NCBI GenBank assembly: GCA_031286325.1
Contig: JAITUT010000087.1
Coordinates: 1-42,909 of the forward strand
Length of the DNA stretch: 42,909 bases
Reading direction: 5' to 3'
DNA from: Helicobacteraceae bacterium
Lineage (GTDB): Bacteria; Campylobacterota; Campylobacteria; Campylobacterales; SZUA-545
Positions within the stretch are counted from its first letter, which is position 1, and each line of letters opens with the position of its first letter. Below are positions 1-42,909 of the stretch, piece after piece. The notes below the pieces were generated by a model. It was given only the letters and a program-made list of their open reading frames with translations, had not been told where the DNA came from and did not search any database. Both the position numbers and the translations under genes were made by a program.

Positions 1-521
1 CCATATAATAATCTATCTTTCCATTTTCCTTCATGATATTGATGTTTTCTTAATTCTCCTTCTTTTTTCATACCAAGCTTTATCATTACTTTTTCTGAAT
101 TATTATTTTCTTTCAAGCAGCTTGCCTCAATTTTAATGACATTATCTTCATAAAAAGCATAGTTAATTACTTTTTTTCCCGCTTCAACAACAAATCCATT
201 CCCCCAATATTCCTTTTTAATGAAGTATCCTAATTCCACAATCCGTTCATTATTTCGATTATCCAATACATCATATCCTATCGCTCCTATGTATTCATTT
301 GTTTTCTTGTTAATTATGGCGAAGTAATATTTCTTTCTATCAATCTTCTTTGATTCATCAATTGACGCTTTCAAATGCTCTATCGCCTCTTCATATGAAT
401 TAATCTTTGTACTTTTCATAAACCGCATATTCTCTTCATCAATAGTAAGTTCATACAAACCTTGCAGATCGTCTTCTCTATTGTCTCGAATAATTAGTCT
501 ATCGGTTTGCAAATAAATCAT
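1..521 (-). CDS. GNAT-family N-acetyltransferase (RimJ/RimL-like), 3' end cut by window edge
   Basis: Reverse-strand translation opens MIYLQTDRLIIRDN and reads without a stop to the window edge, giving about 173 residues. The order is typical of GNAT proteins of the RimJ/RimL type: an N-terminal TDRLIIRD strand, ELGYFIKKEYWGNGF matching the acetyl-CoA-binding region, and SEKVMIKLGMKKEGE near the end. Such enzymes move an acetyl group from acetyl-CoA to an amine; the substrate cannot be told. The ATG overlaps the TAA of the upstream lipoprotein gene (TAATG), so the two are probably translationally coupled. The gene is AT-rich and has no GCGATCGC, unlike the DNA from 1158 onward, which suggests acquired DNA. 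The missing C-terminal tail is only a few residues if the family length holds. Confidence 0.85.
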   Translation of the reverse strand, partial: MIYLQTDRLIIRDNREDDLQGLYELTIDEENMRFMKSTKINSYEEAIEHLKASIDESKKIDRKKYYFAIINKKTNEYIGAIGYDVLDNRNNERIVELGYFIKKEYWGNGFVVEAGKKVINYAFYEDNVIKIEASCLKENNNSEKVMIKLGMKKEGELRKHQYHEGKWKDRLLY

Positions 522-1039
522 TATGAAATCCAAATCATAATTGTTTCTATAAACTCCCAAGAATCATTTTTTAACCGCCATTTTGTTTCAAACCCGTTTG
601 CGCCTAATCCCCCGCGGTATTTCATACCTTCTATAATTATTTCTTTATTAGACGCGCTTACTTTGGTGATTGACAGCAAAACGCCGTTAGGGATAATCAT
701 TGCTTTTTCGTCAAACAAACCTTTCGCTTTGAGTCCGTCCATATTGGTATCTATAACAGGCGCGTATCGGCTTTCAAACCACATAAAAATCGCCTTTTTA
801 TCTTCATCGCTGATGTAGTCTAAAAAAGATAAATCTATGGCGATAAAATCTATATTTTCGTTTAACGCTGCGTCAAGTTCTAAGTAACTTTTTAGCGTAA
901 TTTTATAAATTTCAACCCACTTTGTTGATTCCGCGGCGCTTTGCAAATTGTCTTTGAAACTATTATTTTTAGGTTGCGAGCACCCAATAAAATTAATTGC
1001 CGAGATTAAACACAGAGCAAATATCAATAATTTACGCAT
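521..1039 (-). CDS. Hypothetical lipoprotein
   Basis: A 172-residue protein that I do not recognise. It starts with a clear lipoprotein signal: MRKLL, a hydrophobic stretch, and a lipobox ending FIGC, so the mature protein would start at Cys20 and be membrane-anchored. The rest has no repeats or known motif; it contains an acidic middle and a Gly-rich KYRGGLGANGF segment near residue 150. A good ribosome site (GGAGGAA) lies just upstream of the ATG. It is followed with one-base overlap by the acetyltransferase gene. AT-rich composition unlike the neighbouring rubrerythrin gene suggests acquired DNA. Confidence 0.7.
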   Translation of the reverse strand: MRKLLIFALCLISAINFIGCSQPKNNSFKDNLQSAAESTKWVEIYKITLKSYLELDAALNENIDFIAIDLSFLDYISDEDKKAIFMWFESRYAPVIDTNMDGLKAKGLFDEKAMIIPNGVLLSITKVSASNKEIIIEGMKYRGGLGANGFETKWRLKNDSWEFIETIMIWIS

Positions 1040-1157
1040 ATATATTCCTCCGTTTTATTTTGCCAAGGTGTTTTCTTGCCGCGCAAAAAAGGTGAGCTTT
1101 TACCCGCCAATTTTACGCCGCTTTCGCGCTTTCGCGATCGCCTGATTTGGAAGAAAT

Positions 1158-1700
1158 TTAATAGTTTTCCGCGCGAATCTGGAAATACGCTTTTGGGTGT
1201 TTGCAAGCTGGGCAGGATTCCGGCGCGTTCTTGCCGATCACAATATGCCCGCAGTTGCCGCATTGCCAAATTTGGTCGCCGTCTCGCGAGAAAACAACGG
1301 ACTTTTCAATATTGGAGAGGAGTTTGCGGTAACGTTCCTCGTGTTCTTTTTCGATTTTGCCCACCATTTCAAAGAGAGCGGCGATTTTGTTAAAGCCCTC
1401 TTCTTTCGCGGTTTTGGCAAATTCGGCGTACATATCCGTCCACTCATAATTTTCGCCGTCCGCGGCGTCTTTTAAGTTCGCGGTGGTGGCGGGTACTTCG
1501 TCGCCGTGCAACAGCTTAAACCAGATTTTCGCGTGTTCTTTCTCGTTAAGCGCGGTTTCCCTGAAAATCGCGCCGATCTGAACATAACCGTCTTTCTCCG
1601 CTTTTGAGGCGTAATACTGGTACTTGGTGTACGCTTGGGATTCGCCGGCAAAAGCCGCCTTTAAGTTCCGCTCTGTTTTTGAGCCTTTTAATTCAGCCAT
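1158..1700 (-). CDS. rbr: Rubrerythrin
   Basis: A 180-residue rubrerythrin, the non-haem di-iron peroxidase that reduces hydrogen peroxide to water in anaerobes and microaerophiles. The N-terminal ferritin-like domain (about 1-140) carries the iron ligands: GESQAY (Glu20), NEKEHAK (Glu53, His56) and [10 protein letters not shown] near residue 118. The C-terminal rubredoxin domain has two Cys pairs, CGNC (147, 150) and CPAC (163, 166). I chose the ATG at 1700 because GGAGGAGACA precedes it and family members start with MAELKGS-like sequence; the open frame extends 57 codons further upstream but that part overlaps guaB and looks non-coding. It lies 85 bases downstream of guaB on the same strand. 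Confidence 0.95.
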
Positions 1701-1785
1701 TGTCTCCTCCTTAACTGTTTTGTCTGTAGCGTATCGTACCGAAATCTTGCGCATTGAACCCATACCTAAGAAATACCGCGAGAAA

Positions 1786-3840
<2,055 letters not shown>

Positions 3841-5340
3841 CTATTGCAACAGTCTCAAAACGTGTTGCTGAATTTGGTTCGCTTGGCTCAACGCGAACGA
3901 TCCGCTCTGCGCTAAAATTGATTCCTTGCTGAATGTCGCGCTCTCTTCGCCGAAATCCAGATCGCGGATCGTGCTCTCGGCGGATTGCACATTCACCTGC
4001 GCGTTGGCGACATTGGTCATCGTTACTGAAATTTGGTTCTGCACCGCGCCCAAATCCGCGCGGATTTCATCAAGAAGCCGCAACGCGGAGTCGGCGATAT
4101 CCATCACCATCATCGCGCCTTGTCTCGTCGTAACGCCTACGCCTAAATACTTGCCCGCCATACCAGATTGCACGGCGTTCGCGTACGCGCCGCCCGCCAA
4201 ACCTTGCTCCGCTGTGAAGTTGCCGATCACATCTTGCATATTTGTAAATGATTGATAGCCGTATGAGTTGATCGCGTATTCCATAGGTCCGGTCGCGGTG
4301 TAGTTAATATCTTGCGCGTTTGCGTGGACTAGCGTCAAACGTCCGTAGTTTTCGTGCGCCGAAGCGCTGATCGCGCCGAGTCCCAACAACTCTCCGCCCG
4401 CTTCCGCCGTTACATAGATTCCGCGCCCGTCTCTAGCCGTTAAAGTCAGCCGCCCTTGCACATCTATGCTCGCGTATACGCCGTGAAGCATCGTAAGAGT
4501 GTTGATCGCGTTCACAAGATTGCCGTTGCGATCGTTGTCGTCCATACCGTGAATGTCGCCGACCATTACGCCGTTAATATAGAGCTCTTTTACCGTGCCT
4601 TTCGCGATCGTGTGTTCGCCTGTGGAAACAACTTGATATGTCGCGCGCGCGCCGATAATATCGCTGTATTTGTTAATTGATTCCGCCAGCGCGCCCAGCC
4701 CCGTTCCCGCGCTGTAACTGATTTTGACGCTTTCAAGCTGCGTAGGCGCGGCGCCGACATTGCTCTTAAATGTCAGTATTGTTTCTCCAGCCGCCGTGAT
4801 CGTAGCGGTAGTTTCGAGGCGCACGCCACCGATCTTGCTCGCTAAAGTCGATCCGATCGAGGCTTTAACGGTTTCGTTGGAATACGCGCCGATCTGAAAC
4901 TCTTTATTCACAAAATTTCCCGCCAAAAGCTTCATTCCGTTAAAACTCGTCTGCACCGCGATATTATTTAATTGTTCCACGAGGCGGTTAATGTCGCGCT
5001 GGATCGCCGTGCGCGATTCGGTGTTTTGTCCGTCTTGCGCGGCTTGGATCGCTTTGGTTTTAATAATATCGCAAATTTTAATTTGTTCGTCCATAGCTTT
5101 ATCCGCGATCTGAATAATGCCGATCGCGTCATTCGCGTTGCGATACGCCTGCCCTAACGAACCCGCTTGACTGCGCAAACTATCGGCGATCGCCATACCC
5201 GACGAGTCGTCTGCGGCTTTGTTGATACGAAGACCTGAAGAAAGCCGACCGACCGATTTGTCTAGCTCGCGATCGGTAATGTGCGAATTTGTCAGCGCGT
5301 TCATCGCCGCTATGCTGGTATTTATTTTAAGAAAGCCCAT
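3841..5340 (-). CDS. Flagellin
   Basis: A 499-residue flagellin, the filament subunit exported through the flagellar type III apparatus. The conserved N-terminal D0/D1 region (about 1-170) reads MGFLKINTSIAAMNA, RLSSGLRINKAADD and NRLVEQLNNIAVQTSFNG; the C-terminal D1/D0 region (about 410-499) reads NVQSAESTIRDLDF and ends QANQIQQHVLRLLQ. The middle is a variable surface domain. The D1 segment IKTKAIQAAQDGQ matches the epsilon-type flagellins known to escape TLR5, rather than the Salmonella-type LQRVRELAVQ. Upstream lie GGAAGGAGCC as ribosome site and a sigma-54-like promoter, which in Campylobacter and Helicobacter is typical of flaB; I leave the flaA/flaB symbol open. Confidence 0.97.
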   Translation of the reverse strand: MGFLKINTSIAAMNALTNSHITDRELDKSVGRLSSGLRINKAADDSSGMAIADSLRSQAGSLGQAYRNANDAIGIIQIADKAMDEQIKICDIIKTKAIQAAQDGQNTESRTAIQRDINRLVEQLNNIAVQTSFNGMKLLAGNFVNKEFQIGAYSNETVKASIGSTLASKIGGVRLETTATITAAGETILTFKSNVGAAPTQLESVKISYSAGTGLGALAESINKYSDIIGARATYQVVSTGEHTIAKGTVKELYINGVMVGDIHGMDDNDRNGNLVNAINTLTMLHGVYASIDVQGRLTLTARDGRGIYVTAEAGGELLGLGAISASAHENYGRLTLVHANAQDINYTATGPMEYAINSYGYQSFTNMQDVIGNFTAEQGLAGGAYANAVQSGMAGKYLGVGVTTRQGAMMVMDIADSALRLLDEIRADLGAVQNQISVTMTNVANAQVNVQSAESTIRDLDFGEESATFSKESILAQSGSFALSQANQIQQHVLRLLQ

Positions 5341-5375
5341 AGTGTCGCGGCTCCTTCCGCAAAATTTTAGATTTC

Positions 5376-5393
5376 AAGCAATTTGTATTCCGA
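5376..5393 (-). promoter_or_regulatory. Sigma-54 (RpoN) type -24/-12 promoter for flagellin
   Basis: On the minus strand the sequence reads CGGAATACAAATTGCTT, with GG and GC separated by exactly ten bases (GG-N10-GC). This matches the RpoN promoter pattern of middle/late flagellar genes in Campylobacter and Helicobacter (GGAA-N-TTGCTT). It lies about 38-51 bases before the flagellin ATG at 5340, leaving room for a short leader that contains GGAAGGAGCC. By family knowledge, FlgR/FlgS would activate it; neither gene is in this window. Confidence 0.75.
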
Positions 5394-5421
5394 AAAATGT
5401 GCGTTGCGTCAAATTAGGTTC

Positions 5422-5431
5422 TTGATATAAT
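5422..5431 (+). promoter_or_regulatory. Probable sigma-70 -10 box for pgsA (TTGATATAAT)
   Basis: TATAAT preceded by TTGA lies about 33 bases upstream of the proposed TTG start of pgsA. Campylobacterota vegetative promoters rely mainly on the -10 element, so no clear -35 is expected. It is divergent from the flagellin promoter about 30 bases away. Confidence 0.5.
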
Positions 5432-5463
5432 CCGCGAATATCAACTGTATTTTGAGGCTTGAT

Positions 5464-6006
5464 TTGAATAGCTTAAATTTGCCAAATATTTTGGCGTGGG
5501 CGCGCATTGCCGCCGCGCCGATAATTTTTTTCTTGCTTGTTTCACGCCCGATCGCTGGGATTCACGAAACTTGGCTTGATTATTTCGCGGGGCTTTTGTT
5601 TGTCTTTGCGGCGATTACCGACTTTTTTGACGGCGCGATCGCTAGGCAATTTAACCAATCCACGAAACTCGGCGCGATTTTAGACCCGCTCGCCGACAAA
5701 CTTTTAATGCTCGCCGCGTTTTTGGGGCTTTTGGCGATAGATCGCGCGAACGCGTGGGCGATTTTTATAATTTTAGGGCGCGAATTTTTCATTACTGGGC
5801 TGCGCGTGGTCGTAGCGGGCGAGGGGCGCGATGTCGCCGCTACGCAACTTGCCAAATGGAAAACGGGGGCGCAGATCGCAGCTTGCATAGCGTTGATAGT
5901 TGATTGGTTGCCGTATGTAGGCTCAATTTTGCTTTGGCTCGCGGTATTTTTGACGCTGATTACTGGCGCCCAATACGCCCGCGAATACGCTCGTAATTTA
6001 ACTTAA
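5464..6006 (+). CDS. pgsA: CDP-diacylglycerol--glycerol-3-phosphate 3-phosphatidyltransferase
   Basis: PgsA makes phosphatidylglycerol phosphate from CDP-diacylglycerol and glycerol 3-phosphate in the inner membrane. The full CDP-alcohol phosphotransferase motif is present: D53-F-F-D56-G57-x2-A60-R61, then G70, D74 and D78. Hydrophobic segments surround it, giving about five membrane spans, with length 180 residues as usual. I chose TTG at 5464 because GAGG sits six bases ahead and the product then begins MNSLNLPNILAWARI like other family members; an in-frame TTG at 5452 lacks a ribosome site. It is divergent from flagellin and precedes rplM. Confidence 0.93.
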   Translation: MNSLNLPNILAWARIAAAPIIFFLLVSRPIAGIHETWLDYFAGLLFVFAAITDFFDGAIARQFNQSTKLGAILDPLADKLLMLAAFLGLLAIDRANAWAIFIILGREFFITGLRVVVAGEGRDVAATQLAKWKTGAQIAACIALIVDWLPYVGSILLWLAVFLTLITGAQYAREYARNLT

Positions 6007-6040
6007 CCTTAAATCAAGTTTTGTTTAAGCTCTCTTCCGC

Positions 6041-6046
6041 TACAAT
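6041..6046 (+). promoter_or_regulatory. Possible -10 box (TACAAT) for the rplM-rpsI operon
   Basis: TACAAT lies in the 147-base gap between pgsA and rplM, about 108 bases before the rplM start. A 16-base GC-rich segment and a GCGATCGC octamer (6104) lie between. Supported only by match to the -10 pattern and by position. Confidence 0.35.
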
Positions 6047-6153
6047 CCGCGCTTAATTTTTGCCTACGGCAAAAAGCGGCGGCAAAACCGCTCGCGATAA
6101 TGCGCGATCGCGCCGAAGCGTTTATGAAATAAACGCGATAAAAAGGAGAAATA

Positions 6154-6576
6154 GTGAAGATTACAAAGAGCCTAAACGCCGCTACCGCCGAGCGCGAGTG
6201 GTTGCTTATAGACGCCAAGGACCAGCCTTTTGGGCGGCTTATCGGCGAGATCGCGGTGAAACTTCGCGGCAAACACAAGCCCTCTTTCACGCCGCACATT
6301 GATTGCGGCGACTTCGTGGTGGTTATTAACGCCTCGCAAGTGAGCCTCTCGAAAGAGCACAAGCTTGACAAAGAATATCACCGCCACACGGGTTGGACGG
6401 GTCATGTCAAAAGCGAGCGCACGGGCGACTTGCTGGCGAAAAACCCCGAAAAACTATTCAAGCTCGCCGCGCGCGGAATGTTGCCCAAAACGCATTTGGG
6501 GCGCGAGCAACTCAAAAAATTGCGCGTCTATGTGGGCGCAGAGCACCCGCACACCGCGCAGATAAAGGTTAAATAA
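6154..6576 (+). CDS. rplM: 50S ribosomal protein L13
   Basis: L13, 140 residues, binds 23S rRNA early in 50S assembly. Family features are [22 protein letters not shown] at the N-terminus, YRHHTGW-like [12 protein letters not shown] near residue 80, and [18 protein letters not shown] near 115. It starts at GTG with AAGGAG six bases ahead. Its stop overlaps the rpsI start (TAATG), the usual rplM-rpsI pairing in bacteria. Confidence 0.98.
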
Positions 6577-6986
6577 TGGCAAAGAAACAAGCGTTAAAAT
6601 CCAAAATTTACGCCACAGGCAAGCGCAAAACCGCGATCGCGAAAGTCTATCTAGCGCCCGGCAACGGCAAAATGCTCATTAACGGGCTGAGCCTAGATAG
6701 CTGGCTCGGCGGGCACGAGGCGATCAAAATGCGCGTTTTGCAGCCTTTGCGCCTCACGAAACAAGAGCAAACCGTAGATATTATGGCGTCTACGATCGGC
6801 GGCGGCTACTCCGCGCAGGCGGACGCTTTGAGACACGGCATCAGCAAGGCGCTCTCGCTTTTTGAGGGCAACTTCCGCGCGATCTTAAAGCCGCACGGCT
6901 TGCTCACCCGCGATTCGCGCGTGGTTGAGCGCAAAAAATACGGCAAACACAAAGCGCGCCGCAGTCCGCAATTCAGCAAGAGATAA
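6576..6986 (+). CDS. rpsI: 30S ribosomal protein S9
   Basis: S9, 136 residues, sits in the 30S head with its basic C-terminal tail reaching the P-site tRNA. Seen are [15 protein letters not shown] at the N-terminus, [23 protein letters not shown] in the middle, and the invariant tail ending RRSPQFSKR. It is translationally coupled to rplM. The native GC-rich composition ends about 50 bases after this gene, where island 1 begins. Confidence 0.98.
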
Positions 6987-7041
6987 TCCGCGTTTTACTT
7001 CTCGCGGGGCGAAATCCTCGCGAGGACGGAAAGGAGACAAA

Positions 7042-7122
7042 ATGAAAAATTCAGAAAAAGAAAGATTGAAAATACAATTCGGAAAAATTTTTGCATCTTT
7101 GCGTTTTGGAATCGCAAAATGA
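7042..7122 (+). CDS. Short leader ORF (26 codons) coupled to the methyltransferase; leader-repeat copy A
   Basis: ATG at 7042 follows a strong AAAGGAG site and encodes MKNSEKERLK plus 16 more residues, then stops with an ATGA overlap with the methyltransferase start at 7119. The first ten residues match the leaders at 10225 (MKNEEKESLK), 28638 (MKTEEKERIL) and 29245 (MKNEKKERLK). I see no known domain. It could serve to load ribosomes for the next gene, or be the remnant of a gene start into which other genes were recombined. It is the first AT-rich DNA after rpsI and so marks the left edge of island 1. Confidence 0.55.
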   Translation: MKNSEKERLKIQFGKIFASLRFGIAK

Positions 7123-7892
7123 CGAATGAAAGAGAAAATATAAATGTAGATAGTCTTTGGTTGATTGACGAGCGAGACAAGAGCGGTAAACACGCGAATG
7201 TTTATCATGGCAATTTTATTCCGCAAATTCCCAATCAACTAATTCGCAGATACACAAAGGAAAATGATACGATTTTGGATTTGTTTATGGGTAGCGGCAC
7301 GACACTTTACGAATGCGAAAATTTGAACAGAAATTTCATAGGTTTTGACATAAATACCGAAATCATCGATTATGTGAAGTCAAAAATGACCGATACGCAA
7401 AATATCAAATTCAAAATAAACGAGTGCGATGTTGCAAACGAAACGCTTTTCAAAGAAAAAATCGAAAACTCTTTATCCGAATTAGACGTGGAAAAAGCGC
7501 AGTTAATTTTAGCGCACCCGCCCTATATGGACATTGTAAAGTTTACCGAAAAAGCGGAAGATTTGTCGCAAATTGCCGATTTGACGACCTTTGTAAAACA
7601 ATTTGCGCAAGTTGTTAAAAATGCGTTTCCGTATTTGGAAAATAAAAAATATTTGGGCGTTGTAATTGCTGATGTTTATAAAAAAAGCGAGGTTGTGCCG
7701 TTGGCTTTTTATGTGTTGGATGCGGTCAAACGCAATTTTAATGTAAAATTAAAAGGCATTATCATTAAAAATATAGAGGGAAACAGAGGTAAGTTGCGAC
7801 AAAAAAACATTTGGCAATATCGGGCGTTGAAAAGTGATTATTTTATCTTCAAACACGAATATATTTTGGTTTTTAAGAAAGAAGAAAGATGA
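7119..7892 (+). CDS. DNA methyltransferase of the N6/N4 (beta-type) family, R-M system
   Basis: A 257-residue amino-methyltransferase. The SAM-binding motif LDLFMGSGTTLYE lies at about residues 53-65 with GFDIN at 75-79. The catalytic motif IV is HPPY (133-136) in LILAHPPYMDIV, where most enzymes have DPPY or SPPY. HPPY variants occur in some type II N4-cytosine or N6-adenine enzymes, so the base methylated cannot be settled. It overlaps by four bases (ATGA) with the HNH nuclease gene, which overlaps in the same way with a second methyltransferase, so the three form one operon. AT-rich, no GCGATCGC: acquired DNA. Confidence 0.88.
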   Translation: MTNERENINVDSLWLIDERDKSGKHANVYHGNFIPQIPNQLIRRYTKENDTILDLFMGSGTTLYECENLNRNFIGFDINTEIIDYVKSKMTDTQNIKFKINECDVANETLFKEKIENSLSELDVEKAQLILAHPPYMDIVKFTEKAEDLSQIADLTTFVKQFAQVVKNAFPYLENKKYLGVVIADVYKKSEVVPLAFYVLDAVKRNFNVKLKGIIIKNIEGNRGKLRQKNIWQYRALKSDYFIFKHEYILVFKKEER

Positions 7893-8563
7893 CAAAAAAT
7901 CAATTATTTATAGAATTAGCAAAACCAGACGAAAATGGCGTAAGCCGTTGGGTTAATGTATCTGAATTTACAGGTAAATACGCCTCGCTTGTGTTTGGAA
8001 ACGGCGCGGATTGGGCAAGGCGAGACGGACAACTTGCAAAAAAGTACAACATAGAATTTGACAAAAGCATTTCCAAAGGCAATCGCAACGATAGAGTGAG
8101 ATTGAATGGCTTCAATACGAAAATTTCTTTTAATCAGAATATTAGAAAAGATATTAAAGACGCATTAAAAAGCCAAAATTGTGTGATGCTTGGCGTTAAT
8201 GGCAATTCCGCAAATGTAAAAATAGAAATAGACCATAAAGACGGAAGAAAAACCGATTTGAGCGTGTCAAAGAAAAGCACTCAAAAGATTGAAAACTTTC
8301 AGCCGCTTTGCAAAGCCGCAAATGATGTAAAACGACAAATTTGCAAGCATTGTAAGGAAACCGGCAAACGTTGGAATGCGAAAAATATCAAAGGAAATCC
8401 GTATGATTTTTATGACGGAAATGAAAATTACACACAAGAACTAGGTTGTGTGGGTTGCTATCAATACGATCCCGTCGAATATAGAAAATCAAGCGCGCGA
8501 AAAATTAGCAAAGAAATTTGCGACAATATTCTTAAAAAATTATATCCGGAAGATAATTTATGA
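7889..8563 (+). CDS. Predicted type II restriction endonuclease, HNH family
   Basis: A 224-residue protein between two DNA methyltransferases. It has an HNH/beta-beta-alpha-metal core: IEIDHKDGRK (Asp115-His116, Asp118) followed by NFQPLCKAANDVKRQ (Asn145 region) and paired cysteines CKHC (152-155) and GCVGC (about 192-195), which probably bind a structural zinc. The N-terminal part (ADWARRDGQLAKKY) may take part in DNA recognition. By position this is the cleaving partner of a restriction-modification system. The recognition site is not predictable from what I see. Four-base ATGA overlaps on both sides make the stoichiometry of nuclease and methylases tightly linked. Confidence 0.8.
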   Translation: MTKNQLFIELAKPDENGVSRWVNVSEFTGKYASLVFGNGADWARRDGQLAKKYNIEFDKSISKGNRNDRVRLNGFNTKISFNQNIRKDIKDALKSQNCVMLGVNGNSANVKIEIDHKDGRKTDLSVSKKSTQKIENFQPLCKAANDVKRQICKHCKETGKRWNAKNIKGNPYDFYDGNENYTQELGCVGCYQYDPVEYRKSSARKISKEICDNILKKLYPEDNL

Positions 8564-9567
8564 ATTACATCGGCTCAAAACACAAATTGTCAAACTTCAT
8601 AAAATCGACCGTTTATGCAGTGGTTGGCGAGGATTTATCGGACAAAATTTTCTGCGATATTTTTGCGGGAACAGGTATTGTAGGGCGAAATTTTAAGACT
8701 GAGGCAAAAAAGATAATCGCCAATGATTGTGAATATTATAGTTATGTTTTGAACAAAAACTACATTGAAAATCATACGGAAATTCCAAACAAACAAGATT
8801 TTATTGATGAATTAAACAATCTTCCGCTGGCTGAAAACGGATTTATTTACAAAAATTATTGCGTTGGCGGGAATGGCAAAAGACAATATTTCTCCGACTA
8901 CAATGGTAAGAAAATTGATACGATAAGACAAAAGATTGAAGAATGGAAAAACGAAAATAAAATTTCGTCAAACCTTTATTTTTTTCTTCTCGCAAGCCTT
9001 TTGGAGTGCGCGGACAAAGTCGCGAATACGGCTTCGGTTTATGGCGCATACCTCAAACATTTGAAAAAATCCGCTGAAAAAGAATTGATTTTGCAATCCG
9101 CAATTTATGATCTTAATGACCGTAACCATGAAGTTTTTAACGCCGATAGTAATATTTTGATTTCACAAATTGTGGGCGATATTCTTTATTTAGACCCGCC
9201 TTATAATGCTCGTCAGTATGGCGCAAACTATCACTTACTCAATACAATAGCAAAATACGACAATTTCGTCCCAAAAGGAAAAACAGGAATGCGAGAATAC
9301 GCAAAGTCAAATTATTGCAGTTCTACGAAAGTTCTCATAGAGTTTGATAACCTGATAAAAAACGCGCATTTTCAATATATTTTTCTTTCGTATAATAACG
9401 AAGGTTTGATGTCGGTTGAAAATCTGAAAAAAATAATGCAAAAGTATGGTAAATATGATTTAGCGGAAATTGATTATCAGCGTTTCAAAGCCGATAAAAC
9501 GGAAAATAGAAACCATAAAGCCGACAAAACAAAAGAGTCTTTGCATATTTTAGAAAAGAGATTGTGA
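8560..9567 (+). CDS. D12-class N6-adenine DNA methyltransferase
   Basis: A 335-residue methyltransferase of the Dam/M.FokI (D12) class. It opens MNYIGSKHKL, has motif I DIFAGTGIVGRNF (33-45) and catalytic motif IV LDPPYNARQYGANYH (DPPY at 212-215). N6-adenine is the expected product. Together with the HPPY methyltransferase and the HNH nuclease upstream it forms a three-gene system. Two methyltransferases for one nuclease is the pattern seen where the recognition site is asymmetric and each strand needs its own enzyme. The KADKTENRNHKADKT stretch near the C-terminus contains a short internal repeat. Confidence 0.9.
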   Translation: MNYIGSKHKLSNFIKSTVYAVVGEDLSDKIFCDIFAGTGIVGRNFKTEAKKIIANDCEYYSYVLNKNYIENHTEIPNKQDFIDELNNLPLAENGFIYKNYCVGGNGKRQYFSDYNGKKIDTIRQKIEEWKNENKISSNLYFFLLASLLECADKVANTASVYGAYLKHLKKSAEKELILQSAIYDLNDRNHEVFNADSNILISQIVGDILYLDPPYNARQYGANYHLLNTIAKYDNFVPKGKTGMREYAKSNYCSSTKVLIEFDNLIKNAHFQYIFLSYNNEGLMSVENLKKIMQKYGKYDLAEIDYQRFKADKTENRNHKADKTKESLHILEKRL

Positions 9568-9647
9568 AATTGAAAAGCTGTCGCCTATTTTGAGGTTTTA
9601 TTTTCAGAGACAAGTTAATAGAAATTTGAAAAGAAAAAAGAGTAAAA

Positions 9648-9709
9648 TAAAACCGCAATGAAAAACGAAAAATAAAGAAAGTTTGAAAATGAACGCGGAG
9701 GCGACGAAA
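9648..9709 (+). repeat. Leader repeat copy B (62 bases)
   Basis: This segment begins TAAAACCGCAATG and ends GCGGAGGCGACGAAA. It matches copy C at 10215-10275 nearly base for base; a one-base insertion and one or two substitutions in the A-rich part are the only differences. The insertion puts a stop into the leader (MKNEK then TAA). A second mini-frame (MNAEATKNDKY) then runs past the start of the next gene. GGAGG in the repeat serves as ribosome site for the ATG at 9711. Preceding bases GTAAAATAAA also match copy D at 29229. Confidence 0.85.
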
Positions 9710-9710
9710 A

Positions 9711-10217
9711 ATGATAAATATTGAAAGTTACATAATAAAAGACAAAAAAATAAAGATTGCCGATATTGATAATATAGATAAAGATTTATTTGTCAATGTT
9801 AAAGACTATAAACTGCTTAACGCAAAGAATTTAGATTATGATTATTTAGAAGGCTCAATTGTAGTAAACTATAATGGGCAAGAATATCTTGAATTAAAAG
9901 ATTGGGATTTGATAGAACAACTTTGGGGTTATTTTGTCATTGCTATTAAAGACTTGAAACAAAAAGATACGGTTGCATTCCAATTTCCGGACTGTCCGTT
10001 TGCGATTAGCATTGAAAAAAAGCGTCATAACCGTTTGATAGTTCTATTTCACGACAAAAGAATGAATATAGATTTAGCCGAATTTGTTTTTGGTATCCTT
10101 AACGCGGCAGAGTCATTTTATGAAAATCTCAAACAATTATTCGTCGCTCGCGAATGGGAAATTAATGAAGAAATAGAAAATATACAAAATATAAAAAATC
10201 TATGGTCTGTGAAGTAA
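9711..10217 (+). CDS. Hypothetical protein, immunity-like cassette gene
   Basis: A 168-residue soluble acidic protein I do not recognise. It is preceded by GGAGG from leader repeat B. Its stop TAA (10215-10217) forms the first bases of leader repeat C, so the gene is bracketed by two near-identical 61-62 base direct repeats. No signal peptide, membrane span or catalytic motif is visible. Small, acidic, single-domain proteins in such tandem settings are often immunity proteins for polymorphic toxins, but no toxin gene is seen here and the role is an inference. AT-rich and free of GCGATCGC. Confidence 0.65.
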   Translation: MINIESYIIKDKKIKIADIDNIDKDLFVNVKDYKLLNAKNLDYDYLEGSIVVNYNGQEYLELKDWDLIEQLWGYFVIAIKDLKQKDTVAFQFPDCPFAISIEKKRHNRLIVLFHDKRMNIDLAEFVFGILNAAESFYENLKQLFVAREWEINEEIENIQNIKNLWSVK

Positions 10218-10275
10218 AACCGCAATGAAAAACGAAGAAAAAGAAAGTTTGAAAATGAACGCGGAGGCGACGAAA
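10215..10275 (+). repeat. Leader repeat copy C (61 bases)
   Basis: Direct repeat of 9648-9709, beginning TAAAACCGCAATG and ending GCGGAGGCGACGAAA. Here the leader frame is intact and reads MKNEEKESLKMNAEATK straight into the following gene. Recombination between copies B and C would remove the gene at 9711 exactly and leave one leader. Confidence 0.85.
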
Positions 10276-10821
10276 TTACAACTTTCCTCGAATAGAAGTA
10301 TAAATTGGCTTCTCGGCGGACCTTATTACGAGGTAAGTTTTTTGTTGCTAAATCAATGCGATAATGAAATAGGATTGATTAGTCTTATAGATAAATTCGG
10401 TTCGTTGAATTATAAAATAGAAATATATGACGGCAACAGTTTGGAAAATCAAATAAAATCATTCTTTGACAAGGCTGTAGCGAAAATTGAATTGAATGTT
10501 TTTATAAATATATGCGGGAAACAACGTTCAAAGATTTATATTGAGCGGTTGTCCGATGAAATATTGGAAATAGATTTTTGTTTTTTAGAAGAAAATGTTA
10601 ATAAAAACAAGATGAAAAAATTAAAATATTTGTTGAATGATTTAATGAAATTATACGACGGAATTGTAGGAGTGATCGCCGTTGAAACAGATTGTAGTAT
10701 GATATTTTTTGAAACGAAAGAACCATATCCGCATAAAGATTATTCGCTAAAAAAAATAAAACATTTCACTAATGAAGAAATTAAAAATATGAGCGGGATC
10801 GAAGAAATAATATGGAAATAA
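10225..10821 (+). CDS. Hypothetical protein with leader-repeat N-terminus, immunity-like
   Basis: A 198-residue protein without recognised domain. The first 17 residues (MKNEEKESLKMNAEATK) come from leader repeat C; the unique part begins at LQLSSNRSINWLLGG. The start could be the ATG at 10225 or the in-frame ATG at 10255; neither has a strong ribosome site, and GGAGG inside the repeat lies after both. The body is mixed alpha/beta, with aromatic-rich segments and no signal peptide. It is the last AT-rich gene of island 1. A role as an immunity protein is an inference from size, acidity and cassette context. Confidence 0.6.
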   Translation: MKNEEKESLKMNAEATKLQLSSNRSINWLLGGPYYEVSFLLLNQCDNEIGLISLIDKFGSLNYKIEIYDGNSLENQIKSFFDKAVAKIELNVFINICGKQRSKIYIERLSDEILEIDFCFLEENVNKNKMKKLKYLLNDLMKLYDGIVGVIAVETDCSMIFFETKEPYPHKDYSLKKIKHFTNEEIKNMSGIEEIIWK

Positions 10822-10977
10822 AAATAATGATGATGTCTTTGACGGGCGCGAAGCCAAAACGCTTTGGGCGTTTGACGAAACCGAAAATTCTTCACGTAGC
10901 CGTTTGCGATCTCAATTTCCCGCGATCGGCGCGAAATCAAAAAAAAGTAAAATAACGCCAAAGGTTTAAGGCTCAAA
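10822..10977 (+). other. Island 1 right edge: short non-coding or relic stretch before moaE
   Basis: Within about 30 bases the composition changes from AT-rich to the native GC-rich type. An open frame reads through DVFDGREAKTLWAFDETEN to a stop just before moaE, and another starts at the ATG run near 10834. Neither resembles a known protein; a moaD gene, often next to moaE, is not here. This may be the cut end of a native gene left when the island entered. AGTAAAAT near 10945 could serve as a -10 region for moaE. Confidence 0.4.
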
Positions 10978-11427
10978 ATGGCGGATTTTGTAGAAATTTT
11001 CAAGGGCGCGATTAAGCCCGAAGCGGTTTTGGCGCGCTGGTATGGCGAGGCAACGGACAATCACACGGGCGCGTTCGCTAGCTTTATCGGTATTGTGCGC
11101 GATGAGGGCGGCATTTCCGCGCTCTCGTTCGACATCTACCGCCCGCTTCTTGATCGCTGGTTTATAGGCTGGCAAAACAGGGTGGCGGCGAAAGAGGCGC
11201 GGCTCTTTATGGCGCATTCCGAGGGCGACGTGCCGATCGCTTGTTGCTCGTATGTCGCGGCGATCGCGTCGCCAAAACGGCGCGCCGCGCTTGAATTTTT
11301 GGACGAATTTGTAGAGGATTTCAAGCAAAGCGCGCCGATCTGGAAATACGATGTGATCAGAGGAAAGCGCGTTTATGCGGAAGATCGCTCGCGTCTGTTA
11401 AACGGCGCGGGGCTTTTGGGCGTTTAA
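10978..11427 (+). CDS. moaE: Molybdopterin synthase catalytic subunit
   Basis: MoaE, 149 residues, the large subunit of molybdopterin synthase, which inserts sulfur carried by MoaD into cyclic pyranopterin. Family marks are GAFASFIGIVRDEGG near residue 31, the middle VPIACCSYVAAIASPKRRAALEF, and the C-terminal APIWKYDVIRGKRVY with the active-site Lys of IWK. The usual histidine-arginine pair before RAAL is KR here. MoaD is not adjacent. The stop is immediately followed by the ATG of the HIT gene, so the two are probably co-transcribed. Confidence 0.9.
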   Translation: MADFVEIFKGAIKPEAVLARWYGEATDNHTGAFASFIGIVRDEGGISALSFDIYRPLLDRWFIGWQNRVAAKEARLFMAHSEGDVPIACCSYVAAIASPKRRAALEFLDEFVEDFKQSAPIWKYDVIRGKRVYAEDRSRLLNGAGLLGV

Positions 11428-11919
11428 ATGCAATATTTTTACGCGCCTTGGCGCAGCGAATATCACACTAATAAAGATAAATCAAAGTGCGTATTTTGCG
11501 ATATTTCGCAAACGCCAGAAAAAGACCGCGAGAATAAGGTGCTTTTTCGAGATGAAATTTGCTTTATAGTAATGAATCTTTACCCGTATAACCCAGGGCA
11601 TTTTATGGTCGTTCCGCATAGGCATTTAGAGGCTTTGGAGGATTTGCCGCCAAATGAGTGGCAACATATTGCTAATTTAGCGCAAAAAGGCGTGAAATTA
11701 TTGAAAGAAGAATTTCGCGCTCAAGGCGTTAATATCGGTATGAATTTAGGCGCTGTGGCGGGCGCAGGGATTAGCGATCATATTCATTTGCATTTAATTC
11801 CGCGATTTTTCGGCGATACGAACTTTATTACCACGATCGCTAAATCGCGCGTTTTCGGATCGGATTTTTGCGCGATCTACGAGAAACTTTTAGCGAAATC
11901 AAGCGAATATTTCGGTTAA
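11428..11919 (+). CDS. HIT-family nucleotide-binding hydrolase
   Basis: A 163-residue histidine-triad protein. The triad is DHIHLHLIPRF with His118, His120 and His122, and CVFC (21-24) forms the zinc pair common in the family. Such proteins hydrolyse or transfer nucleotide phosphoramidates or dinucleoside polyphosphates (Hint, Fhit or AP4A phosphorylase types); the true substrate cannot be told. It begins directly after the moaE stop and is followed by a strong terminator. Confidence 0.93.
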   Translation: MQYFYAPWRSEYHTNKDKSKCVFCDISQTPEKDRENKVLFRDEICFIVMNLYPYNPGHFMVVPHRHLEALEDLPPNEWQHIANLAQKGVKLLKEEFRAQGVNIGMNLGAVAGAGISDHIHLHLIPRFFGDTNFITTIAKSRVFGSDFCAIYEKLLAKSSEYFG

Positions 11920-11950
11920 ACTAAAAACGCTAATAAATATATTCTTTTTC

Positions 11951-11970
11951 GCGCGAAAACGCGCTTTTTT
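11951..11970 (+). terminator. Rho-independent terminator after the HIT gene
   Basis: GCGCG-AAAA-CGCGC followed by six T, ending 51 bases after the HIT stop codon. A second hairpin (GTCGCGC with its complement, 11981-12001) follows without a T-run. The uvrD-like gene on the other strand ends at 12086, so this closes the plus-strand unit. Confidence 0.85.
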
Positions 11971-12085
11971 ACTTTCGTTTGTCGCGCAATTTTCGCGCGA
12001 CGCAAATTGCGGCTTCGCTCCCAATCGCCGCAACCGAATTTGGATTCTTGATATAGAAACGACTATAACGACTTTAAATTTTACG

Positions 12086-14131
12086 CTAAACGGCGGGGTT
12101 TTTTGCTAATTTTTTCTCCAAAAGACCAGCTTCGTATAGAAATAGACTCGGCGCGTAATTTATATTTTTGTATGCGTCGTTTTGCGCGAAACTCAAATAT
12201 AAACTCTCTCGCGCCCTTGTAACCGCTACATAAAACAATCTGCGCTCCTCTTCGATCGCGCCGCCTTGATTCATTAGTTTTCTATTAGGAAATCTGCCGT
12301 CCATAAGATCAATTACAAATACTTCGTCAAACTCCAAACCCTTCGCCGCGTGAACCGATAATAAATTTACCCCCGATCCCTCGCTCATCTCGCCGCCGCC
12401 TAAAGCCATCGCGTTTATGAATCTTTCGCGCGAGGCGTAGTGCGCGGCAAGCTGTTTTAATGTTTCAGCTTTCACAAATATACGCTCTTTCGCTTCTTCA
12501 AATTTATTTTGATCAAGCGTCTTGTTTTTGTCGATCGCGCGTTGTTTCGCGAGAGTTTCCGCGATCAGATTAAAAATCTCTGATCGCAAAATTATATTAA
12601 GCGATTTTTGCGGATTTTCTTCGCTAATTAACACGCTCAAAAGCGAGTGAAAATCGCTCAAAAATTTCGCGCCGTTTTCGGTGATGTTTTGGTGTGATAA
12701 TATAGGGTGATTTTCAAAATTTTTAGGCAAATTGTTAAATGTTTTTTTTGCCGCGAGATCGCCGAATAAATTAACTTTGTTTTTTTCGAAAGCCACCGCG
12801 TTAGGATCTGGGCTCAAAAACCCGCGCAACATATTTCCGCCGCCTAACCTCGCGCACGCGTCAAAAATATCTTTCGCGCTCCCCGCGCCGATCCCTTTCG
12901 CGTATTCTAAAATATGTATAAAAGCCAAAATATCGTGTGGATTTATAAGCAAAATTAAAATATCAAGCAACGCCTTGATCTCGCGCGACTCAAAAAAACT
13001 GTTGCCGCCGCGCCGTTTGCACGGGATCGCAAGTTCGCGCAGCATCGCCTCGATGCCGTCCGCGCTGGAATTGTTGCGGAATAAAACCGCCGTCTGATCG
13101 CGCTCAAACCGCGATTCGCCAATCCGCGCCGCGATCACGCGGTATTGCTCGTAAAGATCGCCGAAAATTAAGAGTTGCGGCTCGCGCGGCGAGTGGCTTT
13201 TCACAACCTCCAAATTTTTTGGATAAATCCGCTCGTTATGCGCTATGACGCGATTCGCGAGGCTCAAAATCAGCGCGGTGGATCGGTAATTTTTCGTCAG
13301 CGTCCAGACTTTCGCCCCCGCGTAACGTCGCTCAAAACTCGCGATAATGCCGATCTCCGCGCCGTTAAAGGCGTAAATGCTCTGATCGTAGTCGCCGACC
13401 GCGAATAAGCTCCGCGGCGCGATCGTTTCAAGAACGCTGTTTTGGAGCGGGTTCGTATCCTGATATTCATCTACCAAAACCTCGAGATAACGAGCGCGCT
13501 CGGCGGCATTCGCAGGATCGCTTAGAGCCTCGCGGATCGCGATCAGAAGATCGTTGAAACCTACGAAACCAAGCTCTGTTTTTAGATCGCGAAACTCGCC
13601 GCAAACCGCCTCGTAAAGCGGCGCGTTCGCTTTGTGCGCGGGATTTTTCGCGGCGAGAAATTCACCGAAATCATCTTGCGCGGAGTTTTCAAAGAGATTT
13701 TGATAATCATAAAGCGCGGGTGCGGAGAGCAGATTTTCGCGCAAACCGGCGCGGTTAAACTCCGCCGCCATTTGCTTGTCGTAAACGCTCTTAAAAAGCG
13801 TTTTTAACTCGGCGGGCTGCTTCAAAACGATGTTTTTGTTTAAAGATTTCAGCCATTTGTAAGCGACCGAGTGGAAAGTACCCGACATAATCTCCTGCGC
13901 GGCTTCTTTGCCGAAACTGGCGGCAATGCGCGCCGTCATTTCGCCTGCGGCTTTGTTGGTGAAAGTGAGTAGCAGGATTTCGCGCGCGCGAACGCCCTGC
14001 GATAAGAGGTGCGCGATGCGGCCTACGATCGCGCTCGTCTTGCCCGTGCCAGCGCTGGCGATGATTAAATTGTAACCCAGCGGCGCTCTCGCCGCCGCGC
14101 TCTGTTCGGGGTTTAGTCTGGATAACGGCAA
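12086..14131 (-). CDS. uvrD: UvrD/Rep/PcrA-family ATP-dependent DNA helicase
   Basis: A 681-residue superfamily 1A helicase. Motifs in order: Q motif near LNPEQ, Walker A ASAGTGKTS (Lys31), TFTNKAAGEM (Ia), DEYQDTNP (II, near 220), VGDYDQSIYAFNGA (III), LTKNYRS (IV), VHAAKGLEFDEVFVIDL (V) and VAVTRARESLYLS (VI). It unwinds DNA 3'-5' in repair or replication restart. Start is TTG with AAGG eight bases upstream. Length is close to the roughly 690 residues of the Campylobacter homologue. Rep and UvrD cannot be separated from sequence alone. Confidence 0.93.
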   Translation of the reverse strand: MPLSRLNPEQSAAARAPLGYNLIIASAGTGKTSAIVGRIAHLLSQGVRAREILLLTFTNKAAGEMTARIAASFGKEAAQEIMSGTFHSVAYKWLKSLNKNIVLKQPAELKTLFKSVYDKQMAAEFNRAGLRENLLSAPALYDYQNLFENSAQDDFGEFLAAKNPAHKANAPLYEAVCGEFRDLKTELGFVGFNDLLIAIREALSDPANAAERARYLEVLVDEYQDTNPLQNSVLETIAPRSLFAVGDYDQSIYAFNGAEIGIIASFERRYAGAKVWTLTKNYRSTALILSLANRVIAHNERIYPKNLEVVKSHSPREPQLLIFGDLYEQYRVIAARIGESRFERDQTAVLFRNNSSADGIEAMLRELAIPCKRRGGNSFFESREIKALLDILILLINPHDILAFIHILEYAKGIGAGSAKDIFDACARLGGGNMLRGFLSPDPNAVAFEKNKVNLFGDLAAKKTFNNLPKNFENHPILSHQNITENGAKFLSDFHSLLSVLISEENPQKSLNIILRSEIFNLIAETLAKQRAIDKNKTLDQNKFEEAKERIFVKAETLKQLAAHYASRERFINAMALGGGEMSEGSGVNLLSVHAAKGLEFDEVFVIDLMDGRFPNRKLMNQGGAIEEERRLFYVAVTRARESLYLSFAQNDAYKNINYAPSLFLYEAGLLEKKLAKNPAV

Positions 14132-14159
14132 AAAAGACCTTTTGAAAAAAGCGCAATTA

Positions 14160-14353
14160 TAGCCATTTAGGAAAGCTTTGGTCTTAGTCGCGGGCGATCT
14201 ACGAGATTTGGGCTTAGATCGGCGATACTCCTATATTTCTATATTTCGCTTCACCCTCGCCTATTTTCATAAAATTTTATATCGCGCGTAACGTCCCGCG
14301 AAAAATCGCGAAATTTGCTCGCGCGCGAAGTTGTTTGGCTTTGAGGATTTTCA
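14160..14353. other. Short gap between helicase and tape-measure remnant
   Basis: About 190 bases with no gene. It contains a run of CG-rich words and ATTTCTATATTTCG near 14233. Likely holds the helicase promoter on the minus strand; no clear box could be fixed. Confidence 0.35.
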
Positions 14354-15193
14354 TTAAAGCGCGATCACCGCCCCCGCTTTCATAGCCTCAAACATCGGCT
14401 TTGTCATTTCGCCCCGCAGCTCGGCGATCGTCGTGTCAAGCGTAGCCATAGTCGCGTTAAAAGAATTGTTGCCGTCTGCGGCGGCGGCGGTAACTATGGC
14501 GGTCTTTTGCATAATTACTTCATAGAGTTTGCCCTCGCTCGCGGCTTTTTTAAGGACTTCGTTTGACAGTCCCAGTATATTGAGCATTTTTCCGAACTCT
14601 GACCCAGCAAGTACCGCGCCGTCTGCTAAACCGTCTATGCCCATAATTACTTGATTGACATCTTTTCCCATTACCCTTGCGCTGGTAGTTAACGCTCCTG
14701 TAGCTTTGGTAATTTGATCTAGGCTCATTCCCGCGCGGAGAGCGCCGCCTGAAAAGCTTTGAAATACCTGCGCCATATCGTTCGCGCTTACCCCAGCTTT
14801 CGCGGCTTCTATTGACAGCTTGCCCATAACTTGCGAGGCTATTTTATGGGCGTTTGCTAGTTTAGCCGTAGCGTCCGCGCCGCGCGTATAGTTTGCGATA
14901 ATGCCCTTTAGCGCGATCTGGGTCTGCTCTAGCGCGGCGTTGTAGCGGATACCCTCGCCCGCTATCTTGTCAAAAGCTCCTATTGCGCCTGATATAACTC
15001 TTGCGAAAATCTGATATGTATTTACGACTAGTTGCGTAGAGTGCGCCATAATGTCTAAGTAGTCTTTTAGATTTTTGACGCCTTTAGCCGCTTGATTTGC
15101 GCTCTGCTCCGTCCTTTGCAAGGCAGTATTTATTATGGTTATCGCGCCCGTATTGGCGTCTACGCTGACCTTGACTTTTAATTCTTGTTCCAT
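14354..15193 (-). CDS. Phage tail tape-measure-like protein fragment
   Basis: A 279-residue protein resembling the N-terminal part of phage tail length tape-measure proteins: a long Ala-rich helical run (QRTEQSANQAAKGVKNLKDYL), a hydrophobic segment near 55-75 (IFARVISGAIGAFDKI), and LEQTQIALKGIIANY followed by SGGALRAGMSLDQITKATGALTTSARVMG, a pattern typical of the TMP family. Full proteins are usually much longer, so this is either truncated or a short form; the frame ends at GAVIAL. No capsid, portal, terminase or lysis gene is nearby. GGAG lies ahead of the ATG, which overlaps the stop of the upstream frame (TAATG). Codon use looks native, so the acquisition may be old. Confidence 0.7.
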   Translation of the reverse strand: MEQELKVKVSVDANTGAITIINTALQRTEQSANQAAKGVKNLKDYLDIMAHSTQLVVNTYQIFARVISGAIGAFDKIAGEGIRYNAALEQTQIALKGIIANYTRGADATAKLANAHKIASQVMGKLSIEAAKAGVSANDMAQVFQSFSGGALRAGMSLDQITKATGALTTSARVMGKDVNQVIMGIDGLADGAVLAGSEFGKMLNILGLSNEVLKKAASEGKLYEVIMQKTAIVTAAAADGNNSFNATMATLDTTIAELRGEMTKPMFEAMKAGAVIAL

Positions 15194-15486
15194 TACAATA
15201 CTCCGTATGATAGTTGAATTTCCTGACTTAGGATTGTTGCCGTCGCTCCTTGCGCTGTATCTTCTTTATAAGGCGCACCGCTATGCAATGCGCGTTTATC
15301 GCGGAGAGGTAGAGTGTCGTTAGCGCGATAGCCGCTCGCATTGCCGTTTAATCCCCGTTTAACTCCGTTTAAGTAATTTTGCGAATACCTAGACTGCGCT
15401 AAAGGGATAAAATCGTTTTTAGAGCCGTTTTTGGCGCGTCGGGGTCTCCAAAATTCACAAGTGAATTTTGGGGTAGGGTTAGACAT
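15193..15486 (-). CDS. Hypothetical 97-codon ORF coupled to the tape-measure fragment
   Basis: ATG at 15486 after AAGGG opens a frame that begins MSNPTPKFTCEFW, is rich in Arg, Asn and Gly, and ends QLSYGVL with a TAATG overlap to the tape-measure fragment. I do not recognise it. The coupling and the ribosome site support expression. The presence of a perfect 24-base inverted repeat inside its first codons (15448-15471) argues against it, since the repeat would force the residues KFTCEFW. Could be a remnant phage gene or chance frame. Confidence 0.35.
   Translation of the reverse strand: MSNPTPKFTCEFWRPRRAKNGSKNDFIPLAQSRYSQNYLNGVKRGLNGNASGYRANDTLPLRDKRALHSGAPYKEDTAQGATATILSQEIQLSYGVL
15448..15471. 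repeat. Perfect inverted repeat with 11-base arms
   Basis: Arm CCAAAATTCAC, two-base centre AA, then its exact reverse complement. It is AT-rich within GC-rich surroundings, close to the phage remnant and about 320 bases before dksA. It has no T-run to make it an intrinsic terminator on its own. Could be a dispersed palindromic element or a recombination or binding site. Confidence 0.7.
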
Positions 15487-15793
15487 ATTTACCCTTTTTC
15501 GCGCGTAAATCCGCAAATCTGCTCTTGGTAACCTGCGAAATTGCTTTGTAGTCAGTGCCGCGCGCAACGCGCTGATCGCCAAACAAATTAGCAAAATAAA
15601 ACGTATAAAACTTACTTAAATTTTTATATGAAATTCTAGTAGCTTTCAAAAAAGCTTAATTTTAATACCGCGATCCGCTTATTTTCTGAATAAATCTTCA
15701 AAGCATCACAAAACTTTCGCGCTCCCACAAAAATTTTCTTTTAAACCTAAATTTTGCTAATATCCGCACTCATATTTTTTTAAGGAGGCTTAT

Positions 15794-16201
15794 TTGAGAA
15801 CACGAGAATTTGAGAAGTTGGTAGCGGTTTTACAGGAGCGCAAGGCGCAAATTGAGCGAAATTTAATGGAGGCGGCGCGCGAAGTTGAGAGCGCCGGCGA
15901 GGCGGAGGCAATAGACGAAGGCGATCTTGCGTCAATCGGCGCGGATACTCAAACGGAGGTTTTGATCGCCGAACAGCAGTTGTGCGAGTTGCGCGAAATT
16001 GAGCACGCGCTCGCCAAAGTCAAACTCGGCGCATTCGGAATTTGCGAAATGTGCGGCGAAAAAATCGGCATTGAGCGCCTGCGCGTGAAACCCCACGCAA
16101 AATATTGCATAGTTTGCCGCGAGGCTTATGAGAAAAATTTATCTAATTTGCGCCACACGCCGCACCGCGAGAACACTCACACGGCGAATTTTTCATATTG
16201 A
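15794..16201 (+). CDS. dksA: DksA/TraR-family C4 zinc-finger transcription regulator
   Basis: A 135-residue DksA-type protein that binds the RNA polymerase secondary channel and works with ppGpp in the stringent response. The N-terminal coiled coil covers about residues 1-75; the zinc finger has Cys84, Cys87 (CEMC), Cys105 and Cys108 (CIVC). At the coil tip, EGDLASIGAD carries an acidic residue where E. coli DksA has DxxDxA. Start is TTG with AAGGAGG six bases ahead. CTAATATCCG about 35 bases upstream is a plausible -10 region. Confidence 0.92.
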   Translation: MRTREFEKLVAVLQERKAQIERNLMEAAREVESAGEAEAIDEGDLASIGADTQTEVLIAEQQLCELREIEHALAKVKLGAFGICEMCGEKIGIERLRVKPHAKYCIVCREAYEKNLSNLRHTPHRENTHTANFSY

Positions 16202-16262
16202 TTTTTTGCCCCGCGCGCGACTGTAATAGAAATTACGCGATAATTAGCGAAACGGAGGAAAA

Positions 16263-16739
16263 ATGCAATCCGATATGCTACAAGTCGCGCTGATAGCCGT
16301 TGTTGGGCTTATTTTGATCGTCTCGTTCGCGGCGATCTTATGGCAGCTGAAATCTCGTTTCGGCGCGGGGACGAACTCTTTGCCCCCGATCGCGCCGATT
16401 AAACCCGCCGTGAAAACTCCCGCGGCGAATAACGCGTCTAAAACCCCGCCGCCAAGCGGCAAAAGGCACGGCAGTATCACGATCGCGCACAAAACATTTG
16501 AGTTTTACTACAAAATTTCGGACGAAGCCGAGGCGAAAAAACTTTTGGAGTTAATCAAGCAATCGATCGCGCTTATGAAAGAGTCGAAATACCCCGACAT
16601 CGCGAAGAGTCGCGCGAAAGAGAGCGAAAGTTTGATTAGGAGGCTCAAAAGCTGCACCGATCTTGACGAAATTAAAGTAAGCGAAATTGCCGAGTATTTC
16701 AAAGAGTCGGCGAACGCGCTTGTCGCCTCACTCAAATAA
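16263..16739 (+). CDS. Hypothetical single-pass membrane protein
   Basis: 158 residues: a membrane span at about 7-27, a Pro/Ala-rich linker (35-68), then a charged helical domain (75-158). No signal cleavage site is evident, so it is probably anchored with the helical part in the cytoplasm. AACGGAGG precedes the ATG. Its stop overlaps the start of the ABC ATPase gene (TAATG), suggesting the two act together, perhaps with the membrane protein as partner or regulator of the ATPase. No named family recognised. Confidence 0.7.
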   Translation: MQSDMLQVALIAVVGLILIVSFAAILWQLKSRFGAGTNSLPPIAPIKPAVKTPAANNASKTPPPSGKRHGSITIAHKTFEFYYKISDEAEAKKLLELIKQSIALMKESKYPDIAKSRAKESESLIRRLKSCTDLDEIKVSEIAEYFKESANALVASLK

Positions 16740-17317
16740 TGGTTTTGCAAATTGAAAATTTATCATTTGGCTACGCTAAAGATCGGCTAATCTTTCGCGA
16801 CTTTTCCATATCGGTGCGGCGCGGCGAGATCGTATCGGTTACGGGCGAGAGCGGCGCGGGCAAGAGTACGCTTTTGGAGATCGCCGCAGGAAATTTGCGC
16901 GATCGTTGCTTCGCGGGACGCGTAACCGCCGCCAAAATCGGCTGGATTTTTCAAGACCCATACACTTCGTTTAGCCCCACATATAAGATCGCGCGGCAGA
17001 TCGCGGACGTTGCGGAGGTTAAATCGCTAGGCGGCGCGGAGGCTTTGTGCGATCGGCTGGGCGTTGATTTCGCTCTTTTGGAGCGCAAGCCGCACGAGCT
17101 TTCAGGCGGGCAGCTGCAGCGGCTCTCAATTTTGCGCGCTTTGCTGATGACCCCCGATCTGCTGCTCGCCGACGAGCCTACGAGCGCGCTTGATTATGTA
17201 ACGCAACTTGAGGTAATGCGTCTATTGGTTTCGCTTTTGGATCGCGTTGGAATTTTGCTGATCACGCACGACCTCGCGCTCGCCAAATGGTGCGCCGACA
17301 AAGTCGTGGAGCTCTGA
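16739..17317 (+). CDS. ABC transporter ATP-binding protein (dipeptide/nickel-type, short)
   Basis: A 192-residue ABC ATPase. Walker A is GESGAGKST (36-44), Q-loop FQDPYTSFSPTYKI, signature LSGGQLQRL, Walker B LLLADEPTSALD, and H-loop LITHDL. The Q-loop sequence is like OppF/DppF/NikE proteins. It lacks the C-terminal oligopeptide extension of those and has no permease gene nearby, so the transported substrate is unknown. It is coupled to the membrane protein upstream. The native unit ends shortly after at about 17400, where the AT-rich gene begins. Confidence 0.88.
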   Translation: MVLQIENLSFGYAKDRLIFRDFSISVRRGEIVSVTGESGAGKSTLLEIAAGNLRDRCFAGRVTAAKIGWIFQDPYTSFSPTYKIARQIADVAEVKSLGGAEALCDRLGVDFALLERKPHELSGGQLQRLSILRALLMTPDLLLADEPTSALDYVTQLEVMRLLVSLLDRVGILLITHDLALAKWCADKVVEL

Positions 17318-17443
17318 AATGGCGCAAATTAACGCTTACGATCGCAACAGCTTGGCGAATAATGCCGCTTTTCAACCGCCTACAATCGCTACGGCGAAGA
17401 AAAGCCTTGTGCGCAAGGTTGATTTATGATTTCATTTGAAGAG

Positions 17444-17449
17444 TATAAT
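17444..17449 (+). promoter_or_regulatory. -10 box (TATAAT) for the nuclease-like gene
   Basis: Perfect TATAAT 26 bases before the ATG at 17475, within the first AT-rich DNA after the ABC ATPase gene. The island gene therefore probably carries its own promoter. A small hairpin (CCTTG-TGCG-CAAGG) lies about 35 bases earlier. Confidence 0.55.
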
Positions 17450-17474
17450 ATTTTAGAAAAATAGAGATTAGAAA

Positions 17475-18215
17475 ATGACAAAAGTTGAAGCGATAAAAAA
17501 AGTTCTTGAAGATCATAAAGGTATTGCCACTTGGAAAATCATTTATGATGAGATAGAGAAATATTATCCTTACGCAAAACGCGCGGAAACTTGGGAGTCG
17601 GGATTGAGAGGAGTTGCGTATAGAGAAATTTATAACAATAAATTTTTCAAACAAATTGGGTTAGACAAGGGAATGATTGCTCTTTTGGATTATCAAGAAG
17701 AAAAAATTGAGGGAATAAAACAGGACGCCGTTCGTATGCACTCATATATGGAGGGTATTTGCATTGAAATAGGAAACTTTCTGAAATTAAAAACTTTTAC
17801 AGCCGACCCAACGGCAACATATAAAACTTTGACATTATCTGATATTTCAACGCTTCCTGTACTTCCACAATTTACATACCCAGAAATAATTAATACTACA
17901 AAACGAATTGATGTTTTATGGTTTAACGAAAAAGGATTTCAATATCCAAAACGAGCAATAGAAGTTGTTGATAGTATTGGAACATTAGAGCCAGCGTTAA
18001 AAAGGAGTTTGCAACTAATCGAATTTAATTTGTCGTTTTATATTCTTTGTAAAAATGAACATATTAAAAAGGTCGAAAAAGAACTTTCTTGCGAGCCGTA
18101 TATCAGAATAAAAGATAGATACAAAATTCGTGATTATGAGAGCATTTTAAATATATATAATAACCCTATCGCCCATTCAAGAGACGAATTTCTATCAGTC
18201 AAAACATATTTCTGA
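17475..18215 (+). CDS. Predicted winged-helix plus restriction-endonuclease-like protein
   Basis: 246 residues, AT-rich, no GCGATCGC. Residues 1-72 (TKVEAIKKVLEDHKGIATWK and on to KGMIALL) look like a HARE-HTH type winged helix, a fold often fused to or linked with restriction enzymes. The second half has IDVLWFNEKGFQYPKRAIEVVDSIG, with Asp146 and Glu163 spaced as in PD-(D/E)XK nucleases, although the usual lysine after Glu is not present (EVV). It stands alone with no methyltransferase partner, so it could be a modification-dependent or otherwise autonomous defence nuclease. It sits between two native units, ABC ATPase and DAHP synthase. The nuclease call is a motif-based inference. Confidence 0.6.
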   Translation: MTKVEAIKKVLEDHKGIATWKIIYDEIEKYYPYAKRAETWESGLRGVAYREIYNNKFFKQIGLDKGMIALLDYQEEKIEGIKQDAVRMHSYMEGICIEIGNFLKLKTFTADPTATYKTLTLSDISTLPVLPQFTYPEIINTTKRIDVLWFNEKGFQYPKRAIEVVDSIGTLEPALKRSLQLIEFNLSFYILCKNEHIKKVEKELSCEPYIRIKDRYKIRDYESILNIYNNPIAHSRDEFLSVKTYF

Positions 18216-18402
18216 CAATTACTGCGAACCATTTATTGGCGGCGCGGTTTATTTTGCCGTTACTAACGCGAAACATTATCTTATAACGATAAATCGAAGG
18301 ATTAAATAACGGCAAAGCGCCGCGCCGCGCAAGGGTGATCGCCGCATAAATTATAAACTCGCTAAAATCGCAAACTTTTTATTAAAGCAAGAGGACGCGA
18401 CT

Positions 18403-19446
18403 ATGATCATAGTAATGAAAAACGGCGTTACAGCCGAGCAGATTAACGAGGTTGCGAGGCACATTGAGAGTTGGGGCGCCAGAGCGCACGTAGATCGCGG
18501 CGAAATCCAGACGGTCATCGGCGTCATCGGCGACAAGGCGGAAATTTTGCGCAAGCCGTGGGGAAGTTTCGCGGGCGTGGAAAAGGTACTCGAAGTAAGC
18601 GATCCTTTCAAAATGGCGAGTCGCAAATTTCACCCGACCGACACCGTGATTGATGTAGAGGGCGTGAAAATCGGCGGCGGGCACACCTGCGTGATCGCGG
18701 GACCCTGCTCGGTGGATACCGAAGAATACGTCCTTGCGATCGCCAAAGCAGTCAAAGCGAGCGGCGCTAAGATGCTGCGCGGCGGCGCGTTCAAGCCGCG
18801 CACGAGCCCATACACATTTCAAGGCAGCGGCGAAGACGGGTTAAAAATCCTGCAAACCGTGAAAAAAGAGACTGGTCTGCCGATCGTAACCGAGGTGATG
18901 AGCGTTGATCAAATCGATCTCGTCTATAGATACGCCGATGTGATTCAAGTCGGCGCGCGCAACACGCAAAATTTCAACTTGCTGAAAGCCATCGGCAAAA
19001 TGAACAAACCCGTGATTTTGAAAAACGGGATCGCCACGACCGCGAAAGAACATTTGATGAGCGCGGAATACATTATGAGCGAGGGGCTAAAAGATGTGAT
19101 TTTGTGTCTGCGCGGGACGAGATCGTATGAAACGGCGATGCGAAACTCCCTTGACGTCGCGCTGATTCCTTACTTGCAAGAGCTTTCGCACTTGCCCGTG
19201 ATCGTGGATAGCTCGCACTCTACGGGCGCGCGCGCGTATGTAAATCCTGTGGCTTACGCGGGAATGGCGGCGGGCGCGGACGGCTTGATTTTAGAGGTGC
19301 ATCCAAAACCACACGAGGCTTTAAGCGATGGCGAACAGGCGCTTTTGCCGCGCGATTTTGAGTATTTAATGCGCAAACTTGACGACTTAAAACCCTTTTC
19401 GCAAAAGGATTGGGTGAAGTTTGACGGGGAAAATGGGGCAAAATAA
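18403..19446 (+). CDS. aroF: 3-deoxy-7-phosphoheptulonate synthase, type I-beta
   Basis: DAHP synthase, 347 residues, joins phosphoenolpyruvate and erythrose 4-phosphate in the first step of the shikimate pathway. An N-terminal ferredoxin-like/ACT-like regulatory domain covers about residues 1-65, followed by the barrel with CVIAGPCSVD, MLRGGAFKPRTSPYTFQG, VQVGARNTQNF-type VIQVGARNTQNF, and VIVDSSHSTGAR. This layout is that of the Thermotoga-type I-beta enzyme. Campylobacter and Helicobacter mostly use a type II (plant-like) enzyme, so this type is unusual for the group. GAGG lies eight bases before the ATG. Confidence 0.93.
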   Translation: MIIVMKNGVTAEQINEVARHIESWGARAHVDRGEIQTVIGVIGDKAEILRKPWGSFAGVEKVLEVSDPFKMASRKFHPTDTVIDVEGVKIGGGHTCVIAGPCSVDTEEYVLAIAKAVKASGAKMLRGGAFKPRTSPYTFQGSGEDGLKILQTVKKETGLPIVTEVMSVDQIDLVYRYADVIQVGARNTQNFNLLKAIGKMNKPVILKNGIATTAKEHLMSAEYIMSEGLKDVILCLRGTRSYETAMRNSLDVALIPYLQELSHLPVIVDSSHSTGARAYVNPVAYAGMAAGADGLILEVHPKPHEALSDGEQALLPRDFEYLMRKLDDLKPFSQKDWVKFDGENGAK

Positions 19447-19539
19447 CGTCAACAAAAGCGAAATTTGCCGATTTTTGCATAAAGTTAATCGTTATTTGAC
19501 TATCCTTACGGGTAAAAATGCGGTTTTAAGGAGCGGACA

Positions 19540-19914
19540 TTGAAAATATTGGTTGTAGATGATAGTTCCACAATGCGGCGCATCATCAAAAACACTCTAA
19601 ACCGCCTGAACTTTAATGATCTGTTGGAGGCGGAGAACGGCGCGCAAGCTTGGGAGACGCTGGTGCAAAACCCGGGCGTCGGCGTGCTTATAACCGACTG
19701 GAATATGCCCGAAATGAACGGGCTAGACCTTGTGAAAAAAGTGCGCGCCGAGGCGAAATATGTCGACTTGCCAATCATAATGGTTACCACCGAGGGCGGC
19801 AAGACCGAGGTCATCACCGCCTTGAAAGCGGGGGTAAATAACTACATCGTCAAGCCTTTTACCCCCGATGTTTTGAAAGAAAAATTGGAGGCGGTTTTAG
19901 GCGCCGCCGCGTGA
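19540..19914 (+). CDS. cheY: Chemotaxis response regulator CheY
   Basis: 124-residue single receiver domain. Asp7-Asp8 bind Mg, Asp53 (ITDWNMPEMNG) is phosphorylated by CheA, Thr83-84 and Lys105 (VKPF) complete the site. Phosphorylated CheY binds the flagellar switch to change rotation. Start is TTG with AAGGAG ahead. The stop overlaps the GTG start of prmA (GTGA), the same order as in Campylobacter, where ftsH follows; here ftsH is absent and dnaG is convergent. Confidence 0.95.
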   Translation: MKILVVDDSSTMRRIIKNTLNRLNFNDLLEAENGAQAWETLVQNPGVGVLITDWNMPEMNGLDLVKKVRAEAKYVDLPIIMVTTEGGKTEVITALKAGVNNYIVKPFTPDVLKEKLEAVLGAAA

Positions 19915-20717
19915 ACGCGCCCTACTACGAATTAGCGATCAGCGCGATCGCCGAAAGAGACGCGCATAACATAGCCGCGATTTTCGAACTGCCTTTCGTA
20001 GAGGAGAGCGGCGTCTTTTTATTTGCGTTCGGCGGCAAAGATTTAGCGATTGAGGATGCGATCCTGACGATCGCGCCAGAGGCGAAATTTAATTGGACTC
20101 TTAAAGACAACGAAAGCTGGATAGAAAATTATCAGAAAAGTTTTGAGCCGCTTGAAATCGGCGGCTTTTATATCCGCGCCGCTTGGCACATTGCGCGGAA
20201 CGATTTAACCGAAATTGTAATTGATCCCGAATTAGTCTTCGGCAGCGGACACCACGAAACTACGGCGAATTGTTTGCGAGCGATCGGCGCGTTATCTCGC
20301 GAAGGGTTTTTGCGCGGCAAAAACGTACTGGATTTAGGTTGCGGCAGCGGAATTTTAGGGATCGCGGCGGCGAAAGCGGGCGCGATCGCAACTATGTGCG
20401 ACACGGATTTGAAAGCCGTTGAAGCGGCGCGCGAAAACTCGGCTAAAAACGGGGTTGGCGCGGCTATTAAAGCAATCTATCACGGCTCTATCGCCGATCG
20501 CGCGGAAAATTACGACGCGATCTTCGCGAATTTAGTCGCGGATATTATTTTGGCGATCGCGGTAAAACTAAAAAACGCGCTAAATAGCGGCGGCTATTTG
20601 ATCCTCTCTGGCATAATGCCGCGCTACAAAGCGCGTATTTACGAAGCTTTCGGCGATCTTGTTTTGTTCGCCGAAACCGAAAACGAGTGGCTCACGATCG
20701 TATATCGCAGAAATTAA
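19911..20717 (+). CDS. prmA: Ribosomal protein L11 methyltransferase
   Basis: PrmA, 268 residues, trimethylates ribosomal protein L11 using S-adenosylmethionine. The N-terminal substrate-recognition part (about 1-100) includes ESWIENYQKSFEPLEIGGFYIR; the catalytic domain has PELVFGSGHHETT, then motif I VLDLGCGSGILGIAAAKAGA and the NLVAD motif (FANLVADII). It starts with GTG overlapping the cheY stop. No odd features. Confidence 0.94.
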   Translation: MNAPYYELAISAIAERDAHNIAAIFELPFVEESGVFLFAFGGKDLAIEDAILTIAPEAKFNWTLKDNESWIENYQKSFEPLEIGGFYIRAAWHIARNDLTEIVIDPELVFGSGHHETTANCLRAIGALSREGFLRGKNVLDLGCGSGILGIAAAKAGAIATMCDTDLKAVEAARENSAKNGVGAAIKAIYHGSIADRAENYDAIFANLVADIILAIAVKLKNALNSGGYLILSGIMPRYKARIYEAFGDLVLFAETENEWLTIVYRRN

Positions 20718-20742
20718 AAATATTTATTTTCTTTCCGCCTTG

Positions 20743-22359
20743 TCATATCTCTCTAAAAGGCGCGAGTTTTTTTTGGGTTTTTAGCTCGTTTAGGACTAGT
20801 TGCGCGGATTTAATGCGCTCCGCATCGCCGAAAGCGCGAAAGCGCAATAATTCCTTTTCGTAGTAAATCACCAATAGGGCGCGCAGAGCCTCGCGCGTCT
20901 GCTCCGCGCTCAAAACTCCGATGCGCTCCTCCGCCGCGAGCGGGTAAAAATCGCGCTCGTCGCCGCTGAAAAGCGCGCGAAACAGATCGCGGTGGTAGCA
21001 AAAAATCCTCTCGTCCAAATAATCCGCCAGCGCGGCGAGCAACGCGGGATCAATCCGCAGGGTTTTAATCACCTGCAACTCGTTTATGTCGCCCCTGCCT
21101 GAGAGCAATGACGGCGCGGCTTCCAGCGGGCGGTAGCGGCGTTTGAAACGGCGGTAATCAATGCCTAACATCGCCGCGGCGAACATTCGCGCGTTTTCGT
21201 AGGCTAGATCGCTCAAATTGTTCAAAAACTCGCCGCACTCCGCGAACGCCGCGTCGGGGTTTGGCGCGCGATCAATTATCTTTTGCAGCGCGAATTTCGC
21301 AAACGGCACGGGATTTTCATACGATCGCGCCAAAACTTCCGCCGATCCCGATTGCACCAAATCCGCTGGGTCTTTGCCGCCTGAAAAAAGCGCGACCCCG
21401 CCCGAAAAGTTATTCGCCGCCAAAAGTTTCGCCGCCTTAAACGCCGCCTCCTGCCCCGCCGCGTCGCTGTCGTAAGACAAAATCACGCGCGGGTTTTCAA
21501 GGCGCTTTAAGAGCGGCAAATGATCGGTTGTGAGCGCGGTGCCGAGCGTGGCGATAGCGTTCGTAAAGCCTGCTTGGTGAAGCATCACCGCGTCCATATA
21601 ACCCTCGCAAACAATCGCCGATTTCGCGCGCAAAATCGCCTCGCGCGCCAGCGGCAGCGCGAACAAAGTGCGCGATTTGTCGAAAAATTCGCTCTGCGGC
21701 GAGTTAATGTATTTCGCGGGGTGATCGCTGATCGTGCGCCCGCCGAAACCCACGATCGCGCCCGTGGCGGCGTAGATCGGGAAAATTATACGTTTCGTAA
21801 ATCGCGCGTAGAATCTGCCGCGCTCGGCGTCGTCTACCAAAACCCCGGCGGCGATCGCGTTCGCGTAGTCGATCTTGCGCGATCTGAGAAATTCTAATTG
21901 CGGCGCGTTATCGGGCGCGTAGCCGATCTCAAATTTCTCAATCATCGCCTCGCCCAGACCGCGATCTAGCAGATACTTTTTCGCCTCAACGGTTTGCGAA
22001 AGATTGTCGCGGTAAAAGTTGCGCAGAGCTTCCAAAGGGCGGTAATCGCGCTTTTTGTAATCCGCGCCGCGCTCGTATTCCAGCGTGAAGTTATACATAT
22101 CGGCGATCTTTTGCGCCGCCTCGCCGAATGAAACTTTCTCCATATTTTGCACGAAATCAATTACATCGCCCTTCGCGCCGCAGCCAAAGCAATAGTAAAA
22201 ACCTTTGGAATTTACTGAAAAACTCGCCGTGCGCTCGTCGTGGAACGGGCAACGCGCCATATAGTTCGCCCCCGATCGGCGCAAATCCAAATATCCGCCG
22301 ACCACATCTACAATATCCACACGATTTTTCAACGCTTCAACGGACTCTTTTTTGATCAT
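20743..22359 (-). CDS. dnaG: DNA primase
   Basis: DnaG, 538 residues, makes RNA primers at the replication fork. The N-terminal CHC2 zinc site is Cys37, His40, Cys57, Cys60 (CPFH and CFGC). The TOPRIM core has AIVCEGYMDAVMLHQAGF and ILSYDSDAAGQEAAFKAA with the acidic metal ligands. The C-terminal part is a helical region that would contact DnaB. I start at ATG 22359 (MIKKESVEALKNRVDIVDVV), as in other Campylobacterota; in-frame starts six codons or three codons upstream are possible but give no known sequence. It is convergent with prmA. Confidence 0.95.
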   Translation of the reverse strand: MIKKESVEALKNRVDIVDVVGGYLDLRRSGANYMARCPFHDERTASFSVNSKGFYYCFGCGAKGDVIDFVQNMEKVSFGEAAQKIADMYNFTLEYERGADYKKRDYRPLEALRNFYRDNLSQTVEAKKYLLDRGLGEAMIEKFEIGYAPDNAPQLEFLRSRKIDYANAIAAGVLVDDAERGRFYARFTKRIIFPIYAATGAIVGFGGRTISDHPAKYINSPQSEFFDKSRTLFALPLAREAILRAKSAIVCEGYMDAVMLHQAGFTNAIATLGTALTTDHLPLLKRLENPRVILSYDSDAAGQEAAFKAAKLLAANNFSGGVALFSGGKDPADLVQSGSAEVLARSYENPVPFAKFALQKIIDRAPNPDAAFAECGEFLNNLSDLAYENARMFAAAMLGIDYRRFKRRYRPLEAAPSLLSGRGDINELQVIKTLRIDPALLAALADYLDERIFCYHRDLFRALFSGDERDFYPLAAEERIGVLSAEQTREALRALLVIYYEKELLRFRAFGDAERIKSAQLVLNELKTQKKLAPFREI

Positions 22360-22419
22360 AACGCGCATTTTACCCACTCTTTTTGAGGCGGCGGAAGCGC
22401 TTTTTGGCTATCCTTACGA

Positions 22420-23172
22420 ATGGCTTTACGAAACTTCACGACGCCGCTTGGCGACTACGAAATCTCATACATTATAGAGGGCGACGCCGCGTTGCCAAAA
22501 ATCCTGATTTTGCACGGCTGGGGGGCGAATAAAGAGTTAATGCGCCGCGCTTTCGCGCCGTTTTTGGGCGATTTTCGCGCGCTTTATATGGATTTGCCGG
22601 GCTTTGGCGCAAGCAAAAACAACCGCGTTTTGGACACCGCGAATTACGCGGCGATCGTCCGCGCGGCTTTGGCGGAATTAGATTTCACGCCGATCGTGAT
22701 CGCGGGGCACTCATTCGGCGGCAAAATCGCGACTCTTTTAGACCCGCCGATCTTAGTTTTGATGAGCTCGGCTGGGATTCCCAAGCGCAAATCTTTCACC
22801 GTTCGCGCCAAAATCCGCCTCGCCAAAAGCCCGCTCGGCAAAATCGCCAAAAAGTTGGCGGCGCGGGAATTTCACGAAAAAATCCGCACCAATGACGCGA
22901 GAGGAATGAGCGAAGTAATGTATGAAACGCTCAAAAAGGTTGTTGACGAGGACTTTTCGGAGATTTTCGCGGCGCGGCGCGGCAAGACTTTAATTTTTTG
23001 GGGTAAAAATGACAACCAAATGCCGTTATATTGCGGTGAAAGAGCGCATGCTTTGATCGCGGGGAGCGAATTTTTCGCAATGAGCGGCGATCACTTTTTC
23101 TTCGCGGCGCGGACGAAAGAGATCGCGGAAAAGATCGGCGCGGCAATGCGCGATCTAGGGTCGGGTGTATAA
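22420..23172 (+). CDS. Alpha/beta-hydrolase fold protein
   Basis: 250 residues. Oxyanion region LHGWGANKE, nucleophile elbow AGHSFGGK (Ser98), acid GKNDNQMP and catalytic His in SGDHFFF complete a serine-hydrolase triad. The stretch after the nucleophile is short (TLLDPPILVLMSS), but the rest is in order. Substrate unknown; related Campylobacter genes are simply called hydrolases. It is divergent from dnaG with a gap of about 60 bases; TATCCTTACG just before the ATG recurs upstream of cheY and may be a promoter -10 region. Confidence 0.85.
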   Translation: MALRNFTTPLGDYEISYIIEGDAALPKILILHGWGANKELMRRAFAPFLGDFRALYMDLPGFGASKNNRVLDTANYAAIVRAALAELDFTPIVIAGHSFGGKIATLLDPPILVLMSSAGIPKRKSFTVRAKIRLAKSPLGKIAKKLAAREFHEKIRTNDARGMSEVMYETLKKVVDEDFSEIFAARRGKTLIFWGKNDNQMPLYCGERAHALIAGSEFFAMSGDHFFFAARTKEIAEKIGAAMRDLGSGV

Positions 23173-23439
23173 TTTCTTTGTCCGTTATTAGGTTTATCAA
23201 GTCAAAGTAGCTGTGGAAAGTAATAATCGCATACTATATTGCGCCGCCGCAATGTAAATATGGATTTCTTGACGGCTCTAATAACAATCTCTCGCCATTA
23301 TGGGCTTAATTCGCGACAACGAAGAAATTTATTCTTTTTCAAGGACGAATTTAAGAATTTTCGCGAGGGTGCAATTAGTATTCAAAAACTCCGATTCCTC
23401 CATATTTTTGTACGTCTTCGGCGTGAGTTTATTGTTTAA
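23173..23439. other. Non-coding stretch before the sugar-transferase relic
   Basis: About 270 bases after the hydrolase. A 66-codon frame (23239-23439) is Arg/Phe-rich and does not resemble a protein I know; the first half of a decayed sugar transferase may once have lain here. No RNA gene or terminator seen. Confidence 0.35.
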
Positions 23440-23742
23440 CGGAATACAACCCGAAGCGTAAGACCTTTCTATCATATCGGTGCGTTGCGCGGCGATATGT
23501 TGCTGGCGGGAGAGCGCGGCGAGCGGCGTTTGCTCACGGAAAATTACGAAAAAGAGATCGCCCGCTACACGAAGCCGCATTCGATCAAACCTAGAATTAG
23601 CGGTTGGGCGTGGATTAGCATTGCGGATCGTCTCTGGAAGATCGCGGCAAAAGCTAACGCGCGGCTTTTGCCGCGTCAAACATTGGAGGATTTGCCTCGA
23701 AATTCGCGCGATTTTAATGACGATCTCAATGGTTTCGCTTAA
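23440..23742 (+). pseudogene. Relic of an undecaprenyl-phosphate sugar transferase (WcaJ/PglC-like) C-terminal part
   Basis: An open frame holds ALRGDMLLAGERGERRLL, then KEIARYTKPHSIKPRISGWAW. This parallels the family pattern LRGDMSLVGPRPER and HRVKPGITGWAQV of bacterial sugar transferases that start exopolysaccharide or glycan synthesis on the lipid carrier. Key changes are P to E and R to G in the GPRP motif and loss of the N-terminal membrane and catalytic parts. The frame ends inside the 3' end of the convergent GT9 gene. Probably a decayed fragment. Confidence 0.6.
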
Positions 23743-24823
23743 AAATGACGTCCGACATCGCGCGATCTATCATTTGCGTTACATCGGTCGGCGTGATTTC
23801 GCGCATTGCTTTGGGATCGCGCGCGCGAGCGCCGAATTTGACTTCGTTAAGTTTTTTGCCCGCGAATTTAAGCAAAGCCTCCTCGTAACGATCCACGCAA
23901 TACGACGGTTTTTGGAATGGCGCGGCGCGGCGCGGATCGGCGCACGCTAAGAGAGCGATCGCGGGAGTTCCAAGCGCGGCGGCGAAGTGTCCTGGACCGC
24001 TATCGGGCGCGATTACGAACTCGGCTTTTTCAATTAACGCGAGCAAAAATTTCAGCGAAGTTTTGCCGTTTAGATCAATTATTTTAGATTGAAGAATCGC
24101 GGAAATTTCCGTGATCGTCTCGTTTTCTCTCTCGCTTCCCACGCCTGTTATAACGGGCGTTAAACCGTATTTTTCCGCCGCGTAGTCGATCGCTTGCGCG
24201 TAGCCCTCCGCCGTCCAATTTCGCCAGTTAAAGCGCACCGCGTTCGCGATCGGGCTCACGATAAAATACCGCCCGATCTGCGCCGCAAACTTTGCCGCGT
24301 TTTCGCGCTCGTCTTGCGGGATCGGCAAATTCCACTCAATTTGAGTCGGCTCTTTCAGCGGTTTGTCCTCTAATTTCGCGAGGGCGATCGCGAAATCCAG
24401 CGCGTTTTCTACCAAATGCGGCTCGCGGCGCGTCGCGATTTGCGCGTTGCAAAAAAACCGCTGAAAGTCTTTCGCGCGATCTTTGTCGTAACCTACGCGA
24501 ATTTTCGCGGGTACAAAGAGCGACAAAACCGAAGCGCGAAGCGATTCTTGCGGCATTAAAAGGTAGTCAAATTTCGCGCCGTTTAAGTAATTTTTAAGTG
24601 TTTTGCGCAGCGTGATCGCGCCTTTTAGCCCCGATTTTTTATCGTAGATTACAAAATTTACCCCCGATAAACCCTCTAATAATCTGTATTCAAGCGGCGC
24701 GATAACCCAAGTGATTTCGGCGGCAAGAAAGGTTCTGCGGATCGCGTTAAACGCGGGCAAAAAGAGGCAGCAATCGCCGAGCGCGGATAATTTGATTACG
24801 CAAATTCGTAAATTTTCGCCCAT
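23726..24823 (-). CDS. Glycosyltransferase family 9 (LPS heptosyltransferase-like)
   Basis: 365 residues. N-terminal ICVIKLSALGDCCLFLPAFNAIR and the C-terminal FVIAPDSGPGHFAAALGTPAIAL mark GT9 heptosyltransferases, which add ADP-heptose to the lipid A-core on the inner membrane's cytoplasmic face. WaaC and WaaF cannot be told apart by eye. I take ATG 24823 because AAGGAGG precedes it; the open frame extends 24 codons more, but that stretch is Lys/Arg-rich and lacks a ribosome site. Next to a sugar-transferase relic, which hints at a former glycan gene group. Confidence 0.88.
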   Translation of the reverse strand: MGENLRICVIKLSALGDCCLFLPAFNAIRRTFLAAEITWVIAPLEYRLLEGLSGVNFVIYDKKSGLKGAITLRKTLKNYLNGAKFDYLLMPQESLRASVLSLFVPAKIRVGYDKDRAKDFQRFFCNAQIATRREPHLVENALDFAIALAKLEDKPLKEPTQIEWNLPIPQDERENAAKFAAQIGRYFIVSPIANAVRFNWRNWTAEGYAQAIDYAAEKYGLTPVITGVGSERENETITEISAILQSKIIDLNGKTSLKFLLALIEKAEFVIAPDSGPGHFAAALGTPAIALLACADPRRAAPFQKPSYCVDRYEEALLKFAGKKLNEVKFGARARDPKAMREITPTDVTQMIDRAMSDVIFKRNH

Positions 24824-24956
24824 TTCGCCCTCCTTTCGCGCTTTTTCGCGCAATTTTACCGCTTTTATTTCACGCGCGCCGCGATCCCAAGCCAAACGCG
24901 GGCAATTTACTTGAAAATGATAGGATAGCGATTTAACTTGGCGGCGCGGGGCGAGA

Positions 24957-26048
24957 ATGTTTAGAGCGGAGTTGGAGAAAATCGTCAGTTACGAGGCGGG
25001 CAAGCCTATTGAGCTGGTCGCGCGCGATTACGGCGTGGCGGCGAGCGATGTCGTAAAGCTTGCAAGCAATGAAAATCCCTTTGGCGCAAGCGAAAAAGTG
25101 CGCGCGAAACTCGCGGCGATCGTAAATCAAACGCATCGCTATCCCGATGATAGTTATTTCGCGTTAAAAGCCGCGATCGCGAATAAATATAATATGAATT
25201 CCAAAAATATAATAATCGGCAGCGGAAGCGATCAAATTTTTGAATTTATTTCACACGTGATCTTAGAGCGCGGCGACATTGTTCTGCAAAACAAAATTGA
25301 TTTCGCGATGTATGCGATCTATACCGCGCAAGCGGGCGGCGAAACTCTGCGCGCGGAAAGCGAAATTCACGATCTAAACGAATTTGAAAAATTGCTTGCT
25401 AAAGATCCAAAAATAATTTACCTTTGCACCCCTGCAAACCCGCTTGGAAACGCGATGGATCGCGATGAAATATATAAATTTTTGCCAAAAGTAAATCAAA
25501 ATTCATTAGTCGTAATTGACGCGGCGTATATGGAGTTCGCGGCGTATAAAGACGCGAAAAAACATATTGAACCAAGAGATGTAACTGAAAAATTTCCGAA
25601 TGTAATTTACACCGGCACATTTTCAAAAGCTTACGGGCTCGGAGGTATGCGCGTGGGTTACGGGATCGCAAATGAAAAGATCATTAAAGAATTGCACAAA
25701 ATGCGCGCGCCGTTTAATATAACAACATTAAGTTTAGCCGCCGCGATCGAAGCGATCGGCGATCAGGAATTTGTGCAAAAAACTATTACCCATAATTTCG
25801 CCGAAATGGAGAAATACGAAAAGTTCGCGCGCGATCGCAAAATAAAATATATTGAAAGTTACACGAATTTCATCACGTTCTTTTTTGACAGGCAAAACGA
25901 GGCGAGCGAGATCGCGCAAAAACTGCTGAAAAATGGAATGATCGTACGCGATCTGAAAAGTTACGGATTAAACGCGATTAGAGTAACGATAGGGCTTGAA
26001 GCCGAAAACGCGAAGTTTATGAAACTATTTGACGAAGCGAGGCGATAG
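24957..26048 (+). CDS. hisC: Histidinol-phosphate aminotransferase
   Basis: A 363-residue class II aminotransferase, PLP-dependent, for histidine synthesis (imidazole-acetol phosphate to histidinol phosphate); it may also act on aromatic 2-oxo acids. It shows LASNENPFGAS (34-45), the TPANPLGNAMD loop, and the PLP lysine in TFSKAYGLGGMRVGYG (Lys224). Length and order are normal. Its TAG overlaps the GTG of fliF (TAGTG). The hisC-fliF order is also found in Campylobacter. Confidence 0.95.
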   Translation: MFRAELEKIVSYEAGKPIELVARDYGVAASDVVKLASNENPFGASEKVRAKLAAIVNQTHRYPDDSYFALKAAIANKYNMNSKNIIIGSGSDQIFEFISHVILERGDIVLQNKIDFAMYAIYTAQAGGETLRAESEIHDLNEFEKLLAKDPKIIYLCTPANPLGNAMDRDEIYKFLPKVNQNSLVVIDAAYMEFAAYKDAKKHIEPRDVTEKFPNVIYTGTFSKAYGLGGMRVGYGIANEKIIKELHKMRAPFNITTLSLAAAIEAIGDQEFVQKTITHNFAEMEKYEKFARDRKIKYIESYTNFITFFFDRQNEASEIAQKLLKNGMIVRDLKSYGLNAIRVTIGLEAENAKFMKLFDEARR

Positions 26049-27745
26049 TGGATTTAAACGCCCTCTTAAAACAACTCACGTTGCTGACGCGCAAGTTCAA
26101 CAAGAAGCAGAAAGCGGTGATTATCGCCTCTATGATCGCGGTCGTGGCGCTGATAGCGTTTCTCATCATCTATGCCAGCCCGCGCAACTACGACGACGGC
26201 TACCGCGCGTTATTTCGCGACCTTTCGCCCAAAGACGCTGGCGTTATCGTCCAACAGCTTGAAACGCAGGGCGTTAAATTCAAAATTCCCGAGGAGGGGA
26301 CGATTAGCGTCCTAAAAGATCAGGCGGATCGCGTGCGGTTAAATCTCGCCGCGCAAGGGATTCCGCAGAGCGGGCGACCAGGGTTTGAAATTTTTGATAA
26401 ACAGGAGTTCGGCGCGACCGACTTTGACCAGCAAGTCAAGTTTCTTAGGGCTTTGGAGGGCGAGTTATCCGCCACGATCGAGAGCCTCGAAAGCGTCAAA
26501 TCCGCGAAAGTTCATATCGCGATCCCCAAAGACACGGTTTTTGTGAGCAGGCAAGTACCGCCAACCGCGAGCGCGGTGATCTCTTTTAAAGACGGAATGC
26601 ACATTAACCGCCACCAAATTCTGGGCATTAAAAACCTAATATCAAGCGCGGTGCCGAAACTAACTATTGAGAATGTGCGTTTGACGGACGCGGAGGGGGT
26701 GCCGCTCGGCGAAGAGGACGCGCTGACGACCGCAGGCGAAGTTGCGCGCGATCAGCTCAAATTCAAGCGCGAGCACGAACGCCTTTACGAGACAAAAATC
26801 ACCGAAATGCTCGGGCAATTTCTGGGCGGGCAGGACAAAGTCGTAGCGCGGGTAACGATAGAGTTTGACTTTTCGCAGCGCAACTCGCACCAAGTAGTCT
26901 ATGACCCGAACAATGTGCCGCGTTCCGAGCAAAGTATGGAGTATAAGCGCGAGGGAAGCCGTCCGCGCGAGATCGGCGGCGTGCCGGGCGCGGTCAGCAA
27001 TATCGGACCCGTGCAGGGTTTGGAGGACGATCGCCTACTCGAAAAAGAGCAAAAGAGCGAAAACACCGTTAATTACGAAGTTTCCAGCAAAACAAGCGAG
27101 ATCAAAGGCGAATTTGCCACGATCAACCGCATTACGGCGGCGGTCGCGGTAGATGGTCGCTACAAGAAGCCCAAAGGGGACGGCGCGGCGGCGAACGCCG
27201 AAGAAGAATATGTGCCGCTCGCGGCGCAGGAGCTAGAGGCGATCTCAAGCCTTGTGAAACAGGCGATCGGCTACAACCCAGAGCGCAAGGACGAAGTTTC
27301 GGTGAGCAACTTTGAGTTTGGCAGGGGGCGCGCCAAAGCGGAGGATTTGAGCTGGGTCGCGAAGTATCTCTTGCCCGCAATGCCCGCGCTCAAATACATC
27401 TTCGCGGCGCTGATGTTGTTGGTTTTCTATAAAAAAATCATCAAGCCTTTCACCGATAAGATGATGGAATTGCCCACGCAAGACGAAGAGGAAGAGGTCA
27501 AGAAAATCGACTTTGAACTTGACGAGGAGGAGGACGATTCCGATCGCCTCAAAGAGTTGCGCGAGCGCGTAGAGGCGCAACTTGGCTTGGGAGACGGCGC
27601 GGACGAGGCGAAACTCAAATACGACTTGCTTTTGGAGCGCCTCCGCGCCGCCTGCGATGAGAGGCCGAAAGATATCGCGCAACTTTTATCTACCCTCGTG
27701 AGCGATGAAGTAATACGCGAATCGGCGCGCGGTTCGAAACTCTGA
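26048..27745 (+). CDS. fliF: Flagellar MS-ring protein FliF
   Basis: FliF, 565 residues, forms the MS ring in the inner membrane, base of the flagellar motor. Membrane spans at about 25-44 and 440-460; between them the ring-building motifs including YRALFRDLSPKDAGVIVQQLE and the conserved KVHIAIP and FDKQEFGATDF. The acidic tail (EEEEVKKIDFELDEEEDD and on) binds FliG. Start is GTG overlapping hisC. In Campylobacter fliG and fliH follow; here an AT-rich cassette begins three bases after the stop, so the rotor gene fliG has been displaced or moved. Confidence 0.96.
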   Translation: MDLNALLKQLTLLTRKFNKKQKAVIIASMIAVVALIAFLIIYASPRNYDDGYRALFRDLSPKDAGVIVQQLETQGVKFKIPEEGTISVLKDQADRVRLNLAAQGIPQSGRPGFEIFDKQEFGATDFDQQVKFLRALEGELSATIESLESVKSAKVHIAIPKDTVFVSRQVPPTASAVISFKDGMHINRHQILGIKNLISSAVPKLTIENVRLTDAEGVPLGEEDALTTAGEVARDQLKFKREHERLYETKITEMLGQFLGGQDKVVARVTIEFDFSQRNSHQVVYDPNNVPRSEQSMEYKREGSRPREIGGVPGAVSNIGPVQGLEDDRLLEKEQKSENTVNYEVSSKTSEIKGEFATINRITAAVAVDGRYKKPKGDGAAANAEEEYVPLAAQELEAISSLVKQAIGYNPERKDEVSVSNFEFGRGRAKAEDLSWVAKYLLPAMPALKYIFAALMLLVFYKKIIKPFTDKMMELPTQDEEEEVKKIDFELDEEEDDSDRLKELRERVEAQLGLGDGADEAKLKYDLLLERLRAACDERPKDIAQLLSTLVSDEVIRESARGSKL

Positions 27746-27747
27746 TT

Positions 27748-28092
27748 ATGCAACATTACAAATCAATTCAACAACTTATAGAGGATTATAAGAATCTTTC
27801 ATATCCTGGACGCATTTACATTGAGGGACGCGAAAAAGTTAATTACAGCAAATCTGAGTTTTGGATTTTATCAAGTAAGGAAGCTAAAGATCAGGATATT
27901 ATTGAAACTGAATATGGAAGCGTTCCCGAATCTTTGGTAGAATATAAAGCAACTTCTTTTTTAGATGTTGGAACTTTTCAAGATATTATAGATAATAAGC
28001 TTGAACACAATCCAACACTATCAACTAAGGATTTTGATGTTTTAATTAATGCAATAGATTATTATTTAGATAATGATGATTTTCAAGATTAA
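27748..28092 (+). CDS. Hypothetical acidic protein, immunity-like (resembles DUF7716)
   Basis: A 114-residue acidic protein starting two bases after the fliF stop. Its pattern (EFWILSS, then DVGTFQDIIDNKLEHNPTLS, ending YYLDNDDF) resembles by eye the DUF7716 group, which is often found near polymorphic toxin loci. This is a weak call. No signal peptide or membrane span. AT-rich and without GCGATCGC, so acquired. It is transcribed in the same direction as fliF and may be read from the flagellar operon. Confidence 0.65.
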   Translation: MQHYKSIQQLIEDYKNLSYPGRIYIEGREKVNYSKSEFWILSSKEAKDQDIIETEYGSVPESLVEYKATSFLDVGTFQDIIDNKLEHNPTLSTKDFDVLINAIDYYLDNDDFQD

Positions 28093-28110
28093 GCATAAAG
28101 TAAAATCAAA

Positions 28111-28632
28111 ATGAAAAAACAGGAATCATATCAAAATATAAACATTATGAATGAAAATTTGAAAATATTGTTAGAAGGGTTAAGAAAAGCGAGAGAAAAG
28201 TACGGCGATTCTCCTCAAAAGCCCGCGACCAGCAAAGAAGTTGAAAAATTAAATAAGGCCGTAATGGAGAATTTTAACATTGAATTGAGTCCCGTCTATA
28301 AGTCTATTTTATTAAAAACGAACGGGTTTAATGAAAATGGCGTTTTTCTATATGGAAGCGAAACTAATTTGATAGCGGGTTATTCAGACCGATACCTCGA
28401 AGGCATTATGGAAGCAAATGAAATTTGGCGCGAAGACGACGATTTTTCTAATTATCTTTTTTACGCCGAATCCGATTTGTATTTGTTTGCGCAATCTTTG
28501 AAAGACCAACTGTATTCGTGCCGAGCAAGAGATAGTTTTGACGATGTAATTTTTGAAACAAACGACGATAATGATTTTTTTGAGAAAATTTTTAAGCTAG
28601 CATTTGATGATGAATTTCATATGGAAGATTAA
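28111..28632 (+). CDS. SMI1/KNR4 (SUKH) family protein, YrhA-like
   Basis: A 173-residue protein of the SUKH superfamily. The core is ILLEGLRKAREKYGDS, then ELSPVYKSILLKTNGFNENGVFLYG, matching the SMI1/KNR4 pattern (P-x-x-Y/L ... LLxTNG ... LYG), and the acidic C-terminus. Bacterial SUKH proteins are known immunity proteins against polymorphic toxins. No toxin is adjacent, so it would be an orphan. GTAAAATCAAAATG before the start resembles the cassette-junction pattern. Alternative starts are internal ATGs at codon 13 (MNENLK). Confidence 0.85.
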   Translation: MKKQESYQNINIMNENLKILLEGLRKAREKYGDSPQKPATSKEVEKLNKAVMENFNIELSPVYKSILLKTNGFNENGVFLYGSETNLIAGYSDRYLEGIMEANEIWREDDDFSNYLFYAESDLYLFAQSLKDQLYSCRARDSFDDVIFETNDDNDFFEKIFKLAFDDEFHMED

Positions 28633-28660
28633 TCACAATGAAAACCGAAGAAAAAGAAAG
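28630..28660 (+). repeat. Leader repeat copy E
   Basis: TAATCACAATG then AAAACCGAAGAAAAAGAAAG. From CACAATG on it matches copy C (10222-10248) at 25 of 27 bases counted by hand. The TAA is the stop of the SUKH gene, and the ATG at 28638 opens the next gene with MKTEEKER. Confidence 0.75.
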
Positions 28661-29237
28661 AATATTGCTACAAATAGGTTGGCTTACAAATATAGAAACC
28701 GAATATATTCTGCCAAAAACACAGGAAGAAATAACGCAATTGAAACAGCAGAAAACCGAATATATCCATAATATGTTCAAAACAGGAGTTATGTTTTTGC
28801 AGAAAAAAGGATTAACTGCCAGAACAATTTTAGGGAAAAATGACATTGTAAACGATGAATCAAAACTCACGCTTGGAGATTTAACCGAAGACGGATTTAG
28901 ATTTTATCAAATAGGCGTTACCAAGTGGATAGAAAAATTAGACCGCAGTATAAACAGAATGAAAATAGTTACAGATACTTCTTTTCTTGAGAAAAAATAT
29001 CAGGAATATGTAAATTATGAATTGCTGTTTTTCAAGAAACTTTTAGTTGAAATAAAGGACGATAGAAAAAAACTTGAAAACAAAAAGAAACTCGCGCCGC
29101 TTATTGAGAAAGTAATTTCGGAGTTAGACGGAAATATAAAAGATTTTTTCACCACAAGAAGTAAAAAAGCAACGATTGACCTTATGTATTCGTTATGTTA
29201 TGGCTATTTCCACGTTTTTCCCCGTATGGTAAAATAA
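28638..29237 (+). CDS. Hypothetical helical protein with leader-repeat N-terminus
   Basis: 199 residues, mostly helical and charged, beginning MKTEEKER from leader copy E. Lys-rich stretches (EIKDDRKKLENKKKLAP) and a C-terminal YSLCYGYFHVFPRMVK. No known domain is recognised and no membrane span. Its stop codon (29235-29237) is the first codon of leader repeat D. Immunity-like by context only. Confidence 0.6.
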   Translation: MKTEEKERILLQIGWLTNIETEYILPKTQEEITQLKQQKTEYIHNMFKTGVMFLQKKGLTARTILGKNDIVNDESKLTLGDLTEDGFRFYQIGVTKWIEKLDRSINRMKIVTDTSFLEKKYQEYVNYELLFFKKLLVEIKDDRKKLENKKKLAPLIEKVISELDGNIKDFFTTRSKKATIDLMYSLCYGYFHVFPRMVK

Positions 29238-29277
29238 AGCCGCAATGAAAAACGAAAAAAAAGAAAGGTTAAAATGA
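29235..29277 (+). repeat. Leader repeat copy D
   Basis: TAAAGCCGCAATG then AAAAACGAAAAAAAAGAAAGG, matching copies B and C apart from small changes and one deleted base. The leader frame is MKNEKKERLK then TGA, which overlaps the ATG at 29274 as ATGA. The preceding GTAAAA also matches the bases before copy B. Confidence 0.8.
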
Positions 29278-29936
29278 ATAAGAAAATAGAAGCGAAAGAC
29301 AAAAGACAAATTACAAAAGATTGGTTATCTTGCTTCCCAGAATTTAGAGAGTAGAAACCGATGCGCTTGATACGAAGAAACGGCGCTTTTTTATGTGGTA
29401 TTCTTCTCGAAAGATACTCATCGAACACTTACTATAAGCCTATTTTTCACATTCATAATTTAATGATTAATGACGATTCTCTTTCTATGTCATTAGGAGC
29501 AGTAACTTATCTATTGAATAACAAGGGGGCAAGCGACAGCGTAAGTCTTTTTCAGCATAAAGAAAATTTAATCAACTAAGCGGAACGCTTAAAACAGCAA
29601 GTTTTTCTTCTTCAAAAAAATATGATTAGTTGCGATGAACTTGTATCTTATATAAAAACACATTGTTCTGATTTTCAAGCGTATGATTTTCAAAATATAC
29701 CGCTTGCGTTGTTTTGGTGCGGTAAAGAAGCAGAAGCCGAAAAAGAACTTGAAAACGCAAAAAAAATAATATCGCAATGGGACGATAGCGTATGGGTAAT
29801 AAGACATCTTGGAGTAGAAGGTTGGGAACAGCAGGTAAGGCAACTAATGAATATGGATATATTAAAGGCTAATGTGGAAAGGCAGTTGCAAAAATATAAG
29901 TTAGAAAGTTTTAGCGATTTTCAATTGATACGTTAA
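29274..29936 (+). pseudogene. Immunity-like gene broken by two in-frame stop codons
   Basis: One continuous frame of 220 codons from ATG 29274 to TAA 29934-29936 is interrupted by TAG at 29352-29354 and TAA at 29577-29579. The three pieces read smoothly together: DWLSCFPEFRE / KPMRLIRRNGAFLCGILLERY / AERLKQQVFLLQKNMISCDELV. No frameshift is needed. The tail FWCGKEAEAEKELENAKKIISQW looks like proteins I have seen associated with toxin-immunity loci, but I cannot name the family. The leader D ATGA-coupled start is intact. Its end abuts the truncated integrase gene. Confidence 0.7.
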
Positions 29937-30268
29937 GATTTAAGAAGTTTAGATAAATGCTTAGTTCTATATATGTCGTTTCTTGTGTTTCGCTTAGTAG
30001 AGGCATTATCAAGATACAGTTTTACAATATCGCTAAATAGCAGAGATTTTTTCTGTGTTGGTATTTCACCGTGTCTTAATAGATGTAGTTTTTCATTTCT
30101 TAAGTCTCTACAATATGCTTCCCTGATACCTGATGAATAAGTCCCAACCCTCTCTAGAACTTGTCTTTTGCCTATACGATATTTAATGTAGTAAGTGGTC
30201 TCTCCGTCCGCTGATTTGCGCTTATACACCCCAGCAACGCTGGTCTTTACAAGGTTTGTAGCGTTCAT
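29933..30268 (-). pseudogene. Truncated tyrosine recombinase (phage/island integrase), N-terminal part
   Basis: MNATNLVKTSVAGVYKRKSADGETTYYIKYRIGKRQVLERVG and onward is the N-terminal arm-binding part of Campylobacterota island integrases. It ends after 111 residues at HLSKLLKS. The catalytic domain (R-H-R-H-Y) is absent, so it cannot be active. The gene starts 42 bases past the 3' end of tRNA-Arg, the usual place for an island integrase. I start it at the ATG at 30268; the open frame extends 13 codons upstream but only over tandem repeats. Its end overlaps the 3' end of the immunity-like pseudogene, a likely deletion junction. Confidence 0.75.
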
Positions 30269-30270
30269 TA

Positions 30271-30290
30271 CTTTATACCACTTTATACCA
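30271..30290. repeat. Tandem 10-base repeat TGGTATAAAG x2 ahead of the integrase
   Basis: Two adjacent, identical decamers (CTTTATACCA on the plus strand), just upstream of the integrase ATG and 20 bases from the tRNA end. Position suggests integrase arm binding sites or its promoter region, but this is an inference. Confidence 0.65.
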
Positions 30291-30310
30291 CAACACTCGT
30301 CAAACAAAAA

Positions 30311-30383
30311 CGCGCTCGGAGGGACTCGAACCCCCGACTTACGGAACCGGAATCCGTCGTTCTATCCACTGAACTACGAGCGC
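30311..30383 (-). tRNA. tRNA-Arg (anticodon CCG)
   Basis: The minus strand folds as a full cloverleaf: acceptor GCGCTCG pairing with CGAGCGC, D arm GTTC-AGTGGATA-GAAC, anticodon arm ACGGA-TTCCGGT-TCCGT with CCG in the loop, and T arm GGGGG-TTCGAGT-CCCTC, with G as discriminator. CCA is not encoded. Reads CGG. It lies at the right edge of island 2 and is probably the attachment site for the truncated integrase. Confidence 0.95.
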
Positions 30384-30459
30384 GCATAAAAATCGTAATT
30401 GTAGCCGCAAAACTTTAAGCGGGTTTCGCTATTATCCCTCTTTCTAAAAAGGAGCTTAA

Positions 30460-32472
30460 ATGAAACAGGCAAAAGGCTTTAAGAAACGATATTTTAGCCT
30501 CGCGGCGATCACGGCTTTGAACGCGCAACTGAAAAATTTACGCGACTCTGCCCGCGCCGATTCGCGCGAAATTTTTACGATCGCGGGCGATCGCGAAAGC
30601 GAGAGCGCGGAGGAAAAACCGCCGTTGATCGCGGCTCTGGCGATTACAGTTGTAACCGCGATCCTTCCCGCCCCCGCCGCTTTCGGCGACGACGCCCTTA
30701 ACAACGCAAATTCCGCCGATTTTAACGCCTCAAAACCTCCGATTTTCATTCCCAAAGAGATCAAAATCGCCCCGAAAATCTCGCCCAACATTGAAATTTC
30801 GCGCAAAAGCGCGGCGAACTTAGCGGATCGCGCGACGGAATTTAGCGCGATCTCGCGATCCGCCGCCACGCAAATTCCCGCGATCGAGGGCGCGCCGCAA
30901 CGATTTAGCGCGGTTTTTTGGGAGGGCATAAATATCGCGGACGCCGTCGGCGCGGACCGCCACGCAACGCAATTAAACTACCTCGCGATCGGCGGCGATC
31001 TTGTGGGCGCGGCGTTCGGCGGCGCGCAAAGCGAACTGGGCGCGGGCAGCAGCGGCGCGCTCTTTATCGCGGGAGATCGCGCCGCTCCAAACGGCGTTTC
31101 GTTCGGGTTTTCAGATCGCGGCGAAAGCTGGCAAAACCTCCGCGTCAACTTAGGCGGCAAAGGCTACATCGCCGCATCCAAGCGCGATCAAAACTCCTAC
31201 ACCGCGATCGCGAAAAGCGCCGGCGAATTAGATAAAACCAGCAAAAAAGACGCTGTAAATTCCTATAATTTTCGCGGCGTTTTCGCCTCTAGGATCGGCG
31301 ATTTCGCAAGCGCGGAATTAAAGTTTTTAGACGCGCATATAATTGAGAATTACGACGGCTGGAATTACATTACAAATTCCGCCGATCCGAATGATGATCT
31401 TTCAAAGTGGAAATCTAGGATTGAAGCTTATGAAATTAACGCGAAATTTTTCGCGAAAGAGAGCGCGATTTTCGCGATCGGCGCGAATGAGAGCAAAGTA
31501 GATCGCAAAGATAAAAGCGCGGGCGATCAATACATTAGCCATATTATTAAGCCGTTTTTTTACGCCGATATGTTTTTTAATAATAATTTTGAGGCTAGAA
31601 TCGGCGCGGAGGAAAGCGTAGAAAAAGGTGAAATTAAAAGCGCGTTTTCGCCGATGAAAGGCGAAAATGTTAAAGATGATATTTACGCGATCTTTTCAGC
31701 TAGCTTTGATCGCGTTAAGTTTGATCTTTCGTTGCGAAACACAAACTTTAACAAAGAGATCGGCGATGATATAAACGATTATAGCTATCGCGCGAATTTG
31801 AAGTTTATTTTTAATAATTTTTCATTCACAACCAGCGAGTCGAGGTCTATTAACGCCCCGAATTTATCACAATTATTAAATCCTTACGGCACTAGATCGC
31901 CCGATCTCAAATACGAAATTTTTGATCAAACGCGCATTGAAAGCGAAGCGGAATTTGATAAATTTGATTTTGGAGTCGCGCTCTGGAATACGCGGATTAA
32001 AGATTATATAAATTGGGTAAATACGATTAATTGGAGCGATAGTTATTATAATAATATAGATCGCGTGAAATTTAGCGGTTTGACCATAAAAACGGCTGTT
32101 AAACCAACCGCTGATCTCGCCATAAACGCTGAAATTACAAGGCTTTTTGATTACGGCGGAAGCGAATTTGCCAAAAGTGTGAAAGATCGCCAAAGTAAAC
32201 AAACAATTTTATTTAAGACGCGATATAATTTCGGCGAATATTACTTTTTTGTCGTGGCGAAATTTGGGGAAAGTTATTTAGATTCCGCAAGCGGCGAAAA
32301 TATGAAAGGCGAGCGTAAAACATTAGCGGCGATCGGCTACGAAAACAGCTATAAAACTAAAGTAGAATTCACGGTAAAAAACATATTTAACGAATACCGT
32401 GAGAGCGTTTATGGCTACACGCCTGACGATCCCGAAAGGTCGTTTATAATTTCAGCGGAGCAGAAGTTTTAA
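30460..32472 (+). CDS. TonB-dependent outer-membrane receptor (BtuB-like)
   Basis: 670 residues. A degenerate plug domain with IPAIEGAPQRFSAVFWEGINI and ELGAGSSGALFIAGDR is followed by a beta-barrel with aromatic-alternating strands, ending SFIISAEQKF with C-terminal Phe, as outer-membrane proteins do. The N-terminus is odd: MKQAKGFKKRYFSLAAITALNAQ, then a 30-residue charged stretch before the hydrophobic segment at 55-75 with APAAFG as a likely cleavage site. AAAGGAGC precedes the ATG. Substrate unknown, perhaps cobalamin or a metal chelate. The membrane gene following is two bases away. Confidence 0.85.
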   Translation: MKQAKGFKKRYFSLAAITALNAQLKNLRDSARADSREIFTIAGDRESESAEEKPPLIAALAITVVTAILPAPAAFGDDALNNANSADFNASKPPIFIPKEIKIAPKISPNIEISRKSAANLADRATEFSAISRSAATQIPAIEGAPQRFSAVFWEGINIADAVGADRHATQLNYLAIGGDLVGAAFGGAQSELGAGSSGALFIAGDRAAPNGVSFGFSDRGESWQNLRVNLGGKGYIAASKRDQNSYTAIAKSAGELDKTSKKDAVNSYNFRGVFASRIGDFASAELKFLDAHIIENYDGWNYITNSADPNDDLSKWKSRIEAYEINAKFFAKESAIFAIGANESKVDRKDKSAGDQYISHIIKPFFYADMFFNNNFEARIGAEESVEKGEIKSAFSPMKGENVKDDIYAIFSASFDRVKFDLSLRNTNFNKEIGDDINDYSYRANLKFIFNNFSFTTSESRSINAPNLSQLLNPYGTRSPDLKYEIFDQTRIESEAEFDKFDFGVALWNTRIKDYINWVNTINWSDSYYNNIDRVKFSGLTIKTAVKPTADLAINAEITRLFDYGGSEFAKSVKDRQSKQTILFKTRYNFGEYYFFVVAKFGESYLDSASGENMKGERKTLAAIGYENSYKTKVEFTVKNIFNEYRESVYGYTPDDPERSFIISAEQKF

Positions 32473-32473
32473 T

Positions 32474-33055
32474 ATGCGAATAAATACAAATTGGTTTTTG
32501 TGCTACAAAACATTAAATAATTTATTCGCAGGATTAAGCCTAGGCGCGATCATAGCGATCTACGCGCCGCTTGATCCCAAAATATTTTCCATAGGAGGAA
32601 TAATTCTCGCGATCGGCTCAATGTTAATCGCGCTAATTTACTCCAAAATAATAAATGTCAAATGTTTTTTCTTTGTTACGATCGCGGTTGAAATCATTGT
32701 CTTTAGCGCAGCTTTATTATTCTTAATAAATCCCGCCGCCGTTTATGTCGCCGGAGCGGTATATTTTTGCTATCAACTCACATTTTTATTCGGCTCGTAT
32801 TTAGTGCGATCTGAAACGCTTTTTTTAAGCGAAATTAACACTTTAACCAAGCTTGATTCTCTTAAACAAATCGGCTATTTAATAGGGCTTGCGACGAGTT
32901 TAATTTATTATGAAATTTCGGATGCAGAGAAGCTAATAGAAATTTGGCGTCTGCACTTTGCAATGATTGTGGCGCAAACTCTCACGATCGTAAGCGCGTT
33001 AAAGGCGTTTGAAAGCGACGCGAAAAACCACGCGCCGCAGAGCATTACTCTTTAA
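32474..33055 (+). CDS. Hypothetical multi-pass membrane protein
   Basis: 193 residues with about five or six hydrophobic segments (roughly 16-34, 38-57, 63-85, 90-112, 130-147, 158-178). The pattern resembles half of a major-facilitator protein but no signature motif is visible. It starts two bases after the TonB receptor stop, so the two are co-transcribed, and it may act in inner-membrane uptake of the same substrate. It overlaps the 3' end of rpoZ on the opposite strand by 11 bases. Confidence 0.7.
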   Translation: MRINTNWFLCYKTLNNLFAGLSLGAIIAIYAPLDPKIFSIGGIILAIGSMLIALIYSKIINVKCFFFVTIAVEIIVFSAALLFLINPAAVYVAGAVYFCYQLTFLFGSYLVRSETLFLSEINTLTKLDSLKQIGYLIGLATSLIYYEISDAEKLIEIWRLHFAMIVAQTLTIVSALKAFESDAKNHAPQSITL

Positions 33056-33242
33056 TTTCTATCAAACCCTCGGCGAACTCGCGGAGCGCGATATCCACAG
33101 GTTTTTCAAACTTTTTCGGCTCCACAAGCGGCTTCGCGCCGTTTTGCAACTGCGAAACGCGCCGCGCCACGCAAACACTCAAAAGATAACGATCGCCGTT
33201 GGTTTTGGCGAGCGCGTCTGAAGTAACCTGCTCTAAACGCAT
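33045..33242 (-). CDS. rpoZ: RNA polymerase omega subunit
   Basis: 65 residues; MRLEQVTSDALAKTNGDRYLLSVCVARRVSQL matches RpoZ of Campylobacter and Helicobacter (MRTEQITA... NDRYLLSVAVSKRA). It helps assemble beta-prime and binds ppGpp in many bacteria. Length is a little shorter than the 74 residues of Campylobacter. AAAAGGA lies ahead of the start. Tail ends SALREFAEGLIEIKE-like. Confidence 0.9.
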   Translation of the reverse strand: MRLEQVTSDALAKTNGDRYLLSVCVARRVSQLQNGAKPLVEPKKFEKPVDIALREFAEGLIEIKE

Positions 33243-33289
33243 AAAAATCCTTTTGCGGGGGGATAAAAAGTCGGCGATTATACCAAAAT

Positions 33290-35686
33290 TTACCTAATTA
33301 GCGTAATCAGCCAAAAGAAGAAAAACGCCACGATCAAAATCATCGCGCTGTAAATTATCTCCGTAATGCGCGAAAACGAAAAAATCCGCGCGAAAAGCGA
33401 CTTTTTCTCGCCCTTTTCTCCCTCTTTTTTAGGTTCGTCCGTCTCTTTGGGCTTTTGCGAAACCGCCGTCTCGCCCGTTAAATTCACAAACGCCAAAACC
33501 TCTTTCGGCAAACCCAACTGATGATAACCCGGCTTTGACGCGAGAAAGTAAGCGAAACTATTTAACAGTTCGCCCTCGCCTTGCGCGTCGTAAGCTAAAT
33601 CAAGTAGCGGATCGCGCCCGAAATAATCGGTGTAATTGTGCGCCGTGTGCAACCAATCAAGCGCGCCCGAAACATTGATCCGCCGCATATGCTCGGTGTA
33701 TGCGACCCGCAAAACATTCGCCGCGTAAGAGTCAAAGAGCCTAAAATCGTTGTATTTATCCAAGAGCAACCTCGCCGCCTCCGAATCGCCCTCAATCGCC
33801 GCCGCCCACGCGCGCGCAAAGTGGCGTTCGATTTCCGAAAAAAGCGCGCGAAATTGCGGCGTGTCCGTCAAAAACGGGTAACGATCCACGATCGCCAACG
33901 CGCCCTCTAAACGCAAACGTTTCGCCGCCTCCGCGAATGTCTGACACGCCGCGACCTCATCGTGTATCGCGGGCGAGACGCCTAGCTCAATTAGTAGCTC
34001 CGCCGCCCTAAAAGACTCCATATAAAGGCAGTTGTCGGCGCAAAAGATCATCTCGTTTTCCAGAGCCGCTATGCGCGCCGCGAAGATCGCGTAATGCGGC
34101 AACCCTTTGCACGCCGACTCCGCCTCGCAATAATCGTAAAACGCGTGCCATTCCGCTTCGCTAAACAACTTCGCCGCCTTGATAAACTTCTGCGGATCGC
34201 TTAAGATCGCCGCCGCGATCTCGCCTTTTTCACCGGCGTTTTTGAAGTCCGCGAGCGCGGTTTCCGCCTCGCTGGCCGCGCTGTTTTCAAGCCTCTGCAA
34301 CGCCTGATTCACGGCGTTTTCCCACTCGGTAAAAAATAATTTGCCCGAAACCGAATCTTTGAGCGCGGGATTTGCGACTAGCAACGTTTCCGCGCTCTTT
34401 AAGTCGCGGTTTTTCATCGCTTTTCGAAGCTCAAGCAACTCCGTATGGCGGCGCAAAAGCTCTTCAAATTCGCCTCGCCTAGCTATGTCTTCGCTCCACG
34501 CCGAAACTAAGTCGCGCGCCAAATCAATGTGCCCGTCCTCCAAATAACTCACGACGCGCGGGAGCGCGTTCTCTTCCCAAGCAGAATCAAGTTTTTCGCA
34601 AAAATCCTCGTTGAGCAAAGCGAAGCCGCTCTGCGCCACGAGCGCGTTCGCCGCCGCGTAATCTTCGGTCTCTAAGGATAGCTCCAACGCTTCGTTCAGT
34701 GATCGCAGGTTAAAGCAGGCGATCCTCTTTTCGCCCAGAGCCAGCGCGTAATCGCCGCTTAAAAATAGGTACGTAATGTTGTCGTCAATGGATTTCCACG
34801 ATCGCGCGATACGTTCGTGGCGCATATCGTAAGCCGCCAAAATCCCTTTTTGCGAGCCGATGAAAGCGAATCTCTCGTCCGTAAAAGCCGCGTTCGGCGC
34901 GACTTTTGCCACGTGCAGCTTGTCTATATCCTTGCCGCGCGCGTGGAATGAGACCGTAGTCGCCTCGCCTTCGGAGGAAAATAATAGGAGTTTGCCGTTT
35001 TTGCAGAAAACGCCGCCTACGATCTCGCGGTTTAACTCAAACTCAAAGATAATTTTGCGCAGTAATAGGTCAAAAACGACCGCGCTTTTGTCGCTATCGG
35101 CGACGAATAAATAACGTCTGTCGTCCGCCACGCCGCTGATTTGCTGCTCAGTTGTAGGTTTTTGTTGCTCCGCCGCGGGTTTGGGCGCGGCTTGCTCAAA
35201 AGCTTTGACGCCGCTGGTCGCTAATCCAACGGGTCTTTCGCGATCACTTAAACCCGAGCCGCCGCCGAAAAAAAGCGCGGTGGGTTTTTTGAATCTCTTT
35301 TCGGCGATCGCGTAATAGACGCGCTCGCAGTCTGAAAATATCTGCAAAAACCCCTCGCGATCTATCGCGGCGAAGTGATCGCCCCCCTGATCTATCGCGG
35401 CTTTCACAATAGGATTTTTGCTCAAAACCACTCTTCCGGGCTCTAAATTACCGTCAATTGAAAAGAAATAAGCCGCGTCCGCCGCGACTACGATCGCCTC
35501 GCCGGAGGGCTTGATTTTGGCGGCGAGCGAACCTTTCGCGAAGTCCAGCGAAGTGAGAGCCGCAGGCTCTTTTTTATCTTTCTCAAATACCGCTTTACTG
35601 CCGTCCGCGCCGATCGCGTAAAGTTTATCGGCGATCAACGCCGCCGCTATAGGCGCATCCAAATCATATAATGAAAACCAGCCCAA
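33290..35686 (-). CDS. Large tail-anchored protein with propeller-like N-terminus and helical solenoid
   Basis: 798 residues. The first roughly 320 residues are repeated beta-strand units with WD40/propeller character (for example DRRYLFVADSDKSAVVFDLLLRKIIFEF and AAYDMRHERIARSWKSIDDNITYLFLSGDYALAL). From about 330 to 730 the chain is a run of helix pairs like an alpha-solenoid. A basic, charged linker (KPKETDEPKKEGEKGEKK) precedes a single C-terminal span (about 773-795), ending ITLIR; no signal peptide. The cytoplasmic domain would thus be held by a tail anchor. The propeller-plus-solenoid layout recalls membrane-coat proteins of eukaryotes and PVC bacteria, but I cannot name a family and convergence is likely. 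Confidence 0.7.
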   Translation of the reverse strand: MGWFSLYDLDAPIAAALIADKLYAIGADGSKAVFEKDKKEPAALTSLDFAKGSLAAKIKPSGEAIVVAADAAYFFSIDGNLEPGRVVLSKNPIVKAAIDQGGDHFAAIDREGFLQIFSDCERVYYAIAEKRFKKPTALFFGGGSGLSDRERPVGLATSGVKAFEQAAPKPAAEQQKPTTEQQISGVADDRRYLFVADSDKSAVVFDLLLRKIIFEFELNREIVGGVFCKNGKLLLFSSEGEATTVSFHARGKDIDKLHVAKVAPNAAFTDERFAFIGSQKGILAAYDMRHERIARSWKSIDDNITYLFLSGDYALALGEKRIACFNLRSLNEALELSLETEDYAAANALVAQSGFALLNEDFCEKLDSAWEENALPRVVSYLEDGHIDLARDLVSAWSEDIARRGEFEELLRRHTELLELRKAMKNRDLKSAETLLVANPALKDSVSGKLFFTEWENAVNQALQRLENSAASEAETALADFKNAGEKGEIAAAILSDPQKFIKAAKLFSEAEWHAFYDYCEAESACKGLPHYAIFAARIAALENEMIFCADNCLYMESFRAAELLIELGVSPAIHDEVAACQTFAEAAKRLRLEGALAIVDRYPFLTDTPQFRALFSEIERHFARAWAAAIEGDSEAARLLLDKYNDFRLFDSYAANVLRVAYTEHMRRINVSGALDWLHTAHNYTDYFGRDPLLDLAYDAQGEGELLNSFAYFLASKPGYHQLGLPKEVLAFVNLTGETAVSQKPKETDEPKKEGEKGEKKSLFARIFSFSRITEIIYSAMILIVAFFFFWLITLIR

Positions 35687-36185
35687 CCGCCGCCCCTTAA
35701 AGCTTTTTCATTGTCCGCAACTTGGACATAAGCATAACAGATCGCGGCTTATTCGCGGCTTTTCGCGCTTATTGGGCAAGATCGCGCGGCAAAACAAACG
35801 ATATGAAAAATATAATCTTGAAGCGAAAAAGCGCGATATTTTTATGCGGCGCGGAAAGGATTGCATCGTCTCGCCCAAGCTAGTGTTCGCGTATGTATTT
35901 AATCGGGTAATTTTGATGAATTAACTTATAAATTTATTAGAGACAACCGCATATACGCAATTCGTCCCTATTGCGGCGGGGAACACGGAAAATTTGCGTT
36001 TTATGTGTTTTCTGAAAATTTGGACGTTTTTTAGTTTGGCGCAAGAACTGACCGCAGAAAATTTTAATCTCATATCCCGCTCGTCATTACGTAAATTGCC
36101 GCGTGCGTAGGCGACAGATCGCGGCGAAACAAACGCCCGCGCCTTACTAATCGCCGCAAGATTCTAAGCGGCGCGAAAAATCGCT
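35687..36185. other. Gene-poor stretch with a possible gene relic
   Basis: About 500 bases without a convincing gene. A frame at roughly 35915-36035 reads FDELTYKFIRDNRIYAIRPY and on to FAFYVFSENLDVF, is locally AT-rich, lacks a start codon and is preceded by a stop. It may be the remnant of an acquired gene. GC-rich DNA flanks it. No RNA gene or terminator seen. Confidence 0.4.
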
Positions 36186-38156
36186 TTATTCCAGTCTGCC
36201 GTCTTTGGCGATCTTTAACGGTTGCGGCATATTGGCGTTTAATTTGACCATACATTCGTTTTCGTAGTAGAAACAACCCTCTTGCATAGCCTTGTTCAGC
36301 GCCGCGATCTCATTCTCGCCTCCGCCCTCGCAAACCACCTCGCCCCTCCAAGCGTTCATCGGCGCAAACCCGCTCCCGCTGGCGAAACTTAATTTGAGCA
36401 ACTTGCCTTTCCAGCCGCCATTGCCGAACTTCAGCTTTGAGCCCGCGTGCAAAGTAACCAAATCAAGTTGCGTGTTTCCTGAAAGCTCGGCGAAATTGCC
36501 GCCCGCGTATAGATCGCCGCCCGTGTTTTCCACGATTTTACCGCCGTCCAAATAGACTTTGCCAAGCGAGTAGATCGCGCTGCGCGGGGCAAAATTATGC
36601 GCGATCTCGCCGCCTTGCATACGAAATTCGCCCTCCGATCCGATATGCAAAACGCTAGTCGCGTTAGCTCGGTTGCCCGTGATTTTGATGTGATTTTTGA
36701 TATTCAGCGAGCCGCTTTGGACAGAAATTAACGGGCTCTGCGCCACGCCGCCGTTAAGCGTCAAGTTGCCGTCCAAAATTAACTTCGCCTCGGAATGGCG
36801 CAAGGTTATAAGCGGCTCCGCGCGGTTTTGACGTTTTATTATCTTCGCGGGATCGCCCGCGCCTTTGATCGTTATAACGCGCGCGTTTTCAATTATAATA
36901 GGCGCGGATTCGGCGTTCGTGAGAACTTCAATCCTGTCGCCGCTTAGAGCTTTGTTCGCCGCGCTTAAAAGATCGTTTTCGGCGAAACTTGCTTTGATCG
37001 CGCCGTCGCTACCTACGATCCTGATTGGAAACCTGAAAAATCCGTTGTTATCCAGCCCATAGCCGCTGATTTTCAAGGCGTTAGCGGGCTTGTGCGCGGT
37101 GAATACGCCGCCCGGGTGAATTTTGCGCGGCGAAAAACCCGTGAAAAATTGCTGATCGCGCATTAGTTTTTTTGCCTCGTCCAGCGCATCATCGTCTCCT
37201 AACAAATTCGCCGATCTGACAAGCCCGCTCCAATTGCTATCCGCCGCGACTTTCGCGACCTCGCCCTTGCGCGCGGCAAGGGTCAAAAAGCCGATTAACG
37301 CGTCGCCGCCGACTCTCGCCGCGCCTTTTTCCACATACAGATCGCCGTATTTGTTGTTTTCGATTTTGCCGCCCGTCATCGCGAAGTCTCCGCCGTAGCT
37401 GCAGACCGCGCCGCGAGCGGGATCGCGGCTGCCCGTTGAGTTGCCCACGATCAAGCCGCCCGTCATTTTGAACGCGCCGCCGTCTTTGATCGCTACCGCC
37501 GAGCAACTTTCGTTTCTTGCAATATTGCCGGTAATTTTCGCGCCCCGCGTCATTACAAACGCGCCTCCCGCCACAAAAACAAGCGAGTGTTCGGAGTTTT
37601 TTCTACCCACGAGACTGATGTTTCCCTTAAGCGAAAGCTCGCCCTTTTCGGCGATCCTGAACATATACCCGTTTTTGTCGATCGCGATCTGCCGCTCCGC
37701 GCCCACGCCGATTAGCGCGATTTTTTTTACGATCCAATCGCTCTCCGCGCTGGGCGGCAAAATCGCCTTTGAATACAAATAAACATTTAAGCCGTTCTCA
37801 TTTTTAGGGCAATTTTGCGGCTTTTTGCCGTTCGCGCAATCAAGCGCGTCTTTTAGTTTGGCAAAGTACGCGCCGATCCACTCTGCGCGCAATACGAGAT
37901 CGCCCTTTACGGGTTTCGCGAAATCGTATGGTTTGCCGTCCGCGTCATTCAGCCACCGCGCGAATTTGGGTTCGCTCGCGCCCACAAAAAAGCCGCCCTT
38001 TAACATACCGATCGTAGGGTCTTTGGGGCACTCCAAAATTTCGCCGTCGTTAATGTGCCGCTCGGATTTCATACCCTCCGCGCCGCCGTAGAAAAATGTG
38101 ATTTTCGCCGCGAAGAGATCGCAGGCGATAATCAGCGCAAGCAATAATTTATTCAT
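36186..38156 (-). CDS. Secreted protein with InlB-type B-repeat and beta-helix repeats
   Basis: 656 residues. Signal peptide MNKLLLALIIACDLFAA, then an InlB-type (Listeria-Bacteroides) repeat (about 18-93) with ITFFYGGAEGM, GFFVGASEP and KPVKGDLVLRAEW. Two blocks of parallel beta-helix repeats follow: GGAFVMTRGAKITGNIARN and GGAFKMTGGLIVGNSTG (about 195-245), and LTLNGGVAQSPLISVQ with NIKNHIKITGNRA and MQGGEIAHNF (about 470-560). There is no LPXTG or autotransporter barrel, so export beyond the periplasm is uncertain. Probably an adhesin-like or glycan-binding protein. It is minus strand, upstream of purE in order. Confidence 0.7.
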   Translation of the reverse strand: MNKLLLALIIACDLFAAKITFFYGGAEGMKSERHINDGEILECPKDPTIGMLKGGFFVGASEPKFARWLNDADGKPYDFAKPVKGDLVLRAEWIGAYFAKLKDALDCANGKKPQNCPKNENGLNVYLYSKAILPPSAESDWIVKKIALIGVGAERQIAIDKNGYMFRIAEKGELSLKGNISLVGRKNSEHSLVFVAGGAFVMTRGAKITGNIARNESCSAVAIKDGGAFKMTGGLIVGNSTGSRDPARGAVCSYGGDFAMTGGKIENNKYGDLYVEKGAARVGGDALIGFLTLAARKGEVAKVAADSNWSGLVRSANLLGDDDALDEAKKLMRDQQFFTGFSPRKIHPGGVFTAHKPANALKISGYGLDNNGFFRFPIRIVGSDGAIKASFAENDLLSAANKALSGDRIEVLTNAESAPIIIENARVITIKGAGDPAKIIKRQNRAEPLITLRHSEAKLILDGNLTLNGGVAQSPLISVQSGSLNIKNHIKITGNRANATSVLHIGSEGEFRMQGGEIAHNFAPRSAIYSLGKVYLDGGKIVENTGGDLYAGGNFAELSGNTQLDLVTLHAGSKLKFGNGGWKGKLLKLSFASGSGFAPMNAWRGEVVCEGGGENEIAALNKAMQEGCFYYENECMVKLNANMPQPLKIAKDGRLE

Positions 38157-38201
38157 AAAAATTCCTTTTAATTGTGTAATTTTAGCAAGATTGCGGCTAA
38201 T

Positions 38202-38690
38202 TTAGAGGATTTTTTCAATTAACGCCGAATCTTTTTCCACTTGCGCCGCGATCTCGGCGCGATCTTCGGCGAGTTTTTTCGCCACTTCGGGATCGCTCAC
38301 CGCCAAAATTTGCAACGCCAGATACGCCGCGTTAATCGCGCCGTTTATCGCCACGCACGCTACGGGCATTTTGGGCGGCATCTGCACGGTGCTGTAAAGC
38401 GCGTCTACGCCGTTTAACGCGCCGCTCGCCATCGGGACGCCGATTACGGGTTTGCTCGTGCGCGACGCGACCGCGCCCGCCAAATGCGCCGCCATTCCCG
38501 CCGCCGCGATGAACGCCGCGACATTGTGGTTTTCGGCGTAGGCGACATACTTCGCTAGACGATCGGGCGATCTGTGCGCGCTGGCGATCACAAGCTCGTG
38601 CGCGATCCCGAACTTTTCGAGCGTCATCGCGCAATCTTTCATTACCTCGTAGTCGCTTTTGCTGCCTAAAATTATTGCCACGAATTTCAC
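38202..38690 (-). CDS. purE: N5-carboxyaminoimidazole ribonucleotide mutase
   Basis: PurE class I, 162 residues, moves carbon dioxide from N5-CAIR to CAIR in purine synthesis. It shows ILGSKSDYEVMKD, the active-site SAHRSP (His) and AAGMAAHLAGAVASRTSKPVIGVP. Starts at GTG with AAGG ahead. No PurK is adjacent. Length matches the family. Confidence 0.95.
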   Translation of the reverse strand: MKFVAIILGSKSDYEVMKDCAMTLEKFGIAHELVIASAHRSPDRLAKYVAYAENHNVAAFIAAAGMAAHLAGAVASRTSKPVIGVPMASGALNGVDALYSTVQMPPKMPVACVAINGAINAAYLALQILAVSDPEVAKKLAEDRAEIAAQVEKDSALIEKIL

Positions 38691-38786
38691 GATTTTTGCC
38701 TTTAATGAACGGATTTTTCGCGTGGAATAATAACGAAATGGCTAAAATTTCACGAATTTTAGGCGGAATTTACGGGGGGCGCGACA

Positions 38787-39161
38787 ATGGCGTTTGAAAA
38801 ACCGAGCGGCTTTAGCCTCTGGCGCAATTTCATAAACTCTCTGAACGGTTTTATTGAGGTTTCGCGCCGCGAAAACCCGATGAAAGCCGAACTCATCGTC
38901 CTCGCGGCGGGCGTTTTGGTCTTGATTTTCTGGGACATCGCGATCTGGCAAAAGGCGGTTTTGCTCGTCTCGTTACTCCTAATAATCCTCGCCGAACTCG
39001 TAAATAGCAGTATTGAGCGCGTAGTCGATCTGGTTACGAAAGACTTTCACGAGCTAGCGAAACACGCCAAAGACGCGGCGAGCGCGGGCGTTTTGGTCGC
39101 GATCTTAATCGCCCTGATCGCGTGGGCGGTCGTCGCGCATATTTACTTTTTTGGAAGTTGA
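38787..39161 (+). CDS. dgkA: Diacylglycerol kinase
   Basis: 124-residue DgkA with three membrane spans: about 33-49, 51-70 and 97-120. The active-site segment is ILAELVNSSIERVVDLV (Glu and Asn-Ser-x-Ile-Glu motif), with ENPMKAE near residue 29. It phosphorylates diacylglycerol left by lipid recycling. Gap of about 95 bases from purE, which is divergent. A GGGGGG-rich site precedes ATG. Confidence 0.93.
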   Translation: MAFEKPSGFSLWRNFINSLNGFIEVSRRENPMKAELIVLAAGVLVLIFWDIAIWQKAVLLVSLLLIILAELVNSSIERVVDLVTKDFHELAKHAKDAASAGVLVAILIALIAWAVVAHIYFFGS

Positions 39162-39232
39162 TGTTGCCGTCGCTCAATTTAATAAAGACGCCGCGCGAAA
39201 AAATTTATGAACGAATCGCCCATAAGGAGACA

Positions 39233-39412
39233 ATGATGCCAAAAATGACGGAGCAAGAAGCAAGATCGCTTGATTTGGCGATCAGAAACGCCGAAATTAC
39301 GCTCGCAAAAAGCAAGGGCGGCTCTTTCGCCCGCGCGATCGCCGCGCGCAAAACGCCCGAGCGGGCGATAGGCGAACTTGCGCGCGAAAAAATCGCGGCG
39401 AGCGCGAATTGA
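39233..39412 (+). CDS. Small hypothetical protein
   Basis: 59 residues (MMPKMTEQEARSLDLAIRNAEITLAKSK and on to KIAASAN), basic and helical. AAGGAG lies four bases ahead of ATGATG, a strong ribosome site; the first or second ATG may be used. The stop is one base from the pyrC start, so they are probably co-transcribed. No family recognised. It could be a small partner or a regulator of the following enzyme. Confidence 0.65.
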   Translation: MMPKMTEQEARSLDLAIRNAEITLAKSKGGSFARAIAARKTPERAIGELAREKIAASAN

Positions 39413-39413
39413 T

Positions 39414-40646
39414 ATGCTGATCGCAAACGCTGTTTTAACGGATGCGAACGGGCAAAAGCAAGGCGCGTTGAGGATTGAAGATAATCTGATCGCGGATGTC
39501 GGCGATCTGGACGCGCGTGAAGGCGAAGAAATTTTAGACGCTGCAGGTTTGTGGCTGACGCCGGGTTTAATTGATCTGAACTTTCACCTTAAGGACCCTG
39601 GACACAAGCGCATTGAGACGATTGCCGAATCCACGCGATCGGCGCTCGCCGGCGGAATCACCACGATCTTAGCCGCCCCCGACACAACGCCGCCGATTGA
39701 AGACGAAACGGTTGCGGAATATATCCTCGCCAAAGCCACCGAAGCGGACGCGGCGCGAATTTTGTTCGCGGGCGAGATCGCGCGGCAAAACCGCTTGAAC
39801 AACATCGCCAAACTCTTCGCGGCGGGCGCGTCCGCGATCGCGGGAAGTTCCGCGCTGGATAGCAACATTTTGCGCCGCGCCTTTGAATACGCTCTAATGG
39901 CGGGCAAACCCGCGCTGATCTCGTGCCAAAACTCCGCGCTCGCGGGCAACGGCGTGATCCACGACGGCGAGATCGGCTCGCGACTCGGCTTGCCCGCGAT
40001 CGCGGATTACGCCGAGAGCAGCGAGGCGGCGCGGGTCGTGGAGATCGCCAGCGCGGTCGGTTGCAAACTCGTCGTGGAAGCGGTAAGCGCGAAACGATCG
40101 GTAGATTTGATCGCGGCTTTGAAACCCGCCAACGCAGTTTTGCAGACGCTTTTGCCGCACCTTGTATTGACGGACGAGGCGTGCGCGGGCTTTAATGTCG
40201 CCTGCAAATTAAACCCGCCTTTGCGTTCGGCGGCGGATCGCGCGGCTTTGATCAAGGCGGTGAAAGAAAGCGGCTCGGCGATCATCGCCAGCGGACACCT
40301 GCCGCAGGATATGTCCAGCCGCGACCGCCCGTTTGAGACGGCGAGCGCAGGGCTGGACATCGCGGGCTATTTTCTCAGCCTCGCGTACACGAAACTTGTC
40401 GCGGCGGGCGAAATGACGATCGCGGAATTTATTCGCGCCGCCGCTTTGATCCCAGCGCGAGTTTTGGGCGAAAACGCGGGATCGCTAACGGTCGGCGCGC
40501 GGGCGGATTTGATTCTGTTTGACCCCGCCGCTCGGCGCGAAGTCGGCTCGCGAGACGGCGTGGCGAAGAGCCCTTGGGACGGCGAAGTTTTGTTTGGGCT
40601 TGTGAAGTCCGCGATCGTGGGCGGGCGGCTCAAAAATTTGCGATAA
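39414..40646 (+). CDS. pyrC: Dihydroorotase homologue, probably catalytically inactive (PyrC-prime-like)
   Basis: 410-residue class I dihydroorotase-type amidohydrolase. The fold is clear (PGLIDLNFHLKDPGH, GGITTILAAPDTTPP, IPARVLGENAGSLTVGARADLILFD), but catalytic positions are lost: the D-x-H-x-H-x-R-D motif reads D54-L-N56-F-H58-L-K60-D61; the usual DHAPH near the end is IASGHLPQ. Active enzymes make dihydroorotate from carbamoyl aspartate. Non-catalytic PyrC-prime proteins in other bacteria bind aspartate carbamoyltransferase (PyrB) as a structural partner, the most likely role here. Start after one base from the small gene. Confidence 0.85.
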   Translation: MLIANAVLTDANGQKQGALRIEDNLIADVGDLDAREGEEILDAAGLWLTPGLIDLNFHLKDPGHKRIETIAESTRSALAGGITTILAAPDTTPPIEDETVAEYILAKATEADAARILFAGEIARQNRLNNIAKLFAAGASAIAGSSALDSNILRRAFEYALMAGKPALISCQNSALAGNGVIHDGEIGSRLGLPAIADYAESSEAARVVEIASAVGCKLVVEAVSAKRSVDLIAALKPANAVLQTLLPHLVLTDEACAGFNVACKLNPPLRSAADRAALIKAVKESGSAIIASGHLPQDMSSRDRPFETASAGLDIAGYFLSLAYTKLVAAGEMTIAEFIRAAALIPARVLGENAGSLTVGARADLILFDPAARREVGSRDGVAKSPWDGEVLFGLVKSAIVGGRLKNLR

Positions 40647-41720
40647 ATGGAAATTTTAGAGTATCTCTCCGGCGTCAAATTCAAAAAAGATCGCTACAAA
40701 CCGCGCAAAATACAGATCGCTAGCGATCGCGCCCTCGTTTTCGGCGCGCCTAAGGCTGGCAAAACCGCGCTGTTGCTGGATAAGATCGCCGGCGAAAACG
40801 CGCTTTACATTGACTTAAAAGACGATCGTTTAGCGGGAAATTTGCCCGCGATCGCGGCGAATTTGCCGTCTTTTTGCGAGAAAAAATCACTGAAAATTTT
40901 GGTGATTGACAACTACGACGCGGCTCTAATCGCGCCCGAAAATTTGCCGAATTTGGAGCGGATTTTTCTCGCCGCGCCGCGCCGCTTTGAGATCGCGGGT
41001 TTTGATACCGCGGAGCTTTTTTTGCCTGATTTTGAGGAGTTTTTGAGCCTGAGCGCGAAGAGCGACGAGAGAGCGGCGTTTGATGAATTTTTGCGATCGG
41101 GGGCGTTAATTGAGACATTAAATTTGGACGAAACCGAACGCGCGAAACGCAAACAAGAGATTTTATCTTTGATTGCCGAAAACGCGCCGCAAAAAAAACA
41201 TATTTTGAACTTTTTTTTATTAAAATCCGCTCAAATTTTCACGCCGCACCAAGCGTATGAAACGCTTAAAAGCAAATATAAAATTTCAAAAGACGCGGTT
41301 TACTCTTATTTTGCCGAAACAAAAGAAAAAAGATTGTTATTTTCCGCTGAAAAATTTGAGAATAAAAACGCGCCGAAAAAGTATTATCCATTTGATCACG
41401 CGTTGCGCGAGGCGATCACGATTGACAGATCGTTTGTAAAGTCGTTTGAGTGCGCGATCGCGCTCGAATTAATTAAACGCGAAAAAACATTGTTTTATTC
41501 TGAGGGAATTGATATTTATATACCGAATGAAAAACGCGCCGTGATCGCAGCTCCGTTTGCGGCGAAAGAACATATTTTAGATCGCGTTAAAAAATTCGCG
41601 AAAATTCCTATAGAAAAAGCGGAATTTATTACTATGAATTTGAATGAGAGTTTTTACTATGAAGCAAATGAGTTTTTGGTAGAAGCCGCGCCTTTTTGGG
41701 AGTGGGGATTGCGCCAATGA
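40647..41720 (+). CDS. AAA+ type ATPase (DUF4143-like C-terminus)
   Basis: 357 residues. Walker A is GAPKAGKTALLL (33-44), Walker B ILVIDNYDAAL (near 84-94), and the second half resembles the helical/nuclease-like C-terminal domain of ATPases of the AAA_14/DUF4143 group. Starts directly after the pyrC stop and overlaps rnhB by four bases (ATGA). An ATP-binding protein next to rnhB is also found in Helicobacter. Function unknown. Confidence 0.8.
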   Translation: MEILEYLSGVKFKKDRYKPRKIQIASDRALVFGAPKAGKTALLLDKIAGENALYIDLKDDRLAGNLPAIAANLPSFCEKKSLKILVIDNYDAALIAPENLPNLERIFLAAPRRFEIAGFDTAELFLPDFEEFLSLSAKSDERAAFDEFLRSGALIETLNLDETERAKRKQEILSLIAENAPQKKHILNFFLLKSAQIFTPHQAYETLKSKYKISKDAVYSYFAETKEKRLLFSAEKFENKNAPKKYYPFDHALREAITIDRSFVKSFECAIALELIKREKTLFYSEGIDIYIPNEKRAVIAAPFAAKEHILDRVKKFAKIPIEKAEFITMNLNESFYYEANEFLVEAAPFWEWGLRQ

Positions 41721-42634
41721 ACGGCAATTTGTGCGGTATAGACGAGGCTGGGCGCGGCTGTTTAGCAGGGCATTTGGCGATCGCGGGAGCGGTTTTTAAT
41801 AAAACTTTGAACTTTGATAAAAGTTTGCTAAAAGACTCCAAAAAATTAAACGAGAAATCCCGCGAGGAGTTAGCCAAAGTTATTATGGAAAACAGCGTTT
41901 TTCATATAGAGATTTTTGAGCCTATTGATATTGATAATTTTGGATTAAGCGAGTGCATTAAAAAAGGTTTAACGGCAATTAAAAATAATATAAAATCTGA
42001 AAAATATCTATATGACGGCAATACTAACTTCGGGATTAAAAATATAGATACTTTAATTAAAGCCGACAGCAAAATTAGCGAAGTTTCCGCCGCTAGTATT
42101 TTGGCTAAAACCGCCAGAGATAATATATTTTTAAAATCCGCGCAAAGTTTAGCGATTAACAACTATAACTTTGAAAATAATAAAGGCTACGGCACAGAGG
42201 ATCACTTTGAGGCGATTTTTTGGCGCGGGGTTACGCCGTTGCATAGAAAATCTTTCGCCCTTTACGGCAGTTCTTACGAAAATAAAAAAAACAGCAATAC
42301 GTTTAATTTGTTTTCAGCGCGAAAAGATATTAAGAATCTTGACGATCTAGCCGTAAATATCGCTGAATTTTCAAACAAGATCGCTCAAATTTTAATTTCG
42401 TGGAAAACAAGCGATCAAAACATTTACGAGCTCTACAAAGACGCCGAAAAAAATATCGCGGCGATCAAGAACAACGGCGAAATTTGCGAAATCTGGAGTA
42501 TTTTCAAGCAAAATATCATCAAAAATATCCCTAAAATGAACGAGAAAGATCGCTTTCTAGCATTCAGCCTCGCCGAAAACGCGAAAAACCTCCAAAAAAT
42601 CGCGCCGAAACTAAAACCGCTCGCCGATCAATAA
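41717..42634 (+). CDS. rnhB: Ribonuclease HII with long C-terminal extension
   Basis: 305 residues. RNase HII removes RNA from RNA/DNA hybrids and single ribonucleotides. Motifs: CGIDEAGRGCLAG (Asp9-Glu10), KDSKKLN, LYDGN (Asp100), IKADSKISEVSAASILAKTARD (Asp117) and HRKSF. This ends near 185; usual epsilon proteins are about 190-210 residues. The other about 115 residues (from NTFNLFSARKDIKNL) are charged, helical and not recognised. Start at ATG 41717 (overlapping the ATPase stop) gives MNGNLCGIDEAGRG. Confidence 0.92.
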   Translation: MNGNLCGIDEAGRGCLAGHLAIAGAVFNKTLNFDKSLLKDSKKLNEKSREELAKVIMENSVFHIEIFEPIDIDNFGLSECIKKGLTAIKNNIKSEKYLYDGNTNFGIKNIDTLIKADSKISEVSAASILAKTARDNIFLKSAQSLAINNYNFENNKGYGTEDHFEAIFWRGVTPLHRKSFALYGSSYENKKNSNTFNLFSARKDIKNLDDLAVNIAEFSNKIAQILISWKTSDQNIYELYKDAEKNIAAIKNNGEICEIWSIFKQNIIKNIPKMNEKDRFLAFSLAENAKNLQKIAPKLKPLADQ

Positions 42635-42909
42635 CGCTTTCAATACGCAAATGTGAAGTTGAAATGCCGCGACGGGTTTTGTCAACATTTTTTATGTCAA
42701 AGTCCGCCAAACCCGTGATAAACGGATCGCAAATATCGGAGAGTATAGAGATCAAGGTGATTGAAACGGAAGAGCTTATGAGCATGGAGACAAGCTTATG
42801 AAATTATCAAGCGGCTCGCGGTTCTGCGGCTCGCGGTTCTTTGCCTCGCGCGGAGAGAGCGGAGATCAAAAAAGTTGAGTAACCGCCATATCCGCCGTCT
42901 GCGCGATCA
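42635..42909. other. Window end: short possible ORF and tandem repeat
   Basis: A 35-codon frame (ATG 42694, TGA 42799-42801) begins MSKSAKPVINGSQISES and overlaps the ATG of another small frame at 42798 (MKLSSGSRF). In that second frame GCGGCTCGCGGTTCT occurs twice in tandem at 42811-42840. Neither frame matches a protein I know; the first could be the start of a truncated gene. No ribosome site of note. Confidence 0.35.
42811..42840. repeat. Tandem 15-base repeat GCGGCTCGCGGTTCT x2
   Basis: Two exact adjacent copies between the last short frame and the window edge, possibly a slippage-prone tract of a surface or secreted gene start, or plain intergenic repeat. Divisible by three, so length change would keep frame. 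Confidence 0.6.

Follow-up and report, generated by a model that had tools for sequence, protein, structure and literature searches.

A repeated leader sequence at candidate orphan immunity and defence islands of a Helicobacteraceae bacterium

In a Helicobacteraceae bacterium, a small gene at 9711-10217 (+ strand) of a 42,909-nucleotide contig lies between two repeats. The original prediction described these repeats as exact, and the gene as a cassette ready for excision. The question raised by this locus is whether the repeats set this one gene apart or belong to a more general arrangement. The window, as used below, is the whole of this contig (C37 of assembly G000).

The repeat pair around the gene at 9711-10217

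The repeats are real. Alignment of 9648-9710 with 10215-10275 yields near-identical copies that differ by one A/G substitution and one extra T in copy 1, so that "exact" is too strong a term for them, and the longest gap-free identical runs between the copies are ~22 and 36 nucleotides. As predicted, the stop codon of the gene lies at a repeat edge, its TAA (10215-10217) falling within copy 2. In shuffled windows, the core pattern of the repeat has an expectation of 0.00 occurrences per window, and the best E value for copy 2 elsewhere in the genome is 4.8e-18. A search of G000 with the stretch gave 40 matches, all of which, except the self-match, are the repeat.

Both repeats belong to a longer element of ~90 nucleotides, here termed the leader. 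Leader copy 1 (9642-9710, +), which corresponds to the "leader B" repeat of the original prediction, carries stops in three frames, an ATG at 9658, the core, and a GGAGG. Its leader ORF is frame-broken by the inserted T and encodes the peptide MKNEK followed by a stop; the gene behind it must therefore start at its own ATG, 9 nucleotides past the GGAGG of the leader. Directly upstream, at 9617-9641 (+), is a module (U, AATAGAAATTTGAAAAGAAAA) that occurs 5' of several leaders. Leader copy 2 (10209-10295, +) is intact and includes most of the 3' hairpin. Its ATG at 10225 starts the next ORF, with which it is in frame, and the N-terminus of the encoded protein is MKNEEKESLKMNAEATK...

The gene between the repeats (P0002) encodes a protein of 168 amino acids that belongs to no family, and a search of 399 other genomes of the order gave no homologue. 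From its context, it is probably an immunity-type gene. The next gene (P0001; 10225-10821, +) encodes 198 amino acids, with a leader-encoded N-terminus fused in frame, and likewise has no family. One weak match was found for this protein, and its C-terminal 26 residues occur alone, as a remnant, at C47:846-923. Single-sequence AlphaFold models of the two proteins have mean pLDDT values of 40 and 35, respectively, too poor for use.

A simulated crossover between copies 1 and 2 removes one unit and leaves a leader with the 10225 ORF in frame. The view of the gene as a leader-plus-gene cassette holds, and its excision via the flanking repeats is possible. What is not supported is its special status as "ready for excision", since every neighbouring leader pair in the ~20 islands described below is equally so and no recombinase is linked. 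Flanking repeats such as those of 9711-10217 are normal for members of an array. The same-genus genomes are unusable as alleles with and without the gene, because they contain no leader match and P0002 has no match in the order.

Distribution and anatomy of the leader

Using BLAST and HMM searches of the genome's own assembly, we found ~40 clear leader copies on 18 of 96 contigs, with the consensus ATAAAATAAAACCGCAATGAAAAACGAAGAAAAAGAAAGTTTGAAAATRAACACAGAGGCGACTGAGGGACAAACGCAGCCGAACGGGG. The count varies slightly with the definition: 40 copies are clear, 39 rows reach E <= 1e-3 with the full-length model, and 48 are obtained when weak copies are included. G000 (2.05 Mb, 96 contigs) is the one genome of its species that was analysed and is fragmented. 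Many arrays stop at contig ends (the overlap between C59 and C86, for example, is 119 nucleotides), and the reading of the genome was confined to stretches around leader copies.

No leader match at E <= 0.001 was obtained in six same-genus genomes or in 33 genomes of the same family or order. The exact leader pattern does not occur in the GTDB r220 contigs, from which near-identical records may be left out, or in IMG/VR, where we also found no match to the hairpin (H) or to P0002. The leader peptide has no match among plasmid records. A phage or plasmid origin of the leader was considered and rejected, given that the IMG/VR and plasmid searches were without matches. The SUKH genes of the same-genus genomes show no common 5' element that would represent an alternative leader. 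As judged from these sequence comparisons, the leader is species-specific.

The 5' edge of the leader (ATAAAATAAAACCGCAATGA) contains the stop codons TAA, TAA and TGA, one per forward frame, and the TGA overlaps the ATG. Stops in three frames within 20 nucleotides are present in 18 of 36 ATGA-bearing copies versus a background of 3.1% for ATGA sites in that DNA, although the copies share descent and such counts are not independent events. At least 17 of 42 upstream ORFs (~90-600 codons) terminate in the leader, between -18 and +1 of the ATG, including sucC and the 603-codon frame of a SulP permease. By inspection, the leader is fused in frame to the following gene in ~22 of 40 copies. Leaders that are out of frame encode a short ORF that ends ahead of the gene's own ATG. 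Relative to the consensus, pN/pS is 0.74 for in-frame copies and 0.79 for the others. The similarity of these values in and out of frame points to conservation of the DNA, with little selection on the peptide.

The 3' part of the leader forms a predicted hairpin, which is absent from many copies. Across 18 copies, we counted 18 cells with changes in both members of a base pair versus 11.6 +/- 2.3 in shuffled alignments (0 of 500 shuffles reach 18), and slid controls gave at most 10. The reverse complement of this hairpin occurs 5' of a few leaders (C65:4757, C45:33985 and C84:5636). The joints are ragged on both sides of the leader. A covarying hairpin would be superfluous for a purely translational role, which hints at a further function.

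Islands and the genes behind the leader

Nearly all leader copies precede a small ORF, and the genes concerned are mutually unrelated. Their products include members of the Pfam families Imm9, Imm12, Imm22, Imm26, SUKH, ankyrin, pentapeptide, TPR and HEAT, as well as FGE-like proteins and a pyrimidine dimer glycosylase. Elsewhere in the leader islands are Imm17, DUF7716, DUF7832, D12 methylases, and an IceA restriction-modification set. Many array genes, including those at 9711 and 10225, have no family, so the label "immunity" rests on their neighbours. Orphan immunity and defence islands are the reading that fits these arrays best. A search for a VipB-type T6SS in this genome was negative. 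On the minus strand of C45 (~35100-36467; L009:7033-8468), a gene for a UlaG-like protein of metallo-beta-lactamase fold is fused through a leader to a small HEAT-like gene, with no stop from the former via the leader into the latter.

The islands, about 20 in number, are small and dispersed, and they lie between housekeeping genes. Two are present in the window, where we found three leader copies besides the 9642/10209 pair, with matches at about 7041-7074, 28632-28660 and 29233-29279. In the first, the host gene rpsI (ribosomal protein S9; 6576-6986, +) is followed by a degenerate leader copy at 7026-7074 (+; MKNSEKERLK), a weak match with an HMM E value of 0.62. Behind this copy is an IceA-type restriction-modification set consisting of an N4/N6 methylase, IceA and a D12 methylase (7119-9567, +), and the repeat pair belongs to the same island. 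On the 3' side the host genes resume with moaE and HIT-family genes (10978-11919, +). The second island lies behind fliF (26048-27745) and carries a SUKH-type gene (28111-28632, +), whose E value of 5e-4 is under the Pfam cut-off. A leader copy at 28622-28667 (+) is in frame with the ORF at 28638-29237, and the preceding ORF terminates within it. Another copy, at 29229-29279 (+), precedes a frame-disrupted paralogue of the gene at C28:9182-9880. Farther along, at 29933-30268 (-) and 30311-30383 (-), an N-terminal piece of an integrase of prophage type adjoins a tRNA gene and represents the remnant of an integrated element; by eye, this piece matches an intact integrase on contig C51 (L058).

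Other island neighbours are sucC and genes for a SulP permease, DJ-1, and nth-like and fusA-like proteins; apart from rpsI, fliF, SulP and DJ-1, these names were read from the sequence. A clean empty-site comparison is offered by sucC/sucD, the gene order at rpsI and moaE/HIT being too variable between species. The sucC stop and sucD start overlap in the relatives G001, G003 and G006 and are 1 nucleotide apart in G004 and G005, and in G002 a different gene is found there. In the leader-bearing genome, the sucC stop is formed by the ATGA of a leader, and the array then begins. At the moaE site, three genes of no known function separate moaE from the HIT gene in G005, a species of the same genus (contig C50; L105:5228-7404), with no leader, and the two genes are adjacent in G004.

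Proposed recombination between leaders and competing explanations

We propose, with a probability of roughly 0.55, that the leader is a species-specific translational header that precedes orphan genes of immunity and defence obtained from elsewhere, and that the units it heads are shuffled by recombination between leaders. The leader would serve as a translational adaptor that terminates any incoming frame and restarts translation, and a unit placed behind a transcribed housekeeping gene would need no promoter. Because all leader copies are alike, leader-plus-gene units would be expected to recombine. Homologous recombination between such leaders could duplicate, swap or delete units, of which the gene at 9711-10217 would be one, with chromosomal copies or DNA taken up from conspecifics as partners, and the immunity repertoire would be reshuffled as an outcome. 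If this is true, acquired genes would need no promoter for expression at almost any location, and their reshuffling would require no dedicated recombinase linked to them. The leader arrays would then bear on how bacteria assemble and rearrange orphan immunity collections.

Several comparisons between islands are consistent with this proposal. The homology between C28:9182-9892 and C37:29233-29936 extends from the leader start through the gene stop and no farther, and the same gene has different upstream genes in C28 and C37. C32 and C52 have an upstream gene and leader in common and differ in their downstream genes, while C47 and C52 share the gene behind the leader and differ upstream. Block edges lie within 30 nucleotides of a leader edge in 15 of 25 cases versus 3.1 expected, an excess that is partly circular in that leaders prolong homology. 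Some leaders (C59:288, C30:26065 and C23:81) are followed by no gene or by a gene fragment only. Together with the remnant at C47:846-923, such leaders are signs of past loss and exchange. Adjoining the solo leader C30:26065 is a 498-nucleotide inverted duplication (C30:24161-24655 and 25357-25851; 91% identical) that flanks a resolvase-like gene.

Homologous recombination fails to explain leaders at sites that were leader-less, such as the sucC-sucD joint. The ragged joints suggest that genes were first joined to leaders illegitimately or through microhomology, with deletion as a later step. An alternative is a site-specific cassette system resembling an integron or rAID (described below), in which units would be moved by an unlinked recombinase that acts on the leader or its terminal hairpin. 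In its favour are the extent of the unit in the C28/C37 pair, from leader through gene stop, the preservation of hairpin structure more than sequence, the inverted hairpin 5' of some leaders, the species-specificity of the repeat, and a content of orphan immunity genes that rAID shares (PMC12247911). However, a PF00589 search of the genome gave hits on C44, C40, C51, C75, C9 and C4 only, and these six, two of them Xer-like, the others prophage-like and one partial, are all off the leader contigs. Moreover, the joints are not at a single base at either end of the leader, the islands are dispersed rather than forming one array, and the hairpin ends (GTTAG...CTAAC) have the reverse of the attC order. 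We consider such a system unlikely. Similarly doubtful is an integrase-unlinked cassette system that would put a species-specific folded-end header on freshly acquired immunity and defence genes and install them at housekeeping stop/start junctions, with the header acting as both stop-and-restart adaptor and recombination site. A linked integrase or integron was rejected, the leader contigs being without a PF00589 hit, and an unlinked IntI is unlikely from the same search, which used the PF00589 model.

The inverted hairpins also recall a MITE-like element (H ... H') inserted beside genes, with copies near immunity genes kept by selection. The hairpins 5' of C65:4757, C45:33985 and C84:5636 would provide inverted ends (CCCGTTMGGC / GCCKAACGGG); inverted hairpins flank the core in a few copies only. 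All copies found are on island contigs, nearly all face an array gene or its remnant, none was free-standing or in reverse orientation, and gene order switches at leaders, which together make this origin quite improbable. We give similarly little credence to a cis-acting RNA leader that controls the whole immunity set post-transcriptionally, with recombination as an incidental effect. The covarying 3' hairpin does adjoin a GGGG/GGAGG segment and conservation is at the nucleotide rather than the protein level, yet many copies lack the hairpin and an RNA role alone does not account for the breaks at leaders. A known RNA family was rejected: at the gathering threshold, Rfam finds none in the window except one tRNA. 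Least credible of all, and hardly worth entertaining, is a useful N-terminal peptide, such as a targeting or stability tag, encoded by the leader for immunity proteins. The in-frame fusions would favour it, but pN/pS is ~0.75 and equal in and out of frame, and many copies, including that at 9642, have stops and frameshifts. A conserved peptide tag was rejected on these two grounds.

The proposed shuffling of leader-headed units has parallels in known systems. In recombinase-associated acquired interbacterial defence (rAID) of Bacteroidales, short orphan immunity genes, including SUKH, are co-oriented with a conserved motif between them, and the mechanism of rAID biogenesis is described by its authors as an area of active research (PMC12247911). 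The arrays reported here are likewise co-oriented, with Imm9, Imm12, Imm17, Imm22, Imm26, SUKH and similar genes, and the leader before most array genes resembles the rAID intergenic motif, though it is partly coding. Unlike rAID, the arrays have no linked tyrosine recombinase, form ~20 small islands behind housekeeping genes rather than one cluster, and have a leader that supplies the following gene with its start codon and initial codons; their host probably also belongs to a different phylum. Among plasmid records, the flagellin of this genome is nearest to that of Campylobacter jejuni (54%), which, with the IceA gene, suggests a place in Campylobacterota; a genome scan with the UvrD-like helicase gave a single distant hit. 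In tandem paralogues of T7SS immunity genes (esaG and tipC), short conserved in-gene blocks are substrates for homologous recombination, through which the sets expand and contract (PMC9484751). As in esaG arrays, the breakpoints found here are at shared blocks (the 15 of 25 edges versus 3.1 expected, a partly circular count). However, esaG and tipC are paralogues of one family, and the leader block is common to unrelated Pfam families. With neither the linked recombinase of rAID nor the single family of esaG, the leader arrays are a variant rather than a member of these kinds.

Chromosomal integrons and superintegrons hold many unrelated small genes with species-specific folded attC sites. These sites have the order RYYYAAC ... 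GTTRRRY, with folded arms, and lie at the 3' end of each gene. The leader arrays similarly combine many unrelated small genes with a species-specific folded repeat for each. In contrast to integrons, they have no linked integron integrase and no single array led by attI, and the leader lies 5' of the gene, includes its start codon and, by inspection, has a hairpin whose arms are arranged in reverse relative to attC. On a same-genus contig (G001:C75; L041:76-1290, 2201-2263), SUKH and LRR-like genes are separated by a repeat of ~300 nucleotides with attC-like ends (TATAACACGCCTGTTTACG ... CGTAAACAGCCGGAACGTTATG) that resembles integron cassettes; this contig may be a contaminant. In the leader-bearing genome, a second short island module with an attC-like end (ACAATATTTTTACCTTTGAGACGTTATAC) occurs at C5:8049-8120, C45:12953-12998, C7:140-169 and C7:3474-3503, and may be a vestige of integron cassettes from which some of the genes came.
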